Positions 1 through 64,000 of a DNA stretch of 64,000 bases are shown here, piece after piece (position 1 is the first letter of the stretch; every line of letters begins with the position of its first letter). The DNA comes from Kriegella aquimaris (GTDB lineage Bacteria; Bacteroidota; Bacteroidia; Flavobacteriales; Flavobacteriaceae). The stretch spans positions 1-64,000 of the forward strand of contig NZ_FNGV01000007.1 in assembly GCF_900103215.1 (NCBI RefSeq), given 5' to 3'. The position numbers and the translations under genes were made by a program. Under the pieces are notes generated by a model. It did no database searches, was not told where the DNA came from, and worked only from the letters and a program-made list of their open reading frames with translations.

Positions 1-3
1 CCT

Positions 4-23
4 GTTCAAACGAACGTTTGGAC
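4..23. repeat. 20-bp near-perfect palindrome at window edge
   Basis: GTTCAAACGAACGTTTGGAC is an inverted repeat with a perfect 14-bp core (CAAACGAACGTTTG) and one mismatched outer pair. It lies about 100 bp beyond the 3' end of the GntR gene. It could be an operator of a gene left of the window or a hairpin. No T-tract follows on either strand, so it is not a typical terminator. Confidence 0.3.
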
Positions 24-120
24 AAAGTGGAATTTTATAGTCCTTCAAGTATTGTTTCCCTTCAGATCATTGGTTCATAGAAAAATAAAAGTGTGCAATT
101 TTATCTTTCCCTTGATCCCG

Positions 121-828
121 TTATTCGGTTATGTTGTAACAGTATTGATATAACATTTTAAAATGGACCTTCATTTTTTCCTTGGCCAGTTGCGTGTTCT
201 GTGCCTTGATGGCATCGAAAATTTCTTTATGCTCCTGTATGCCGATCAAGGCCTGGTCCTTATCGCAAACGTGATACTTTTCGAAATTGGTGATGATCTC
301 GGGGGTGATGATCAGCATCAATGTATTTATCGTGCTGTTGCCGCTTGCCTTGGCAATTGCCAAGTGGAAAAGCAGGTCTTCCTGAACGGCATCCTCCCCG
401 TTGAGCACCTTTTTGCTGTATGCGTCCAGGGCCTTCCCCATCTTTTCTAGATCTTCGCCGGTCCTGCGCTGTGCCGCCAACCGGACCGTTTTGAGCTCCA
501 GTAAAATACGGGTCTCCACCAGGGACTTGAAATCGGGTTCCTCCAGGCGCAGGATATCCTCCATAATGCCGTTCATGGCTATCTGCCCTATTTCGGCCAC
601 GAAAGTGCCGCTCTGGGGCTTGGAGAATAACAATCCGTAGAATTCCAGTTTCTGGATGGCCTCGCGGACATTGCTCCTGCTTACCCCGAACTTTTCGGCG
701 AGCATGCGCTCGGAAGGCAACTTGTCGCCCGGTTCAAGGTTCTTATAGTTTATCAGTTCCCGGATTTTCGAGATAATGGCGTTCTGGATCTCTTTATTTT
801 CGTTATTGGTAAGAACTTCTAATTTCAT
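121..828 (-). CDS. GntR-family regulator, FadR subfamily (FCD domain)
   Basis: 235-aa DNA-binding regulator. Residues about 12-80 form the GntR winged helix (LPSERMLAEKFGVSRSNVREAI) and residues about 95-230 the all-helical FCD ligand domain, where uronate or oligouronate-derived ligands bind in relatives such as UxuR and ExuR. It sits at the edge of the alginate lyase operon and is transcribed the same way, separated by about 370 bp. Two sequences resembling TTGGTnnACCAA lie 25-49 bp upstream of its ATG, in the same 13-bp arrangement as at the PL6 promoter, which suggests that it represses the alginate genes and itself. The ligand is not readable from sequence; an unsaturated uronate or 2-keto-3-deoxygluconate is an inference. 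Confidence 0.9.
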   Translation of the reverse strand: MKLEVLTNNENKEIQNAIISKIRELINYKNLEPGDKLPSERMLAEKFGVSRSNVREAIQKLEFYGLLFSKPQSGTFVAEIGQIAMNGIMEDILRLEEPDFKSLVETRILLELKTVRLAAQRRTGEDLEKMGKALDAYSKKVLNGEDAVQEDLLFHLAIAKASGNSTINTLMLIITPEIITNFEKYHVCDKDQALIGIQEHKEIFDAIKAQNTQLAKEKMKVHFKMLYQYCYNITE

Positions 829-1196
829 ACGCTAAGGGGGTCTTTTTTTAAATTGGTCGACCGGATTGGTCTGTTAAAATTAGAAAAATAAACGGCCTGG
901 AGAAAAAATAAACTCTTATCAAAGAATTTCAGTTTCGTTTGTTAAATACCGATCGATTCAAAAGAATTTACCGGCCCGGTCAAGACCGGTAAATACAACA
1001 ACTCAACAACTCAATTTCGCTCGCTACGATCGGCAAATTGCCGATGTGATAATATAATCGCTATGGCCATACAATTAGTAACTAGAATTAGGATTTATAA
1101 GTATAGGTATTGACAATAGGTAATTGCAACTTGAATCAAATGACTTGGTCCCTGATCCAACTCCAGATTCTATTGATTCCTCTAATTCTAATTCGT
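829..1196. other. Intergenic stretch with two hairpins, no gene seen
   Basis: This 368-bp gap holds the GntR promoter/operator region, an inverted repeat TTTACCGG/CCGGTAAA (968-994, 11-nt loop) and a perfect 17-bp palindrome ATCGGCAAATTGCCGAT (1029-1045). No open frame of convincing composition was found. The gap abuts the 3' end of a truncated reductase gene and may mark a deletion scar. Confidence 0.5.
853..877. promoter_or_regulatory. Tandem degenerate GntR operators upstream of the gntR-type gene
   Basis: TTGGTCGACCGG (853-864) and TTGGTCTGTTAA (866-877) begin 13 bp apart and are joined by a single A, exactly as the better-conserved pair at 6519-6543. A minus-strand TATTTTTC (plus 883-890) fits a -7 element, placing the transcription start within the pair. 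Autorepression of the GntR gene is inferred. Confidence 0.55.
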
Positions 1197-1430
1197 TCAT
1201 ACCAAAGGCAACGTCTCCCAATTTTTTTCTAATAATGACATACCATCTTTTACAATAATTCCCTCGCCGCCCATAGCCTTGATTTCTTTCAAAGTTTCTT
1301 GCGCATTGGTTTCATTGTTCAAATGATTGATAGCAACTTTGGCACCTTCATTGGCCAGTTTTAATGCTATCGCCCTACCGATGTCTCTTATGCCGCCAGT
1401 AACGACAGCGATTTTTCCTTTTAAACTTAT
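1197..1430 (-). pseudogene. Truncated SDR oxidoreductase (N-terminal Rossmann part only)
   Basis: The minus strand from the ATA codon at 1430-1428 reads SLKGKIAVVTGGIRDIGRAI and continues to an early TGA at 1197-1199, about 77 codons. This is the N-terminal NAD(P)-binding segment of a short-chain dehydrogenase, with the cofactor motif TGGIRDIG, but the catalytic Tyr-x3-Lys part is absent; the family is normally about 250 aa. No ATG start is present; the frame is continuous with kdgF after the kdgF stop codon. In intact alginate operons this position is occupied by the reductase that converts DEH to 2-keto-3-deoxygluconate, so this is probably a decayed DEH reductase. A functional copy elsewhere in the genome is likely but not visible. 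Confidence 0.75.
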
Positions 1431-1439
1431 GACTTGTTC

Positions 1440-1790
1440 TTATTTAGTCATAAAATCTTCACGTATAGGACTGAAAACGTCGATTAAAATACCCGCTTTT
1501 GTACAGGTAGCTCCATGGAGTGCGTGTGGTGGAATATACACTGAATCACCACCTTTTACTGTTTGAGTTTCACCTGCAATCGTAAATTCAAACTCACCAC
1601 TTGCTACATAGGTCACTTGTGAGTGATAATGTTCATGCTCGTAACCAATTCCGCCTGTGGCAAAATCAACTTTAACCAGCATGATTTTATCATCATACCC
1701 CATTATTTTCCTTTTAACCCCTTCTCCAACTACTTCCCAATCTTGATTTTCATCCAATAAAAAATCTTTACTCGCTCCAAATGTTGCCAT
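1440..1790 (-). CDS. kdgF: Cupin protein KdgF (unsaturated uronate linearisation)
   Basis: 116-aa single-domain cupin. KdgF enzymes convert 4,5-unsaturated monouronates released from pectin or alginate into the linear ketone form. The protein has the family's GVKRKI segment near residue 24, the metal ligands H52, H54 and Q58 in the HEHYHSQ motif, H92 in the second cupin motif, and the C-terminal FSPIREDF signature. It follows the PL17 gene by 8 bp, matching a pathway in which monouronates from the exolyase go straight to KdgF. The next gene in the operon, an SDR, is truncated. The protein is cytoplasmic, with no signal peptide. Confidence 0.88.
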   Translation of the reverse strand: MATFGASKDFLLDENQDWEVVGEGVKRKIMGYDDKIMLVKVDFATGGIGYEHEHYHSQVTYVASGEFEFTIAGETQTVKGGDSVYIPPHALHGATCTKAGILIDVFSPIREDFMTK

Positions 1791-1798
1791 GTTCTACT

Positions 1799-4096
1799 TT
1801 ATTTATTTAAGTTACTATAATGATAAGGGCCCGTCCATCGGTACTCCTTATCGTCTATTTTTAATTTATGTTCTTTTGTTTGAGATGCATCTTCATTAGA
1901 AAGAATAAACAGTTGTAGGTTGCCCTCAACATCTTCTATGGTTAATGCCGTATAATTTTCGTCGTCATATCGCACTTTTACTTCCGCTATATTACTATTT
2001 GAATTAAGCGCCAGTTCTGAAACCGTACTATAGCTTCCATGTGGTTCGATAACGGAAACGAAAATGGTATTTTTTGATTTTTTTCTTCGAATTATAAATG
2101 CTGCATCTCTTCTAAGGTTGAAGTCGGGATCGTTTGCGCCTATTCGGGTAAACAAAAATTCATCGGTCTTATTTACGGTAGAGGTTAAGGTGTAGAATTT
2201 ACCTGCGTTCAACCATAATAATTTGGCATTGTCCGAGACTGGTTTGCCTTGACCTTCTAGCCATAAATGTTGATACCCATTATCTTTCCCAAGTACATTC
2301 AGTGTTGCTGGAGCAGTATTTTCAAAATTTACCTCAATCATTTGCCCCATGAAATGGAAAGGGAGGTCATATTGATTTTCGCTGTCCGACTTTATTTTCA
2401 TAATGTCCAAAACAAAGGGTTTTTCGAAATTGGCGGACTTTATCATCGCCATGGTGCGATGTATTTCCGTACCGGGATAGGCATTCTTTTCTATCGTACT
2501 CACTACTTGTACTTCGCTATTTGCCGTATCGAAAAAATAAAGTTCAGAATGGTGTTTACTGCCAATCTCATACTCTCCTTTAAAATGGGAAACCTCATTC
2601 TGTATCAGTGTGTTGTGGGCAATAGACTGCTTGGCATAACTTTGATTTTCCTTCAAATAATTTCCACCCCCTTTTTGCCCGATATTAACAAATCGAGCCA
2701 AGCCATAATCTTGCAAAAGTTCATCGCCTTTTTCAAACATTGAGAATGATAGTTTATCATAATGGCCGTGACTTAGGCCTTGAGCGGCATATTTGAAAAC
2801 CAATGTTAAATCTTCGTTTCCGTATCGAAGTATGCCAACCCCACCTTGCTTTCCGTCGGAGCCATCAGTCAGATTTATCGATTTTTTCACAAAGGGTTTT
2901 GCTTTGCCCTCACGGATGCCTATTGCAACCGCCAACCCGGAATCATCAAGTAGAACATGCCCTTGTTTTTCCGCAATGCTTAAAAGCTGAGGATTTTTAC
3001 CTCCAAATTTATAAGAGATATCTACAGCGGTTATTACTTCTCTTGAATAATACGACATTCCTTTTTGGCCATCGTTGAGCGGAAAAAACTCACCATCGGC
3101 ATCTGAAAGGTTGATTAGTGCATTCACTGATTTCAACAAAACACTGTCTTTGTATTCAAAGATCTTTATATCGGGGCGCACATTATGTAGGCCTTGGGCA
3201 AATATCAAAAATGGGTACATGGCGTACCGCTGATAATAAGGCCCTTCAGTATAGTATCCTTCAGGAGAGAAAGGGTCGTCTACATTTGCCAAGAAACCCG
3301 CTTTACCTTCGGTATAGATGAGTCCGCCATCATTATCTTTTGCTTGTATATCTATTTTCGCATCTTTTATACCGTATAGGGCACGTTGAATTAATTCATC
3401 ATCGTTCATAACCAAACCAATCATGCCTACGGCAGCGTTGCCCCAAGTACTGTGATTGTGCACTCTGTTATAAAATTGTGGATTTTCTATGGAGATAAAA
3501 TCAGCAAAAGGTCTGAATAAATTTTTCTCCAATTGTTCGCGTTCTTTTTGTGAAAGGTAATCGTAAACACAATCATAGGCTTGGCTTACGTACACCAGCC
3601 AATTTGAATCATTCAAACATTGCCAAAAAAGTTTTCCTCTGGCGTAAGACCTTTCTTTTGGGTGTACGGGTAGGTCTTTATACATGGCTTCATATTGAAA
3701 CAGCATATCACGAACATAAACAGCATATTTCTCGTCTTCCAATAGTTGATAAAGTATTCCTGCCATTTTAAGTGTAAGGAAGTTTTGTTTATGACGTAAA
3801 TGGGTATATCCACCCGAGAAATCTTTTGGTATCGGCGTGTCAATGCCTTGTGCAATTTCTTTATCTACATCTTCTTTAACGTTCTTCAGTGATGTATCAA
3901 ATAATGGAACTTTGCCTAATTCCTGTCTGATACTTTCTACACCAGCCTTAGTTAGAATGAGTTTTGGATGGTCGCCCGCACTTACCGTTTTTTTGTCAAC
4001 GTGCACAGTAGTTGCTTGTGCTTTACAGCCGATAATCATAAACATAAATAGGAATGCTATGATTGGTATTGATCTCGACTTGTTGTTTGATTTCAT
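1799..4096 (-). CDS. PL17 oligoalginate lyase (exolytic), lipoprotein
   Basis: 765-aa polysaccharide lyase. A lipoprotein signal ends in FMIIGC (Cys24), so it is probably anchored to a membrane. Residues about 40-380 form the alginate-lyase (alpha/alpha toroid) domain and about 390-760 the heparinase II/III-like beta-sandwich. The catalytic pair Asn214-His215 (VHNHSTWGN), the Tyr281-Tyr282 region (SPEGYYTEG) and a GHYDKLSF segment correspond to active-site elements of characterised PL17 enzymes. It removes unsaturated monouronates from alginate oligomers made by endolyases such as the upstream PL6. The gap to the PL6 gene is 36 bp, and it is co-transcribed with kdgF. Confidence 0.9.
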   Translation of the reverse strand: MKSNNKSRSIPIIAFLFMFMIIGCKAQATTVHVDKKTVSAGDHPKLILTKAGVESIRQELGKVPLFDTSLKNVKEDVDKEIAQGIDTPIPKDFSGGYTHLRHKQNFLTLKMAGILYQLLEDEKYAVYVRDMLFQYEAMYKDLPVHPKERSYARGKLFWQCLNDSNWLVYVSQAYDCVYDYLSQKEREQLEKNLFRPFADFISIENPQFYNRVHNHSTWGNAAVGMIGLVMNDDELIQRALYGIKDAKIDIQAKDNDGGLIYTEGKAGFLANVDDPFSPEGYYTEGPYYQRYAMYPFLIFAQGLHNVRPDIKIFEYKDSVLLKSVNALINLSDADGEFFPLNDGQKGMSYYSREVITAVDISYKFGGKNPQLLSIAEKQGHVLLDDSGLAVAIGIREGKAKPFVKKSINLTDGSDGKQGGVGILRYGNEDLTLVFKYAAQGLSHGHYDKLSFSMFEKGDELLQDYGLARFVNIGQKGGGNYLKENQSYAKQSIAHNTLIQNEVSHFKGEYEIGSKHHSELYFFDTANSEVQVVSTIEKNAYPGTEIHRTMAMIKSANFEKPFVLDIMKIKSDSENQYDLPFHFMGQMIEVNFENTAPATLNVLGKDNGYQHLWLEGQGKPVSDNAKLLWLNAGKFYTLTSTVNKTDEFLFTRIGANDPDFNLRRDAAFIIRRKKSKNTIFVSVIEPHGSYSTVSELALNSNSNIAEVKVRYDDENYTALTIEDVEGNLQLFILSNEDASQTKEHKLKIDDKEYRWTGPYHYSNLNK

Positions 4097-4132
4097 ATTT
4101 CGTTTTTAGAAATTATTTCTAAATCTTATTTG

Positions 4133-6445
4133 TTAGTACATTAATTTCATCTTCAGGTTTTGTTCAACCTTAATCTGACCTGAGTTTGTAATTTGATTAT
4201 TGGCATGTGAATTATTTTTCGCTCCCCAAAGTAATGCTACTAATTTTACGGGATTATTTTTAAAAGTATTATTTGAAATATCAACATTTACGATGCCTCT
4301 GGTGTTTAACAAGATTCCGTTTTCTTCCTTAGATCCGCAATTTGAAAAGCTAGAGTTTGTCACCAATAAATTTCCGCCAATTGTTGATTCATCATATCCG
4401 CCTCTATAATAATCTATCACATTTTGGTTCACATTTGAGAACTTACAGTTTTCAACAGTTAAAAACTCTACGTTGTAATCCCCTTTATCGTTTGTTTCTT
4501 CGGATAATTCTATACCGTTTTCACAATTGGTGATAGCCGTATCTTTAAAGGTGATTTCTTGAGCAAATGTTTGTTTATATGCCTTCAACACATAATTGAA
4601 ATTGTTGATATCGCAACTTGTTACCGTTAATCCAAAGTGATTTGACATATTTTCTTTTAGGTTCGAAAAAGCCTTTTGTTTCCCGTTTCCTGTAAGCGAC
4701 ACATTTTTAATATGTAAGATTCCGTAAGGATTTAATTCAAATAACGGCGTATTGCCTGCTCCGGTAAAAATGATTTCAGCTTTGTCGTTTTCTTTTGATT
4801 GAATTGTAATTGTTTTATCAATTGCAATAGATTTTGACAAATAGTATTTTCCAGGATTTAAAGAGATAATATCTCCCGATTTAGCGGTAGTTATTTTAGT
4901 TTCTAATTCTCCTTTAGTTGTTGTTACTTCTATAACATTAGGCGGTATGGTTTCTACGACATTAGAATACCAATCAGCTCCGTATTTAGTTTTATCTAAA
5001 ATGTTTGTGTCTTTCAATTCACCTTGAACTGTTGCCCCAATTGCATTTTTATTCGCTCTAGAATTCCCAAAAAGATCCTTTGTAATTGTTTCAAACCCAA
5101 AACCTTGATAAATATCAAATTCCCCTGTTAATTTAGGTAAATAAATATGCTCACCAATTTTTGTCAATTCAAATTCAGTTGCCTTAATTCTATCTGTATC
5201 ACCAAAAGTCACACCTTGGTTATTGATAATGTTGCTTTTAAATTTAACTCCATCAGCCTTGTCGTGCTCAATAATTACATTTTTATCCCCTATTTTATTA
5301 TAAATAACATTATTTGCAACTACAGTTCTAAGTGCTCTGGCCGAACGTATTTCTGATTCGGGAAGCACATCTTTTTGTTCAATATTCGTTCCCACTCCAA
5401 ATTGCCATGGCGATTTACAATCTACATAGGTATTATAGGCAACCACAACATCTGTTACTTGGTTGTATCTATTTAATGGCGATTTTGGAATTCCATTCAT
5501 AACCGCTAACGGACTTCTAAAGTTTTCACCAATAATCTTATAGAAATAATTATTAATAACCCAATGCCCGGTGTTTACGAGTCTTATTCCACCATAGTTT
5601 TTATTTACGCCATCACCAATAAAATAATTACCATCTATTATCGCGTAGTTGCCATGACGTGTTACAACAGAACCTTCACTTTTATAGAATACGTTATTTC
5701 TAATCTCATTAAAATTTGTTTTGCTAGAAATAATCTCAACTTCCCCATTACATTCCTCAAAAAAATTATTGGCGATAGTTGTATTACTTGGCGACATAGA
5801 CGTGAAGCTGCTACCTAATTGAATAGTTTCACCTCTAGCGCCACCTTTTCGAGGTCTCGGACCAAAATGATTATTGACAATTTGATGGTAATTTCTAATA
5901 CTTTGGTTTCCTTTTAGGTCTACCCTAAGTGTTGGGCCACCATTGGTTTTACCTGCAATATAACAATGGTCTAATGTATTGTGCGTTCCATAAAACTGTA
6001 CCCAGAGATCATCTTTATCACGTTGTTGCTGATTGTAATCTAGAATTACACAATTAGTGACTCTAGAGTAGTTGGCTACTTTTTCTTCGTTTGTTCTAAA
6101 AGCAATTACATTTTTGGTTGGGGTATAACCATTTCTAAAATACAGGCCTTTAACGATTAAATAATTCCCGGCAATTTCTAAATTAGAAACCCCTTCAATA
6201 AATACTTTCCCGGGTGTTTCGGCCTCAATAGTAATTGGTTTGTCTTCGGTTCCTTCGCCTATAAATTTAATCTGAACATCTTTCCAGATACCATTGGCCA
6301 AAACTATATGATGACCAGCTTTAGCATGGGAAATAGCCTCATTTAGCTCATCGATATTGCTAACTTTAATAGTAGTCAAATCAGTTTTTTTACTCCAGGA
6401 TAGAAGTAAAAAAAACAGAGATAGAATAAGTAATGATTTCTTCAT
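4133..6445 (-). CDS. PL6 alginate lyase, two beta-helix domains
   Basis: 770-aa PL6 lyase, first gene of the leftward alginate operon. Residues about 25-400 form the catalytic right-handed parallel beta-helix, with the basic Lys and Arg candidates in the KGGARGETIQLG / SSKTNFNEIRNN / VVTRHGNY segments. Residues about 490-760 form a second beta-helix, as in two-domain PL6 enzymes such as AlyGC. The N-terminus is a hydrophobic signal ending LLLSWSKK. A Cys is expected where Trp17 stands (TGG instead of TGC or TGT), so the lipobox is lost and the protein may be released by signal peptidase I or stay uncleaved. Composition is lower in GC than its neighbours. Family call firm; localisation uncertain. 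Confidence 0.9.
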   Translation of the reverse strand: MKKSLLILSLFFLLLSWSKKTDLTTIKVSNIDELNEAISHAKAGHHIVLANGIWKDVQIKFIGEGTEDKPITIEAETPGKVFIEGVSNLEIAGNYLIVKGLYFRNGYTPTKNVIAFRTNEEKVANYSRVTNCVILDYNQQQRDKDDLWVQFYGTHNTLDHCYIAGKTNGGPTLRVDLKGNQSIRNYHQIVNNHFGPRPRKGGARGETIQLGSSFTSMSPSNTTIANNFFEECNGEVEIISSKTNFNEIRNNVFYKSEGSVVTRHGNYAIIDGNYFIGDGVNKNYGGIRLVNTGHWVINNYFYKIIGENFRSPLAVMNGIPKSPLNRYNQVTDVVVAYNTYVDCKSPWQFGVGTNIEQKDVLPESEIRSARALRTVVANNVIYNKIGDKNVIIEHDKADGVKFKSNIINNQGVTFGDTDRIKATEFELTKIGEHIYLPKLTGEFDIYQGFGFETITKDLFGNSRANKNAIGATVQGELKDTNILDKTKYGADWYSNVVETIPPNVIEVTTTKGELETKITTAKSGDIISLNPGKYYLSKSIAIDKTITIQSKENDKAEIIFTGAGNTPLFELNPYGILHIKNVSLTGNGKQKAFSNLKENMSNHFGLTVTSCDINNFNYVLKAYKQTFAQEITFKDTAITNCENGIELSEETNDKGDYNVEFLTVENCKFSNVNQNVIDYYRGGYDESTIGGNLLVTNSSFSNCGSKEENGILLNTRGIVNVDISNNTFKNNPVKLVALLWGAKNNSHANNQITNSGQIKVEQNLKMKLMY

Positions 6446-6518
6446 TTTATAAATAAATACTTCGATGAGTGTGAATTCTCAAGACAGTTATTAGTGTAAA
6501 ATAACTATAATTAAATAA

Positions 6519-6543
6519 TTGGTTAACCAAATTGGTTTACCAA
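6519..6543. promoter_or_regulatory. Tandem GntR operators in the divergent alginate promoter
   Basis: Perfect palindrome TTGGTTAACCAA (6519-6530) followed after one A by TTGGTTTACCAA (6532-6543). The half-site TTGGT/ACCAA is that known for UxuR/ExuR-type FadR-subfamily GntR regulators. The pair overlaps both divergent promoters: leftward TTTG (plus 6568-6571), 19 nt, TATTTTTG (plus 6541-6548); rightward -7 TATATTTG (6551-6558). Repression of both operons by the regulator at 121-828 is inferred. Confidence 0.7.
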
Positions 6544-6571
6544 AAATAAGTATATTTGTAAGACTGGCAAA
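6541..6571 (-). promoter_or_regulatory. Bacteroidota-type promoter of the PL6-PL17-kdgF operon
   Basis: On the minus strand TTTG and TATTTTTG are separated by 19 nt, fitting the sigma-ABfr consensus TTTG-N19-TAnnTTTG at every fixed base. It is about 95 bp upstream of the PL6 ATG, and its -7 element overlaps the second operator copy. Confidence 0.6.
6551..6558 (+). promoter_or_regulatory. -7 element of the isomerase/rraA-like operon
   Basis: TATATTTG matches TAnnTTTG and lies 62 bp upstream of the ATG at 6620. The -33 region falls within the tandem operator, so repressor binding should block polymerase. Confidence 0.5.
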
Positions 6572-6619
6572 TTTTTAACACAAATACAACCGATTAACAA
6601 GAAAAAATACCTCTTAAAA

Positions 6620-7585
6620 ATGAAAAATAAAAGTTCAGAATTTTCAAGAAGAGAATTTGTGAAGCTATCGGCAACTGCGTTGGTTGCAACTCCGTTGATT
6701 AGCATTGAAAATCCGTTTTATAAAGGTCCTGTTCCATTGAAGGATGATATCGAAGTCCATATCTTTTCAAAGCATTTGCAATTTCTTGACTATAACGGTA
6801 TGGCGGAGGCGGCGGCCCAACTAGGGTTCGACGGAATAGATTTGACGGTAAGGCCAAAAGGTCATGTATTGCCCGAGAAGGTCAAAGTCGATTTGCCAAA
6901 AGCCGCGTTGGCGATGAGCAAATTCGGGCTAAAACCCAGAACAATGACCACGAACGTTTTAGATGTTACGAATAAAGAACAAATATTAGTGCTGGAGACG
7001 GCTAGCAATTTGGGCTTTACCCATTATCGAACAGGTTGGCTTGATTACCCTATGGATAGGACCATCGCCGAAAGCCAAACCATTTTTGGTCAACAATTCA
7101 AGAATGTCGCAAGGCTCAACCAAGAGTTGGGGTTGATCGGGGGCTATCAAAATCACGCAGGAAACCATGTGGGCGCACCGATATGGGATTTGCCTCTCAT
7201 TTTGAAAGAGACCGATATTGCGTATATGGGGTGTCAGTACGATATAAGACACGCGGTTGTTGAAGGTGGTGGCAGTTGGGAACTTGGTTTGCGACTGATA
7301 CGACCCTTTATTAAATCGATAGTCATCAAAGATTTCAAATGGGGCACTGTTGATGGGAATTGGCAACCCATAAATACACCTCTCGGCGAGGGTATGGTAG
7401 ACTTTAAGCGTTACTTTTCATTACTTAAAAAGTATGGCATCAATGTGCCTATATCGCTTCATTTAGAATATGACCTAGGTGGTGCAGAGCATGGGGCCTC
7501 CACGCTGACGATTGATAAAGAGACGGTTTTTAGCCGAATGAAAAAAGATTTAGACTTTTTAAGGGAAACTTGGCGTAAAGCTTAA
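6620..7585 (+). CDS. Sugar phosphate isomerase/epimerase-like TIM-barrel protein with Tat signal
   Basis: 321 aa. The N-terminus SRREFVKLSATALVATPL is a twin-arginine signal, so the folded protein is probably exported to the periplasm. The remainder is an AP-endonuclease-2/xylose-isomerase-like TIM barrel with metal-ligand candidates in NHAGNHVG, QYDIRHAVVEGG and HLEYDLGG. The substrate cannot be read from sequence. It is the first gene of a rightward pair driven from the alginate divergent promoter, 25 bp before an RraA-like gene, so a role with uronate or related algal sugar acids is inferred. Confidence 0.75.
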   Translation: MKNKSSEFSRREFVKLSATALVATPLISIENPFYKGPVPLKDDIEVHIFSKHLQFLDYNGMAEAAAQLGFDGIDLTVRPKGHVLPEKVKVDLPKAALAMSKFGLKPRTMTTNVLDVTNKEQILVLETASNLGFTHYRTGWLDYPMDRTIAESQTIFGQQFKNVARLNQELGLIGGYQNHAGNHVGAPIWDLPLILKETDIAYMGCQYDIRHAVVEGGGSWELGLRLIRPFIKSIVIKDFKWGTVDGNWQPINTPLGEGMVDFKRYFSLLKKYGINVPISLHLEYDLGGAEHGASTLTIDKETVFSRMKKDLDFLRETWRKA

Positions 7586-7610
7586 TATTTTAAATATACA
7601 GAAAATTGAT

Positions 7611-8342
7611 ATGGATGAAATTCAGAATTATATCAAAGAGAAATTGAAAAAAGTGGGTACAGCGACGATTGCTACTTGTCTTTTCAAGAGGGGTTTGAGA
7701 AATCAATTTATTCAAGGTGTCAAACCGCTTAAATTGAATAGGCCAACAATGGTGGGGGAGGCCTATACTTTGAGATATATTCCTGCACGGGAAGATTTGA
7801 ATCCGATCGAGGTCTTCCGAGATCCCAAACACTTGCAAAGAGTGGCAGTAGAAGATTGCCCTCAAGGGTCTGTTTTGGTGATCGATAGTAGAAAAGATGC
7901 GAGGGCCGCTTCGGCAGGTTCGATTTTGGTCACGCGATTGATGGTGAGGGGAGCTGCAGGAATCGTAACCGATGGTGGATTTCGTGATTCGGCCGAAATT
8001 GCGGGTTTACCTTTTTCGTCTTATCACGTAAGACCATCTGCACCTACCAATCTAACACTGCACCAAGCTATTGCAATCAATGAGCCTATTGCTTGTGGTG
8101 ATGTTGCCGTTTTTCCGGGTGATATGCTGGTTGGTGATGATGACGGGGTTATGGTGATACCTGCGGCTATTACCGAAGATGTTGCTGATGAATGCCTACA
8201 GATGAATTTGTTCGAAGCATTTGTGATGCAAAAAGTGCAAGGAGGAACATCGATTATTGGTCTTTACCCGTTGGTAGATAAAAAAATACGGGAAGAATTC
8301 GAGGAATGGAAACGCAATAGTGGAGATGGAGGTGATACCTAA
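7611..8342 (+). CDS. RraA-like / HMG-aldolase-fold protein
   Basis: 243 aa of the RraA/4-hydroxy-4-methyl-2-oxoglutarate aldolase superfamily. The family active-site signature is present: GGFRD with Arg125-Asp126, a preceding VTRLMVRGAAGIVTDGG stretch, and GDDDGVMVIPA. Family members are class II pyruvate aldolases or oxaloacetate decarboxylases, or the RNase E inhibitor RraA; the length, longer than RraA at ~160 aa, and the sugar context favour an aldolase or hydratase acting on a keto-acid. It has no signal peptide. It is co-transcribed with the preceding isomerase-like gene. The true substrate is unknown. Confidence 0.75.
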   Translation: MDEIQNYIKEKLKKVGTATIATCLFKRGLRNQFIQGVKPLKLNRPTMVGEAYTLRYIPAREDLNPIEVFRDPKHLQRVAVEDCPQGSVLVIDSRKDARAASAGSILVTRLMVRGAAGIVTDGGFRDSAEIAGLPFSSYHVRPSAPTNLTLHQAIAINEPIACGDVAVFPGDMLVGDDDGVMVIPAAITEDVADECLQMNLFEAFVMQKVQGGTSIIGLYPLVDKKIREEFEEWKRNSGDGGDT

Positions 8343-8400
8343 AAAATTAGTGCTGCATTAACCGCCTTTTTGTTACTTATATGAAACGATCTGGCCGGTC

Positions 8401-8823
8401 TTATGACGCCTCTTTCTTTTCAGATAACAATGCCTCGATAATCGATTTCAATCGCACCGATCCCACTGGTTTTACTATATAATCGGAAATAGCACTTATT
8501 TTATGTGCTTTCGCAATATCTACCGGATCGAGTGAAGAAGAGACCATATATATGGTGATGTTCTTAACAACTTCGTCTTTAATTTTTAAGTATGCATCCA
8601 TAAACTGAAAACCGTCCATGACCGGCATATCAATATCTAGAAAAATAACATCGGGTAGTTCAGAATCTTTATCAAGGTTGGCAACGATGAAATCGAGGAC
8701 TTCCTCTCCATCTGAAAATGCCGTTATATCCATAGGCAACTGGGTAGATTCCAGTGTTTTGACCATAGTGAATCGATAGATTGAATCATCATCGACTATA
8801 CAAGCTTTTAAAAGTTTTTTCAT
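8401..8823 (-). CDS. Response regulator, receiver domain only
   Basis: 140-aa CheY-like receiver with the acidic pocket (DDD near residue 11), the phosphoacceptor Asp in IFLDIDMPVMDG, and the conserved Lys in VKPVGSVR. There is no output domain, so it acts by protein contact or as a phosphotransfer partner. It follows the PAS histidine kinase by 6 bp and is almost certainly its partner. Confidence 0.88.
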   Translation of the reverse strand: MKKLLKACIVDDDSIYRFTMVKTLESTQLPMDITAFSDGEEVLDFIVANLDKDSELPDVIFLDIDMPVMDGFQFMDAYLKIKDEVVKNITIYMVSSSLDPVDIAKAHKISAISDYIVKPVGSVRLKSIIEALLSEKKEAS

Positions 8824-8829
8824 AAAATG

Positions 8830-11496
8830 TTAATTAAAATTTATGGTAAAGGTTGTACCCACATTTACTTCACTGGCTGCTGAAATCGCGCCTCCCATTG
8901 CTTCAATTTGGGTCTTTGTCAAAAATAGTCCGACACCCTTTGCATCTGGGTGCCTATGAAAGACCTTATTCAATCCGAACAACTTATGACCATGCCTCTC
9001 TAAGTCGATACCAAGGCCATTATCGCTAAACTTTAGAACTACCTTACCGTCTTCAATGAAAGAGGAAATAAGTATTTCAGGTTTCCGTTCATCGGATTTA
9101 TACTTTATTGAATTTCCGACCAAATTAAGAAAAATACTTTCTAAATAAATCTTATTGTAGCGAATGTTGGAAATTTTGGAGAAGTCACTCGTTATTATGG
9201 CTCCTGACTTTAAGGTTTCACCGCTCAAAATTTCTTTCGTATTCTTAAGAACCTGATTTAGGTCAACATCTTCTAAATCTTCACTAGAATCGCTAATTTT
9301 AGTTTTTAATGCTTCGACCAAAGTGTTCAGTGTTAAAGTGAGGTGCTGAATGACCGTTTCAAACTTGTTGAACAAATCTTTACGTTCTGCTTCACCTTCC
9401 GTATAATTATAAATTTCTAACAACGAATTAAGATTGGCCACGGGTGCCCTCAAATTATGCGAAGTTATATGGGTGAAATCGGCGAGTTGTCTGTTCTGAT
9501 CCGATAATTTTTGCGCTACGACTTCTAAATTATCTTTTGCCTCAATGAGTTTATGCTCGGCCAATTTTTGTTTTGTAATATCGCGTATAGCCGCGGAAAC
9601 CAATAATCCTTCCTCTGTGTGAAGTGGGCTTAAACTTATTTGAATCGGTATCTCTTCTCCATTTTTTTTCAGACCGTACAATTCCTTGCCCTCACCCATT
9701 TCTCTAGTCTTTGGGGAATGGAAGAAACCATCGCGGTGTGCTGTATGTTTAGGGGTAAATCTCGTAGGAATTAAGATTTCAACCGATTGATCAAATAATT
9801 CTTCAGGTGTATAGCCGAATAATTTTTCGGATTGTTTATTGATAAGCTGTATTTTTCCTTTTTCATTTACGATTACCATCGCGTCTGGGGCAGACTCTAG
9901 AAGCCCCTTGAACTTCTTTTCAGCCATTTTTATTTCGGTCACATCTTGGCAAGTACCGATCATTTCTATGATTTCACCTTTCTCGTTGGCAATGACTTTT
10001 CCTAAAAGTTGAATCGTTTTTAATTTTCCGGTAGTAGTTACAATACGGTGCGTAATGCTGTCAAACCTTTTTTCGTTTGCGGCCTTGGCAAAATGTTGGG
10101 TAACTATTTCTTTGTCTTCTGGATGGACGAAACTAAAATAGGTGTCAAACTTCAGTTCAATTGTTTCTTGGTCAAGTTCAAAAGTCCTATAGAGATTTTG
10201 TGACCATTGTACCTTATCGATAAGGGTGTCCCATTGCCAATTTCCAATCAAACTAATCTGCTCGGCGAAATTTAGCAGCTCATTTTTTTTAAGCAGTTCA
10301 TTCTCTACCTTCTTAATTTCGGATATATCATTCGAAACCGCTATAAAACCTTGATTCTTATTTTTCCCATTTTTAATTGCTGTGATATTAGAGAGAACCG
10401 GGACTTTTGAACCATCTTTTCTGCGATAGGTCCATTCTCGGGTATCGTTTAAATCCTCTTCAGGAATATCCACATAATGATCAAAGGTAGATGGGTCTTT
10501 GCCATATATCTTCGCCATATCATTTTTAAACTTAATGATTTCTTCTCTGAAAAGATACATTCCGGGTCTTTTTTGACCAACCACTTCTGCGGTAGAATAG
10601 CCCAATAAAACCTCTGCACCGTGATTAAAACGATTAATGATACCATTTTTGTCGGTAGTTATAATGGCCAAGGCTTCTGAATTGAAAATAGCTTGCAATT
10701 CAGAATGTGCTTTATTTAAGGCTTTTTCTGACTGTGTTACCTTATTGATGTCTTGAATTATACCAAAAAGCCGGCTATATTGACCATCGACCAGCTCGGG
10801 CTGGCCCACGACGCGTACCCAAGTGGGGTTGCCCTTGGCAGTAATGATTTCCAACTCTAAATCAAAAGGCGTACCATGTATCAGTGCATCTTTGACAGTG
10901 TTTATAAATCGAGTACGACTTACCCTTTCCTCATAGAAATTTTCAGAAGCCTTCAAAGTTGGTTGGTAATCGTTTGGCACTTCGTGTATTTCACGAACTA
11001 TCTTACTCCAAAAGACTGTATTGGTAATGAGGTCCACTTCCCATGTTCCTATACGGGCAATCGTATTTGTTTTATCAAGTATTTTCTCGATTCGAGTTCT
11101 TTCCAACTCCTTTTCCTTTTGACGGGTAATGTCGCCGGTATGCATCAAAATGCCACCAATTTTGTTCTCCGTTATGAACCAAGGGCGAACATCCCAATAA
11201 ATCCATTGTATAGAACCATCCGCACGTTGAAACATTGTTTCTTCGCAAATATCAGTAGCGCCATTGAGACATCGTTTGTGCATAGCTTTCCAGTCATCGC
11301 CAATTTCTGGGAAGATATCGTAATGGGAACGACCTATAATTTCTTTTCCTTCAAGCCCATAATCCTTTATCCATGATTGAGATGCGGCGATATAACACAT
11401 GTTATTATCGACCATGGCCATTGCAGTAGATGCCTGTTCAATAAAAATTTTCTGATATTGCTCCTGTGAATCTGAATTGTTTTTGGCTATACTCAA
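8830..11496 (-). CDS. Multi-PAS sensor histidine kinase
   Basis: 888-aa soluble kinase without membrane segments. About five PAS/PAC units fill residues 10-660 (for example ITTDKNGIINRFNHGAE and IVNEKGKIQLINKQSEKLFG), then a short coiled coil, a phosphoacceptor segment FTHITSHNLRAPVANL with the phosphorylated His, and a HATPase_c domain with the N box NLVGNSIKY and G boxes SDNGLGIDL and GVGLFLTKTQIEAMGG. The repeated PAS units suggest sensing of redox, oxygen or small ligands in the cytoplasm. It is paired with the receiver-only protein downstream. A palindrome lies about 150 bp upstream of the start. Confidence 0.92.
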   Translation of the reverse strand: MSIAKNNSDSQEQYQKIFIEQASTAMAMVDNNMCYIAASQSWIKDYGLEGKEIIGRSHYDIFPEIGDDWKAMHKRCLNGATDICEETMFQRADGSIQWIYWDVRPWFITENKIGGILMHTGDITRQKEKELERTRIEKILDKTNTIARIGTWEVDLITNTVFWSKIVREIHEVPNDYQPTLKASENFYEERVSRTRFINTVKDALIHGTPFDLELEIITAKGNPTWVRVVGQPELVDGQYSRLFGIIQDINKVTQSEKALNKAHSELQAIFNSEALAIITTDKNGIINRFNHGAEVLLGYSTAEVVGQKRPGMYLFREEIIKFKNDMAKIYGKDPSTFDHYVDIPEEDLNDTREWTYRRKDGSKVPVLSNITAIKNGKNKNQGFIAVSNDISEIKKVENELLKKNELLNFAEQISLIGNWQWDTLIDKVQWSQNLYRTFELDQETIELKFDTYFSFVHPEDKEIVTQHFAKAANEKRFDSITHRIVTTTGKLKTIQLLGKVIANEKGEIIEMIGTCQDVTEIKMAEKKFKGLLESAPDAMVIVNEKGKIQLINKQSEKLFGYTPEELFDQSVEILIPTRFTPKHTAHRDGFFHSPKTREMGEGKELYGLKKNGEEIPIQISLSPLHTEEGLLVSAAIRDITKQKLAEHKLIEAKDNLEVVAQKLSDQNRQLADFTHITSHNLRAPVANLNSLLEIYNYTEGEAERKDLFNKFETVIQHLTLTLNTLVEALKTKISDSSEDLEDVDLNQVLKNTKEILSGETLKSGAIITSDFSKISNIRYNKIYLESIFLNLVGNSIKYKSDERKPEILISSFIEDGKVVLKFSDNGLGIDLERHGHKLFGLNKVFHRHPDAKGVGLFLTKTQIEAMGGAISAASEVNVGTTFTINFN

Positions 11497-11843
11497 TTAT
11501 TTAAATTTTGTAAGAATACTTTCTTAAGATAGTGATTATTTACCGATGAATGGTTAAACTTTGTCTTAGGATTTACGTAATTGAAGTAGAAAAGGACTAC
11601 GAAGGATTGCATTTTTGCAAAATCAACTGTAGTATTCAATTATGAATTGATAGAGTTATCAATAAATATTTACTGCAATTTTGAAAATAAGCACTAGGTA
11701 AGGTCTCCCAACCGGGCTTCGGTCTTTGATTTACTGTGAACCGAAAAAAGAAAAACTGTAAGGTCAAGAACTGATTCTTGAAAAATATGTCGAATATAGC
11801 CGTCGGCACATACTAGGCTGTGAACCGTTCTATTTTTCTTTTG
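11497..11843. other. 347-bp intergenic region with inverted repeats
   Basis: No open reading frame is convincing. Two structures are visible: an 18-bp inverted repeat ATTGATA-GAGT-TATCAAT (11646-11663) and a perfect 7-bp stem TCAAGAA-CTGA-TTCTTGA (11764-11781). The first has the minus-strand TGATTTTG (plus 11618-11625) ending 36.5 bp from its centre, towards the histidine kinase. The second has no T-tract on its 3' side in either direction. Confidence 0.4.
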
Positions 11844-12644
11844 TTACGTTAATTGCGCATTGAAAAAAAGAAAACTGTCTTTCACATGTTCTGTCCAATA
11901 GGGCCATTCGTGACCGCCTTCAAATTCTTGATACGTATGATTTACATTCAAATCGAGTAATTCTTGATGTAGAATGCGATTGGCCTCCAGTAAGTCATCG
12001 GAAGTTCCACAGTCAAAACGAAGGGTTGGTATGTTGTTCTGATGTTTCTTAATGGCTTCGATAACAGCTGTTTCGGAGCCATTGATGGCATAAGAGCTAA
12101 GCGGTTCTTCCACAAAATCACCCATATCTTCAAATTTTGTGATGGCACTGTGGGCTGAAATGGCCTTGAATTTATTCGCATTTTGCACTCCTAAAAGCAA
12201 TGCGCCGTAACCACCCATAGAGAGACCACCAATACAAAGCTCCGAAGTATTACTTGCTTGGGGAATATTTTCGATAATGGCTTTGGGCACGTCGGATACG
12301 ATCCATGCTGCAAAGTCCTTTTCTTGATGTGTCAGATATCCTGAACCGTCGCCCCAGAGTCCATCCGAGGGCATGGCAATGATAGCAGGTCGAATGGTCC
12401 CAGCATCCATAAGTTTTTTTGCCGTTCGGTGTGCGCCTCCTTTCATGGCCCATACCCAAGCACTTCCATATACACCGTGTAAAAGAATATAAATAGGTAG
12501 ATTGGTAATATTTTGGTCTACCTCGGGTACATAGAGACAAATATCGCCCCTGCCTTTCAAATTGTTTGTTTTTACCGTCAGAAACCGCAATCCCTCATTT
12601 TCATAACGGGCATCCGAAAGTTCTATAGTTCTAAAACTACTCAT
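11844..12644 (-). CDS. Alpha/beta-hydrolase esterase (esterase D / S-formylglutathione hydrolase-like)
   Basis: 266-aa putative-esterase-family hydrolase. The oxyanion segment is ILLHGVYG, the nucleophile elbow GGLSMGGYGA carries the Ser, and a late GGHEW supplies the likely catalytic His. There is no signal peptide. It is the last gene of the P450 cassette, 106 bp after the alcohol dehydrogenase. Relatives include S-formylglutathione hydrolase, so a role in disposal of the formaldehyde produced by P450 O-demethylation is a reasonable inference, but simple carboxylesterases have the same fold. Confidence 0.75.
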   Translation of the reverse strand: MSSFRTIELSDARYENEGLRFLTVKTNNLKGRGDICLYVPEVDQNITNLPIYILLHGVYGSAWVWAMKGGAHRTAKKLMDAGTIRPAIIAMPSDGLWGDGSGYLTHQEKDFAAWIVSDVPKAIIENIPQASNTSELCIGGLSMGGYGALLLGVQNANKFKAISAHSAITKFEDMGDFVEEPLSSYAINGSETAVIEAIKKHQNNIPTLRFDCGTSDDLLEANRILHQELLDLNVNHTYQEFEGGHEWPYWTEHVKDSFLFFNAQLT

Positions 12645-12750
12645 TTGGTTTTGCTATTTAGAATCAATCGGGTAAAAGAAATTGGTGTGATACAAATTGA
12701 TTCTTTTTTAAATTTCACGTAAGTATTCGAGACTTTAATTCGTAGTGAAT

Positions 12751-13869
12751 CTATTCAAAAACCACTACGCCTTTGGCATTTTTTCCAGATAACATATCAT
12801 CGAATGCCAGCTGTAAATCTTCAAGTTTGTACTCTCGGGTAATCATTTCGTCTAATTTAAGGGCTCCCTTTTTATAAAGTTGCATCAATTTTGGAAAATC
12901 GATTTGTGGGCGACATTTTCCATATAGGGGGTTAATGTAAATTTTGTCCCATTCGAACAACCGCATGTCAATGGTGATTTCCTCCTCGATACCACTAACC
13001 TGTATAGCCGTACCCGCATTTCGTATCATTGCCAAAGGTGCTGCGCCTAACGCCGGAATGGCCGTGCATTCAAAGGCATAATCGGCTCCTCTGCCCTTAA
13101 ACATTTGTTTTACTTTTTTTGCCACTTCGCTCAGGCCTTTATCCGCTTTATCGGCTAAAATTACAGTTGTCGCACCAAATTGTTTGGCAAGTTCCAGTTT
13201 TTTTGGATTGATGTCAACAGCAATAATGCTGGCTGCACCAGAAATTTCACAGGCATTAATAACATTTAGTCCCACACCACCGCAACCTAAGACCACCACT
13301 GAACTTCCTGCCGCGATTTTAGCGGAATTTACTACGGAACCGTAACCCGTCATCACACCACAGCTAATGATGCTGGCCGCTGAAAAATTAAGATTTTGTT
13401 CGTGTACTTTGACCAATGCAGCTTCTTTGACCAGCGCATATTCGCTTAGCGTACCCAGATTAAAGGAGCGTTTGATGGGTTTTCCGTTCCATTGGGTACT
13501 TTGTAAACGAGCGTGGCCAGGGGTATGGCCATTACCTCCTGCGACGACTGGTGAATTATTTTCGCAGATATGTTGGTTGCCTTCTTGACATTGAAAGCAT
13601 TTCAAACAGGGGGTCGCCCAATTTAAGATTACTTGATCTCCTTCTTTAAAGTCATCGATTGCCGAGCCCACTTTTTCAACAATGCCCGCGCCTTCATGGC
13701 CCATCACAATGGGTTTGCCCCAAGAAAGTGAATCATAATCGGTATGGCAAAGACCAGCGGCTTTAATCTTTACCAAAACTTCATCTTTCTGCGGGTCGGA
13801 GAGGGTTACGTTTGCAATGGTAAAGGTACCATCACCTTTGGCAACCGCACTCTTTGATTGAATTGACAT
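12751..13869 (-). CDS. Zinc-dependent alcohol dehydrogenase (class III-like)
   Basis: 372-aa medium-chain dehydrogenase. Catalytic zinc ligands are Cys41 and the GHE motif His58-Glu59 with a later Cys; the structural zinc ligands Cys88, Cys91, Cys94 and Cys102 are all present. The Rossmann motif is VVVLGCGGVGLNV with the NAD-selecting Asp in IIAVDI. It lies in the P450-ferredoxin-reductase operon, 45 bp after the reductase. Zinc ADHs at exactly this position are reported as conserved in porphyran-degrading Flavobacteriia beside the 6-O-methylgalactose demethylase genes; their physiological substrate is unsettled, formaldehyde or its adduct being one idea. Confidence 0.88.
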   Translation of the reverse strand: MSIQSKSAVAKGDGTFTIANVTLSDPQKDEVLVKIKAAGLCHTDYDSLSWGKPIVMGHEGAGIVEKVGSAIDDFKEGDQVILNWATPCLKCFQCQEGNQHICENNSPVVAGGNGHTPGHARLQSTQWNGKPIKRSFNLGTLSEYALVKEAALVKVHEQNLNFSAASIISCGVMTGYGSVVNSAKIAAGSSVVVLGCGGVGLNVINACEISGAASIIAVDINPKKLELAKQFGATTVILADKADKGLSEVAKKVKQMFKGRGADYAFECTAIPALGAAPLAMIRNAGTAIQVSGIEEEITIDMRLFEWDKIYINPLYGKCRPQIDFPKLMQLYKKGALKLDEMITREYKLEDLQLAFDDMLSGKNAKGVVVFE

Positions 13870-13914
13870 ATATTATTTATTTATAAAGGTTGCCCTTATT
13901 TTTTGTAAAATAGT

Positions 13915-15171
13915 TTATTCGGATAATAAATTTGCCGGCTTGAATTCCACTGAAAGGTCTACCAGTTTCGATTGATCTACTTTTTGTCGGCCTTTGATGA
14001 ATTTAGTGCCATAAACATATGCCTTTGCATTGTTAATAGCATCCACGGCCAAAAGAATAGCGTCTTTAAAATACCAAACCGAAAAACTTTTATCGTTTTC
14101 TGAATCTCTTCGCACCAAAACTTGATTATAACCTTGGGAAAGGCCCACCATTTGTAACTTAACATCGTACTGATCTGACCAGAACCAAGGTATTGCATCG
14201 TAAACTGGTTTTTTATTGCAGAGGGCCGCCGCTGCAACCTTAGCCTGATCTACTGCATTTTGTACCGATTCAAGGCGGATAAAACGATTATAGTGTAGAT
14301 TGTGATGAAAAGTACAATCGCCGATGGCATAAATGTGTTCATCACTTGTTCTGGCGGAAGCATCTACTTTTATGCCGTTTTGTATGGTTAATCCGGCTTT
14401 TTCGGCTATTTCTTTGTTGACATGAATACCTACGCCCACGATGATCATGTCGGCCCTATAAAGGGTGTCGTCGGCACAGATTACTTCATTGTATTCGTTG
14501 TGGGATTCAATAGAAATTACATTTTTAGAGGTAAGTACATCGACTTGGTGTTGCGCGTGAAGCTGTTGAAAGAAAACGGACATTTCTGGGGCCGTAACTC
14601 TAGATAAAATACGTTCTTCACGCTCTAATACGGTCACATCAGCACCTAATTTTCGTAAAGAAGCTGCAGTTTCAAGACCGATATACCCTCCGCCGATGAC
14701 GACCACTTTTTTAATGGCCCCGCTTTTCATGCAGTCCCGTATGCTTGAAACATCTGAAGCGGTGCGTAATGGAAATAGATTTTTAGCTGTAGCTACCCCA
14801 AGTATTGCCGGAATAATTGGTCGTGCACCGGTAGCAATTACTAATTTGTCATAGGCTTGTAGACTACCGTCGCCCAAGACGATATTTTTTTTCTCACGAT
14901 CAATGTCAGCTACTGTTATACCGAGCCTCAGTGAAATATTATCGCGTTGGTAGCTTTCGGCCGATTTCAAAAGATTTTTTTCTATACCGTCATCGCTGGT
15001 CAAATAAGTTTTCGATAGGGGAGGGCGATGGTATGGAAGTTCGAGATCGGAGTCAAATAAGATAATCTCGCCTTGCCAGCCTTCCCTTCGTAATGCAAAG
15101 GCAAAGTTTACGCCCGCGTGACTCGCACCGATTACGACACAGATTTTTGGGTTCGTTAGATTATCCGACAT
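13915..15171 (-). CDS. Ferredoxin reductase (FAD, NAD(P)H)
   Basis: 418 aa, putidaredoxin-reductase type. The N-terminal FAD motif is VVIGASHAGVNFAFALR, the NAD(P)H motif VVVIGGGYIGLETAASLRKLGADVTVLE, and the second FAD motif IYAIGDCTFH; the C-terminal reductase domain begins near residue 325. It passes electrons from NAD(P)H to the [2Fe-2S] ferredoxin encoded 12 bp upstream, which feeds the P450. Cytoplasmic. Confidence 0.93.
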   Translation of the reverse strand: MSDNLTNPKICVVIGASHAGVNFAFALRREGWQGEIILFDSDLELPYHRPPLSKTYLTSDDGIEKNLLKSAESYQRDNISLRLGITVADIDREKKNIVLGDGSLQAYDKLVIATGARPIIPAILGVATAKNLFPLRTASDVSSIRDCMKSGAIKKVVVIGGGYIGLETAASLRKLGADVTVLEREERILSRVTAPEMSVFFQQLHAQHQVDVLTSKNVISIESHNEYNEVICADDTLYRADMIIVGVGIHVNKEIAEKAGLTIQNGIKVDASARTSDEHIYAIGDCTFHHNLHYNRFIRLESVQNAVDQAKVAAAALCNKKPVYDAIPWFWSDQYDVKLQMVGLSQGYNQVLVRRDSENDKSFSVWYFKDAILLAVDAINNAKAYVYGTKFIKGRQKVDQSKLVDLSVEFKPANLLSE

Positions 15172-15183
15172 CTATTTATTAGG

Positions 15184-15492
15184 TTATTTGGCAACCGTTA
15201 ATACTACTCCATCAAGAGCATCACTAATTTCCAATTGGCAACATAAACGGCTGTATTCATCTGCGTTATCGTCCAGCTCCAACATATCGCTCTCAATTTC
15301 ACTGGCTACGCCCGTCTTATCCATATCATCGGGTGCTACATGAACGTGACAGGTAGCGCAAGAACAAACACCTCCACAATCTCCGTCTATGCCTCTGACT
15401 CCGTTTTCAACGGCAAGTGCCATGACCGAGCCTTCGGTACCTTCTAAAGTTATTGTTTCGTTTGCGCTGGTAATAAATGTGATTTTCGCCAT
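15184..15492 (-). CDS. [2Fe-2S] ferredoxin, putidaredoxin type
   Basis: 102-aa ferredoxin. Cluster ligands Cys39, Cys45, Cys48 and Cys85 follow the C-x5-C-x2-C-x36-C pattern; Cys43 and Cys84 are additional. It is the electron carrier between the reductase downstream and the P450 whose stop codon is only 3 bp upstream. Tight spacing with both genes shows a dedicated class I three-component P450 system. Confidence 0.95.
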   Translation of the reverse strand: MAKITFITSANETITLEGTEGSVMALAVENGVRGIDGDCGGVCSCATCHVHVAPDDMDKTGVASEIESDMLELDDNADEYSRLCCQLEISDALDGVVLTVAK

Positions 15493-15495
15493 GGA

Positions 15496-16659
15496 TTATT
15501 TGTTTAATGGATTAAATTTTACGTTGATGTGGTTATAGCCAACTTTTCGTTGAAACTCGTTGAGGTCTTCTATATTTTCCTGATAATCTTGAATCTCGAA
15601 AGAGGCTACTTTTCCCGCTAAGGTGTTCAACAGAATTTTCATTAACTGCCGGGCATGCGATGCACCCAAACAATTATGATGACTAAAACCAAAACCTACA
15701 TGCGGATTTATTTTACGATCTAGAACAATTTCATTAGGGTTTTCGAAAACGGAGGCATCCCTATTGGCAGAAGCCCAGCATAAAGAAATACGACTATCGA
15801 CCTTTACCGCATGTTCGCAAACATGGGTGTCTTCGGTTACAACACGACCCATATGTGTCAAAGGGGAAAAATAACGGATCATCTCTTCTACGGTCTTACC
15901 TGTAATTTCAGGTTCATTGCGCAAACGTTCAAGTGATTCAGGATGTTCGGCCAAATAGGCGATTGCGTTTGTGACCGCATTGATTACGGTATCACGACCG
16001 CCGGCAAAGGTCAGAACCATTACACCCTTGACTTCTTCTTTAGTGAGTTTTCTTCCTTCGAATTCAGAGGATAATAACACCGAATACATGTCTTCCCCAG
16101 GGTTTTTAATGGCACGATCGATCTGGGCATCTATATAATCATAAAGAATGTTGGCTTTGTCGCCATCCAATGCTTCCCCTTCACTTCTGAAAACATGCGT
16201 ACCCCATGAAATCCAAGTTTTAGATTCGTGAAAAGGTGTATTTAATAAAAGTGTTAACGCCCTTGATTGCAGAGGAAGAGCGAAATCGTTGACAACTTCT
16301 ACAACACCTTTTTCCAATGTTTCATCGATAATGGCGGAAATTTGCGAAGCTAATTTTTTTTGATAATCGGGTTGCAACGGACGCTTGAACCACGGTTCGA
16401 CAATGGCGCGATAGGCACCATGAACCGGGGGGTCTACCTCAAAAGGAATTTGACGGGTGTCGCGAATATTGACTTCCGATGGAACAACAATACGGCCAGG
16501 TATGGCCGCCGAGGTAAATGTTTTCCAGTTATGGGCACTTTTGCGGACATCTTTATGTCGTAAAAGCATGGTTACCGGATCATTTTGATCGTTCATCTCG
16601 CCATAGCCTTTAGCTGATCGGGCTTTTTCAAACGGATCCGGAAGTTCACTTTTTTTCAT
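15496..16659 (-). CDS. Cytochrome P450, probable 6-O-methyl-D-galactose demethylase
   Basis: 387-aa bacterial P450 without membrane anchor. The I-helix motif is FAGGRDTV (219-224, with the Asp-Thr oxygen-activating pair), the K-helix ExxR is EEMIRYFSP, and the heme-thiolate loop FGFSHHNCLG holds Cys330. It heads the operon with its ferredoxin, reductase, zinc ADH and esterase, divergent from an AraC regulator. The same gene set in Zobellia and Formosa oxidatively demethylates 6-O-methyl-D-galactose from porphyran to galactose and formaldehyde. P450 identity is certain; the substrate is inferred from context, and no porphyranase is in this window. Confidence 0.92.
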   Translation of the reverse strand: MKKSELPDPFEKARSAKGYGEMNDQNDPVTMLLRHKDVRKSAHNWKTFTSAAIPGRIVVPSEVNIRDTRQIPFEVDPPVHGAYRAIVEPWFKRPLQPDYQKKLASQISAIIDETLEKGVVEVVNDFALPLQSRALTLLLNTPFHESKTWISWGTHVFRSEGEALDGDKANILYDYIDAQIDRAIKNPGEDMYSVLLSSEFEGRKLTKEEVKGVMVLTFAGGRDTVINAVTNAIAYLAEHPESLERLRNEPEITGKTVEEMIRYFSPLTHMGRVVTEDTHVCEHAVKVDSRISLCWASANRDASVFENPNEIVLDRKINPHVGFGFSHHNCLGASHARQLMKILLNTLAGKVASFEIQDYQENIEDLNEFQRKVGYNHINVKFNPLNK

Positions 16660-16780
16660 GGTTGTTGTCTTAATGTGTTGATTCGATGTGGTTTACAAAA
16701 ATGGGTATAAAATTGTATTTAGAAGTAGCCTTTTTTGACCAATAAATAAACTATTCTGTCGTTTTTAGATACATTTTTAC

Positions 16781-16797
16781 TATTTTAGGATAAAATA
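16781..16797. promoter_or_regulatory. Palindrome between the P450 operon and the AraC gene
   Basis: TATTTTA-GGA-TAAAATA is a perfect inverted repeat with 3-nt centre, 73 bp upstream of the AraC-type start and 122 bp upstream of the P450 start. It could be an operator in the shared divergent control region, but it is AT-rich and may be fortuitous. Confidence 0.3.
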
Positions 16798-16869
16798 AAT
16801 TATTAAAAGGAGCAAGTCTATCTTTTGAATGTTAGATAAGGTATCCTATTATTTTTATTCGAACGAGCC

Positions 16870-17712
16870 ATGGACCCGATTTTAGAACCCATTCATTTAG
16901 GAGCGCAGAAGACCATCACGGCTTTCTATCATGACAAAAAGAACTTTGAAACGCCATGGCATTTTCACCCACAACATGAACTGACTTATATTGAAGAAAG
17001 CGTCGGTACGAAATTCATCGGTAACTATGTTGGCTCATATGAACCGGGAGAGTTAGTGCTATTACGCTCGAATCTCCCGCATTGTTGGAAAAATAATACG
17101 CAGCAAAGCGGACAATCAAAGTCGATGGTGGTGCAATGGAATATGGAGGTATTTCCAAAAGTTCCCGAATTGTCCGATGTTTTTAATATGCTTAGAACGG
17201 CATCTAAAGGACTTATTTTTGATAAAACTGAAACAGCACATGTAGTACCATTATTAAAGTCCTTTTCACAGCTGCAGGGGCACGATTTATATATTCAGTT
17301 ACTAACTGCCCTTGTCGAACTTTCAAAATGCTCATATAAAACGCTATCTGAAGTAAGCTTTATAAACGATATTCCTTCCGAATATGGTAATCGCATGGCT
17401 AGAATACATGATTTTGTAGCAGAAAATTTTAAACGGAAAGTTTATTTAAAAGAGGTCGCCGAACTGGTCAACATGACAGAACAATCGTTTTCCCGATTTT
17501 TTACCAAAATGATGGGCCGCCCATTTTTTACTTTTTTAAATGAATATCGTATCAATATAGCAGTAAGAATGTTATTGGATACTGATGCTTCGGTATCGCA
17601 AATAGCCTTTGATTGCGGTTATGAATCCCTGCCATTCTTCTACAAAAAATTTAACGGGTTACACGAACAGTCCCCCATGAAATATCGAAAGCGGCATGCC
17701 GCGAAAGGGTAA
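16870..17712 (+). CDS. AraC-family regulator with N-terminal cupin
   Basis: 280 aa. Residues about 20-90 form a small cupin sensor (WHFHPQHELTYIEE; LRSNLPHCWKN) and the last ~100 residues the double HTH of AraC/XylS (VYLKEVAELVNMTEQSFSRFFTK and VSQIAFDCGYESLPFFYKKF). Most such proteins are activators that bind a sugar in the cupin. Its gene is divergent from the P450 operon with a 210-bp shared control region, so it probably governs that operon. Confidence 0.9.
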   Translation: MDPILEPIHLGAQKTITAFYHDKKNFETPWHFHPQHELTYIEESVGTKFIGNYVGSYEPGELVLLRSNLPHCWKNNTQQSGQSKSMVVQWNMEVFPKVPELSDVFNMLRTASKGLIFDKTETAHVVPLLKSFSQLQGHDLYIQLLTALVELSKCSYKTLSEVSFINDIPSEYGNRMARIHDFVAENFKRKVYLKEVAELVNMTEQSFSRFFTKMMGRPFFTFLNEYRINIAVRMLLDTDASVSQIAFDCGYESLPFFYKKFNGLHEQSPMKYRKRHAAKG

Positions 17713-17859
17713 AAGTGAATACGCACGATTCAAAAAATGAAATGATCGTTTATTTGAATATATTGCCTCACCATAAGACCAATTACGATATTGGACCGGA
17801 AATGGGCGCACTAGCGAAATTATAAGCACAAATTATAGAACCTTTTAGACTGAAGAATT

Positions 17860-18252
17860 ATGAAATTGGAACACTTTGCAATTAACGTAGAAGCCCCACT
17901 AGAAATGGCAGATTGGTATGTGAAACACATGGGTCTATCCATAGCCAAGCAAATCAAAGAACATCCTTTTATGACTTTTTTAGCCGATGAGAGTGGAAAT
18001 ACGATGATTGAAATTTATAAAAACCCGATTGATCAAGTACCTGATTATAGAAATATGAGTCCATTAATTGTGCACTTGGCATTTGTATCTGAAGCTCCTG
18101 ATTCCGATAGAAAGCGTTTGGAAGCGGCCGGAGCCAGTTTCGTTTCTGACGATACGTTCGAAGATGGTACCCAACTTGTCATGCTACGAGACCCTTGGGG
18201 GCTCTCCGTTCAGTTATGCAAGCGCGGAACATCGATGCTTAGAAATTACTAA
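17860..18252 (+). CDS. VOC-superfamily (glyoxalase-like) protein
   Basis: 130-aa vicinal-oxygen-chelate protein with two beta-alpha-beta-beta-beta modules (LEHFAINVEAPLEMADWY at the start; VMLRDPWGLSVQLCKR at the end). Metal-ligand candidates are His5, Glu52 in MIEIYKNP, and His in LIVHLAF. It lies 147 bp downstream of the AraC gene on the same strand. Substrate unknown; a role with toxic aldehydes made by the neighbouring demethylation route is speculative. Confidence 0.75.
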   Translation: MKLEHFAINVEAPLEMADWYVKHMGLSIAKQIKEHPFMTFLADESGNTMIEIYKNPIDQVPDYRNMSPLIVHLAFVSEAPDSDRKRLEAAGASFVSDDTFEDGTQLVMLRDPWGLSVQLCKRGTSMLRNY

Positions 18253-18484
18253 AAAGAGGGTGAACTATGCAAGTTTAGGTTAAAAGGGATGCCGTATATT
18301 TCGTTGGACTGGTTGCATCTTGTAATGAAACAATCAGGAATCGATAAAACGATACATGGCGTTTTTGTAGTAATAAACGGGCGCCCTTATCCCAAAAGGC
18401 ATTGATACTATAATAAGTGCTTAATTTAGTGAAGTCCATTTTGTACCTTACGGTTCCGTTCATCATCATTCAAAACGTGCTATT

Positions 18485-19255
18485 ATGAAACCTATATCGA
18501 CAGTAGTCTTATTTCTCTTTACGGTGGTCATTTTTTCCCAAACGAAGAAAGTAAAAGAAGGTATATATCGCTGGGCCGACCACCCGGTAAAATTTTCTGA
18601 GAATCGAGAGTCGAGGATTATTCTTGCAGGAACTTCCCCCCATTTTGAATATCTTGGAATTCATGCCTCTACCCAGCTGAAAGGTGCGAAACCAAGCACG
18701 CTACATGCCAATGAAGATATCGAAGAACTGATTATAATCAAAGAAGGCGAGGCCAAGGTCACTTTTGATGACCAAAGTAAAATATTAAAGGCAGGGGGCG
18801 TGATTTTGCTATTGCCCCAGCAGCTGCATTCTCTCGAAAATGTTGGAGATGGAAACCTGACCTATTATGTCATGCGTTACCGGTCAAAGAAACCCATGCA
18901 AATTGAAAGAGGACTTTCAAATGGAGGTTCGCTGCGATTGAATCCTGATGATTTGGTATTTAAGCCAAGTGAGCGTGGGGGTGGCCGACCTTATTTCGAT
19001 AGGCCTTCCGCAATGTGCGAACGAATTGAAATGCACACGACTCAACTAAATAAAAAGGGACCGAGCCATGCACCACACAAGCACATTGAAACAGAGATTA
19101 TTCTGATGTTATCTGGTCAAACGGAAATGACTATTGATGATAAGGAGTATAGTGGTGGTGCAGGAGATTTCTATTTTATAAATTCGGGTTCTACACATGG
19201 GGTTCGAAATCCGACCGGTGAACCATGCTCTTATTTTGCTTTTAAGTGGTACTAA
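18485..19255 (+). CDS. Secreted bicupin protein
   Basis: 256 aa with a signal peptide (MKPISTVVLFLFTVVIFSQ) and two cupin domains at about 65-140 and 180-255. The second keeps a His-rich motif (HAPHKHIETEIILMLSGQTEM), while the first has only part of it (HANEDIEELIIIKEGEA), so the second probably binds a metal. It precedes the pectin enzymes GH28-GH105-CE12 on the same strand. Periplasmic bicupins accompany uronic-acid-containing polysaccharide loci, but their reaction is not established. The 112-bp gap to GH28 contains a LacI-type operator, so it may have its own promoter. Confidence 0.7.
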   Translation: MKPISTVVLFLFTVVIFSQTKKVKEGIYRWADHPVKFSENRESRIILAGTSPHFEYLGIHASTQLKGAKPSTLHANEDIEELIIIKEGEAKVTFDDQSKILKAGGVILLLPQQLHSLENVGDGNLTYYVMRYRSKKPMQIERGLSNGGSLRLNPDDLVFKPSERGGGRPYFDRPSAMCERIEMHTTQLNKKGPSHAPHKHIETEIILMLSGQTEMTIDDKEYSGGAGDFYFINSGSTHGVRNPTGEPCSYFAFKWY

Positions 19256-19354
19256 CCATGATGATAAAGTTGCCGGACAACTATCGTAAATCAGATACAA
19301 AATAAAAATTTATCAAAGTATTTTATGTAAATAAAATTAGCTTTTCTATATTAG

Positions 19355-19368
19355 TGTAATCGATTACA
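19355..19368. promoter_or_regulatory. LacI-type operator at the GH28 start
   Basis: TGTAATCGATTACA is a perfect 14-bp palindrome with the central CG typical of LacI-family sites. Its last base is the A of the annotated GH28 ATG. An approximate -7 element TAGCTTTT ends about 10 bp upstream. The likely binder is the LacI protein at 22976-23986 at the end of this operon. If the operator lies in DNA that is not translated, the ATG at 19377 is the alternative start. Confidence 0.6.
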
Positions 19369-20819
19369 TGAAATCTATGTTGCTTAACCGGTTTTACCCA
19401 ATTGTACGCTTACTTTGCTTATTTATTTTTTTGAGTGCTATCTCTTCCTGTAAACAAGGAAAGCAGAAGGCGACAGAAGCAATCAATGTCGAGGTCGACG
19501 CTTTTGATGCGGCAGATGAAATTATCAAGCGTATCGTGGTACCTGAATTTCCGGATCAAATTTTTAATATCACGGATTTTGGTGCGGTAATGGATGGTCA
19601 AACCGACAATTCAAAAGCGTTCAAAGATGCGATCGAAAACTGCCACAATGCAGGTGGCGGAAAGGTTCTTGTACCTGCTGGAAAATTTTTAACAGGCCCC
19701 ATTCACTTGAAAAGTAATGTCAATCTTCATTTGGAAGAAGGCGCAACGGTAGTGTTCACCACAGATAAAAGTGCATATTTACCCTTGGTGCATACTTCTT
19801 ATGAGGGTGTACAGCTTATGAATTACTCACCTCTTATTTATGCTTATAGGCAAAAGAACATTGCGGTCACGGGCAAAGGTACTTTTAATGGTCAGGCGGA
19901 CAATGAAAACTGGTGGCCCTGGTGCGGCAATAGCAAGTATGGGCATAAAGAGAATACACCGGAACAGAAAGACGCGCATAACTTGCCTCGCTTACGTATT
20001 ATGAATGAGAAGGGTACCCCGGTTTCCGAACGTATTTTTGGTGAAGGCCATGAGTTACGGCCTACTTTTCTCGAGCCTTTTGAATGTGAAAACGTATTGA
20101 TCCAAGGCGTTACTTTTACGAATGCTCCGTTTTGGGTCATTCATCCTATAAAATCGAATAATGTTACCGTCGACGGTGTTACGGTCAGCAGTCATGGTCC
20201 TAACAATGACGGATGCAATCCTGAATATGCCAAGAACGTTCATATTACGAACTGTACCTTCGACACGGGTGATGATTGTATTGCTATAAAATCGGGTAGA
20301 AATGATGACGGGCGTAGAGAAAATATACCAAGCGAGAATATAGTGGTCGAAAATTGTATTATGAAAGATGGCCATGGTGGTGTGGTTATGGGCAGCGAAA
20401 TATCGGCAGGCGTTAGAAACGTCTTTGTACGGAATTGTAAAATGGACAGTCCTGAATTGGAACGTGCTATTCGAATCAAGACCAATACGCTGAGGGGCGG
20501 TTTCGTGGAAAATATTTTTGTAAAGAATATTCAGGTGGGTCAAGTTAAAGAGGCCGTTTTGCGCATCAATACATATTATGGTATCTATGCCAATCAAGAA
20601 GGGGATTTTATTCCCACAATAAAAAACATCCATTTATCGGATATTCAGGTGGCCAATGGTGGTAAATATGGAATCCTTATCAAAGGTCGGGAAGAGAGCC
20701 CCGTAAAAAATGTGACCTTGACGAACGTTCATATTAAGGGGGCTGAAACTCCTTTATCCGTTGAAAATTCAGAGCCTATCTTATTTACAAACTCGACAAT
20801 TAATGGGAAGGCCTATTAA
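19368..20819 (+). CDS. GH28 polygalacturonase-family hydrolase, lipoprotein
   Basis: 483-aa right-handed beta-helix glycosidase. A lipoprotein signal ends FLSAISSC (Cys28). The four GH28 signatures are visible: NNDGC (279-283), GDDC (301-304, catalytic Asp pair), GHG (335-337) and RIK (369-371). The NITDFGAVMDG start of the catalytic domain is also typical. It cleaves galacturonic acid linkages of pectin, probably as an exo- or rhamnogalacturonan-acting enzyme given the partners GH105 and CE12. The start overlaps a LacI-type operator; a second in-frame ATG lies 9 bp downstream. Confidence 0.92.
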   Translation: MKSMLLNRFYPIVRLLCLFIFLSAISSCKQGKQKATEAINVEVDAFDAADEIIKRIVVPEFPDQIFNITDFGAVMDGQTDNSKAFKDAIENCHNAGGGKVLVPAGKFLTGPIHLKSNVNLHLEEGATVVFTTDKSAYLPLVHTSYEGVQLMNYSPLIYAYRQKNIAVTGKGTFNGQADNENWWPWCGNSKYGHKENTPEQKDAHNLPRLRIMNEKGTPVSERIFGEGHELRPTFLEPFECENVLIQGVTFTNAPFWVIHPIKSNNVTVDGVTVSSHGPNNDGCNPEYAKNVHITNCTFDTGDDCIAIKSGRNDDGRRENIPSENIVVENCIMKDGHGGVVMGSEISAGVRNVFVRNCKMDSPELERAIRIKTNTLRGGFVENIFVKNIQVGQVKEAVLRINTYYGIYANQEGDFIPTIKNIHLSDIQVANGGKYGILIKGREESPVKNVTLTNVHIKGAETPLSVENSEPILFTNSTINGKAY

Positions 20820-20892
20820 TAAACCGATGAGAATGATGAACGCAAATAGGTTTAAAAATCGAACAAGAACGAACTCGCTAAACTCGAATTTT

Positions 20893-22137
20893 ATGAAAAA
20901 ATCACACAATACGGTGAAACACTTATTGATTGTATTTTCGGCATTGAGCATCATGGGATGTAAGGAAGAATCTAAAGAAAAGAAGGAAGCGGAACCTGCC
21001 GTCACCAAAACTATTGTACCAGAAAATTTAAAGTGGTCGGAAAGAATGATGTTATCGGAAATTGAACGTTTTCCGAAGGCATCTAAACTCGATTTTGTTG
21101 ACAAACCAAGATGGAGTTATACCAATGGTTTGGTATTGATGGCCTGTGCAGAAGTATACCAAAGAAGTAATGAGCAGAAATATTACGATTATATTTATGC
21201 GTATGCAGATGAATTGGTGGGCGAAGATGGTACTATCAAGACGTATTCGCTTGAAAGTCAAAATCTTGATATGGTTAAATCAGGCGATGTGCTTTTGTAT
21301 TTGTATCCCAAAACCAAGGAAGAACGTTTTTTAAGAGCTGCTCAAACCTTACGTAGCCAAATAGATACACAGCCGCGCACCCCCGATGGCGGATTTTGGC
21401 ATAAGAAAAGATATCCCTATCAAATGTGGCTTGACGGATTGTACATGGCGCATCCTTTTTATGCGCATTATACCCTAGAATATGATAAAGGGTCGTCTGC
21501 ACAAAAGGCTTACGACGATATTGTACATCAATTCGATTTGATTCAAGAACATAGTCTCGATGCTGAAACGGGCTTGTTATATCATGGCTGGGATTCTAGT
21601 AAAGAACAACGTTGGGCAAATAAGGAGACCGGAACATCTCCTCATTTTTGGTCCAGGGCCATGGGGTGGTATGGTATGGCCATGGTCGATGTACTTGATT
21701 ATCTTCCTGCGAATCACCCAGGAAGAAAAAGAATAATTGGGTACCTTAATCAGTATGCCGAGGCGCTTACCAAATATCAAGATGAGACCGGACTTTGGTA
21801 TCAGGTATTGGATATGGGTGATAAAGAAGGGAATTATTTGGAAGCTTCTGGTTCATCAATGTTCAGTTATGTATTTGCTAAAGGAGCGCATAAAGGATAT
21901 TTGCCCGAAACATATTTGGCAAGTGCCGAAATAGCATATCAAGGTATTCTAGATAATCTTATTTCGGTGGAAGACAACGGCATGGTAAACCTTAATCAAG
22001 TTTGTGCCGTGGCGGGGTTAGGCGGAGACCCTTATCGTGATGGGTCTTATGAATATTATGTGAATGAGAAAATACGTTCCAACGATCCAAAAGGTACCGG
22101 ACCCTTTATATTTGCTAGTTTAGAGTTGGATAAATAA
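20893..22137 (+). CDS. GH105 unsaturated rhamnogalacturonyl hydrolase, lipoprotein
   Basis: 414 aa from the ATG at 20893. The open frame extends upstream to a TTG inside GH28, but 20893 begins a proper lipoprotein signal (MKKSHNTVKHLLIVFSALSIMGC). The rest is an (alpha/alpha)6 barrel of the YteR/YesR family with the Asp-containing KRYPYQMWLDGLYMAHPF motif and HFWSRAMGWYGMAMVD. It hydrates and removes the 4,5-unsaturated galacturonyl residue left by pectate or rhamnogalacturonan lyases. It lies 73 bp after GH28 and 9 bp before CE12 in one operon. Confidence 0.92.
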   Translation: MKKSHNTVKHLLIVFSALSIMGCKEESKEKKEAEPAVTKTIVPENLKWSERMMLSEIERFPKASKLDFVDKPRWSYTNGLVLMACAEVYQRSNEQKYYDYIYAYADELVGEDGTIKTYSLESQNLDMVKSGDVLLYLYPKTKEERFLRAAQTLRSQIDTQPRTPDGGFWHKKRYPYQMWLDGLYMAHPFYAHYTLEYDKGSSAQKAYDDIVHQFDLIQEHSLDAETGLLYHGWDSSKEQRWANKETGTSPHFWSRAMGWYGMAMVDVLDYLPANHPGRKRIIGYLNQYAEALTKYQDETGLWYQVLDMGDKEGNYLEASGSSMFSYVFAKGAHKGYLPETYLASAEIAYQGILDNLISVEDNGMVNLNQVCAVAGLGGDPYRDGSYEYYVNEKIRSNDPKGTGPFIFASLELDK

Positions 22138-22146
22138 ACAAAATAA

Positions 22147-22926
22147 ATGCGGACTCACTTTTTTTACAGCTTCTTTCTATTTTTTATGATGTTGGCAACA
22201 ATCGGCACGGCACAAGAAAAAACAGTATATACCATCGGAGATTCGACCATGGCGGATAAGCAGGATCCTGATAATAACCCCGAGCATGGCTGGGGGCAAT
22301 TGTTACCTGAATTAATGACCAATGAAATTCGAATAGAAAACCATGCAGTAAATGGTCGAAGCAGTCGTAGTTTTATTGATGAGGGAAAATGGCAAGTAGT
22401 CTTGGATAAATTGAAAGCTGGAGATTATGTCTTGATTCAGTTCGGGCATAACGACCAAAAGATTAAAGATGCCTCACGGTACACGAATCCATATACCCAA
22501 TACCGTTACAATCTTGAACGTTTTGTTACCGAGAGTAGGGCTAAAGGTGCCACCCCGATTCTACTAACTTCCATAGTTCGCCGCAGGTTTAATGAAAGTG
22601 GCACGTTGGAAGATACCCATGGGGCTTATCCGTTAGTCGTAAGGATGGTCGCCGATGCTATGGAGGCCCCCTTTGTCGACCTGCAGTATTTGACCGAACG
22701 TTTGGAGACTGCCTATGGTGCTGAAAAATCAAAAGAACTTCACTTGCATTTTGAACCTAATGAAATTGACTATTTTATCAAAGGAAAACATGATGATACC
22801 CACTTGTCGAGAAAAGGCGCTAAATTGGTGGCCAGTTTGGCATTGCAAGATATCGCAAAGCTTGACCTCGGGTTAAACCGCTATATTTTACCTAGTGTTA
22901 TGCAACACAAAATTCTGAATAATTAA
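22147..22926 (+). CDS. CE12 rhamnogalacturonan acetylesterase (SGNH hydrolase)
   Basis: 259 aa with a cleavable signal peptide (to about residue 22). SGNH blocks: I, IGDSTMAD with nucleophile Ser33; II, VNGRSSRSF with the Gly; III, QFGHND with the Asn; V, DDTHLS with the catalytic Asp and His. This pattern is CE12. It removes acetyl groups from pectin backbone galacturonate so that GH28 and GH105 can act. It follows GH105 by 9 bp. Confidence 0.9.
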   Translation: MRTHFFYSFFLFFMMLATIGTAQEKTVYTIGDSTMADKQDPDNNPEHGWGQLLPELMTNEIRIENHAVNGRSSRSFIDEGKWQVVLDKLKAGDYVLIQFGHNDQKIKDASRYTNPYTQYRYNLERFVTESRAKGATPILLTSIVRRRFNESGTLEDTHGAYPLVVRMVADAMEAPFVDLQYLTERLETAYGAEKSKELHLHFEPNEIDYFIKGKHDDTHLSRKGAKLVASLALQDIAKLDLGLNRYILPSVMQHKILNN

Positions 22927-22975
22927 TGAACAGGATTTTTGAATTAGGTCGGGGTGCTTCTTTTGAGTACATATT

Positions 22976-23986
22976 ATGAAGGATAAGATTACAATTTACG
23001 ACATAGCCAAAAAACTGAACATCACTGCAGCTACGGTGTCGCGTGCTTTGAACAACAACCCGAAAATCAGTGAAAGTACGCGAAAGAAGGTGTTGGCAAT
23101 GGCAGACGAGATGCATTATGAGCAAAACAAACTTGCTCTGGCACTTAAAAGTGGAAAAAGTAATACAGTAGGTGTAGTAGTACCTTTTATCGACCGGAAC
23201 TTTTTCTCTTCCATCATTAGAGGAATCGAGGAAGAATTATATCCGAAGGGTTATCACGTGATTATTTGCCAATCCCAAGAAGACGAACAAAAAGAACTAA
23301 AAAATTTCAATGCCCTTTTAAATGCACAGATAGATGGGCTAATGGTCTCGGTTTCAAAGAACACCAAAAATTTTGACCATTTTGACCATGTGCTCAAAAA
23401 GAAGGTACCCGTTATTTTTTTCGACCGAAAAGTCGATATGAAAGGTGTAAGTACTGTTACCTTAGATGATTACAAGGCAGGCTATGAGGCTACCAAGCAT
23501 TTGATAGTAAATGGTGCCAAACGAATTGCCCATCTTTCGGGAGATTGGGCGCTCGATATATATCAAAGAAGAATGGCTGGCTATAAACAGGCTTTGGTAG
23601 ACCATAATATTGACTGCCCCGAGGGGTATGTTGTAAAAGGGCAGAGCGATATAGGTGCGGGCAAGAAAGCCGTAAAAAAATTGATGAAACTTGACCCTTT
23701 GCCCGATGCCATTTTTTCGGCGAGTGATTTTGCGGCGTTAGGTGCTATTCAGCAACTAAAAGAGATGGGAATGCGTGTTCCTGAAGATGTAAAAGTAGTC
23801 GGCTTTAGTAATGAACCCTTTACCAAATTTATGGAGGTGCCGATAACAACGGTTGATCAATCACCAATGGAAATGGGAATGATGGCAGCCAAAGTATTTC
23901 TTGAACAGGTTAAGAATACTAGTGTACCCATTGAAAAGAATGTAGTGATCGCACCAAAACTAAAAATTCGAAAATCGTCGTTATAG
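22976..23986 (+). CDS. LacI-family transcriptional regulator
   Basis: 336 aa. The N-terminal HTH is TIYDIAKKLNITAATVSRAL with the hinge helix near residue 55, followed by a periplasmic-binding-protein-like sensor domain (TVGVVVPFIDRNFFSSIIRGIEEEL). It ends the pectin operon 49 bp after CE12, so it is a local autoregulated controller. A perfect LacI palindrome at 19355-19368 is its probable operator. Its effector is unknown, perhaps a galacturonate or rhamnose derivative. It converges with araR, with only 6 bp between stop codons. Confidence 0.93.
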   Translation: MKDKITIYDIAKKLNITAATVSRALNNNPKISESTRKKVLAMADEMHYEQNKLALALKSGKSNTVGVVVPFIDRNFFSSIIRGIEEELYPKGYHVIICQSQEDEQKELKNFNALLNAQIDGLMVSVSKNTKNFDHFDHVLKKKVPVIFFDRKVDMKGVSTVTLDDYKAGYEATKHLIVNGAKRIAHLSGDWALDIYQRRMAGYKQALVDHNIDCPEGYVVKGQSDIGAGKKAVKKLMKLDPLPDAIFSASDFAALGAIQQLKEMGMRVPEDVKVVGFSNEPFTKFMEVPITTVDQSPMEMGMMAAKVFLEQVKNTSVPIEKNVVIAPKLKIRKSSL

Positions 23987-23992
23987 TGAGGC

Positions 23993-24685
23993 TTAAAGCT
24001 TGAAATTAAAACCCTCATCCACTTTCCTGTTATATTTTTCTTGATCGAACTGATAGAGGAAAGCTCCCTTTTTTGACATCGTCATATCTTTTTCATCGAG
24101 TTTTTGTAGAATATCCAGTGAATTTACTTTACTAATGAAATTACGCTTGTCGAGGTTTTTATCCAAAATAGATTCATAAAGTTTCTGTAACTGGCGCATG
24201 GTGAATTTTTCAGGAAGAAGCTCGAAACCGATTGGTTTGTCTTTGGCCCTCTGTTGCAACCTTGCCATGGCCCGCTCCACCATAGTATCGTGGTCAAAAA
24301 TTAATTTTGGTACATCCTTTAAACTGAACCATTGGGCTTTATCAATATGTGTAATCTTTTTGTCATGTGCCGCGATATCGATCAATGCATAATATGCGAC
24401 AGAAATGGTACGTTCCGCAGGGTCTCTATCAACTTTGCTGAAGACATAAAATTGCTCCATATAAATACCGTGTAATCCAGTAAGGTGATGGAGTATTCGA
24501 ATGGCAGCTTGATCTAGATTTTCTTCCTCTCTAAGAAATCCTCCTATCAACGACCATTTGCCCATTTCGGGTTCGAAATTTCTTTTGACCAATAGGATTT
24601 TCAAGTCTTCTTCATCAAAACCGAAGATGATACAATCTACCGCTAAAAGAACCTTGTCTTCACTCACATACTTGTTAAGTACCAT
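23993..24685 (-). CDS. araR: AraR, Nudix-domain arabinose regulator
   Basis: 230 aa: an N-terminal Nudix-like fold (residues 8-140, LLVKRNFEPEMGKWSLIGGFL then a degenerate Nudix box EEENLDQAAIRILHHLTGL) and a C-terminal winged helix (145-225). The catalytic REUXEE glutamates are incomplete, so it senses rather than hydrolyses. This is the NrtR-related architecture of AraR described in Bacteroides, which represses arabinose genes and releases DNA on L-arabinose. Its position divergent from araB-araD-araA supports the assignment. Confidence 0.85.
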   Translation of the reverse strand: MVLNKYVSEDKVLLAVDCIIFGFDEEDLKILLVKRNFEPEMGKWSLIGGFLREEENLDQAAIRILHHLTGLHGIYMEQFYVFSKVDRDPAERTISVAYYALIDIAAHDKKITHIDKAQWFSLKDVPKLIFDHDTMVERAMARLQQRAKDKPIGFELLPEKFTMRQLQKLYESILDKNLDKRNFISKVNSLDILQKLDEKDMTMSKKGAFLYQFDQEKYNRKVDEGFNFKL

Positions 24686-25084
24686 AGTAATCGTTGAAAT
24701 AACAATTTATAATTGATTAAATCTGTCATTAATTCGCCACAGGCTTTGACCTATGTCGTAAGTTTAATTATACAGTAATAGCTGAAAAAGGCTTCAGAAG
24801 GTGTAAACCGAAAGTATTGGCAATTAAAATACTCAAAATATTACTTTATACCAAGTTTTATTTCGGTTGATCACGTTCGGGTCGGAACTCCATATTGTTG
24901 TTTGATAGATAGTTATTGTTCATAGAGCTACACTTTTTTTATGATGTTTTAGGCGGGTTGGCAGGCGTCTTAGTCGCTTTAAACAAATGCATAAAATGTT
25001 ATTTAGACCTTTTAAATACAATAGTGTGTAATAAACACTTACAAAATATTTGCACTATCTTGCGCAGAGTCTTAGTTTTCTAAT
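24686..25084. other. araR-araB divergent control region
   Basis: 399 bp without a credible gene. The araB-proximal 65 bp hold a palindrome (25023-25039) and a -7-like AATATTTG (25045-25052). The central part shows no repeat or hairpin that I could support. The araR promoter was not resolved. Confidence 0.5.
25023..25039. promoter_or_regulatory. Candidate AraR operator
   Basis: AGTGTGTAATAAACACT is a 17-bp palindrome with one mismatched pair about a central A. It ends 6 bp before AATATTTG (7 of 8 to TAnnTTTG), 46 bp upstream of the araB ATG. Position between the -33 and -7 regions fits repression. Binding by AraR is inferred, as I cannot compare it with the published Bacteroides motif. Confidence 0.45.
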
Positions 25085-26761
25085 ATGAAAGAATATGTAA
25101 TTGGCCTAGATTATGGCACAGATTCCGTACGCGCCGTTTTGATTGATTCCGCGAATGGTAATGAATTGTCATCTGAAGTATATTGGTATGAACGATGGAA
25201 GAGCGGAGCATACTGCAATGCATCTATTAATCAGTTTCGACAACATCCGCTAGATCACATTAAAGGATTGGAACATACTATAAAAACAGTAGTTTCAAAT
25301 ACAGAAGTCGCCCCGGAATCAATAAAGGGAATTTGCATCGATACGACGGGGTCTTCACCGGTTCCCGTAACCGAAAACGGCACTGCCTTGGCCTTGGTGA
25401 AGGGCTTTGAAGAGAATCCGAATGCGATGATGGTACTTTGGAAAGACCATACTGCTATCAAAGAAGCCGAAGAGATCAATGAATTGGCTGCCAATTGGGG
25501 AGGTATCAATTACACACGATATGAAGGCGGAATTTATTCTTCGGAATGGTTCTGGGCAAAAATTTTACATGTAGCAAGAGAAGATAAAACGGTAAAGGAA
25601 GCTGCGAACTCCTGGATGGAACATTGCGACCTGATGACCTTTATGATAAGCGATCACTCTGATTTAAAGTCATTTAAAAGAAGTAGATGTGCCGCTGGGC
25701 ATAAGGCGATGTGGCATGCCGATTGGAACGGTTTACCTTCCGAAGATTTTTTAGGGCGCCTTGATCCCTACTTGGCGAAGCTCAGAAGTAAATTATATAA
25801 TGAAACCTATACCTCCGATGAGGTGGCGGGCCATTTAAGCGAAGCCTGGGCACAAAAATTGGGCCTGACGACGGAGACCGTGGTTGCTGTAGGAACTTTT
25901 GATGCACATTCAGGTGCTGTTGGTGCAAAAATAGAGGAAGGTGCACTGGTGCGGGTAATGGGTACCTCGACCTGTGATATAATCGTTGCGCCAGAGCAGG
26001 CCATAGGCACTAAAACGGTACGGGGCATATGCGGACAGGTAGATGGATCTGTAATACCAGGGTTGATTGGTTTGGAAGCTGGCCAATCTGCTTTTGGCGA
26101 TGTCTTGGCCTGGTTTAAAGATGTGCTTTCGTGGCCGATTGAAAATCTAGTACTGACCTCAAAAGTGCTTACAGATGAACAAAAGCAAAAATTGAAGGAG
26201 GAGATAGAATCGGAATTTATAAAGAAACTATCCGAACAGGCAGAGGCAATTCCGTTGTCGGAAAGTGTTCCTACTGCACTTGATTGGGTCAACGGAAGAA
26301 GAACTCCCGATGCCAATCAGAACCTAAAAAGTGCTATTTCCAATTTATCCTTGGGCAGTAGTGCCCCTCATATTTTTAAAGCTTTGGTGAATGCCATTTG
26401 TTTTGGATCTAAAAAAATTGCGGAACGTTTTCAAGAAGAAGGTGTTGCCATCAGCAGTGTTATTGGCATTGGGGGGGTGGCCCGAAAATCGCCTTTTATT
26501 ATGCAAACTTTGGCCAATGTGATGAACATGCCCATAAAAGTGGCCGAATCTGACCAGGCACCAGCTCTGGGTGCAGCAATATATGCGGCAGTAGCGGCCG
26601 GTATATATGATAATGTTATAGATGCCGCTAAAAACATGGGAAGTGATTTTGAGGCGGAATATCAACCACAACCCGAAGCGGTCGTTATTTATGAAGCGCT
26701 CATAAAATCTTATGAAGATTTGGGGAACTTTATAGAAGAAAATAGTACTAAATACAGTTAA
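25085..26761 (+). CDS. araB: L-ribulokinase
   Basis: 558-aa FGGY-family kinase, usual length for AraB. The N-terminal phosphate motif is IGLDYGTDSVRAV, the sugar loop YWYERWKSGAYC, and the C-terminal ATP segment IGIGGVARKSPFIMQTLANV with ALGAAIYAAVAAG. It phosphorylates L-ribulose to L-ribulose-5-phosphate. It is the first gene of araBDA, transcribed away from araR. Confidence 0.95.
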   Translation: MKEYVIGLDYGTDSVRAVLIDSANGNELSSEVYWYERWKSGAYCNASINQFRQHPLDHIKGLEHTIKTVVSNTEVAPESIKGICIDTTGSSPVPVTENGTALALVKGFEENPNAMMVLWKDHTAIKEAEEINELAANWGGINYTRYEGGIYSSEWFWAKILHVAREDKTVKEAANSWMEHCDLMTFMISDHSDLKSFKRSRCAAGHKAMWHADWNGLPSEDFLGRLDPYLAKLRSKLYNETYTSDEVAGHLSEAWAQKLGLTTETVVAVGTFDAHSGAVGAKIEEGALVRVMGTSTCDIIVAPEQAIGTKTVRGICGQVDGSVIPGLIGLEAGQSAFGDVLAWFKDVLSWPIENLVLTSKVLTDEQKQKLKEEIESEFIKKLSEQAEAIPLSESVPTALDWVNGRRTPDANQNLKSAISNLSLGSSAPHIFKALVNAICFGSKKIAERFQEEGVAISSVIGIGGVARKSPFIMQTLANVMNMPIKVAESDQAPALGAAIYAAVAAGIYDNVIDAAKNMGSDFEAEYQPQPEAVVIYEALIKSYEDLGNFIEENSTKYS

Positions 26762-27463
26762 ATGGGTTCTAAATATAAAGAACTGAAAAGAGAATGTTAC
26801 GAGGCGAATATGCAACTCAACGCCCTAGGTCTGGTTATCCATACTTTTGGGAATGTTAGTGCCGTCGATAGGGCAACGGGTGCTTTTGCAATAAAGCCCA
26901 GTGGGGTTCCTTATGAAGAACTAAATGCCGAAGATATCGTTGTGGTCGATTATGATGCCAATACCGTTGATGGAAATTTAAGGCCGTCATCAGATACCAA
27001 GACCCACGCTTTTTTATATAAGAATTGGGATGATATCGGAGGCATTGCCCATACACATGCGACTTATTCCGTGGCTTGGGCACAGGCGCAGCAGGATATT
27101 CCCATTTTTGGAACTACCCATGCCGACCATTTAACAACCGATATTCCTTGTGCCCCACCAATGAGCGACGAGCTTATTGCGGGTAATTATGAACATAATA
27201 CGGGGATTCAAATACTAGAGTGTTTTAAGAAAAAAGAGATCTCCCATACCGAAGTCGAAATGGTTTTGTTAGGAAACCATGGTCCTTTCACTTGGGGAGA
27301 AAATGCGGCCAAGGCCGTTTATAACAGTACAATATTGGAAGCCGTTGCCCAAATGGCCTATTTGACACTTCAAATAAATCCGCAAGCGTTGCGATTAAAA
27401 GATTCGCTTATAAAAAAGCACCATGATCGCAAACATGGTAAAGATGCGTATTACGGACAATAA
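26762..27463 (+). CDS. araD: L-ribulose-5-phosphate 4-epimerase
   Basis: 233-aa class II aldolase-fold epimerase. Zinc ligands are in HTHATYSVAWAQ (HxH) and the late His of VLLGNHGPFTWG; the phosphate-binding stretch is GNVS followed by KPSGVPYEEL. It converts L-ribulose-5-P to D-xylulose-5-P. Its ATG follows the araB stop codon without a gap, indicating translational coupling. Confidence 0.95.
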   Translation: MGSKYKELKRECYEANMQLNALGLVIHTFGNVSAVDRATGAFAIKPSGVPYEELNAEDIVVVDYDANTVDGNLRPSSDTKTHAFLYKNWDDIGGIAHTHATYSVAWAQAQQDIPIFGTTHADHLTTDIPCAPPMSDELIAGNYEHNTGIQILECFKKKEISHTEVEMVLLGNHGPFTWGENAAKAVYNSTILEAVAQMAYLTLQINPQALRLKDSLIKKHHDRKHGKDAYYGQ

Positions 27464-27490
27464 CTTAATTAGTACAAATAATTCGAACGT

Positions 27491-29002
27491 ATGGGGATTG
27501 ATATATCAGGAAAGGAAATTTGGTTTGTTACGGGAAGCCAGCATTTGTACGGGGCCGAAACCTTAAGGCAGGTTACTTCGAATTCTAAGGAAATTGTAAA
27601 AGGGTTGGATGCATCCAACCACATTCCAGTAAAAATCGTTTTTCATCCTACTGTCAAGACGCCAGAAGAAATAACGGATATCTGCCTTAGGGCTAGTTCA
27701 TCCAAAAATTGTATTGGTGTTATTACTTGGATGCATACCTTTTCCCCGGCAAAAATGTGGATTAAAGGGTTAAGCGTATTAACCAAGCCACTTTGCCATT
27801 TGCACACCCAATTCAATGCTGAAATACCATGGAATTCAATTAACATGGATTTTATGAACTTGAACCAATCGGCACATGGGGATCGAGAATTCGGTTTTAT
27901 GATGTCCAGAATGCGAAAAAACAGGAAAGTTATTGCAGGGCACTGGAAAAATGAACGTATACAACGCAAATTGGGTGTTTGGTCAAGGGTTGCATTAGGG
28001 TGGGACGAATTTCAGCACCTTAAAGTGGCTAGATTAGGAGACAGTATGCGAGAAGTCGCTGTGACCGATGGCGATAAGGTAGAAGCGCAGATACGATTTG
28101 GTTTTTCGGTAAACGGTTATGATGCCTCCGATGTGGTTCGATATATTGAAAAAATCTCCGAAAATGACTTAAATGGATTGTTGCAAGAATATGAAAAATG
28201 CTATGATCTGACCCCGGCGCTACAGGTGGGAGGGGAAAAAAGAGAATCTCTGGTCGATGCGGCAAAAATAGAACTGGGCCTTAGGGCTTTTTTAGAGGAA
28301 GGCGGCTTTATGGCTTTTACCGATACCTTCGAGAACTTAGGGCAACTGAAACAATTACCGGGTATAGCTGTACAGCGCTTAATGGCTGACGGGTATGGCT
28401 TTGGCGCTGAAGGCGATTGGAAAACGGCAGCGTTGCTGCGCGCCATGAAAGTAATGAACGTCGGTCTGGAAGGGGGAACATCCTTTATGGAAGACTATAC
28501 CTATCATTTTACCCCTGAAAAAGCCTATGTGATGGGATCTCACATGCTGGAAATCTGTCCATCAGTTGCCGATGAACAAGTATCCTGTGAGATACATCCG
28601 CTGGGTATCGGTGGCAAGGAAGACCCCGTTCGATTGGTTTTTAATTCGCCTGCAGGAAGCGCAATCAATGTGTCTTTGATAGATATGGGCAATAGGTTCC
28701 GGCTTATTGTCAACGAGGTAGAAGCGGTAAAACCCATGGGTGCACTTCCAAAACTACCCGTAGCAAGGGTGTTATGGGATGCCAAACCCGATTTAGAAAC
28801 TGCCGCCACTTCTTGGATTCTTGCCGGAGGAGCCCACCATACGGTATATAGCCAAGCGCTGACAACCGAATATATGGAAGATTTTGCCGAAATGGCTGGC
28901 CTCGAATTATTGGTGATCGACGCCCGTACTTCAGTTCGTGAGTTCAAGGACAAAATCAACGCCAACGAGGCGTATTATCATTTGTTTCAACGCGGTTTTT
29001 AG
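27491..29002 (+). CDS. araA: L-arabinose isomerase
   Basis: 503 aa, the standard AraA length. Family stretches are [11 protein letters not shown] at the N-terminus, [12 protein letters not shown], and the metal-site region [16 protein letters not shown] followed by [10 protein letters not shown], with a late GGAHHTVYS. It isomerises L-arabinose to L-ribulose. It is the last gene of the operon (27 bp after araD). No arabinose importer or arabinanase lies in the window. Confidence 0.95.
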
Positions 29003-29031
29003 TCCCTTGGGTTATACCTTTCCTAGTTTGT

Positions 29032-29868
29032 CTAGACTTGAGGAAGAACCATAAAAGGTACGGTTACATGAAATCCTATTTTTTTTATGACGGGTTCGAT
29101 AAAAAGTCGTTCTAAAAAGGTATGCTTGTTTTGTACCATCACCAAAAGATTTATTTTACTACTCGCTTGAAAGGCATTTACTGCACTGATGATTTCGTTA
29201 TTGGGAACTTCATGGAAAAGCGCCGTGGTGCCCAATAATTTTTCAAGTAACACTTTGTGTTTTTGCTGTTCCGTATCCAAATCTAGCCCTGTATGAACAT
29301 GCATTACGTTTATTCTAGATTGGTGGTTTTTTGCAATTACGAGAACCGGCTCAATTAGTTTTTTGGCGTACTCGATTTCATAATCGGTGGGAAACAAAAT
29401 TTCTTTAGGAGCTTCAAATTCGAAATTTGGTGGAACGGCGATTACAGGGCATTTAGCCCGTTTGATGACATGTACCGTATTGGTGCCAAATAAAATTTCC
29501 TGGGCTCCGGTGGCTCCCTTGGTTCCCATAACAACCAAATCGATTTTTTCATTCGTTACGGTCTCCGAAATCTCCCCCAGAAGGGTATTAAAGGCTGAAT
29601 GTACGATGAAGCTGTGGTTGGGGTTTTTGAATTCATCTATCAATCTATTTTTGAGATTTTCCAATTGGGTGGTGGAAGAAGTTTTTAGCACATCGCCCAA
29701 CCCAATCTGACCGGGACTCCCAATAAGGTATTCCGATTGATAAACCGCAGGAGAGTAGGTATTTAGCAAATAAAAAGTGCATTCTTCATTTTTATAGGCA
29801 AGAAGTGCATATTTAATGGCTTCGAAGGCATTATCGGAAAAATCGGTAGGACATAGAATTCGTATCAT
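29032..29868 (-). CDS. Universal stress protein, two tandem Usp domains
   Basis: 278 aa. Domain 1 (1-140) carries the ATP-binding motif G-2x-G-9x-G(S/T) as GTKGATGAQEILFGT; domain 2 (145-278) lacks it. Cytoplasmic. Members of this family act in energy starvation, hypoxia or redox stress. A TGATATTGGTCA palindrome and TAGTTTTA element lie upstream in the common class II arrangement of this island. It is the first of six two-domain Usp genes in the window. Confidence 0.9.
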   Translation of the reverse strand: MIRILCPTDFSDNAFEAIKYALLAYKNEECTFYLLNTYSPAVYQSEYLIGSPGQIGLGDVLKTSSTTQLENLKNRLIDEFKNPNHSFIVHSAFNTLLGEISETVTNEKIDLVVMGTKGATGAQEILFGTNTVHVIKRAKCPVIAVPPNFEFEAPKEILFPTDYEIEYAKKLIEPVLVIAKNHQSRINVMHVHTGLDLDTEQQKHKVLLEKLLGTTALFHEVPNNEIISAVNAFQASSKINLLVMVQNKHTFLERLFIEPVIKKIGFHVTVPFMVLPQV

Positions 29869-29889
29869 GATTTTAGATTTAAATAGACC

Positions 29890-29932
29890 TAAAACTAAGG
29901 TGTGAGAAACTTAGAAACTATGATATTGGTCA
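29890..29932 (-). promoter_or_regulatory. TGAY-N4-RTCA operator and promoter of the Usp gene at 29.0 kb
   Basis: Palindrome TGATATTGGTCA at 29921-29932. The minus-strand -7 element TAGTTTTA (plus 29890-29897, 7 of 8) ends 36.5 bp from the palindrome centre. The ATG is 22 bp further on. Confidence 0.7.
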
Positions 29933-30054
29933 GTTTGAAGAGATTGTTATCTCCATGATTATAAATTCGCTTTTATAAAGGTCCAAGCGGCAGTACCAAA
30001 ACGCTTGTTCAATAATTCCATCGATCAAATCATAGGAAAAGTATAAAGGTTTCA

Positions 30055-31107
30055 CTAACTCATAAGTTCCAAAGCTTTAAGTTTCTTGATACGTATATTT
30101 CTTCCTTCAATATCTATGAGCCCTTCTTTTTTGAATCCCGATAGGGTACGAATAAGACTCTCGGTGGCGATACCTGCTACACTGGCCAAATCGTTTCGAG
30201 AGATTTTGATATCACCTTCTTTTTGGTTATTCATGATTTCGGCAAATTGTAAAAGGGTCTTGGCAGTCTTCTTTCGAACCGAACTATACGCCATTTGTAA
30301 CAGTTGAGCTTTGGCTTCGCTTAGGTCGTTGGCTAGCAATTCCATGAGTTCCAAAGAAATATTATGGTTTTTTTCGAGGATGGTCTTTAGGTCTTCCTTG
30401 GCAATGGCGGCAAGTTCTACCGTCTCAAGGGCCGTAGCCGATTCTTGATGCGGTATATTTTTCATTACCGATGTAAACCCTAAGAAATCATCGGCTCTAT
30501 ATAGTGATGTGGTAAGCTCCTTACCATCAGCATCCATACAATGGCATTTGACGACCCCTTTTAATATTAAAAATATTTTATGTGAGTGCATGCCTTCTTG
30601 ATACACCATTTCTCCCTGTTCGAAGTTTACAATTTCCCCATTATCATCAAAAAAGTTCTTCAGTTCGTGCAATGTGCGCATTTCATCTTCTGAAAACTCA
30701 GGGGTTTTCGTCATTTCTCCAGACATGCGATTTAACAGTTGTGTCTTTGCCAATCGACTCTCAATAGCGCTGATAAGGTCTTCTTCGTCGAAAGGTTTTG
30801 TTAGGTAATCGTCTGCGCCAAGATCCATTCCTCTCCTAATTTCTTTATGTTCCGTTTTTGCGGAAAGAAAAATAAAGGGAATGTGTTGGGTTTCTGGAGC
30901 ATTCGAAAGGTTTTCTAGTACGCCGTAACCATCTACTTCGGGCATCATGATATCGCAAATAATAATATCAGGAAGTTTCTGCTTCGCCGTTTCTATCCCA
31001 ATTTTTCCATTTGGGGCCGTTAAAACGGAATAGCCAGAAAGCTCCAAAAGTTCTTCTGTATTTTCCCGTAACGCCCTGTCGTCCTCAATCAATAAAACTG
31101 TTTTCAT
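30055..31107 (-). CDS. Receiver-CRP fusion transcription factor
   Basis: 350 aa in three parts: receiver domain 1-120 (phosphoacceptor Asp52 in CDIMMPEVDG, Lys104), cyclic-nucleotide-binding-like beta-barrel about 150-265, and Crp/Fnr winged HTH about 285-345. The recognition helix reads ATESLIRTLSGF, keeping the Glu316 and Arg320 that in CRP and FNR contact the G of a TGA core. The FNR cysteine cluster is absent (only Cys51, 188, 190), so the signal should come by phosphorylation. It lies 3 bp after a PAS histidine kinase gene, its evident partner. It is the best candidate to bind the TGAY-N4-RTCA sites of the island. Confidence 0.9.
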   Translation of the reverse strand: MKTVLLIEDDRALRENTEELLELSGYSVLTAPNGKIGIETAKQKLPDIIICDIMMPEVDGYGVLENLSNAPETQHIPFIFLSAKTEHKEIRRGMDLGADDYLTKPFDEEDLISAIESRLAKTQLLNRMSGEMTKTPEFSEDEMRTLHELKNFFDDNGEIVNFEQGEMVYQEGMHSHKIFLILKGVVKCHCMDADGKELTTSLYRADDFLGFTSVMKNIPHQESATALETVELAAIAKEDLKTILEKNHNISLELMELLANDLSEAKAQLLQMAYSSVRKKTAKTLLQFAEIMNNQKEGDIKISRNDLASVAGIATESLIRTLSGFKKEGLIDIEGRNIRIKKLKALELMS

Positions 31108-31110
31108 ACA

Positions 31111-32625
31111 CTAGTTGGTATTAAGTTTTTTTGGGATATTAACAATAAAGGTCGAGCCTTTGTTTTCTTCACTAAAAAAATCAAGGGTAGCCCCTAAATT
31201 CTCCAGATGTTGCTTGGCAATGTTCAGCCCTATACCCGTGCCTTGGGTCAATAATGCATTTTCCGCTCTAAAATAGCGGTTGAATATATGTTTTTGGTCA
31301 CTTTTTGGTATACCCATACCCGTATCGACAATCTTTAACGATAATTTGTCAATATCTTTTTCCACCAAAATATCTATTGTGGAATCTTCGGGGGAGTACT
31401 TAATGGCGTTGTGAATTAAATTAGAAAGTACGAGCTCCAAAGTCTTTTCATCGAAGGCTATGAGAATATCATCAATATCTTCAGGATATCGTATTCGTTG
31501 TCCGTTCTTGAGAAGCATATTGGCATTATAAATCACTTCATTGACAATTTTACTCAACGGAAAAGTTTCGATTTTATAATTGATTTTACCTGACGCCAAG
31601 CGCTCTACCGATAGAAAATCATTTAAGATGGTATCTAAATATTTAACCTTGTTCTGAATGGTAGCTACGTGCTTGTCGCGCTTTTCTTGTTGGTCGGCCG
31701 TGGTATATTTGCCAAGTAGCGTAACCGATGTCAATATAGCACTGAGCGGTGTTTTGAATTCATGGGATACTAAAGATAGGAACCGGGTCTTTAATTCGTT
31801 CAGTTCTTTTTCTTTGATTAAGGCATCCCTTAATTGTTTGGTACGCTCTTCGACGGTTTTCTCTAGTTTTTGGGTGTAGTTCGTTCGTTCGGTAATATCG
31901 AGAATAATAGCCACAAAAGCGTTTCTATCGCCCACTGCAGAGGGCTGAAGATGAACTTCTACAGGATAAGTAGAGCCATCTTTTCTGCCATGTAACGTCT
32001 CGAATTTTAATTTGTCCTCCTTGCCTTCCTGAAGGGGTGCGATGAGATTTAGGAATTCCGATCTTTCGAACTCAGGTTTGATGTCAAAAGGAGCCATTGT
32101 CATCAGCTCCTCTATACTATAGCCTATGTTGCGCTGTGCTTCTTTGTTGACATTGGTAAAAAGTAACGATTCGGCGTCAAAAACATAAATTTCGTTCAGC
32201 GATTCATCAAAAATACGGGCCCAATGGCTAAGTTCCCTTTCCCTTGCCTTGCGCTCGGTGATATCAATGATAAGGGCCATTATGTAAGTCGAACCAAAAA
32301 GTTCAAATGGGTTTAAACCGGCCTCTAGTGCAAACTCCTCACCATTCTTACGAATACCGTATAAATCACGCCCATGTCCCATTTGACGTTTTTCACTCTT
32401 TTTGACAAAACTGTCGACATGGTGGCCGTGGTTCTTCAGATACCTTTTGGGAATAAGCGTATCTAAATGCTTGCCGATAAGTTCATTTTTATCGTAGCCG
32501 AACATTTGCTCTGCAGAAGAATTGGTCGCTGTTATAAACTGTTCGGTGTTGACAACGATGATGCCTTCAGACACACCCTCGGAAAGGAGATTGAATATGT
32601 TATTGTTTTTTTCGAAAACCTGCAT
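31111..32625 (-). CDS. PAS-PAS sensor histidine kinase
   Basis: 504-aa soluble kinase. Two PAS/PAC units (about 10-125 and 130-255; note IIVVNTEQFITATNSSAEQMFGY and YVFDAESLLFTNVNKEAQRNIGY), a coiled linker, HisKA with FLSLVSHEFKTPLSAI, and HATPase_c with NLIHNAIKYSPED, VDTGMGIP and GTGIGLNIAKQHLENLGA. No heme-binding or Cys motif is obvious. It is encoded immediately upstream of the receiver-CRP protein, and the two probably form one signalling system. The 161-bp region shared with divergent upp has no TGAY-N4-RTCA site. Confidence 0.93.
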   Translation of the reverse strand: MQVFEKNNNIFNLLSEGVSEGIIVVNTEQFITATNSSAEQMFGYDKNELIGKHLDTLIPKRYLKNHGHHVDSFVKKSEKRQMGHGRDLYGIRKNGEEFALEAGLNPFELFGSTYIMALIIDITERKARERELSHWARIFDESLNEIYVFDAESLLFTNVNKEAQRNIGYSIEELMTMAPFDIKPEFERSEFLNLIAPLQEGKEDKLKFETLHGRKDGSTYPVEVHLQPSAVGDRNAFVAIILDITERTNYTQKLEKTVEERTKQLRDALIKEKELNELKTRFLSLVSHEFKTPLSAILTSVTLLGKYTTADQQEKRDKHVATIQNKVKYLDTILNDFLSVERLASGKINYKIETFPLSKIVNEVIYNANMLLKNGQRIRYPEDIDDILIAFDEKTLELVLSNLIHNAIKYSPEDSTIDILVEKDIDKLSLKIVDTGMGIPKSDQKHIFNRYFRAENALLTQGTGIGLNIAKQHLENLGATLDFFSEENKGSTFIVNIPKKLNTN

Positions 32626-32786
32626 ATCTCAAATTTAAAGTTTTTAAACGTATTATCATCATATTGCCTCACCCTAATGGACCATATTTTACATGTTATT
32701 GAAATGACACTGCTACAATAATGAAATCTGTAATGGTAGCCTGTAACTTTATTGAAATCAGTATCTTTAAATAAATTCGATACCAA

Positions 32787-33440
32787 ATGATTATTCATGA
32801 TTTAGGAACTGCAAATTCGCGATTAGCTCAATTTGTAAAGGAAATAAGGGATAAGGAAATTCAAAAAGACAAGATGCGGTTTCGAAGGAATATTGAGCGC
32901 ATTGGCGAGGTATTGAGCTACGAATTGAGCAAGACGCTAAGTTATGACGATGAAATTGTCGAAACGCCCTTGGGAAGGAAAGCAATGTTATTACCCAATG
33001 ATAAACTGGTACTCTGTTCCATTTTACGAGCGGGTCTGCCGTTACATCAGGGAGTGCTAAATTATTTTGATGATGCCGAGAATGCATTTATTTCTGCCTA
33101 TCGTGATCATCATGATGGAGAAGATGCCTTTGAGGTTATTGTGAAATATTTAGCTTCCCCTTCTTTAGCCGATAAAACATTAATACTCTGTGATCCGATG
33201 CTGGCAACGGGTCGCACCTTGGAAAATGTACTGAGTGCATTTAAAAACCATGGCAAACCAAAACAAATACACATCATTTCGGTAATTGGTGCTACTGAAG
33301 GAATTGAGCACCTCATAAACGTTTTTCCTGAAACCACACACTTATGGATTGCCGCCATTGATCCAGAATTAGACAGTAGAGGGTATATTCTACCAGGAAT
33401 AGGCGACGCGGGAGATTTGGCGTTCGGGGAAAAACTATAA
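32787..33440 (+). CDS. upp: Uracil phosphoribosyltransferase
   Basis: 217-aa type I PRTase. The PRPP loop is LILCDPMLATGRTLENVL, and the C-terminal uracil-binding region is YILPGIGDAGDLAFG. It salvages uracil to UMP. It is divergent from the PAS kinase and converges on the P-type ATPase gene with 12 bp between them. No stress operator was found upstream. Confidence 0.95.
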   Translation: MIIHDLGTANSRLAQFVKEIRDKEIQKDKMRFRRNIERIGEVLSYELSKTLSYDDEIVETPLGRKAMLLPNDKLVLCSILRAGLPLHQGVLNYFDDAENAFISAYRDHHDGEDAFEVIVKYLASPSLADKTLILCDPMLATGRTLENVLSAFKNHGKPKQIHIISVIGATEGIEHLINVFPETTHLWIAAIDPELDSRGYILPGIGDAGDLAFGEKL

Positions 33441-33452
33441 TCTGATTATGGC

Positions 33453-35954
33453 TTACCGCTTTTTTAATCTTCGGTACATTTTTACGAATTCGTACCAAAG
33501 TACGGAAACACCCCCAGCAAATAAAGAGACCAGCAATTGATTTGCATTTAAAGTTGTGAACTCAAAGAACTGGGTCAAGGGTGGCACAAAAAGTAACAAG
33601 GCGGCCATGACAATCGTGATTCCGATGATTATAGGAACCAGTTTGTTTTTATATTTAAGCGTGGTGATTATCGAAAAATAAAAGGAACGATTGACCAAGG
33701 TCAAAAAGATATTTGCCCAGATCAAGACCATAAAAACCATGGTTCTCGTAATAGATTCATCAAAATTCTGTAGCACGGCATATTGATATACCGATAGCGC
33801 TCCCATAGTAATAGCTAGCCCCTGAACTATGCTGGTTACCAGCTCCTTAAACTTAAAAAACGTATTCGTAAATGGCCTTGGTTTTTGCACCATGGTGTTT
33901 TTTTCCATCGGTTCGTTCTCATAAGCTATAGAACAGGTAGGCCCCATAATCAATTCCAATAAAATAACATGGGAAGGTGAAAATATGGTGGGGTAGACCC
34001 ATGCCAAAGCCAGGGGAATAAACACCGTTAAAATGATGGGTATGTGAATCGAGATGATATACTGAATTGCCTTTTTAAGGTTGGCATAGATTTTTCGACC
34101 CATGGCAATAGCATCCGCTATTTTAGAGAGGTCATCGTCTACCAAGTTCAATGAAGCGGCCTGTTTCGCGATTTCCGTTCCTTTTTTACCCATCGCAATG
34201 CCAATATGTGCAGCCTTAAGTGCGGGTCCGTCGTTTACACCATCACCCGTCATGGCCACAATTTCGTTATTTGCTTTTATAGCATTGATGATACGCAATT
34301 TAGCCTCGGGAAACATTCTCGTGAACACGTAGGTATTTTTGACCGTTTGTTGCAGTTCAGCGTCAGTCAATTGCATCAGTTCATCGCCTGAAATGCCCTT
34401 TTCATAATATTTAAAATCGATTTCCTTGGCTATAGCAGCTGCCGTTGCCGCATTGTCGCCGGTTACCAGTTTGACATCGATTCCGGCCTTGTCAAAATCT
34501 TTGAGTACGGTTCGTATGTTTTCTTTCGGTGGGTCATAAAATGCAACGATCCCCTTAAATTCAAAATGAAAGTCTTGTTGCTTTTTGGGAAAATCCGTGC
34601 CCTCAAAATGACTCGTTCCTACACCTAGTAGACGGTACCCTTCTTTGCCTAAAATTCTTACGTTTTCTAAAATCAGTTCTTTGCCTTCTACGGTTAGGTT
34701 CGAAATAGCTAGAAAAGCTTCCGGTGCTCCCTTGGCCGCGATAATGCGATGACCGTTTGCATCTTCAAAAAGATGCGTCATCATTGGTGGTTTACCGCCT
34801 AAGGGGTATTCATGAACCATGGTATAGTTCGGTCGTTCATCAATGGGAGCCAATTTTGAATAGGCTTCATGTAAGGCTATTTCCATTGGGTCGAAGGGAA
34901 TGGGTTCGCTTGCCCACATCGCAGAAGTTATCAACTCTTTTTCTTCGGAAGCCAATTCCTCTTTGGTCGAGCTAATTTTTTTTAAGTCCAGCGTATAAAC
35001 CTTGACTAAACTCATCTTATTTTGGGTAAGGGTACCCGTCTTGTCCGTGCAAATAACGGTTGCACTTCCCAATGTTTCCACAGTCTTCATTTGTTTGACC
35101 ACGATACCCATTTTCATGAGTCGCCAAGACCCCAAAGCCATAAAAGTGGTAAAGGCAACAGGAATTTCTTCGGGGAGAATACTCATCGCCAAGGTAAGGG
35201 CCTTGAGTAGGCTGTCTAAAAAATCGTACGACCTAAAATAATTAATGCCCCAGACCAAGAGGAAGGTAAGAACTCCGGCAATGGCCATTTTCTTTACAAA
35301 GTCTGATATCTGTCGCTCGAGTGGCGTTTTCTCCGTTTGAATCGATTCGAGGCTTTTTCCAATTTTACCCAGTTGTGTTTTATCGCCGATAGCGGTGACG
35401 GTAATAATCGCCATTCCGCTTGCTACTGAAGTGCCGCGATGGATAAGATTATCAGACTTGCCTGCATCTTTGGATACCGAAAGGGCTTCTCCGGTTAGAA
35501 TGGATTCATTGACCGAAAAATCGTTTGAATATACAATGGGGCCATCGGCCGGTATGGTTTCGCCTTCAGCTACCATTAGGCTGTCGCCGATGACGAGTTC
35601 TTCGTTGGGTATCTCTACAACTTCGCCATTTCGGATAGCAGTACAGTTTGGTTGGGTAAGGCTTTTAAGCTTTTCAAGCGCCTTTTGACTTCTAGAATCT
35701 TGATAGAGCGATATGGAGCCAACCAATAGTATCGCAGTAACCATAAAAATACCATCGCCAAAATTGCCGCTAATGAAATAAATACCGGAAGTCACCAATA
35801 GTAAAATGACCATCGGTTCTTTAAGAATGCCCTTGATAGCCTCTAAAATTTTGTTCTCTTTTTTGCCGGTAAGGGTATTTGTTCCGTAGGTTTCTCTTGA
35901 TTGGGTTACCTCAGAATCGGTCAACCCCTTGATTCCAAAATTATCTACGGACAT
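33453..35954 (-). CDS. P-type cation-transporting ATPase (P2-like)
   Basis: 833 aa. TGEA actuator motif at 154-157, phosphorylation motif DKTGTLT at 304-310, hinge TGDGVNDGPALKAAHIGIAMG, and membrane helices at about 45-90, 225-275 and a C-terminal block from about 640. The M4 ion-site motif is PEEIP (261-265) where Ca2+ pumps have PEGLP, so Ca2+ is likely but not certain. There is no N-terminal metal-binding domain, excluding a Cu/Zn pump. The upstream class II operator places it in the stress regulon, as CtpF is in the mycobacterial dormancy regulon. Confidence 0.88.
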   Translation of the reverse strand: MSVDNFGIKGLTDSEVTQSRETYGTNTLTGKKENKILEAIKGILKEPMVILLLVTSGIYFISGNFGDGIFMVTAILLVGSISLYQDSRSQKALEKLKSLTQPNCTAIRNGEVVEIPNEELVIGDSLMVAEGETIPADGPIVYSNDFSVNESILTGEALSVSKDAGKSDNLIHRGTSVASGMAIITVTAIGDKTQLGKIGKSLESIQTEKTPLERQISDFVKKMAIAGVLTFLLVWGINYFRSYDFLDSLLKALTLAMSILPEEIPVAFTTFMALGSWRLMKMGIVVKQMKTVETLGSATVICTDKTGTLTQNKMSLVKVYTLDLKKISSTKEELASEEKELITSAMWASEPIPFDPMEIALHEAYSKLAPIDERPNYTMVHEYPLGGKPPMMTHLFEDANGHRIIAAKGAPEAFLAISNLTVEGKELILENVRILGKEGYRLLGVGTSHFEGTDFPKKQQDFHFEFKGIVAFYDPPKENIRTVLKDFDKAGIDVKLVTGDNAATAAAIAKEIDFKYYEKGISGDELMQLTDAELQQTVKNTYVFTRMFPEAKLRIINAIKANNEIVAMTGDGVNDGPALKAAHIGIAMGKKGTEIAKQAASLNLVDDDLSKIADAIAMGRKIYANLKKAIQYIISIHIPIILTVFIPLALAWVYPTIFSPSHVILLELIMGPTCSIAYENEPMEKNTMVQKPRPFTNTFFKFKELVTSIVQGLAITMGALSVYQYAVLQNFDESITRTMVFMVLIWANIFLTLVNRSFYFSIITTLKYKNKLVPIIIGITIVMAALLLFVPPLTQFFEFTTLNANQLLVSLFAGGVSVLWYEFVKMYRRLKKR

Positions 35955-35971
35955 ATTGGTGTTATTTAGGA

Positions 35972-36014
35972 TAAAAGTAGGTTCAAAAAAAATGGTACGA
36001 ACTGATTTTTATCA
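35972..36014 (-). promoter_or_regulatory. TGAY-N4-RTCA operator and promoter of the P-type ATPase
   Basis: Palindrome TGATTTTTATCA at 36003-36014. The minus-strand -7 element TACTTTTA (plus 35972-35979, 7 of 8) ends 36.5 bp from its centre. The ATG is 18 bp downstream. Confidence 0.65.
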
Positions 36015-36103
36015 TTTTCAAGTAGCTAGCTCCTTCCGATTGATTGTATTTAGATTTTCAAATTGATAGGGATGCCTTTAGGATACTGCGCGATTTTTTG
36101 TTT

Positions 36104-36868
36104 TTAAATATCGATTTCAAGACTGATAGGGCAATGGTCGGAGCCGTAAACATCGGACAAAATCGTTACATCTTTTATCTTTTCGACCAAAATTTCACTT
36201 ACCAGGAAATAATCGATACGCCAGCCGGTATTGCGTTCCCGCGCTTTGAAACGATAGCTCCAGTAGGTATAGGCTACCGTATCGGGATACAAATGCCGAA
36301 AAGAATCAACAAAGCCGGAATTGATAAAATTATCCATACCGTCGATTTCAATTTGGGTATACCCAGCGGTTTTGTTATAGTTTGATTTATCGTTCTTTAA
36401 ATCGATTGCCCTGTGCGCAACATTAAAATCACCACAGGCAATAACGGGCTTGGTCTTTTCGAGGTTCTTCAAGTAGTTCAAAAAATCGGCATCCCATTGT
36501 TTTCGATATTCCAAACGTTCTAGTTTTTGTCCCGAATTGGGCACATAAACGTTCACAAGATAGAAATCTTCATATTCGGCGCATTGCACACGCCCTTCCA
36601 AATCATGATCGGCAATACCTATGTCATGTACAAGGTCGAGGGGTTTTATTTTGCTCAACAAAGCCGTTCCCGAATATCCTTTTCTATCGGCCGAATTATA
36701 GGCGATTTGATATTTTTTTAAAGGGGAAAGGGTAGTGGCGACTTGATCGTCTTGCGCCTTGGTCTCCTGTAGACAGAGAATATCGGGGGACATCTCCTCG
36801 ATTTTTTCAAAAAAATCCTTTTTTACGGCTGCACGTATGCCGTTAACATTCCATGAAATAATGTTCAT
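36104..36868 (-). CDS. xth: Exodeoxyribonuclease III / AP endonuclease
   Basis: 254-aa EEP nuclease of the ExoIII class. Signatures: SWNVNGIRA (Asn), LCLQETKAQ (metal Glu), GDFNVAH (Asp-Asn), RIDYFLVS, and the terminal GSDHCPI with the catalytic Asp-His. It repairs abasic sites and trims 3' ends. It is a monocistronic housekeeping gene between the ATPase and a secreted propeller protein. Confidence 0.93.
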   Translation of the reverse strand: MNIISWNVNGIRAAVKKDFFEKIEEMSPDILCLQETKAQDDQVATTLSPLKKYQIAYNSADRKGYSGTALLSKIKPLDLVHDIGIADHDLEGRVQCAEYEDFYLVNVYVPNSGQKLERLEYRKQWDADFLNYLKNLEKTKPVIACGDFNVAHRAIDLKNDKSNYNKTAGYTQIEIDGMDNFINSGFVDSFRHLYPDTVAYTYWSYRFKARERNTGWRIDYFLVSEILVEKIKDVTILSDVYGSDHCPISLEIDI

Positions 36869-36987
36869 CGCTACTTATTTTAAGAAACAAGACCCCTTAA
36901 GAAATCCGAGATTAAAGATAAGATATCGGAGGTGTAAAAAAAAATGATGTGTGGTGATATCGGCCAGGTTAAACAGCATTTATTTCA

Positions 36988-38328
36988 TCACTCATTGAAT
37001 TTCAGCGCATACAAATCGGCTTCTTTCAAGGTTATTTTTAGTTTAATGGTTCTGCCTTTGAGCGAAGAAAGGTCGGCAAGGTTCTTCCATGTTACCGTTC
37101 TTGAAATCTCGTCACCGATTAGTTTTTCGGAAATAGCATCCGTCACATTTGGTATCGGATTGTTGGCAGCATCTAGTATTTCGATAAAAACATAACCACC
37201 GGCAGTGGTAGAATAGTTGATTTCGAGATTGTTGCCTTTCAATCGCAAAGGCTTGGTGATAAAAAAACCTTCCTCGAAGTTTGAACTAACGGATGCAAAC
37301 CCATCCATACGAATTTTGTACAAACTATTCCGGGCGAAAATGCCCATATACATTGTGTCTAGAGGTACGACGTTCAACGTAACATTGTTGGACCGGTTGC
37401 CCCATCTTTCCGGCATAAGTCCGGGCCGAATAAAAGCTTCTTTGAATGTTCGGTTAAACGTCAGGCCATTCCTCGAATTCATAAAAACGATGTCGGTAGA
37501 ATTGCTGCGGTCGGGGAAAAAGCGCGTGGCCAAAGCGATATACAAGTGAGGTGCCCTAAAATAGGGTTGCGTACCGGAAGTATATAAATGCTCTCCGGGA
37601 AGGTTGGGAAAGATGTTTACCGGTTCACTCCAATGGATAAAATCTGGGGAGGTTGTTCGGGCAAAAGACCTCAGACCGTTAATCGACCTTCTGAAATAAC
37701 AAACATATTGGTTTTCGAATTCAGACCAAAATGCGACGTTCTGAGAATCGAATGCATAATATTCAGGATTATTTTTTATGATGGGCGCCTCTTGATATTT
37801 TTCAAACGTGATACCATCGTCTGAATAAAAATAATAGAGTCCACCCGATGCCCTGGTGCCAGAAAGCGCTTTGTATTGGTGAGTCGCATTCGGGTTTGTA
37901 TCTTTAAAAGGCGTGAAATTATGATTAAAAGGAGGGTCGTAAGATATGTAGTTTGTAATACTGTCATTGAGGCCGGTAGGTTCTTCTTGCCAATTATATC
38001 CGTCGTTACTGATGGCACTTTTAGTTATTTCCCCTAGGTTGCCATCGTACCCTTCGCCTTTATAAAAAGCTAGGATATCCCGAAAATAGATTCTGTAAAG
38101 ACTATCAGTTTTGATGATGGTTTGGTAATAGCCGTTGGGTATGTTCGTACTTTGTACTTCTTGGGGCTTATTCAATTTAAAGGCCAAACCATTGATGCTG
38201 TCGACAAGATGGTGGTCGACAAACAATTCCCGTTGTAAACCGATATCGATAACTTCTTGGGAATAGGAGGTTTTAAAAGCAGTGAAGCATACAAGTAAAA
38301 TAAGGCGGCAAAGGTGCTTGGAAATCAT
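36988..38328 (-). CDS. Secreted five-bladed beta-propeller protein (GH32/GH43-like fold), function unknown
   Basis: 446 aa with a signal peptide (to about residue 23, ...KTSYSQ). Repeated blade-like stretches such as YYFYSDDGITFEKYQEAP, RTTSPDFIHWSEPVN and FMNSRNGLTFNRTF resemble the repeats of GH32/GH43 and sialidase-type propellers. The C-terminal ~100 residues form a separate beta-sandwich (LEINYSTTAGGYVFIEILD). I cannot identify the catalytic acid triad with confidence. It may act on a plant or algal glycan in the periplasm or outside the cell; it stands alone without other glycan genes. Confidence 0.65.
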   Translation of the reverse strand: MISKHLCRLILLVCFTAFKTSYSQEVIDIGLQRELFVDHHLVDSINGLAFKLNKPQEVQSTNIPNGYYQTIIKTDSLYRIYFRDILAFYKGEGYDGNLGEITKSAISNDGYNWQEEPTGLNDSITNYISYDPPFNHNFTPFKDTNPNATHQYKALSGTRASGGLYYFYSDDGITFEKYQEAPIIKNNPEYYAFDSQNVAFWSEFENQYVCYFRRSINGLRSFARTTSPDFIHWSEPVNIFPNLPGEHLYTSGTQPYFRAPHLYIALATRFFPDRSNSTDIVFMNSRNGLTFNRTFKEAFIRPGLMPERWGNRSNNVTLNVVPLDTMYMGIFARNSLYKIRMDGFASVSSNFEEGFFITKPLRLKGNNLEINYSTTAGGYVFIEILDAANNPIPNVTDAISEKLIGDEISRTVTWKNLADLSSLKGRTIKLKITLKEADLYALKFNE

Positions 38329-38471
38329 TGATTTTTATTGAATATTCCTATAATTTATGATTTTAAATGTACGTTTTAAAAGCTAAAAATACATAGCGGC
38401 ATATCAAAAAAGCGATTGGTTTCAGATTAGAAACCAATCGCTAAATTTGTTGTACAAAATGGTACAATGTT

Positions 38472-38984
38472 TTATTTCGTATAGGCGCCCGAAGAATACG
38501 TCAATTCATAGCTATGCGTATAGATTTCGAATACAATACCGAAAGGATCTTCTACATAACACATTTTATAAGGCTTGTCATTGGGGTAGTATTCTCGAAT
38601 CGGCATGCGTTGTTTACCGCCATAAGACACGATTTGGGCAATAAGATCCTCAATATTGGGGTCCTGAATGCAGAAATGAAAAAGCCCGGTGTTGAACGGG
38701 TTAAATTCTGGGGCTTCTTTTACGCCGTGAGGAAATGAAAATAATTCTATGCCAATTCCGTCGGAGGTTGCCAAATGCGCAATTTCGAACGTCTCCCAAT
38801 CTTCACCAAAAACGTCGATACACATTTGCCCGATGGCCGTCTCTTTTTCTTTTTTAACTTTCGATGGCTCCATGATGACGTACCATCCCATTACCTCTGA
38901 ATAGAATTTTACGGCAGCTGTAATATTCGGTACGGTAATGCCAATATGTGAAAATGACTTCGGATACGCTTTACTCTTTTTCAT
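38472..38984 (-). CDS. VOC-superfamily (glyoxalase/dioxygenase-like) protein
   Basis: 170 aa from the ATG at 38984. An in-frame ATG at 39026 would add 14 residues, but it lies inside the long inverted repeat 39026-39064, so 38984 is preferred. VOC modules: FSHIGITVPNITAAVKFYSEVMG and LFHFCIQDPNIEDLIAQI; metal-ligand candidates are the first His, Glu in IGIELF, the His of LFHF and Glu in IVFEIYTHSYE. It is divergent from an HxlR repressor, the usual arrangement for a xenobiotic or aldehyde response pair. Substrate unknown. Confidence 0.8.
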   Translation of the reverse strand: MKKSKAYPKSFSHIGITVPNITAAVKFYSEVMGWYVIMEPSKVKKEKETAIGQMCIDVFGEDWETFEIAHLATSDGIGIELFSFPHGVKEAPEFNPFNTGLFHFCIQDPNIEDLIAQIVSYGGKQRMPIREYYPNDKPYKMCYVEDPFGIVFEIYTHSYELTYSSGAYTK

Positions 38985-39025
38985 AGTGTATATTTCAGAG
39001 GACGAAATTAACCTATATTTGCCCA

Positions 39026-39064
39026 TTAGGCAATAACTTACTTAAAAGTACTATAGTTGCCTAA
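39026..39064. promoter_or_regulatory. Long inverted repeat, probable HxlR operator
   Basis: TTAGGCAA (39026-39033) is mirrored by TTGCCTAA (39057-39064); the inner bases are partly symmetric too (AACTTACTT and AAGTACTATAGT). It lies in the intergenic region between the VOC gene and the HxlR gene and overlaps the region just after a TATATTTG element (39014-39021). Two half-sites spaced about three helical turns suit a dimer-of-dimers or looped HxlR binding. Confidence 0.6.
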
Positions 39065-39104
39065 AAGAGTAAAATATACATTATCAATTAGTTATAGGTG
39101 GTAA

Positions 39105-39416
39105 ATGACCAAAAATAAGTGTCCTCTAAATTATACCATGAGTTTGATCGGAACAAAATGGAAGCCCTTGGTCTTATTTCATTTGTTGGAAGGACCGTTG
39201 CGGTCTGGTGTATTGCAGAAAAAAGTGCCTGAAATTTCGAATAAGATGTTTACCCAAACTGTACGGGAATTGGAGACATACGGACTCATTTCTCGAAAAG
39301 TTTTTCCTGTCGTACCACCCAAAGTGGAATATCGATTAAGTGCTCGAGGAAAATCGTTGGGACCAATTTTACAAAGTTTGGATCAGTGGGGTTTTGAAGA
39401 TTGTGGTCTATCCTAA
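39105..39416 (+). CDS. HxlR-family winged-helix regulator
   Basis: 103 aa, the usual HxlR length. Signature stretches are CPLNYTMSLIGTKWKPLVLFHLLEG and ISNKMFTQTVRELETYGLISRKVFPVVPPKVEYRLSARG. Cys6 occupies the thiol-sensor position of HypR/QorR-type relatives, so thiol stress or an electrophile may be the signal. It is divergent from the VOC gene with a 39-bp inverted repeat between them. Confidence 0.92.
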   Translation: MTKNKCPLNYTMSLIGTKWKPLVLFHLLEGPLRSGVLQKKVPEISNKMFTQTVRELETYGLISRKVFPVVPPKVEYRLSARGKSLGPILQSLDQWGFEDCGLS

Positions 39417-39538
39417 AATGATAAGGTTAGATTTCAAATGGGGAAACCCGAAACATCATTTTGGGGTAATTGAAATATGGCTAATAGCTTTGTAAAACTA
39501 AGCTATCTCTTTTATGGCATACATTCGGCAGGCAAGGT

Positions 39539-41188
39539 TTATTCCATTTCACTTACCTTTTTAAGTGCTTTTTTAATGTCTTTCACCACATATTCCTTTT
39601 CTAAAATGGAGAACATATCATTCTTCTTAAAGTCCTTTTTTAAATCTTCATTAATACCCGAAATAATTACTTTTATTCCTCTTGCTTTAAATGTTTTAAC
39701 GATTTCTTTCACACTCTGATAACCTGTGGCATCAATTAGCGGAACGTAGCGCATTCTTAAAATAATGACTTTAGGTTGTAAATGTGTATTGGTGACCGTT
39801 TCTTGAAATTGTCTTGCGGCTCCAAAAAATAGGGGTCCGTTTATTTCATACAAAAGCACATTTTTGGGTACATCTATTAATTCTTCATCAAACAGATTTT
39901 CTTCGTCTTTTGTTTCAGCCGTTATATTCTGAATATGAACAGATTCACTCATTCGTTTCATAAACATAAAGCTTGCTAGCACCATTCCGATTTCTATTGC
40001 AATGACCAAATCAAAAATTACGGTTAAAAAGAAAGTGGTCAGTAAAATAATAATGTCCATTCTATTTCCTTTTAAAATGGATTTGAATTGACCAATTTCA
40101 CTCATATGATAGGCAATAACCACCAATATTCCCGCAAGACAAGAAAGCGGTATTAATTTGGCGTAAGGAGCAAATAATAGCATTATCGCCAATAAAACCA
40201 AACTGTGTACAATGCCGGCTATCGGAGTGCGTCCGCCATTTTTGACGTTGGTAGCTGTTCTTGCAATAGCTCCCGTGGCTGGGATCCCTCCAAATAATGC
40301 GGATACAATATTGGCGCCTCCCATAGCTATGAGCTCCATATTCGAACGATGTTTTCCCCCGATCATCGAATCTGAGACTACTGCCGAAAGCAGCGATTCA
40401 ATACTACCCAATATAGCGATTGCAAAGGCGGGTTGTATCAATGCCTGAATGGTGTCAAAGTTTACATTCGGTATATGCGGTAAATCAAAATGGTTGGGGA
40501 TTTCCCCAAAATTACTTTCTATGGTGTCGACCGGAATATTAAATACATTTACGACAATAGTGGATAATAGAATAGCAACGATCGATCCCGGAATTTTTTT
40601 CACCAATTTCTGAAAATATATGGTTATGAGAATAGTACCAATGGCAATTGAAACGGCATACCAATTTATGTGACTGAAATTCTCAAAATACATAATCCAC
40701 TTATCTATAAAATCAGCAGGAACCTTAGCGATTTGAAGTCCGAAAAAATCATTGATCTGTGATGAAAAGATAATTAAGGCGATGCCACTGGTAAAACCGA
40801 CAATTAGGGAATACGGAATAAATTTCAGCAAATTACCAAGACGCAAAAGTCCCATTCCTATCATTAAAAACCCCGCTAAGAATGTAGCTATAATCAACCC
40901 ATCTATTCCATGCAATTGAATTACGCCATAGACTATTACAATAAATGCGCCTGTCGGACCTCCAATTTGAACTCTGCTACCACCGAAAGTCGAGATGATA
41001 ATCCCTGCGATTATGGCCGTTATGATTCCTTTTTCTGGAGAAACCCCGGATGCTATGGCAAAAGCGATTGCTAATGGTAATGCCACTATGCCTACAATCA
41101 ATCCTGAAAGAATGTCTTTTGTGAGGGTTTCCTTAGATATCCCTTGTTTTAAGAGAGAGAATAGTTTAGGTGTAAATTCTTTTTTCAT
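39539..41188 (-). CDS. SulP-family anion transporter with STAS domain
   Basis: 549 aa. About 12-14 membrane helices fill residues 25-410 (signature QIGGPTGAFIVIVYG and GGIPATGAIARTATN), and the STAS domain lies at about 440-545 (LLYEINGPLFFGAARQF; PLIDATGYQSVKEIV). SulP proteins carry sulfate, bicarbonate or dicarboxylates; the substrate cannot be told from sequence. It follows a dicarboxylate symporter gene by 26 bp, so co-transport of organic acids or bicarbonate is plausible. Confidence 0.9.
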   Translation of the reverse strand: MKKEFTPKLFSLLKQGISKETLTKDILSGLIVGIVALPLAIAFAIASGVSPEKGIITAIIAGIIISTFGGSRVQIGGPTGAFIVIVYGVIQLHGIDGLIIATFLAGFLMIGMGLLRLGNLLKFIPYSLIVGFTSGIALIIFSSQINDFFGLQIAKVPADFIDKWIMYFENFSHINWYAVSIAIGTILITIYFQKLVKKIPGSIVAILLSTIVVNVFNIPVDTIESNFGEIPNHFDLPHIPNVNFDTIQALIQPAFAIAILGSIESLLSAVVSDSMIGGKHRSNMELIAMGGANIVSALFGGIPATGAIARTATNVKNGGRTPIAGIVHSLVLLAIMLLFAPYAKLIPLSCLAGILVVIAYHMSEIGQFKSILKGNRMDIIILLTTFFLTVIFDLVIAIEIGMVLASFMFMKRMSESVHIQNITAETKDEENLFDEELIDVPKNVLLYEINGPLFFGAARQFQETVTNTHLQPKVIILRMRYVPLIDATGYQSVKEIVKTFKARGIKVIISGINEDLKKDFKKNDMFSILEKEYVVKDIKKALKKVSEME

Positions 41189-41214
41189 TATTTGTTTGAT
41201 AGATTACGGTTTGG

Positions 41215-42594
41215 CTAAACTGCATTTTGAATTTTAGGTTTAGTTGTAATGGTTGTAGTATTTGATAGGGTACCATAAAACTTGTTGAAAATCATGCATG
41301 CCGTTAAATCTCCAGTTACGTTCACTGCTGTTCTAAACATCCCCAAAATACGGTCTATTCCAATTATGACGATTAGACCGTCAATTGGGATACCTGAACT
41401 CTGCAATACGGACGCCAGAATAATAACTCCACCGCCGGGAATGGCAGGTGTTCCTATTGAAGCAGCTACCACCGTAAAGGTGATTAATATGAGGTTCATT
41501 AAAGACAGTTCAATACCATAGGCCTGTGCCATAAATATGGTTGTGACGCATTGAAATAATGCAGTACCATCCATATTTATTGTAGCTCCAACCGGAATAA
41601 CAAAATCGCTGATATTGGAGGATACACCTAACTTTTCATCGGCTGTTTTCATCGAAATAGGCATAACTGCAGCTGAACTGGCGGTAGAAAATGCCAAAAG
41701 TTGTGGTTCGCGTATCGCTCGTAAAAATTTGAAAGGATTTTTCTTAACGACCAGTAAGACCAGCACTAGGTAGAATATCATTAAGAGTATTAGGCCCGTT
41801 ATCACCACTACCATATAGTACCCCAAACCAAGGAATATGTCAATACCGGTTCTGGATAGCAAAGCTGCCATTAGGCCAAATACGGCATATGGCACGAGAA
41901 GCATTGCCCATGATACCACAATCATGCAAATTTTCTGAATGGCTTCAGTAAAATTAATAATAGGTCTCGCCTTTTCATTCTCCAGCTGGGTAATTGCGAC
42001 ACCAATTATGATGGTAAAAATAACAACGCCCAACATTTCTCCCGTCAAAATTGATTCTAGCGGATTATTTGGGATGAGGTTTGAAATAGTAGCTGGGATG
42101 TTTTCTATGAGATTTGGCGCCTCAGTAGATACCGATTGTTCTGCACTGCTATTAGGAAAACCACCCAATTTATAAATATATTCCCCCGGTTTCAAAACAA
42201 GGGTGATTAGCAAACCGATGATAATGGAAATAGCCGTTGTGAAAACAAAATACAATAGCAGTCTCAAGCCAAAGGTTTTCAAGTTATCTGTTGTGTTTCC
42301 TACAATTCCCGATATTATTGAGGCAAATATCAATGGGATCATAATCATTTGAACCAATCTCATAAAAATTTGGCCAGGCAGGTCAAGCCAATTGGCTAGT
42401 TCTAAACTCAATACTTCAGAAACCAATCCTGTAGTCGGGTTGAGAAGAACTCCCAAGCCAGCTCCTAAAATCAGTCCGATGATTACTTTGAGCCATAGGC
42501 GACCTTTTACCAAGTGATCTAAGTGAATTGATAGTTTATTAAGGGATCTGATTTCTAGCATGGTGTCATGATGTACTTTATGGTTTGCCAACAA
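41215..42594 (-). CDS. Dicarboxylate/amino-acid:cation symporter (DAACS)
   Basis: 459-aa glutamate-transporter-fold protein. Eight membrane helices and two hairpins are visible; the substrate-site signatures are STASSAAVMPISMKTAD (serine-rich HP1), INMDGTALFQC (TM7) and AIPGGGVIILASVLQSSGIP (HP2). It imports C4-dicarboxylates or glutamate with Na+ or H+. The start is uncertain: a second ATG lies 33 bp downstream (42561). It is first in a pair with the SulP transporter. No TGAY-N4-RTCA site lies upstream. Confidence 0.9.
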   Translation of the reverse strand: MLANHKVHHDTMLEIRSLNKLSIHLDHLVKGRLWLKVIIGLILGAGLGVLLNPTTGLVSEVLSLELANWLDLPGQIFMRLVQMIMIPLIFASIISGIVGNTTDNLKTFGLRLLLYFVFTTAISIIIGLLITLVLKPGEYIYKLGGFPNSSAEQSVSTEAPNLIENIPATISNLIPNNPLESILTGEMLGVVIFTIIIGVAITQLENEKARPIINFTEAIQKICMIVVSWAMLLVPYAVFGLMAALLSRTGIDIFLGLGYYMVVVITGLILLMIFYLVLVLLVVKKNPFKFLRAIREPQLLAFSTASSAAVMPISMKTADEKLGVSSNISDFVIPVGATINMDGTALFQCVTTIFMAQAYGIELSLMNLILITFTVVAASIGTPAIPGGGVIILASVLQSSGIPIDGLIVIIGIDRILGMFRTAVNVTGDLTACMIFNKFYGTLSNTTTITTKPKIQNAV

Positions 42595-42713
42595 TTGGAA
42601 TTAGTCGTTAGCGTTATATTCATTAGGATAAATGTTTACAAAGCGATAGTATTTTTTTAAATTTCAGAGTCACAAATAATAGCAATTTATTGAAGTTCAA
42701 AACGTGGGCAGTT

Positions 42714-43904
42714 TTACTGGTCAGAACTGATACTGTATACCTGTCGTGCGATTTCCAACTCTTCATCAGTCGGTACGACCAAGACTTTTACTTTTGAATC
42801 AGCTGTATTGATTTCTCGCAGTTTTTTGGATTTCGTGGTATTTTTTTTGTCATCCAGCGTGATACCGAGATAATTCATGTCGGTACATACTAATTTTCGA
42901 ATGACACTTGAATTTTCCCCGATACCTGCGGTAAAAACGATGGCATCTAGGCCATTGAGAACGGCAGTATAAGCGCCAATATATTTTTTAATACGGTAGG
43001 CATTCATTTCCAAGGCCAATTGACATGCGGTATTCCCGTTTTCTGCATCTTTTTGAATATCGCGCAAGTCGGTAAACCCGGTCAAAGCAAGCATACCGCT
43101 ATGTTTAGTAAGTATTTTGTTGACTTCGGCCAACGAATAATCTAATGTATGCACCATATGAAAAATCAGCGAATGGTCGATATCCCCACTTCGAGAGCCC
43201 ATTATAAGTCCGTTTGCCGGGGCAAAGCCCATGCTGTGATCGATACTTTTTCCATTTTTAATTGCAGTCATACTACAGCCGTTGCCCAAATGTATGGTAA
43301 TCAATTTTGATTGTTTCAATTGTAGATGGGCGATAGTCTGCTCGGCGACATATTTATGGCTGGTTCCATGAAAACCATAGACTTGAATGCGGTGTTTTTT
43401 AAACAGTTCGTTGGGTATCGCATATTTTTTGGCCATTACGGGAATGGTGTGGTGAAAGGCGGTATCAAAAACGGCGAACTGTTTGGCACTTTCGAAAATT
43501 TCCTCAGCAATAGTAATACCTTCCAAATTATGGGGGTTGTGCAAAGGTGCCAACACCGAAAGTTCATGGATCTTATCTTTTACCGCTTGGGTAACGGCCG
43601 TTGTTTTTGAAAAGGAGTTTCCGCCATGTACGACCCGGTGGCCCATAAGGGCGATATCATCGGTATTTTTGATGACTCCTTGCCGAGGGTCCAATAACAG
43701 TTCGGCTATTGTTTTAAATCCCTCTTTATGGTCAGGTATGGCGGCTACCTTATTAATCGTTACAGTGTCGGTCTGATACCGAAGTATGGTATCGGTTTCA
43801 CCGATACGTTCGACCATACCGGTACAGATAACCAGCTCCGAGGGCATGGCCATCAATTGATATTTTATGGAAGAACTACCGGCATTTATGATGAGTATAT
43901 TCAT
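42714..43904 (-). CDS. ackA: Acetate kinase
   Basis: 396 aa, standard length. Signatures: ILIINAGSSSIKYQLM (N-terminal phosphate loop), GHRVVHGG, YGFHGTSHKYV, HLGNGCSMTAI, FTAGIGENSSVIR. It interconverts acetyl phosphate and ADP with acetate and ATP. It is the second gene of pta-ackA, 22 bp after pta. With Pta it gives ATP by overflow or fermentation when respiration is limited, which fits the island. Confidence 0.96.
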   Translation of the reverse strand: MNILIINAGSSSIKYQLMAMPSELVICTGMVERIGETDTILRYQTDTVTINKVAAIPDHKEGFKTIAELLLDPRQGVIKNTDDIALMGHRVVHGGNSFSKTTAVTQAVKDKIHELSVLAPLHNPHNLEGITIAEEIFESAKQFAVFDTAFHHTIPVMAKKYAIPNELFKKHRIQVYGFHGTSHKYVAEQTIAHLQLKQSKLITIHLGNGCSMTAIKNGKSIDHSMGFAPANGLIMGSRSGDIDHSLIFHMVHTLDYSLAEVNKILTKHSGMLALTGFTDLRDIQKDAENGNTACQLALEMNAYRIKKYIGAYTAVLNGLDAIVFTAGIGENSSVIRKLVCTDMNYLGITLDDKKNTTKSKKLREINTADSKVKVLVVPTDEELEIARQVYSISSDQ

Positions 43905-43926
43905 GCTTCTTTTTAGTGCTAAGAAA

Positions 43927-46020
43927 TTATAAACCTTGGGCTTGAATGGCGGTTATGATTACGGTATTGAAAATATCTTCTACGGTACAACCACGACTTA
44001 AATCGTTAACGGGTTTGTTCAAACCTTGCAACATGGGTCCGATGGCGAGAGCCCCTGTTTCCCGCTGTACGGCTTTATAGGTGTTGTTACCGGTATTGAG
44101 GTCAGGGAAAATAAAAACACTGGCCTGTCCGGCGACTTCTGAATCGGGCAATTTACTTTTACCCACCCCACTATCTACGGCAGCATCGTACTGGATTGGA
44201 CCTTCTACTTTAAGATCGGGGCGTTTTGTTTTGATGATTTCCGTGGCCTGGCGTACACGATCGACATCTTCACCTACGCCCGAAGCTCCCGACGAATAGG
44301 AAAGCATGGCGATTTTAGGTTCGATGCCGAAAGCAGCGCTCGTGGCGGCCGATGATATGGCAATTTCAGAAAGTTGTTCAGCCGTTGGGTTCGGATTGAT
44401 GGCACAATCACCAAAGATCGTGACTCGGTTGGGGAGGCACATAAAAAATACGGAGGAAACAATAGAAACCTCAGGCCTCGTTTTGATAAATTGAAGTGCG
44501 GGGCGTATCGTATGTTGCGTGGTGTGTACAGCTCCTGAGACCATACCATCGGCATGGCCTTTGTAGACCATCATGGTTCCGAAATAGGAGACATCTTCCA
44601 TTAAATCTTTGGCCATGGCCAGATTCACGTTTTTGTGTTTCCGTAGCTCGAACAGCGTAGTGGCATAATCCAAGAAATCGGGAGACTTGGTCGGGTCGAT
44701 AATAGTAATCGAATTAAGGTCGAGTCCCAAATCCAATTCTGCAATTTTTGCCCGTATTTGTTCAGGGTCTCCTAATAAAGTCAGGGTGACCGCTTCACTA
44801 TCCATTAGTTTTTTGGTAGCGATAAGAATGCGTTCGTCGGTACCTTCTGGCAATACGATATGTTTTTTGGCCGCTTTCGCCCTTTTTAGCAAGTTGTATT
44901 GGAACATTCTTGGGGTAATGCCTTCCGCTTTAAACGTTATGAGCCGTTGGGCCAGTTCGTTGGTAGGCACATGTCTTTCAAACTCCTGGATCGAAATATT
45001 AATTTTCTCCCTGTTTTCGGCATACATTCTGGGGCGAATGGTACCCATGCGGTTGGTGACGGAAAAAGTACCGCCCTTGACCGAAAGTATAGGAATGATA
45101 TCGGTAAGGCCTTCGATCAGTTTTATAATCGAATCTTCGGGCATAAGCCCGCCGGTAAGAACGATGCCGGATAGGCTGGGGTAGTTGGTGGAAGTATTCG
45201 CTTGTAGGGCACCTAAAATAATATCGGCACGGTCCCCGGGGGTGATGACCAAACATTCTTTTTTTAAATGGGTAATATAATTACGCAGTTGCATGGCACC
45301 CACACTAAAGGCCCCGACTTGGTTGTTCAAGAATTCGCTACCGAACAATATTTCGGCATCGAGCTCTTTGGCAATCTCTTTGACGGTCGGGCTTCCCAAC
45401 AGAGGATTTAAGGGAATGGCACCGATCAATATTTTGGTAGGTAGTTTCTTTCGAAGTCCAGAAATAACAAGGTCTACATTTTCAGGTTGCACTTTATTGG
45501 CAACGGTCATCAAGACTTCGACCCCTTTTTCCTTAAAAGAATCATAGGCCATATAAAGATTTCCGACCAACTCGTTCAACGTTTTGCCGGTTCCGCTGGC
45601 TATTATCACGGCCGGAATACCCAAATTTTTTGCGATAAGCACATTGATATCCCATTCAATGATGGCGCCTTCACCAGAAAAATCGGTTCCTTCCACCAAT
45701 ACAAAATCGAACCGATCTTCGATGGCCTTGTAGGTATGAATAATATGGCTCAGTATTTCATCATCCTTATCCATATTTTTTAGTTGAACCACTTGGCTTC
45801 GGGTATAGGCGTAAGCCTCTTCAAAGCTAAGGTCGACCTCAAAATGGGTCAATACCGTGTTGATATGGTTGTCGATAGTACCGTTTTCAAAATCGTCGAC
45901 TATAGGTCTGAAATAGCCCACTTTTGCGGTTTTTCCTAATAAGAGTTGCATCATTCCCAATGAAATGATCGATTTACCACTGTTGGGCTCAGTGGTGGCA
46001 ATATATATGGCTTTGCTCAT
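43927..46020 (-). CDS. pta: Phosphate acetyltransferase, long form
   Basis: 697 aa in three parts: a BioD-like P-loop domain at the N-terminus (IATTEPNSGKSIISLG), a DRTGG-type regulatory domain at about 215-330, and the catalytic PTA_PTB domain from about 370 (HIVLPEGTDERI; SSGASGVGEDVDRV; KLPDSEVAGQASVFIFPDLNTGN). It converts acetyl-CoA and phosphate to acetyl phosphate. It heads the operon with ackA. No convincing copy of the island operator lies upstream. Confidence 0.95.
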   Translation of the reverse strand: MSKAIYIATTEPNSGKSIISLGMMQLLLGKTAKVGYFRPIVDDFENGTIDNHINTVLTHFEVDLSFEEAYAYTRSQVVQLKNMDKDDEILSHIIHTYKAIEDRFDFVLVEGTDFSGEGAIIEWDINVLIAKNLGIPAVIIASGTGKTLNELVGNLYMAYDSFKEKGVEVLMTVANKVQPENVDLVISGLRKKLPTKILIGAIPLNPLLGSPTVKEIAKELDAEILFGSEFLNNQVGAFSVGAMQLRNYITHLKKECLVITPGDRADIILGALQANTSTNYPSLSGIVLTGGLMPEDSIIKLIEGLTDIIPILSVKGGTFSVTNRMGTIRPRMYAENREKINISIQEFERHVPTNELAQRLITFKAEGITPRMFQYNLLKRAKAAKKHIVLPEGTDERILIATKKLMDSEAVTLTLLGDPEQIRAKIAELDLGLDLNSITIIDPTKSPDFLDYATTLFELRKHKNVNLAMAKDLMEDVSYFGTMMVYKGHADGMVSGAVHTTQHTIRPALQFIKTRPEVSIVSSVFFMCLPNRVTIFGDCAINPNPTAEQLSEIAISSAATSAAFGIEPKIAMLSYSSGASGVGEDVDRVRQATEIIKTKRPDLKVEGPIQYDAAVDSGVGKSKLPDSEVAGQASVFIFPDLNTGNNTYKAVQRETGALAIGPMLQGLNKPVNDLSRGCTVEDIFNTVIITAIQAQGL

Positions 46021-46080
46021 AAGAAAATGTTTCCGTGATATAAATTTATAGGTTTTTGTGCAGTTTTAGCGAGACCCTAG

Positions 46081-46114
46081 AAAAACAGAAACAGGAAGCA
46101 TTGGCCTCCTGTTT
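46081..46114 (-). terminator. Probable intrinsic terminator of the PPOX gene
   Basis: AAACAGGA (46089-46096) and TCCTGTTT (46107-46114) form an 8-bp stem with 10-nt loop. On the minus strand the stem is followed by CTGTTTTTCT. It lies between the 3' end of the PPOX gene and the pta start. Confidence 0.55.
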
Positions 46115-46218
46115 GTCAGTAAGAAATAATTGGTAGCAAATCTTTTGTCGATTTTCAAGAAAAGCGTTGGTTCGACCATCGCACACATTTTGATAGAATG
46201 GAACTCTTGGTAGTTTTT

Positions 46219-46674
46219 CTAATGTTCGCGTAATTTTCCCACGATATCTCCTATTTTGATACGAAATACAACGGGTGGCGCTTCCGATTCAATTTTGGCG
46301 GAAAATTCACTGATAAATTTGGCATCATTCCCTTTGGTGCGGCTTAAGATGCTTTTTACACCTTCTGAAAACTCATGTAGCATGTGCTTTGCATCAATGC
46401 CTTCAAGCTCTTCGAAGGTACCGTGTACTTGAATAGATTGCCAATTGGATACCGAGTCAATTTTATTGACGCCCAAGACCACCGAAGGGTTTTTACGCAT
46501 GGCATCCAACTTATGACCAATCGAGGAATAACTGGTAATGGTATGGGTATCACTATCGTAATAGTAGGTGATGGGCACAATATACGGCGTGGAGCCTAAG
46601 ACATAGGCCAAGTACCCGACATAATTGTTTTTTAATAGTTCAATTCCCTCTTTTTCCTCTAAATTTCTTCTCAT
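46219..46674 (-). CDS. Pyridoxamine 5'-phosphate oxidase-like flavoprotein (NimA-type)
   Basis: 151-aa split-barrel FMN-binding protein. Typical stretches are LLKNNYVGYLAYVLGSTPYIVPITYYYD, ITSYSSIGHKLDAMRKNPSVVLGVN and WQSIQVHGTFEEL. Members reduce nitroimidazoles or bind flavin or F420; the in vivo reaction is unknown. Promoter evidence (TGACATTGGTCA plus a perfect TAGTTTTG) is among the clearest of the island regulon. Confidence 0.85.
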   Translation of the reverse strand: MRRNLEEKEGIELLKNNYVGYLAYVLGSTPYIVPITYYYDSDTHTITSYSSIGHKLDAMRKNPSVVLGVNKIDSVSNWQSIQVHGTFEELEGIDAKHMLHEFSEGVKSILSRTKGNDAKFISEFSAKIESEAPPVVFRIKIGDIVGKLREH

Positions 46675-46696
46675 GATGCCCTTTTTAAATCGTTTT

Positions 46697-46739
46697 CAAA
46701 ACTAAAGCTTGTTGAATCTAAAATACATGACATTGGTCA
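46697..46739 (-). promoter_or_regulatory. TGAY-N4-RTCA operator and promoter of the PPOX gene
   Basis: Palindrome TGACATTGGTCA at 46728-46739. The minus-strand -7 element TAGTTTTG (plus 46697-46704, 8 of 8) ends 36.5 bp from the palindrome centre. Confidence 0.8.
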
Positions 46740-46801
46740 GTTTTCAAATTTCATTTTGCTCTAAGTGTCCAAAAGAATAGTTTGAAAGAAATAGCTTTAT
46801 A

Positions 46802-46844
46802 TGACTTATGTCATCGTTTTTTACCTGTTAAATATAATACTTTG
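46802..46844 (+). promoter_or_regulatory. TGAY-N4-RTCA operator and promoter of the DUF6134-like gene
   Basis: Palindrome TGACTTATGTCA at 46802-46813. TACTTTG (46838-46844) ends exactly 36.5 bp from the centre, but TA and TTTG are one base closer than in the consensus. Confidence 0.6.
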
Positions 46845-46901
46845 CAAACAAACGAGTAGGTTTCGTACCATGCTATTTAACCATTTCAAAAATCTTAAAA
46901 G

Positions 46902-47513
46902 TTGTTGATAAGTCCGTATAATTTAATCTTACCGTTATTGATTGTCAATTTTATAGTTTTCCCCTATGATGCCAAGCGAATTGACAATACGGCATTATAT
47001 TTTGATATCGTTATGAACGAGAAAACAATTGGAAACCTAAAAGCTACAGAAACCAACAAAAATTCCCGGCAATATTTCCACAGTTCCACCACGGTGAAAA
47101 CTAAAATTATTAGAAACATTACGGTAAACTATAATTATGAAGTCTCTTTTGCAAATGATTTATTGAAAAAGTCTGATGTCAAAATAACCATAAACGACAG
47201 GCCACATGCCGAAACTTCTACTGAATGGCGCAATAATGAATACCAAATGGTTAAGAATGGGAAAGAGAAAGAAGTATTTAAAAGGAGCATCGACTACACC
47301 ACAATTTTATTGTATTTTGAAGAACCGGTAAATATTAGTAGTTGCTTTTCGGAGCAAGAAGGAACATTTAATACGATTATCCCTTTGGGAAATCATAGTT
47401 ACAAAAAAATCAATTCGAAGGGAAAGGAGAACATTTATTATTATAAAGACGGCGCATTGGAAAAAGCCACAATCGATGGAGGACTGGCTAATTTTCAATT
47501 AATTGCCAAATAA
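46902..47513 (+). CDS. Exported DUF6134-like protein
   Basis: 203 aa read from a TTG at 46902. A hydrophobic N-terminus (YNLILPLLIVNFIVFPYDA) is followed by a beta-rich domain (ALYFDIVMNEKTIGNLKATE...). No ATG lies in frame above; an in-frame TAA is at 46896-46898, so the start is TTG at 46902 or 46905, or the annotation hides a frameshift. A 12-codon ATG reading frame (46870-46908) overlaps the start and could couple translation. It is followed by patatin after 50 bp. DUF6134 proteins have no known function. Regulon membership rests on the upstream operator. Confidence 0.65.
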   Translation: MLISPYNLILPLLIVNFIVFPYDAKRIDNTALYFDIVMNEKTIGNLKATETNKNSRQYFHSSTTVKTKIIRNITVNYNYEVSFANDLLKKSDVKITINDRPHAETSTEWRNNEYQMVKNGKEKEVFKRSIDYTTILLYFEEPVNISSCFSEQEGTFNTIIPLGNHSYKKINSKGKENIYYYKDGALEKATIDGGLANFQLIAK

Positions 47514-47563
47514 GTAAGAAGGATGATTAGTTCTGATTTCCGAGTAATTAAAATCAATACAAC

Positions 47564-48325
47564 ATGACTATAGGATTAGTACTTTCTGGAGGGGGAGTGC
47601 GGGGAGTGGCCCATATTGGAGCTATCAAAGCATTGGAAGAACACGGTATTTTCCCGACCCACATTTCGGGAACGAGCGCAGGTGCCATTGTTGGGGCCTT
47701 GTACGCCGCAGGTGTCGAATGGTCGGTGATATTAGATTTCTTTAAAAACATACCCTTGTTTCAAGCTAATAAATACGCTTTAGGAAAGCCGGGATTCATT
47801 GATACCGAAAAATTCTATATCGATTTTAAGAAGTTAATTCCAGAGGATGATTTTAGCGTTCTAAAAAAACATTTATTCGTCACAGCGACGAATGTTGAAA
47901 AGGGAACGTTGCGAATTTTTCATTCCGGACCCTTAATACATCCCGTTTTAGCGTCGGCCTCCTTCCCTGGTGTTTTTACCCCGGTTCAAATCGGTAAATC
48001 GTATTATGTAGACGGTGGGGTTTTGAACAATTTTCCCATTGAACCTTTAAAACCGCTTTGCGATTCAATTATTGGAGTTTATGTCAATCCTCTGGAAACC
48101 TTGAAGATTTCAGATTTAAAACATTCATATAACGTCATGGAACGTGCCTATAAAATCAAGTCGGCATCTGAATCGGTTCAAAAATTTCCGGAATTTGATT
48201 TGCTGATAGAACCAAGGGGGCTGGCAAAGTATGCTACGTTTAATATGTACGGTATAGATGCCATTTTTGAATTGGGCTATAAAGCGACAAAAGAGGCTTT
48301 AGAAAATAATAACCCCTTTGCTTGA
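47564..48325 (+). CDS. Patatin-like phospholipase (RssA type)
   Basis: 253 aa. Oxyanion loop SGGGVRGVAHIG, nucleophile motif GTSAG (Ser in residues 36-40), and the catalytic Asp in YVDGGVLNNFP complete the Ser-Asp dyad. There is no signal peptide, so it is an intracellular lipid acyl hydrolase. It lies 50 bp after the DUF6134-like gene and probably shares its transcript, thus its stress operator. Confidence 0.9.
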   Translation: MTIGLVLSGGGVRGVAHIGAIKALEEHGIFPTHISGTSAGAIVGALYAAGVEWSVILDFFKNIPLFQANKYALGKPGFIDTEKFYIDFKKLIPEDDFSVLKKHLFVTATNVEKGTLRIFHSGPLIHPVLASASFPGVFTPVQIGKSYYVDGGVLNNFPIEPLKPLCDSIIGVYVNPLETLKISDLKHSYNVMERAYKIKSASESVQKFPEFDLLIEPRGLAKYATFNMYGIDAIFELGYKATKEALENNNPFA

Positions 48326-48358
48326 AAGTATAAAAAGGGGTAGATTTCGGAATGTAGT

Positions 48359-49015
48359 TTATAGGTCCGACCCTTTACCATCACTATTTTTTCGGAATAT
48401 CAGATCTTGTTCTTCCATGGCCACGACTACCAATTTCACATATTTATCGATTGTTTTCTCAATATCTTCAGGGTCGGTAATGTCTATACTTCCCCGCCAT
48501 ACCAACGACCTTTCTTTGCCTTCACAGATGCAATACAAAGAAGTTTCGGCGTGGTATACGGTGAATGGTTCATAGTAGTTCGAATTATAGTAGATATCTT
48601 GATTAGACATATAGTCATCACTAAAATCACCTTTGTATTTGCTCCATTCCGCAATACTTTTTAAAAAAGTTTTTCGGTCTTCCGAGCCTACAATTTTTGT
48701 AAAAAGAATAGCATCAAAATCTTTATCCAGAAGCTGTCTTTCTACATCGTCGAGTTCTTCCTCCGATTTTCTCGAATCGGTAAACGAAACATCGAATAAA
48801 TCGATACTGCGCATGGCTTCAACGTTTCTTTTCTCGAATTCTTTTTTTAATTTAGTTTCGAAGTCGGCGCGGGCATCTTCGTTATAGGTCATGCCTACTA
48901 TCAATACTTTATAGGCTGTAAAAATGACGTTATCTGGGTTCTTCCAGTTTTCGACCAACGAGGCATTAGAACACCCGCCTAAAATAAGTATTGCAAAAAC
49001 AAGTAGTTTTTTCAT
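48359..49015 (-). CDS. Lipoprotein of unknown function
   Basis: 218 aa with lipobox LILGGC (Cys15). After it a WKNP segment and an alternating alpha/beta stretch (YKVLIVGMTYNEDARADFETKLKKEFEKRNVEAM; DFDAILFTKIVG) resemble the DUF4136/LPS-export-like small lipoprotein folds, but I do not recognise the family for sure. It converges with patatin (33 bp). The downstream direction shares strand with the ~145-aa helical protein 1 upstream. Confidence 0.6.
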   Translation of the reverse strand: MKKLLVFAILILGGCSNASLVENWKNPDNVIFTAYKVLIVGMTYNEDARADFETKLKKEFEKRNVEAMRSIDLFDVSFTDSRKSEEELDDVERQLLDKDFDAILFTKIVGSEDRKTFLKSIAEWSKYKGDFSDDYMSNQDIYYNSNYYEPFTVYHAETSLYCICEGKERSLVWRGSIDITDPEDIEKTIDKYVKLVVVAMEEQDLIFRKNSDGKGSDL

Positions 49016-49096
49016 AATCTGAGTTTTACATTCCAGTATAGAATGCCCCTACAAAAATAGGTTTTTTAGAATTCACCGCTCAACATACCTGTTACT

Positions 49097-49534
49097 TCAA
49101 TTCAAAAGACGCTTATTCATTTTTTTGACCCTGGCCACGAGATGGAATAATGCAGTCTTCAGTTCGCGATATTCATTGCTATACTTTTTAATTTCAGATG
49201 ACAACTCCCAATGGGTTTCAATATAGGCCTTTTCCATCTTGAGCTCGTCTACGTCATTGACCATGATTTCCAGAAGATTTAGATGGGATTTCACCCTTTT
49301 CATGAATTCTATGACTTCTTTTTCTGATTTTGAAATCGCTCCGATTATTTCTTGGCTTTCCTTGAAAACTTTTTGGTCTGCCAATTGTGGGGTGTAGGAG
49401 GCCACCAAATCGTTCAGAAAACGCTGTTCATCGCGAATGAATTTCAATTCTGACATCCATTGCAAGCTCGCCTCATGCATTTCTTCGGCACTTAGCCACT
49501 CGATATAACCGTAATTTTTTCCAGTTGCTTCCAT
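49097..49534 (-). CDS. Unrecognised helical protein, paralogue 1 of 3
   Basis: 145 aa, predicted all-helical and charged, no signal or membrane segment. Residues about 22-47 contain the pattern shared with the proteins at 51063 and 60270: (S/Q)xWxSxLxFxxDExxFLxxLVxSY. The central part is coiled-coil-like with an IMVNDVDELKMEK turn, and the C-terminus is basic (KKMNKRLLN). I do not recognise the family. It lies between a lipoprotein gene and the Hsp20 gene on the same strand, after the Hsp20 terminator. Confidence 0.75.
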   Translation of the reverse strand: MEATGKNYGYIEWLSAEEMHEASLQWMSELKFIRDEQRFLNDLVASYTPQLADQKVFKESQEIIGAISKSEKEVIEFMKRVKSHLNLLEIMVNDVDELKMEKAYIETHWELSSEIKKYSNEYRELKTALFHLVARVKKMNKRLLN

Positions 49535-49590
49535 TACACTTTGTTTTAAAATGGTTTGATGAAATGAATTTTAAATAAAGTTTCTAAAAA

Positions 49591-49627
49591 AAAATGGCAT
49601 GCGATCCATTGAGTCGCATGCCATTTT
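49591..49627 (-). terminator. Intrinsic terminator of the Hsp20 gene
   Basis: AAAATGGCATGCGA (49591-49604) pairs perfectly with TCGCATGCCATTTT (49614-49627), loop 9 nt. On the minus strand it begins 7 bp after the hsp20 stop and runs into a T-rich tract (49590-49586). Confidence 0.85.
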
Positions 49628-49633
49628 ATAAAA

Positions 49634-50074
49634 TCATAAAATATCAATTTTTCTTTTTGCCATTTTTTTGGCCTCTTCTTTTTTCAACAAATGTAATTTT
49701 AGAATTCCATTCTCATAAGTTGCTTTCACTTCTTTTGAATCGTCAACTGTTTTGGGTAGCTGTAACGCGCGCCTGAAAGAGCGATAGTTGAACTCCTTTC
49801 GGGTATAATCACCATCTTTTTCTTCGAGGTCCGCCTTTTTTTCAGCGGCAACTTCCAAGATGTCATCTTTTAGGGTAATTTCAAAATCTTTTTTTTCGAA
49901 ACCTGGTGACGCCAGCTCAATTTCGAAATCATTATCGTGTTCCTTAACATTCATCGCCGGTAATGATTTTTCAAGATTAAAGAAATTGTCATTGAAAGCA
50001 TTATTGTTTTCAATGAAATCAGTAAGGCCATAATTCCAAGGCCATCGGTTGCTGTTAAATTTAACTAATGACAT
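49634..50074 (-). CDS. Hsp20/alpha-crystallin small heat shock protein
   Basis: 146 aa: short N-terminal arm, alpha-crystallin domain (about 42-135, ending in KATYENGILKLHLLKKEE), and a C-terminal IxI anchor (KIDIL). It is an ATP-independent holdase. It has its own operator/promoter upstream and terminator downstream, so it is transcribed alone within the stress regulon. Confidence 0.94.
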   Translation of the reverse strand: MSLVKFNSNRWPWNYGLTDFIENNNAFNDNFFNLEKSLPAMNVKEHDNDFEIELASPGFEKKDFEITLKDDILEVAAEKKADLEEKDGDYTRKEFNYRSFRRALQLPKTVDDSKEVKATYENGILKLHLLKKEEAKKMAKRKIDIL

Positions 50075-50116
50075 AATTATTGGGTTTTAAGATTACTAAT
50101 TGCTTAATAAGTCCCA

Positions 50117-50159
50117 CTAAGATAATCGGAAAGAAGCAGCAATGAAATGACAAATATCA
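50117..50159 (-). promoter_or_regulatory. TGAY-N4-RTCA operator and promoter of hsp20
   Basis: Palindrome TGACAAATATCA at 50148-50159. The minus-strand element TATCTTAG (plus 50117-50124, 7 of 8) ends 36.5 bp from the centre. Confidence 0.65.
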
Positions 50160-50223
50160 GTTCTTTGGTTTTTGTTTTAAAAAAAATAGTGCCGGCAGAA
50201 AGCACTTAAAAAATGGCTTAACC

Positions 50224-50266
50224 TGACTTTTATCATTGTTTAAGGAGTGCTTTCAAGTTAGCTTTG
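50224..50266 (+). promoter_or_regulatory. TGAY-N4-RTCA operator and promoter of the LytTR gene
   Basis: Palindrome TGACTTTTATCA at 50224-50235. The -7 element TAGCTTTG (50259-50266, 8 of 8) ends 36.5 bp from the centre. The ATG is 68 bp further on. Confidence 0.78.
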
Positions 50267-50334
50267 ATTGGTATTCATGAACCAAATAATGAGTTCGATC
50301 TATAGATTGAAAAATTAAACCTAATCTAAAAGAG

Positions 50335-51036
50335 ATGAATAAAGATGTATTAAAATGTATCGTAATTGATGATTCTACGGTATCAAGACACGCCATTGCC
50401 ACAATGATAAACAATCATTCTGATTTGGTCTTGGTGACTACATATCGAAATGCCATAGAGGCTTTAAATAATAAGGCGCATGAAAATATCGACCTTATAT
50501 TTCTCGATGTTGAAATGCCGCGTATGAACGGATTCCAGTTTTTAGAAGCCTTGGAACAACGGCCGCAGGTGATTCTCGTTTGTGATAAAGCCGATTATGC
50601 CCTAAAAGCCTTTGATTATGCCATTACGGACTATCTGAAGAAACCTTTGGACAAACGTCGTTTTGATAATGCCATACGCCGAGCGCTTGCAAAGCACAGA
50701 ATGAGTAACCGGATTACCGAAAAGGATTGCATTGATGTCAAATGCAATTTGCAAAAAAAGAAAGTAATAATTGACCACATCAATTTTATTGAAACTATTG
50801 GAGATTATATTCGGTTGGTAACCGACGATGGAAACCTTCTGGTACTTACTACCTTGAAATCATTTCTGAAAAAGTTACCTAAAGATAAATTCATAAGAAT
50901 TCATAGATCTTATTGTGTAAACGTAACCAAGATAGACCAATTTTGTACAACTATGCTTGAGATTGGAGGAAGGGAGATTCCCATAAGTCGAGGCAAGAGC
51001 GAGGAACTTGAAAAAATGCTTAACTACGCGTGCTAA
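50335..51036 (+). CDS. LytTR-family response regulator
   Basis: 233 aa: receiver domain (phosphoacceptor Asp in IFLDVEMPRMNGFQ, Lys in YLKKPLDKRR) and a C-terminal LytTR DNA-binding domain (about 130-232, IDHINFIETIGDYIRLVTDD; FIRIHRSYCVNVTKID). No partner LytS-type kinase is adjacent. It has the full island operator/promoter, so it may be a second-tier regulator in a cascade started by the Crp-type protein. Confidence 0.93.
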   Translation: MNKDVLKCIVIDDSTVSRHAIATMINNHSDLVLVTTYRNAIEALNNKAHENIDLIFLDVEMPRMNGFQFLEALEQRPQVILVCDKADYALKAFDYAITDYLKKPLDKRRFDNAIRRALAKHRMSNRITEKDCIDVKCNLQKKKVIIDHINFIETIGDYIRLVTDDGNLLVLTTLKSFLKKLPKDKFIRIHRSYCVNVTKIDQFCTTMLEIGGREIPISRGKSEELEKMLNYAC

Positions 51037-51062
51037 TTGATAATGACCTTTTTAGAAGACCG

Positions 51063-51488
51063 TTAATGCGGTTTTCTTTTTTTTAATATAGCTCCGGCAT
51101 AATTAAATATTTCAGTCTTTAGGGTTTGAAAATCTTGGATACAATCGACAACTTGAGCCTCAATAGCTTTATGTTTTCGATCAAAACCCAGGTCACAGCT
51201 TTCATCTTTACATTCAAAAATGCCACCAAGGTTTTTTTCATGAGTAATGATACGTTCGAGAACTCGGCTTTTTGCTTTTTTCGACTTCTCTAATCGCCCT
51301 AAATAATCTTGCAGGCGTTCAAACAGGTCAGGTGTGTCAGGCTCAAAAACATAGGAAGTCAGCAGCCGATTTATAAAGAGAATCTCATCTTCCATGAACC
51401 ACAGTTTAGACCTCCAATTTTGGCAGTCATAGTAGAAGGTTTCTGTTTTCTTTGCCTGGTTCGATTTTGTAAGAAAGTTTCTGTTCAT
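51063..51488 (-). CDS. Unrecognised helical protein, paralogue 2 of 3
   Basis: 141 aa. The shared N-terminal pattern reads CQNWRSKLWFMEDEILFINRLL then TSY; the C-terminus is basic (ILKKRKPH). Unlike its paralogues it has two extra cysteines in FECKDESCDLGF. No known domain is recognised. It converges with the LytTR gene (26 bp). Upstream, a degenerate TGATTTGGGTCC (51547-51558) with TAACTTCA at the same distance is a weak candidate for the island operator. Confidence 0.75.
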   Translation of the reverse strand: MNRNFLTKSNQAKKTETFYYDCQNWRSKLWFMEDEILFINRLLTSYVFEPDTPDLFERLQDYLGRLEKSKKAKSRVLERIITHEKNLGGIFECKDESCDLGFDRKHKAIEAQVVDCIQDFQTLKTEIFNYAGAILKKRKPH

Positions 51489-51665
51489 AGTCCCCGTAGC
51501 ATTGTGATTTCTCCATGAAGTTAAATCATAAACTAATGAAAAGCAATGATTTGGGTCCGTTTAGGCGTTAAAAAATACGTTAATTCCCCTCAAGCTCCCA
51601 CAGCGCATGAACGTGTGGCCCTATCCAAAAATCCAATTTTTTGGGGCACTGCCACAATAATCGAT

Positions 51666-52517
51666 TTAAGAGTGGTCGTTCAATGTGAATACGGGAACAC
51701 GGGAGTGGTATCCTAATTCCTTCACCAAAGGATTAGACCACATGCTGCCAAAAAAGCGGTGCTTTTTGTTAAGAAAAGCCACCATATCACTGTTACGGCT
51801 TTCGATAAATGCATTGATCCCTGTATGTACTTTTACACCCTCTAGGCTATGGAAACTATGACTGGTATTTTTCAGAATATCTTCTAGTAGCTCCTTATTG
51901 TTTTCTTGGGCCTGCGAGAGTTTTTCTTTTTCCTTAACATGCAGAATGCGTATAGCGGTGCCGTACATTTTTCCGATTTCGATGAGGTAATTGAGTTCCC
52001 TACGCTTGAAAGGTGTTTTATAATCGGTAGGGAAAACGATTTCTTTGGGCGGGGCAAAACGAACATCTTCAGGTATGGCAAGAACCGGACACTCGGTCAC
52101 TTCTTCCATTAAGTTGATCGTGTTCGTGCCGTAGATTACGGTATGTGAACCCGTACGGCCCTTGGTGCCCATGACGATGATGTCGATGTCATGTCTTGCA
52201 ATGGTATTTTCAACGGCTTCGAATAAAAAACTAAAGGTAGATATAGTATGATAGGTATGCTTTGGATTTTTAGGATTTAAGTTTAAAATCTCCATCAACT
52301 CTTTAAAACGATGTTCCGATTTTGATTTTGCAGCTTCAAAAGCGCTCTCACCCGGTTCGGGCACCATCATCGCATTATCGAGATTATAACCATCGACCTG
52401 GTAAACATTTAAAAAATAGAAATCGCATTGTTGATCTGCATAAAGGGCCAACGCATACCGAATGGCGTTCAACGCATTTTTTGAGAAATCGGTCGGCAAC
52501 AATATTCGCTTTTCCAT
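51666..52517 (-). CDS. Universal stress protein, two Usp domains
   Basis: 283 aa. Domain 1 has the ATP motif as GTKGRTGSHTVIYGT; domain 2 is degenerate. The N-terminus EKRILLPTDFSKNALNAIRYALALY is that of most Usp paralogues here. It is followed by no terminator that I can see. Its operator overlaps the stop codon of the Usp gene upstream, so the two adjacent Usp genes have separate promoters. Confidence 0.9.
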   Translation of the reverse strand: MEKRILLPTDFSKNALNAIRYALALYADQQCDFYFLNVYQVDGYNLDNAMMVPEPGESAFEAAKSKSEHRFKELMEILNLNPKNPKHTYHTISTFSFLFEAVENTIARHDIDIIVMGTKGRTGSHTVIYGTNTINLMEEVTECPVLAIPEDVRFAPPKEIVFPTDYKTPFKRRELNYLIEIGKMYGTAIRILHVKEKEKLSQAQENNKELLEDILKNTSHSFHSLEGVKVHTGINAFIESRNSDMVAFLNKKHRFFGSMWSNPLVKELGYHSRVPVFTLNDHS

Positions 52518-52541
52518 AGTGCATTTTTAAAAGTTAAAGTA

Positions 52542-52584
52542 TAAAAATAGGGTTTAAAGTTACCGTACGCTATGACAAATGTCA
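52542..52584 (-). promoter_or_regulatory. TGAY-N4-RTCA operator and promoter of the Usp gene at 51.7 kb
   Basis: Palindrome TGACAAATGTCA at 52573-52584; its last three bases are the stop codon of the preceding Usp gene. The minus-strand -7 element TATTTTTA (plus 52542-52549, 7 of 8) ends 36.5 bp from the centre. Confidence 0.75.
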
Positions 52585-53418
52585 GTCTGAATCAGGAATT
52601 ACCAAAAAAGGGATATCTAGATTAAAGGCCACTCTTTTAATAACAGGTTCACGTGTCACCCGTTCTAAAATACTATGTTCGTAATTCACCATGGCAAGGA
52701 AGTCGATTTCCAATTCCTTTAAAAAGGTGGTAATAGAGTTCGCTTTGTTCTTGAAAAGTGGCATCCAATGAAATGAATTTTCAAAAGGTAACAAGTAATC
52801 TAGCAAAATGCTTTTGTTCATGGTCTGGTATTTATCCAAAACCTCTTCTTCGTTGATATGCATCACACAAATTTTAGATCCATATTGTTTGGCCAAGAAA
52901 AGTAGCGGATGAAGAAGCCCGGCATCATAAGGGCGATGGTAGTCGGTTACAAAAGCGATTTGTTTAGGTGGAACAAAATCTATTTCTTTAGGAATGGTTA
53001 AAACCGGACATTTTTTAACAGTGCTTATGGTACCTAAGACATTGCTTCCCAAAAAAATGGCTTCAATTTCAGAGCACCCTGTATTCCCCATAACTACTAG
53101 ATCGATTTCCTTTTTGTCAACAATGTCGGCAACAATATGTGTCAATTCGCCATATTCCGAAATGGTCTTGAAAACATGTTTTGAATCGGGGTCATCTCGT
53201 TTGATACGATGTTTAACCGCCTTTAGACCTTCTTGCGATTCATCTTTGAGTTGTTGTATCAAATCTTTACCGGTACTCTTACTCAGTAACGGGGTAAATT
53301 CGTCATGTACGTTGAGTATAAAAAAGGTACAAGGTTTGTTCTTTACCAATTGTACGGCATGAAAAAGAGCATTGTAAGCATTGCTCGAAAAATCGGTAGG
53401 TACCAATATTTTTTCCAT
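52582..53418 (-). CDS. Universal stress protein, two Usp domains
   Basis: 278 aa. The ATP motif in domain 1 is GNTGCSEIEAIFLGS, matching G-2x-G-9x-G(S/T) but otherwise divergent from its neighbours. Domain 2 lacks it. It is divergent from thioredoxin, with a single shared operator in the 111-bp gap. Confidence 0.9.
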   Translation of the reverse strand: MEKILVPTDFSSNAYNALFHAVQLVKNKPCTFFILNVHDEFTPLLSKSTGKDLIQQLKDESQEGLKAVKHRIKRDDPDSKHVFKTISEYGELTHIVADIVDKKEIDLVVMGNTGCSEIEAIFLGSNVLGTISTVKKCPVLTIPKEIDFVPPKQIAFVTDYHRPYDAGLLHPLLFLAKQYGSKICVMHINEEEVLDKYQTMNKSILLDYLLPFENSFHWMPLFKNKANSITTFLKELEIDFLAMVNYEHSILERVTREPVIKRVAFNLDIPFLVIPDSD

Positions 53419-53435
53419 AGTAATTAAGTTTGAGT

Positions 53436-53478
53436 TAAATATAATGTGGATGTAAGCTAAAAACCATGATATTGGTCA
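53436..53478 (-). promoter_or_regulatory. TGAY-N4-RTCA operator shared by Usp and thioredoxin
   Basis: Palindrome TGATATTGGTCA at 53467-53478. Leftward, TATATTTA (plus 53436-53443, 7 of 8) ends 36.5 bp from the centre. Rightward, TATCTTG (53502-53508) lies at almost the same distance, one base short, before the thioredoxin ATG at 53530. Confidence 0.65.
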
Positions 53479-53529
53479 GTTTCTTTTTTTATCTATTTAG
53501 CTATCTTGCCCAATAAAAATCTTGATAAG

Positions 53530-53829
53530 ATGAAAAGTAGTTTTCAAAACATTATAGATTCTAAAACTCCAGTTTTAGTTGACTTTTTCGCCGATTGGTG
53601 CGGACCGTGTAAAATGTTGGCACCCATATTAAAACAGGTCAAGGACGAATTGGGGGACAACGTAAAAATCGTAAAAATCGATGTAGACAGAAATCAGCCT
53701 TTGGCGAATCAATATCAAGTACGTGGAGTACCTACAATGTTATTGTTTAAAAACGGAAAACAAGTTTGGCGACAGTCTGGCGTACTTCAAAAAAATGATA
53801 TTGTAGCGACAATTAAATCCTTCACTTAA
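53530..53829 (+). CDS. trxA: Thioredoxin
   Basis: 99 aa from the ATG at 53530; the longer frame begins with TTG at 53506, which overlaps the predicted -7 element, so the ATG is preferred. Active site WCGPC in VDFFADWCGPCKM, cis-Pro in RGVPTMLLFKNG. General cytoplasmic disulfide reductase, here placed with Usp genes, suggesting redox protection during the stress response rather than a housekeeping copy. Confidence 0.92.
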   Translation: MKSSFQNIIDSKTPVLVDFFADWCGPCKMLAPILKQVKDELGDNVKIVKIDVDRNQPLANQYQVRGVPTMLLFKNGKQVWRQSGVLQKNDIVATIKSFT

Positions 53830-53904
53830 AGACATTCTAACAAAATAAATATGCAATCCTTGTCTATTATAGATAAAGGTCCGCATATTTATTTGTTGTG
53901 CATA

Positions 53905-54744
53905 CTATTCGTGCAGTACCAAAAATGGTACGTCTGTATGGTAACTGATTTTCTCTACTTTCGGACGGAACAATATGCGTTGAAAGAAGTTTAGGTTTTT
54001 GGCTACCATTGCAATCATGTCTATATCCCTACTTTCAGTAAAACATTGTACCGCGGTCTCAAGTTCTGTACCTGTCAAGGAATGAAAGGTATGATCTACA
54101 TCAATAAGATAGTCATGTAAAAAGTCCTTGTTTTTTTGCTGTTCCTCGCTCAATTTTTCTCCCTTTTTAGAAATGTGTAGAATACGCAACATGGCCTTGT
54201 TCATGGTGGTCATTTGAATCAAGGTATCCAATACTTTTATGTCATAACCAATATGAAAATCAGTCGGAAAAGCAATTTCGTTAAGGTTTATATAGGTCGC
54301 ATTCTCAGGTACGGCCAATAACGGACATTTTACCTTTGTGATCACGTCACCGGTGTTGCTGCCAATGGTTGCTTTTTTTAGGCCAGAAGCTCCCTTGGTA
54401 CCCATGATGATAAGTTCGATTTTTTTGACTTCGGCTTCTCGCTTTATAGCATCTACCAAATAGTCATAAAAAGCCAAAGGCACAAAGGTGTGCTTCGTAT
54501 TAAGGGGGAGTTCGGTTTCAATTCTTTTGAACAACTTTTTAAGGTCGGCCTTGCTTTCCTTTAAAATGATATCCTTGAAATTATCGCCAGAAACGCGAAT
54601 TGAACTTCCTGCACCAGAATAAGGTGGTAGGGGATTTATGTGCATTATATGGAATGTACATTTCGTTTTTTTGAAAAATTCAAGCCCATATTTAAGAGCG
54701 TTCCATGAATTTTCTGAAAAGTCGGTCGGAATCAATATCTGCAT
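53905..54744 (-). CDS. Universal stress protein, two Usp domains
   Basis: 279 aa. Domain 1 has GTKGASGLKKATIGS, a full ATP motif; domain 2 does not. It has its own operator with a perfect -7 element. The 3' end converges with thioredoxin (75 bp). Confidence 0.9.
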   Translation of the reverse strand: MQILIPTDFSENSWNALKYGLEFFKKTKCTFHIMHINPLPPYSGAGSSIRVSGDNFKDIILKESKADLKKLFKRIETELPLNTKHTFVPLAFYDYLVDAIKREAEVKKIELIIMGTKGASGLKKATIGSNTGDVITKVKCPLLAVPENATYINLNEIAFPTDFHIGYDIKVLDTLIQMTTMNKAMLRILHISKKGEKLSEEQQKNKDFLHDYLIDVDHTFHSLTGTELETAVQCFTESRDIDMIAMVAKNLNFFQRILFRPKVEKISYHTDVPFLVLHE

Positions 54745-54770
54745 CGTTCAGGATATTTTATATTATATCC

Positions 54771-54813
54771 CAAAGTTACAAGGGTAAAATGGGGCATAAA
54801 ATGACCATTGTCA
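54771..54813 (-). promoter_or_regulatory. TGAY-N4-RTCA operator and promoter of the Usp gene at 53.9 kb
   Basis: Palindrome TGACCATTGTCA at 54802-54813. The minus-strand -7 element TAACTTTG (plus 54771-54778, 8 of 8) ends 36.5 bp from the centre. Confidence 0.8.
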
Positions 54814-54983
54814 TATCTGAAAAGCTAGATTTTTATTTAAGAGTGCAGGCAGGAAAGATTTTCCTTACAGAAGCGAGGTATAAATCAACAATTATCTGTT
54901 TTGAAACGGAACTTTTGACACGATTTTTATTTCAGCTTCTACCCAAGGTTGAAGTCGGCTATTAATAAATTATTTGGCGAGCT

Positions 54984-55940
54984 CTAGTTTTGCTCTTCCC
55001 AAATTAGTGCCGCAGCTCCACAGATAGCAGCTGTTTTACCCTCCATTCCCGAAGTAAGTATTTTTACTTTTCCTTTATAGACTTCCAGTAAATAATCTTC
55101 AAAATACGTTTGTAGCGGGTCTAAGATCCATTTGCCGCTATTTACCAAGCCTCCCATCAAGAAGAAAGCTCTTGGTTGTGTGAATGCCGTAAAATTGGCG
55201 AGTGCCAATCCCATAATTTTTGCGGTATAATCAAAGGCTTTAAGGGCTATAGGGTCACCTTCTTCCGCTGCTTTGGTAATGTCTTCACCATGCAGGTCGT
55301 TATAGGCTACGTCTCGAAAACGACTTTCATCCATATATTTGCACAACATATATAATACGGTACGTTTAAGCCCGGTAGCCGAAACGTAGGCTTCCAGTCC
55401 GCCGCGAACGTTAAGACCGGTCAAACGCCCATCCCCCAAAGTCATGTCAATATGACCGAGTTCACCTGCAAATCCGTCGTAGCCCTCTATCAATTTTCCG
55501 TTGGCGACGATGCCCGCACCTAAGCCCGTACCCAAAGTAATGACAATAAAGTCGTTCATATTCTTTGCGTTGCCAAAAAGCATCTCTCCCAATGCAGCGG
55601 CACTGGCATCGTTCATAATGCGCATGGGTACATCGAGGTGTTGTTTAAATTTTTCGAGAACAGGTACGGAACCTTTCCATTTTAAATTTGCGGCATTTTC
55701 AATAGTACCATTTCGGCTAGAAGCATTGGGCGCACCGATGCCACAACCGATAAGATTTACAGGGAAATCCAGCTTAGCTTCGAGTGCTTCGATTTCTGTT
55801 TTTATCCGAATTAAAAAGTCATCGAAATTTTCAAATTCCTGTGTTCTGAAAAATGACTGTTGAAGGCAGTCACCATTTTTGGCTACCAATCCAATTTTTG
55901 TTTTGGTACCACCGATATCAATTCCAGCTACTAAATCCAT
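54984..55940 (-). CDS. ROK-family sugar kinase lacking the zinc cysteines
   Basis: 318 aa. ATP/sugar motifs: GIDIGGTKTKIGLV, catalytic Asp in NDASAAALGE, GTGLGAGIVANGKLIEG, and GELGHID. The ROK zinc motif CxCGxxGCxE is replaced by TGLNVRGGLE, so the structural zinc and at least three Cys are gone. Glucokinase or fructokinase activity is likely but unproved. It is divergent from a Usp gene with one shared operator, which ties a hexose kinase to the stress regulon. Confidence 0.85.
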   Translation of the reverse strand: MDLVAGIDIGGTKTKIGLVAKNGDCLQQSFFRTQEFENFDDFLIRIKTEIEALEAKLDFPVNLIGCGIGAPNASSRNGTIENAANLKWKGSVPVLEKFKQHLDVPMRIMNDASAAALGEMLFGNAKNMNDFIVITLGTGLGAGIVANGKLIEGYDGFAGELGHIDMTLGDGRLTGLNVRGGLEAYVSATGLKRTVLYMLCKYMDESRFRDVAYNDLHGEDITKAAEEGDPIALKAFDYTAKIMGLALANFTAFTQPRAFFLMGGLVNSGKWILDPLQTYFEDYLLEVYKGKVKILTSGMEGKTAAICGAAALIWEEQN

Positions 55941-55972
55941 CGTGCTAATTTATAAAGTATACTTCTGAATTT

Positions 55973-56046
55973 CAATAGTAGCCACTTAATTTTTGTCGGC
56001 GCATGACTATTGTCATTTTTTGCCCGATAATCGATGGGTAGTTTTG
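55973..56046. promoter_or_regulatory. Bidirectional TGAY-N4-RTCA control region of ROK kinase and Usp-pckA
   Basis: Palindrome TGACTATTGTCA at 56004-56015. Rightward TAGTTTTG (56039-56046, 8 of 8) and leftward TACTATTG (plus 55973-55980, 7 of 8) both end 36.5 bp from its centre. One symmetric site thus can serve both genes. The rightward element shows that the Usp start is 56076, not the ATG at 56034. Confidence 0.8.
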
Positions 56047-56075
56047 TAGTGAATCACTTAAAAAACCATAGTGCA

Positions 56076-56861
56076 ATGGACAGAATTTCTACAATACTCG
56101 TACCCTTTGACTTTTCAAATATTGCTAAAAGTGCATTGGAGTACACCGCGGCCTTTGTGGGACGCAATGATGATATAAAAATTGTGCTTGCACATATTTC
56201 AGGGAATAGCAACTTTAGTATTCTTCCTGAAAACTTAAAAAAAATCGAAGAAAAGTACAATTCAAAACTTAAGAATAAATTGGAATGGGTGACACAAAGT
56301 GGCTCTTTGACAGATGCCTTATTGTCCATACAAAAAACAAGACAGGTCGATATGGTCATTATGGGCACTTCGGGTACCCAGAAAGAAGGTGACGCTGAAA
56401 TGACCAATACTTCGAAGTTTGTGTTAGAAGCCGATTGCCCCGTTTTGGTAGTGCCGAACGGCTATAAAGAATTTAAATTAAAGCGAATTGCCTTGGTCTT
56501 GGGTAATGAAGAGATAGAAGACACCCACGTTTTGGGTAGACTATTACAGGTGGCCCGAAGGTTCAATGCCCAAGTGCATGTAGTAACTGTTGAAAATAAA
56601 CCTGGTAACTACGGCTACTCAAAAGAAGAGGAAAAGAACGAGAATGCGGTAGAATATTATCTAGAAAGTTTTTATGCCGAGCGTGTTTTTATAAAGAATA
56701 AAGATGTTGTCGAAGGTATATTGGATTATGCCACCAAAAAAGAACTTGATCTTATAACCATATTGCCAAGAAATCACAGCAAGCGAAGCGAACCTTCTGA
56801 AGGTCAACTTACACAATTGTTGACTGTGCATTCACAAGTGCCCTTGCTGGCCATAGATTAA
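56076..56861 (+). CDS. Universal stress protein, two domains, ATP motif lost
   Basis: 262 aa from the ATG at 56076 (MDRISTILVPFDFS). An upstream ATG at 56034 precedes the -7 element and is rejected. The motif in domain 1 reads GTSGTQKEGDAEMTN, so the terminal G(S/T) is missing and ATP binding is doubtful. It precedes pckA by 29 bp and is probably co-transcribed with it, giving PEPCK access to the stress promoter. Confidence 0.88.
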   Translation: MDRISTILVPFDFSNIAKSALEYTAAFVGRNDDIKIVLAHISGNSNFSILPENLKKIEEKYNSKLKNKLEWVTQSGSLTDALLSIQKTRQVDMVIMGTSGTQKEGDAEMTNTSKFVLEADCPVLVVPNGYKEFKLKRIALVLGNEEIEDTHVLGRLLQVARRFNAQVHVVTVENKPGNYGYSKEEEKNENAVEYYLESFYAERVFIKNKDVVEGILDYATKKELDLITILPRNHSKRSEPSEGQLTQLLTVHSQVPLLAID

Positions 56862-56890
56862 AATTTTATAAACCTTTCAAACTAAAAATT

Positions 56891-58525
56891 ATGGACGAAA
56901 CACTATCGAAAACCTCAAACAAGAATCTTCAGAAATACGGATTGGAAAAGGTCAATGCCCATTGGAACCTTGATGGAGAGACACTTCAGGAATTGACCGT
57001 TGCAAAAGGCATGGGTACAGAAACAGTGAATGGTACACTCTGCGTAAATACAGGTAAATTTACAGGAAGGTCACCCAAAGACCGTTTTTTGGTAAAAGAC
57101 GATTACACCAGTGATAAAGTTTGGTGGGGCCGTGTAAATAAGCCGATAGCACCCGAAAATTTCGACAAGCTCTACAATGAAGTCGCAAAATATCTATCGG
57201 GAAAGGAAGTTTATATACGTGATGCGTATGTATGTGCCGATCCCAAATACCGTATGAACGTGCGTACGATTACCGAATATCCATGGTCAAATTATTTTGT
57301 AAAAAACATGTTTCTTCGGTTGAAAGATGATGAACTTGAAAATTTCGAGGAGGATTGGCTAGTGCTTTGTGCACCGGGCTATGAGGCTAAGGAACCCAAA
57401 TCTTTCGGTATCGGAAGCGGTAATTTTTCCATTATCAATTTTACAAAGAAAATAGCATTGGTAGCGGGATCGGCCTATACCGGTGAGATAAAAAAGGGTA
57501 TTTTTTCTGCCTTGAACCTAATTTTGCCAACAGAAAACAATGTGCTTCCGATGCATTGTTCTGCCAATGTGGGGGAAGAAGGAGATACCGCTATTTTCTT
57601 TGGGCTATCGGGAACAGGAAAGACGACGCTGTCGGCCGACCCCGAACGAAGATTAATCGGTGACGACGAGCATGGTTGGGCAGCTGACAATACCATTTTT
57701 AATTTTGAAGGAGGTTGTTATGCCAAGGTTATCGATCTTACCGAAGAGAAGGAGCCAGACATTTTTAGGGCTATCCGTCCTGGTGCACTTTTGGAGAATG
57801 TTGTTTTTAAGGAAGGTACAAAAGAGGTAGACTATTCCGATTTTTCGATAACACAGAACACCCGAGTGAGTTATCCTATCGAGCATATCGACAATATTCA
57901 GATACCCTCTTTTGCCAAAAATCCGAAGAATATTTTCTTTTTGACTTGCGATGCCTTCGGAGTTTTACCGCCTGTATCGAAATTAACACCTGGTCAAGCA
58001 GCCTATCACTTTATTTCGGGCTATACCGCAAAAGTTGCTGGAACCGAAGCAGGAATAAATGAACCCGTTCCGTCGTTCTCGGCCTGTTTTGGGGAGCCTT
58101 TTATGCCGTTACACCCAACTGTATATGCAGAAATGCTTAGCAAAAAAATGACCGAAGCCGGTGTTAATGTTTGGTTGATCAATACCGGGTGGACGGGCGG
58201 ACCTTACGGCGTTGGATCCCGAATCAAGTTGAAATATACCAGGGCGATGATTTCCGCGATTCTAAAAGGAGAACTTGAGAAAGTCGATTATGACCAGCAT
58301 CCTATTTTTGGGTTGCACATGCCGAAATATTGCCAAGCGGTGCCCACTGAATTATTAGATCCCATGAATACATGGTTGCAAAAAGGAGCTTATGTGAGCA
58401 AAGCCATACAACTAGCGCATTCTTTCCATTTAAACTTTGACAAATTTGCCAATCAGGCTTCAGAAGAAATTCTGAATGGAGGGCCTTTAATAGATACCCA
58501 CCACGCATTGGCCGATCATATTTAG
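56891..58525 (+). CDS. pckA: Phosphoenolpyruvate carboxykinase (ATP)
   Basis: 544 aa, normal for ATP-PEPCK. Kinase-1a P-loop GLSGTGKTTLSADP (238-251), kinase-2 LIGDDEHGW, oxaloacetate site RSPKDRF, and GYTAKVAGTE. It interconverts oxaloacetate and PEP. In a stress context with Pta-AckA it could run in the ATP-forming, CO2-fixing direction towards succinate as in fermenting Bacteroidota; this is inference. A strong terminator follows. Confidence 0.96.
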   Translation: MDETLSKTSNKNLQKYGLEKVNAHWNLDGETLQELTVAKGMGTETVNGTLCVNTGKFTGRSPKDRFLVKDDYTSDKVWWGRVNKPIAPENFDKLYNEVAKYLSGKEVYIRDAYVCADPKYRMNVRTITEYPWSNYFVKNMFLRLKDDELENFEEDWLVLCAPGYEAKEPKSFGIGSGNFSIINFTKKIALVAGSAYTGEIKKGIFSALNLILPTENNVLPMHCSANVGEEGDTAIFFGLSGTGKTTLSADPERRLIGDDEHGWAADNTIFNFEGGCYAKVIDLTEEKEPDIFRAIRPGALLENVVFKEGTKEVDYSDFSITQNTRVSYPIEHIDNIQIPSFAKNPKNIFFLTCDAFGVLPPVSKLTPGQAAYHFISGYTAKVAGTEAGINEPVPSFSACFGEPFMPLHPTVYAEMLSKKMTEAGVNVWLINTGWTGGPYGVGSRIKLKYTRAMISAILKGELEKVDYDQHPIFGLHMPKYCQAVPTELLDPMNTWLQKGAYVSKAIQLAHSFHLNFDKFANQASEEILNGGPLIDTHHALADHI

Positions 58526-58540
58526 ATAGCTTGTCTATTA

Positions 58541-58579
58541 AAACCCGACACCGTTAACCGAAGCGGTGTCGGGTTTTTT
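58541..58579 (+). terminator. Strong intrinsic terminator after pckA
   Basis: AACCCGACACCG (58542-58553) pairs with CGGTGTCGGGTT (58564-58575), 12 bp, loop 10 nt, followed by TTTT. It lies 16 bp after the pckA stop, closing the Usp-pckA transcript. Confidence 0.93.
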
Positions 58580-58711
58580 CTACCTAGCTAGTAAACACAT
58601 GCAATTAAGACATTTGTTTGGCACCTTTATTTTTTCATCTTGAATGTATTAATGAAATCTTGCCGCTGTTCAACCCAGTATGAAAGAAGAATATTGTCTT
58701 AAAAGTTCATA

Positions 58712-60040
58712 TCAAGATTGTACCATTGAAAAGGGTTGCCCTGTGCTTTGAAGTGCGGCAAACCAAAATTCACCCGCCAAATCTATTTTCTTTCTTTGGT
58801 GCACGACTTTAGATATAGGTAGGTGCACAAATTGATTGTTGACCATGCCTACTACAAATTTGGTCTTTCCGGCCATTGCGCCATGTACTGCGTGGTATGC
58901 CAGTCTATTGCAGAAAACACTGTCGCTCGCATTGGCAGGGGCACTTCTGATAATATAACTAGGGTCAATGTATTTGATGGTCGTCTTGATAGATTGGGAA
59001 TCGAAATACTCCTTAATTTTATCCTTTAACAATAATCCGATATCCCTATGTTGCACATTTCCCGAGGCATCTGTTATTTGTTTTTCCTTTTCGAACAAAT
59101 GTTGGCCAGCTCCCTCGGCAACAACGATGACCGCATGGTTTTTGAGTTCTAAACGTTTTTTTAAAGCTTCAAAAAAGCCGTTGGGTCCATAGAGGTCGAA
59201 AGCCATTTCGGGTACCAGAACAAAGTTGACAACTGGCATCGCTATAGCGGCCGAAGCTGCGATAAATCCGCTATCCCTTCCCATTAATTTTACAATCGAC
59301 ACCCCATTGTATGCCCCGGTTGCTTCGTTGTGTGCGTCTCTTATAATAGGTGCGGCGGTATCGAATGCCGTCTCAAATCCGAAAGATTTATCAATAAGGT
59401 CAATGTCGTTGTCGATGGTCTTCGGTATTCCGATCACCGAAATCGGCAGTTGTCGTTTTTCGATTTCATCGCCAATCGCGTTGGCCCCCTTTAGCGTGCC
59501 ATCTCCGCCTATGGCAAACAACAAATCTATTTTGTTGTTTTCAAGCATATCGACCATTTCCGAGACTGGTTGTGCCCCTCTGGAAGAACCTAACATGGTT
59601 CCACCGAACTCGTGAATATCGTTTACCATATCAGGCGTAAGTTCTTTAAGGCTATGGTTGCTCGTAGGTGATAGTCCTTCATATCCGAAGGGTATTCCAA
59701 TAATTCTTTTGATTCCATAAAAATAGTGTAATGCCATCACAAGACTGCGTATTACATTATTGATACCCGGACAAAGACCTCCACAGGTTACAATGGCTGC
59801 CGTAGTATTTTCAGGTCTAAAAAATATGCGTTCACGGGGACCTGCCTTCTCAAGACAAACGGGTGCTTCGTTATTTTGCAGGCATGTATTGAAACCTTGT
59901 AATGTAACATCGCTTAATATTCTATCTTTTTCCTCGATAAATTTGTAAATGCTATCACCGGTCATTTGGTCTAGGTGAATGGGGGAAGGAATCGTAGCGG
60001 TACCGATTGTTTGTATGTTAAAATTATTGTCCTTGGCCAT
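58712..60040 (-). CDS. pfkA: 6-phosphofructokinase, plant-like/group X type
   Basis: 442 aa, longer than E. coli PfkA (320). Motifs GGDGTLKGA (178-186) and PKTIDND (206-212). GGDG with PKTIDND is typical of ATP-dependent plant-type PFKs, whereas GGDD with PKTIDND marks PPi-dependent ones; ATP use is therefore likely. It phosphorylates fructose-6-P. It converges with pckA. No island operator lies at the expected place upstream, despite the close context with the regulon. Confidence 0.88.
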   Translation of the reverse strand: MAKDNNFNIQTIGTATIPSPIHLDQMTGDSIYKFIEEKDRILSDVTLQGFNTCLQNNEAPVCLEKAGPRERIFFRPENTTAAIVTCGGLCPGINNVIRSLVMALHYFYGIKRIIGIPFGYEGLSPTSNHSLKELTPDMVNDIHEFGGTMLGSSRGAQPVSEMVDMLENNKIDLLFAIGGDGTLKGANAIGDEIEKRQLPISVIGIPKTIDNDIDLIDKSFGFETAFDTAAPIIRDAHNEATGAYNGVSIVKLMGRDSGFIAASAAIAMPVVNFVLVPEMAFDLYGPNGFFEALKKRLELKNHAVIVVAEGAGQHLFEKEKQITDASGNVQHRDIGLLLKDKIKEYFDSQSIKTTIKYIDPSYIIRSAPANASDSVFCNRLAYHAVHGAMAGKTKFVVGMVNNQFVHLPISKVVHQRKKIDLAGEFWFAALQSTGQPFSMVQS

Positions 60041-60189
60041 ATCTTATAGGATTTAAAGTTTGTCTTGTTCGGAAATCAGTGAAAAGAACGTTTAGGTTAT
60101 TTTTTTGACATCATTATTCTTAATGCAGATAGCCTCAATTTGCTATTATCGCAAACTTTATCGTCACTCGATAAAAAATAGACCTTACA

Positions 60190-60232
60190 TGACAAATATC
60201 ATACTAAAAGCTTGAAATCGAAAGTACTTTTG
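60190..60232 (+). promoter_or_regulatory. TGAY-N4-RTCA operator and promoter of helical paralogue 3
   Basis: Palindrome TGACAAATATCA at 60190-60201. The -7 element TACTTTTG (60225-60232, 8 of 8) ends 36.5 bp from the centre. ATG at 60270. Confidence 0.8.
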
Positions 60233-60269
60233 GGAACAAAGGATAGTTTGAATTAAAAATAAACAAGCC

Positions 60270-60707
60270 ATGGAAAGTTTTAGAAGTAGGCCAAAAAGTG
60301 ATTACATTCAAAACAGTCAATGGCAAGAATTGTATATTTTGACCGAACATTGGAAGTCAGATCTTTTGTTCTATAAAGATGACCTTAAATTTCTCCGTCA
60401 TTTGGTAGATAAGTATTTCATGTGGATCAAGAACCAAGACAATTTGGATGGCGTGCGCAGTGTAGGGGAAGCTATTTTGAAAGCGAGCAGGGAATGCGAT
60501 GAGTTATTGGTGAGGGTAGACCAACATCTATCCCATTTGGCAAACAGTACGGAAGACGATTCGAAAGGTTTTAGAAAGGAACATGAGGAACTAGAAGATG
60601 AAATAGCGGAATTCGTTAAAGAGGTAAGGGAGAATAGAAGTCAGCTTTTCAAAATTACGGAATACGTGATGGACAATGAAGAACTACAAGATCATTTGGA
60701 GGAATGA
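60270..60707 (+). CDS. Unrecognised helical protein, paralogue 3 of 3
   Basis: 145 aa. The shared pattern reads TEHWKSDLLFYKDDLKFLRHLV then DKY. A long charged helix follows (EHEELEDEIAEFVKEVRENRSQ), and the C-terminus is acidic (EELQDHLEE), unlike the basic ends of the other two. No domain is recognised. It has the clearest island promoter of the three. A possible 52-aa membrane protein begins in its ATGA stop overlap. Confidence 0.78.
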   Translation: MESFRSRPKSDYIQNSQWQELYILTEHWKSDLLFYKDDLKFLRHLVDKYFMWIKNQDNLDGVRSVGEAILKASRECDELLVRVDQHLSHLANSTEDDSKGFRKEHEELEDEIAEFVKEVRENRSQLFKITEYVMDNEELQDHLEE

Positions 60708-60862
60708 AATACCGAAAGGTTGGATTATACTATGGGAGCAAATACGTGGTAGCCGTTTATATTATGGGAATCAATGTGTTTTTTCGAATGATAATATATG
60801 TTTTGGCTTTAGTAAAACAAGGCTTCAACGGTAATCTTGCTGATAGGAAAGTTAAGGCGTAA
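60704..60862 (+). CDS. Possible 52-aa membrane protein overlapping paralogue 3
   Basis: The ATG at 60704 overlaps the TGA stop of the preceding gene (ATGA). It reads MKYRKVGLYYGSKYVVAVY... with one hydrophobic stretch (about 14-38) and a polar, basic tail. The start overlap and membrane-like composition favour a real gene, but the sequence is short and no family is recognised; chance is not excluded. Confidence 0.35.
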   Translation: MKYRKVGLYYGSKYVVAVYIMGINVFFRMIIYVLALVKQGFNGNLADRKVKA

Positions 60863-60951
60863 GCCTATAGAAATTAGAATTATTAATAAAAATCCATATT
60901 GGCTTAGTCTTAATGGTAATTTTCTCCCGTACCAACAAAAAAATAATTATT

Positions 60952-61356
60952 ATGAAACCAAAAGAGAGAATAGTAAATGAACTTTACCAAAGCCTGGGCA
61001 AGTTGTTTTATGCAATCGCCATGGCGGACAAAAATGTGAGGCCGATCGAAGTGGAGGAATTGAATAAAAATGTGCATACGTTTTGGCTTTCCATCGATGA
61101 AGTCGAAGACGAGTATGGTACCGATGCCGCACATCAGATTGCCATTGTTTTTGATTGGTTACAGCAAGAAAATAAGGAAGGTCAACAGTATTTTGATGAA
61201 TTCGTTGACTTTTATAAAGAACATCCCCAAAAGTTCAACGATGAAATCAAAAAGCTTATTATGAAAACCGCATACGACATTGCATTGTCATTCTGGGGTG
61301 CTAATAAATCGGAATTGATTCTTCTGACTAAGCTTCGGATGCTTTTGAAAATTTAA
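60952..61356 (+). CDS. Helical protein, TerB-like
   Basis: 134 aa from ATG 60952 (MKPKERIVNELYQSLGKLFYAIAMADKNVRPIE); the longer frame from GTG-like codons at 60913 is less likely. The first 40 residues match the start of TerB/DjlA-type helical domains (LxxxAxADxxVxxxE), after which the protein remains helical and acidic. Possible metal binding by the acidic residues is inferred. It stands between the helical paralogue 3 and the HMA-cytochrome genes, separated by about 90 bp from the latter. No island operator seen upstream. Confidence 0.6.
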   Translation: MKPKERIVNELYQSLGKLFYAIAMADKNVRPIEVEELNKNVHTFWLSIDEVEDEYGTDAAHQIAIVFDWLQQENKEGQQYFDEFVDFYKEHPQKFNDEIKKLIMKTAYDIALSFWGANKSELILLTKLRMLLKI

Positions 61357-61389
61357 AAAGATATCAAAATATATTAATTTTTTGGCTAT

Positions 61390-61434
61390 TGTAACATCGG
61401 TTACAGTAGCTTATTGAACAAGGTTGTAATTTTA
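61390..61434 (+). promoter_or_regulatory. Second-type Crp/Fnr site upstream of the HMA-cytochrome genes
   Basis: TGTAAC-ATCG-GTTACA (61390-61405) is a perfect inverted repeat with 4-nt centre. TAATTTTA (61427-61434, 7 of 8 to TAnnTTTG) ends 36.5 bp from its centre, the same geometry as the TGAY-N4-RTCA sites. The core GTAAC-N4-GTTAC resembles motifs reported for HcpR-type nitrosative regulators in some anaerobes, so a different Crp/Fnr protein may bind here. Confidence 0.6.
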
Positions 61435-61458
61435 AATCGACAATATAGAAACTGCACA

Positions 61459-61734
61459 ATGAAAACTTCAATTATCGTACAAAACTTGAGGTGTCGCGAA
61501 TGCGCAAAGACCATTATCGCTAAATTATCGGAACTTCCTACAATTTCAAATCTTGCTGTAGATGTCGAGTTGGCCAGGGTTTCCTTTGTTTATGAGAATT
61601 TTAATGACGCTTTGGTCGTTAAGGAAAAGCTTAGGGAAATGGGCTACCCTTCCATACATTATAAAAGTTCCATCCCCAATAAAACATTTTCATTTGAAGG
61701 GGGAGGAGCGGTCTTAAAACTATTGAAGACATGA
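61459..61734 (+). CDS. Heavy-metal-associated (HMA) domain protein
   Basis: 91 aa from ATG 61459. A ferredoxin-like HMA fold is suggested by IIVQNLRCRECAKTIIAKLSELPTISNLAVDVELARVSFVY, with the metal pair Cys-x2-Cys in RCREC. Residues after 65 are an extra tail rich in Ser, Gly and hydrophobics. It could be a copper or other thiophilic metal carrier, although the MxCxxC methionine is absent. Its stop overlaps the start of the next gene by ATGA. Confidence 0.78.
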   Translation: MKTSIIVQNLRCRECAKTIIAKLSELPTISNLAVDVELARVSFVYENFNDALVVKEKLREMGYPSIHYKSSIPNKTFSFEGGGAVLKLLKT

Positions 61735-62720
61735 AATTACTAACCTATTTAGTTCTGGTATTCATATTTGTAGGCTGTAAAGACGGTAAGCAAACTGAAA
61801 AAGAGGCCATAGATAAGACATTTGATAATCATACGACAGAAGTTACGAAATCGCATCCTGGAAAGAAATTTTTGGAAAACGAATGTTATATATGTCATAA
61901 CCCGAAGACTTCCCAAGCTAGTATGGTTGCTCCGCCTATGATGGCTATCAAGCAGCACTATATAGATTCAAGCACTACAAAGGAAGCTTTTACCGAAGAT
62001 TTGATTCGCTGGGTGAACGATCCCGAAACAAAAACAAGAATGCCAGGAGCCCATAAAAGGTTTGGAGCCATGCCTTATTTACCCTACCCGGATGAGACTT
62101 TGAGACAAGTGGCCGATTACATTTATGATAATGATCTTGAAAAACCAGATTGGTTGGATGCTCATTTTCAGAAAGCCCATAGGAAAGGAAAAGGATTGGC
62201 CGGTTGTGAGTGTATGTTATTTGAAGACGATCAAACCGACTATACCGATATAGGAATGGAATATGCCTTGGCCGCCAAAACGGCATTGGGCAAAAACTTA
62301 GTGAAAGCCATACAGGAAAGCGGAACAGTAGGGGCTGTGTCATTTTGTAATGTAGAAGCGCTCAAATTGACGGATAGTATTTCGGTAATGAAAAATGCCA
62401 TTATAAAAAGAGTTTCCGATAAGCCCAGAAATCCAAATAACAGTGCCAATACGGAAGAATTGGGATATATTGAACTATTTAAGCGAATGGTGGCATCTGG
62501 GGAGGATGTAAAACCTATTGTAAATGTAGCGAACGGAGAAGTTGATTTTTATTACCCCATTACCACCAACGCCATGTGCCTACAATGTCACGGAAAGCCT
62601 GAAAAGCAAATTGAGATTGAGACTTTGGCCATGTTAAAAAAGCGATATCCCGAAGATATGGCGGTCGGATATGATGTTAATGAGGTACGCGGTATTTGGG
62701 CCATTAAATTTGACGAATGA
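61731..62720 (+). CDS. Lipoprotein cytochrome c fused to a DUF3365-type heme domain
   Basis: 329 aa. Lipobox FIFVGC (Cys16). Residues about 42-140 form a class I cytochrome c with heme motif CYICH (52-56) and distal Met in the KTRMPGAHKRFGAMP region. Residues about 160-325 match the Tll0287/DUF3365 domain with a second heme motif CLQCH near 284-288. A GCECM segment between the two adds two cysteines. It is anchored in the membrane facing the periplasm, probably a redox sensor or electron-transfer protein. It is translationally coupled to the HMA gene. Confidence 0.85.
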   Translation: MKLLTYLVLVFIFVGCKDGKQTEKEAIDKTFDNHTTEVTKSHPGKKFLENECYICHNPKTSQASMVAPPMMAIKQHYIDSSTTKEAFTEDLIRWVNDPETKTRMPGAHKRFGAMPYLPYPDETLRQVADYIYDNDLEKPDWLDAHFQKAHRKGKGLAGCECMLFEDDQTDYTDIGMEYALAAKTALGKNLVKAIQESGTVGAVSFCNVEALKLTDSISVMKNAIIKRVSDKPRNPNNSANTEELGYIELFKRMVASGEDVKPIVNVANGEVDFYYPITTNAMCLQCHGKPEKQIEIETLAMLKKRYPEDMAVGYDVNEVRGIWAIKFDE

Positions 62721-62854
62721 TCACCCCTCTAAAACAGAAAATAATAGAGAATTTGAAGTCAGCTTTCATTTTAATATTATAGGAATTAAAAATTAAATGA
62801 ATAGTATTATGCTTGTATGATAAAACATATAATTAACCTTTAGACCTTTTAAAA

Positions 62855-62989
62855 ATGAATAGTAAAATGATTATTCCTTTAGTTTCGTGGGAAAGTGGAA
62901 CGATAATAATTGGAGTTTTTGTAGTAGTTTGTATAGTACTCGTGGGAATCGTTGTTGCGATGATATCGGGCGGAAAGAAAAAAGAATGA
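62855..62989 (+). CDS. 44-aa single-pass membrane protein
   Basis: ATG 62855 to TGA 62989. It has one membrane helix (about 15-37, GTIIIGVFVVVCIVLVGIVV) and a basic end GGKKKE. The last codons overlap the ATG of the following DUF6132-type gene by ATGA. Small membrane proteins of this kind accompany DUF6132 and rhodanese/redox genes in Bacteroidota. Function unknown. Confidence 0.6.
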   Translation: MNSKMIIPLVSWESGTIIIGVFVVVCIVLVGIVVAMISGGKKKE

Positions 62990-63183
62990 CATCAAAAAAC
63001 ATTATTTTAACAATTGTCGGCGTCGTAATCGGGGCAATTGCAGGTTATCTATACTATATTGAAATAGGTTGTGTGAGCGGTACTTGCGCCATAACTTCAA
63101 AACCTTTGAATAGTACTCTGTATGGTGGGGTAATGGGCGGATTGCTCTTCAATACTTTCAGTGAAAAATCTCCGAAAAAATAG
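62986..63183 (+). CDS. DUF6132-type small membrane protein
   Basis: 65 aa. The start at 62986 is preferred over the track of in-frame codons upstream because it overlaps the stop of the 44-aa gene. Two membrane helices, one at about 5-25 and one at about 45-58, flank the conserved YYIEIGCVSGTCAITSKP segment whose two Cys form the family hallmark. The function of the family is unknown; its usual contexts are sulfur and redox genes. It converges with a Usp gene. Confidence 0.75.
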   Translation: MTSKNIILTIVGVVIGAIAGYLYYIEIGCVSGTCAITSKPLNSTLYGGVMGGLLFNTFSEKSPKK

Positions 63184-63188
63184 CTCCC

Positions 63189-64000
63189 TTAAATTTTAAA
63201 TGTGAGTACCGGTAAACTGGAATGGTTGGCAACATCCATGCCTACGCTTCCTTTTAAAAAGTGGGCCAAGCCAATACGCCCGTGAGTTGCAATTGCTATG
63301 GCGTCAGCTTTGATTTCTTTGGCATATGCGTAAATACCCTTTTCTACCGAATAATCGGAAATTTGCATTATTTGTAAATTTTCGGGTAAATCGCCATGAT
63401 GGGCTACTCTAAGAAAATTATCGATTTTTGATTTGGTTTGGGAAGTGGTTGTAAAGTTGATTCCAGGTTGGTTTACATAAATCATGTGTACATCAAGTTC
63501 CATTGCTTTGAACAACTTTACCGCACGTTGGTAGGCGGCTATATTCTCTATTCGAAAATCAAACCCAAAGACAATTTTTTCTATTTTAAAGGTCTTGGTT
63601 CTTTTCTTGATTACCAGAACGGGTACTTCAGAAGATCTAACTACTTTTTCGGTATGCGATCCCACTAAAATTTCACCAAGTCCGTCAGTGCCTTCTGAAC
63701 CCATCACAATCAAATCAACATCCTGCTCTTTGGCTACATTATTGATTTCACTGAAAATCTTATAATTCTGAACAATTCGGGTAATTTTGATTTCTTTTAG
63801 CCACGGTCTGTTCAAGAACATATCGAACCTTTTTTTTGCCAATATCATGTAGTGCTCCATTTCCAAAAATTCTTGAGTTTCATTTTTGGTCACCTCTGTC
63901 TCTGACAAACCGAGCATATGTAACACCGCAATTTCGGCATTGTATTTTTTTGCCAGGGTCGCAGCGACTTCCAGAGCAAGTTCAGCATACTCCGAAAAAT
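63189..64000 (-). CDS. Universal stress protein, two Usp domains, 5' end outside the window
   Basis: The open frame continues past 64000; the in-window start at 63926 (GTG) is not real, since the codons upstream read FSEYAELALEVAATLAKKYNAE, a typical Usp N-terminus. ATP motif in domain 1: GSEGTDGLGEILVGS. In domain 2 the motif is nearly complete (ATHGRIGLAHFLKGS), unlike the other Usp proteins of this window, so both halves may bind nucleotide. Its promoter is not in view. Confidence 0.88.
   Translation of the reverse strand, partial: FSEYAELALEVAATLAKKYNAEIAVLHMLGLSETEVTKNETQEFLEMEHYMILAKKRFDMFLNRPWLKEIKITRIVQNYKIFSEINNVAKEQDVDLIVMGSEGTDGLGEILVGSHTEKVVRSSEVPVLVIKKRTKTFKIEKIVFGFDFRIENIAAYQRAVKLFKAMELDVHMIYVNQPGINFTTTSQTKSKIDNFLRVAHHGDLPENLQIMQISDYSVEKGIYAYAKEIKADAIAIATHGRIGLAHFLKGSVGMDVANHSSLPVLTFKI

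Follow-up and report, generated by a model that had tools for sequence, protein, structure and literature searches.

A candidate Crp/Fnr-type operator links an HMA-diheme cytochrome operon of Kriegella aquimaris to a putative sulfide/reactive-sulfur regulon of the Flavobacteriaceae

FisR is a Fis-family sigma54 activator, whereas CstR (CsoR-type) and SqrR-BigR (ArsR-type) are repressors. Their targets, among them PDO, SQR, TauE and YeeE genes, are similar to those of the regulon proposed here (PMC9774590, PMC7315123), and FisR uses three conserved cysteines (PMC9774590). However, none of these proteins belongs to the Crp/Fnr superfamily, unlike the candidate regulator that we describe from Kriegella aquimaris, and the passages on sulfur-sensing regulators in a 2022 review name no Crp/Fnr member (PMC9774590).

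HcpR2, a Crp/Fnr regulator of the NO response in Clostridium, Bacteroides and Thermotogales, has the published binding consensus GTAACnnnnGTTAC, carries proline at specificity position 181 (serine or glutamine in some members) and is described as always co-occurring with its target hcp (PMC1274295). The HcpR of B. thetaiotaomicron binds heme (PMC13370916). Our system has the superfamily and the HcpR/HcpR2 consensus in common with HcpR2, the match of the present sites being one of site sequence only. NtcA, the 2-oxoglutarate-responsive regulator of cyanobacterial nitrogen genes, binds GTAN8TAC sites that have their centre at -41.5 and a -10 box downstream (PMC3898017). The NtcA site is contained within the GTAACN4GTTAC site studied here, which would likewise be centred near -41.5, and the NtcA helix STRVTVTR resembles the SRVVISR helix of the Kriegella regulator, both with Arg-Val. 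The containment of one site in the other gives an independent reason to pair the SRVVISR helix with GTAAC DNA. In contrast to NtcA, the Kriegella regulator has a Cx5CC motif and is associated with sulfur genes. For the cytochrome, the closest known proteins are those of the Tll0287/sCache_heme family; in Tll0287 itself, Cys and His serve as the heme ligands (PMC12889525).

The window analysed here is a 64,000-nucleotide stretch of the K. aquimaris genome (positions 1 to 64,000 of contig NZ_FNGV01000007.1). The palindrome TGTAACATCGGTTACA, with perfect 6-nt arms around an ATCG centre (midpoint 61397.5), sits in a 102-nt intergenic gap between an ORF that ends at 61356 and has no Pfam family and an HMA-domain gene that starts at 61459 (Table 1). 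It is followed by TAATTTTA, an element of the TANNTTTR form that we take to be the -7 element of Bacteroidota sigma-A promoters. A first-pass annotation of this DNA had reported the palindrome, its 4-nt centre and a 36.5-bp distance to TAATTTTA, and all three are confirmed in the sequence. The 36.5 bp are counted from the centre of the palindrome to the final base of TAATTTTA; 29 bp separate the midpoint from the TA of TANNTTT, and 22 nt separate GTAAC-N4-GTTAC from this TA. A site at a fixed distance that abuts or overlaps -33/-35, upstream of the -7/-10 element, is the arrangement predicted for a class II activator-dependent promoter.

Table 1. Coordinates of the features discussed (positions without a contig name are those of the window)
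Feature	Position	Strand	Basis or remark
Candidate activator site TGTAAC-ATCG-GTTACA, TGTAACATCGGTTACA	61390..61405	+	Read from sequence; conserved at fixed spacing elsewhere
-7 type promoter element TAATTTTA, TANNTTTR form	61427..61434	+	22 nt 3' of GTAACN4GTTAC
Small HMA-domain protein, CxxC (CRECAK), 91 aa from ATG	61459..61734	+	Pfam HMA E 3.8e-7, obtained with a longer, TTG-started version of the ORF
Diheme c-type cytochrome, 329 aa	61731..62720	+	Pfam Tll0287-like E 4.3e-21
Small DUF6132 protein, GCVSGTC	62989..63183	+	Pfam DUF6132 E 9.5e-8
Candidate Crp/Fnr-family regulator gene	C35:209900-210532		On another contig than the window; adjoins a site
Palindromes set aside as likely chance	C6, C8, C16, C18, C24, C26, C35 (twice), C36:196383		Bare palindromes; neither strand has an exact TANNTTT 22 nt away

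The same promoter geometry, which the first-pass annotation had ascribed to a TGAY regulon, is found at nine TGAY-N4-RTCA sites in the window (29921-60201). TANNTTT begins 23 nt past the 12-mer, and the distance from midpoint to TA is again 29 bp, equal to that of the GTAAC sites; the other offsets from 5 to 40 hold at most two occurrences each. Five of the nine sites precede Usp-family genes, and others precede a cation ATPase gene, a Pyridox_ox_2 gene and a LytTR regulator gene. A fusion of a response-regulator receiver with a cNMP domain and a Crp-type HTH is encoded at 30055-31107 (-) and might be the protein that acts on the TGAY sites. The set continues just past the window end, with an equally spaced TGAY site at C19:65397. 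This position is beyond the cytochrome operon, so the operon does not stand at the border of the TGAY island, where it had earlier been placed.

A genome scan for GTAAC-N4-GTTAC, which the annotation had proposed, gave no signal for the bare palindrome and a clear one for the full geometry. In the whole 6.06-Mb genome, the exact palindrome occurs 18 times compared with 21 for the reversed-pattern control, and with one mismatch allowed it is not enriched in the 64-kb window (3 vs 1.44 expected). With the 22-nt spacer and TANNTTT added, the exact pattern has nine genome matches compared with two for its reverse and ~0.04 expected by base composition (~0.0004 per 64 kb). Contig C36 carries seven of the nine, all in its 573-602 kb interval. 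When two mismatches were allowed in the same genome the enrichment was lost (44 matches vs 77 in the control), and only the strict pattern is therefore informative.

We searched the strict pattern in 199 Flavobacteriaceae genomes, one per genus, and found 401 matches compared with 10 for the control; 139 of the 199 genomes contain it, compared with 8 for the control. The pattern is rarer in a class-wide draw of 247 genomes, where it is present in 48 genomes (76 matches vs 20 in the control). The spacing was also assessed in 110 loci picked by protein homology only (80 for the cytochrome and 30 for the regulator). TANNTTT is present at offset 22 for 138 of the 341 perfect palindrome-orientations in these loci, each other offset from 5 to 39 holds seven or fewer, and the reversed palindrome occurs twice. 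A logo of 137 sites, built from sites already having the geometry, reads T.TGTAAC-N4-GTTAC-N22-TANNTTTR. Its upstream flank is better conserved than its downstream flank (T at -1 in 86% and T at -3 in 74%), which would be expected if the polymerase covers the downstream side, and A or G follows TTT in 99% of the sites. The window palindrome has the appearance of a genuine regulatory site, belonging to a sulfur-detoxification gene set that is conserved in Flavobacteriaceae. Its centre (61396-61399) carries a C where only 1% of the 137 family sites have C, and the window operator may be weaker for this reason.

The first-pass annotation had postulated a second Crp/Fnr-type activator for this different half-site. 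The enrichment of the sites, the adjacency of a regulator gene and the co-occurrence of the two across genomes give strong support to such a protein, which would bind and activate at these sites. The candidate belongs to the Crp/Fnr superfamily, with a match to PF00027 above the cut-off, a cNMP beta-roll and a Crp-type HTH; phmmer matches to 3dv8 (2.7e-15) and NtcA (8.7e-9) span both domains, and by sequence NtcA ranks among the closest proteins of solved structure. A search for HcpR/Fnr homologues had likewise been proposed earlier. A nearby site is found at only one of the 20 cNMP-domain loci in the genome, that of the candidate, which is also the only one of the 20 genes with Cx5CC or RVVISR. 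The genome has no hcp (no match to Prismane, PF03063, which was found in 5 of 14 control genomes). On its 3' side the regulator gene is followed by a one-mismatch site, by cydAB and by two genes of YeeE type.

Sites are present in 113 of the 118 family genomes with a regulator homologue at E ≤ 1e-70 (mean 3.05) and in 2 of the 32 without a homologue at E ≤ 1e-20. Genomes with only weaker homologues are intermediate: sites are present in 4 of 14 and, where the homologue has an E of 1e-59 to 1e-69, in 20 of 35. Given the latter figure, the sites may also be used by a related paralogue. Comparing genomes at E ≤ 1e-70 with all others among the 199 gives a Fisher p of 4e-23, a value that ignores relatedness. 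In the 30 best homologue loci, of 3.6 kb each and with the K. aquimaris locus among them, there is a perfect palindrome in 24, a geometry site with at most one mismatch in 25 and either of these in 27, often 10-110 nt past the regulator gene. In genomes of the class-wide draw (G371, G342, G420, G382, G368, G314 and G419), distant homologues of 38-48% identity are encoded next to a site, 3-29 nt away. Crp paralogues without the CC pair are also encoded in site-holding loci (L112:7596 and L114:7759, both with SREVISR, and L176:1917, with VREVISR), and the SREVISR-type paralogues are possibly a second regulator.

We aligned 80 regulator homologues (85 minus identical ones, with three paralogues included). 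The cysteines of the Cx5CC motif are conserved in nearly all of them (C77 in 80, C83 in 75 and C84 in 75). Val183, in the recognition helix SRVVISR, corresponds to CRP position 181 by our reading of the HTH alignment and is conserved in 77. The protein matches no NCBIfam equivalog above cut-off. It was rejected as an E. coli-type, cAMP-responsive CRP (50.6 bits vs an equivalog cut-off of 266) and as an NtcA orthologue (38.4 bits vs 244.95). HcpR was also rejected as its identity, on account of the missing hcp, Val in place of Pro at the aligned position and the sulfur targets; the aligned Val and the missing hcp are the reasons for not filing it under that name. A PDB search with the regulator to E 10 returned no chain named HcpR, judged by name. 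Thus the earlier description of the regulator as HcpR-like holds for the DNA motif and fails for the protein and its regulon: HcpR2 targets hcp and has Pro, whereas the Kriegella regulator has Val, a conserved Cx5CC and sulfur targets. It may nonetheless read DNA as HcpR2 and NtcA do. To judge from the sequences, a single activator of the Crp/Fnr family, with its three conserved cysteines, apparently controls the site set, and we hold the assignment of sites, regulator and regulon to one another to be very probable.

The C36 sites precede genes for a SulP sulfate permease, a peroxiredoxin, a fatty-acid-hydroxylase-family protein, an SQR-like flavoprotein, a DsrE protein and an MBL-rhodanese protein, and an OEP/HlyD/RND efflux operon. 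A second MBL-rhodanese protein and rhodaneses are encoded within the same cluster. Copies before redox genes had been named as what the proposal needed, and they exist, preceding SQR-like, cytochrome bd and peroxiredoxin genes. We collected 102 first downstream ORFs from 111 sites in loci of the own genome and in 40 regions of relatives, many with a Crp gene; two ORFs were dropped as duplicates, six sites for want of an ORF within 350 nt, and the window's own site was set aside. The 25 families listed, of 42 in all, include 26 rhodanese, 23 MBL, 20 TauE, 11 Pyr_redox_2, 7 peroxiredoxin, 6 SulP, 5 OEP, 3 CydA, 2 molybdopterin-oxidoreductase and 2 HMA. Because the regions were chosen around site clusters, these figures are proportions and not a census. 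The MBL-rhodanese proteins are read as putative persulfide dioxygenases (PDO-like). None of the tested MBL-rhodanese, SQR, YeeE and TauE proteins scored above an NCBIfam cut-off, and for this reason the enzyme names are based on Pfam domains and context. SQR, PDO, TauE, YeeE/YedE, CydAB and copper chaperones all figure in the response to sulfide that has been measured in Acinetobacter baumannii (PMC7315123). A further exact site, at C19:72227-72269 (-) (L018:12237-18263), lies near genes for a 1448-aa fused ACR_tran-OEP efflux protein and an HlyD-like protein. The ORF assigned to it starts 6 nt past TTT, and a longer version of this ORF overlaps the site, which may therefore be a chance occurrence.

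In the mechanism that we propose, a dimer of the candidate regulator would bind TGTAACN4GTTACA, with the site centre near -41.5, and would work by class II activation at an NtcA-like promoter, recruiting RNA polymerase to TANNTTTR 22 nt downstream. The signal would most likely be persulfide or polysulfide derived from H2S and read by C77, C83 and C84 of the Cx5CC motif. The targets would comprise MBL-rhodanese proteins, SQR, rhodaneses, peroxiredoxin, TauE and SulP transporters, cytochrome bd and RND efflux. We regard this reading as likely when taken whole. Considered by parts, activation rather than repression is quite probable, and persulfide is a moderately favoured choice of signal.

Of the other readings, the one that survives best keeps the same regulator and sites and takes the signal to be redox or oxygen, sensed through a cysteine disulfide switch or an Fe-S ligand, with the sulfur genes as one output. 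Crp/Fnr proteins are often oxygen sensors, cysteines serve several chemistries (those of the regulator could bind a metal or a cluster instead of persulfide), and cydA and peroxiredoxin genes are among the targets. We nevertheless consider it unlikely: MBL-rhodanese, rhodanese and sulfur-transport genes dominate the targets, a separate TGAY set with equal promoter spacing exists alongside, and an FNR-type cluster usually has four cysteines, compared with three here.

The operon context in relatives is consistent with the persulfide-responsive regulon that we favour. The order rhodanese-HMA-diheme is found inside a sulfide cluster in Kriegella, Aurantibacter, Maribacter and Eudoraea, as PDO-peroxiredoxin-rhodanese-HMA-diheme runs in Kriegella (L111), Aurantibacter (L113) and Maribacter (L122) and as PDO-rhodanese-HMA-diheme in Eudoraea (L142). 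A thioredoxin gene (WCGPC) lies 3' of the diheme gene in L124, L125, L139, L140, L143, L168 and other relatives; in the window none stands at this place. Neighbouring genes in the 80 cytochrome loci were labelled by their best BLAST matches to 23 reference proteins, and a gene was credited with an operon site if a site with at most one mismatch and exact geometry lay inside the operon or up to 450 nt before it. Operon sites were obtained in this way for 29 of 31 HMA genes, 33 of 39 PDO-like genes, all 12 OEP-labelled genes and 48 of 84 cytochrome gene pieces, and for 77 of 586 unlabelled genes (12 of the 586 directly preceded). A site stands directly before the cytochrome gene in 13 of 84 cases, a low figure because the cytochrome is mostly not the first gene. 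Under the strict rule, 36 of the 84 cytochrome gene pieces have no site, among them the best-scoring homologue, from Pareuzebyella (L109), and those of Ignavibacteria (L146, L150) and Cryomorphaceae (L162-L164). The cytochrome gene of Pricia (L110) has a perfect palindrome 70 nt upstream of it, together with a weaker -7 element. On this sequence evidence the window operon would belong to the sulfide/reactive-sulfur regulon.

The metal genes in these operons bear on a second alternative, a switch for metal (copper) stress in which the sulfide genes make metal sulfides or protect thiols. An HMA gene inside the window operon and the RND efflux operons with sites (every OEP-labelled gene in the cytochrome loci, and ACR_tran) are what such a switch would predict, but most targets are not metal genes. 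Moreover, sulfide also raises copper chaperones in A. baumannii, so that metal genes fit a sulfide regulon (PMC7315123). We judge a copper switch to be quite improbable.

The cytochrome gene overlaps the HMA gene by 4 nt. The HMA protein would be a CopZ-like metallochaperone, by domain only. The cytochrome is a probable lipoprotein with an invariant lipobox-like Cys16. Its N-terminal domain is class-I-like (C52, C55 and H56 in CXXCH, and M114), and its C-terminal domain is Tll0287-like/sCache_heme and contains the second CXXCH (C283, C286, H287). The latter assignment is based on this motif inside the domain and on the predicted fold. The profile match to 5b82 (Tll0287) has an E of 3.8e-11, and Foldseek with the AlphaFold2 model (mean pLDDT 76.9, pTM 0.52) matched 5b82 at E 1e-7. 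This was the single PDB match at E ≤ 0.001, and the fold search is uninformative beyond the Tll0287 domain. Unlike Tll0287, the window cytochrome adds the N-terminal domain, is probably a lipoprotein and is set in a sulfide operon. Cys206, which lies outside both CXXCH motifs, is invariant across 24 aligned sequences (including 23 of the 80 fetched homologues) and is a candidate axial ligand of the second heme. This heme is probably Cys/His ligated and suited to passing electrons from sulfur compounds. Cys/His ligation also occurs in thiosulfate-handling cytochromes such as TsdA and SoxAX, and we infer an electron-transfer or sulfur-oxidising role with a sulfur compound as the presumed substrate. 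The DUF6132 gene, 268 nt past the cytochrome gene, is a possible third gene of the transcript; in Pricia (L110) a similar DUF6132-like protein is likewise encoded 3' of the cytochrome gene. PADLOC found no match for the two window proteins submitted to it.

The earlier characterization as a metal/heme operon is fair for the HMA and cytochrome genes, although their context is sulfide handling. A heme operon could also be the target of an HcpR-type NO/nitrite switch, in which a heme-binding Crp/Fnr protein senses NO and turns the operon on. Besides the identity of the site motif with the HcpR2 consensus (PMC1274295), this reading can draw on the NO-binding sensors in the Tll0287 domain family (PMC12889525) and on an overlap of sulfide and NO responses, since sulfide induces hmp/nsrR in A. 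baumannii (PMC7315123). It has to contend with the lack of hcp and the Val residue noted above, and with the absence of any recognised NO family among the 25 of 42 families listed for the 102 downstream genes. In addition, a stand-alone, Cys/His-ligated representative of the Tll0287 group binds NO weakly and is read by its authors as having a redox role (PMC12889525). We therefore think this switch very improbable. That the window palindrome is a chance occurrence beside an otherwise real regulon is the least probable reading by far, for all that bare palindromes are no more frequent than the control and the ATCG centre is unusual, since a -7 element at the exact spacing, within so short an intergenic gap, is hardly expected once in 64 kb and the downstream genes have the same site in many relatives.

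Under the sulfide-responsive mechanism, the window operon would contribute two proteins to the sulfide response, an HMA protein resembling copper chaperones and a lipoprotein cytochrome with two hemes. A broader version of this proposal is tentative, and we give it slightly less than even weight. In it, a Cx5CC persulfide sensor, Flavobacteriaceae-wide and reduced elsewhere in the class, might unite H2S oxidation, sulfite/thiosulfate transport, sulfide-proof respiration through cytochrome bd, and copper handling in one regulon, with the lipoprotein cytochrome serving, through its Cys/His-ligated Tll0287 heme, as a sulfur-compound oxidoreductase.

A search of the open-access literature found no description of a GTAACN4GTTAC sulfide regulon. 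Among marine heterotrophs flavobacteria are common, and sediments and algae are places where they encounter sulfide. The operator GTAACN4GTTAC-N22-TANNTTTR would make the sulfide response of a large bacterial group readable from sequence, and the analysis names a testable sensor with three candidate cysteines. The TGAY and GTAAC site sets, which have one promoter geometry on one chromosome stretch, are useful for models of Bacteroidota promoters. The analysis also provides a context for the genes of HMA proteins and Tll0287-type cytochromes, which are otherwise recognised only from their domains, and a little-known protein of copper-binding type and a two-heme cytochrome would find their place in the cell's response to sulfide.
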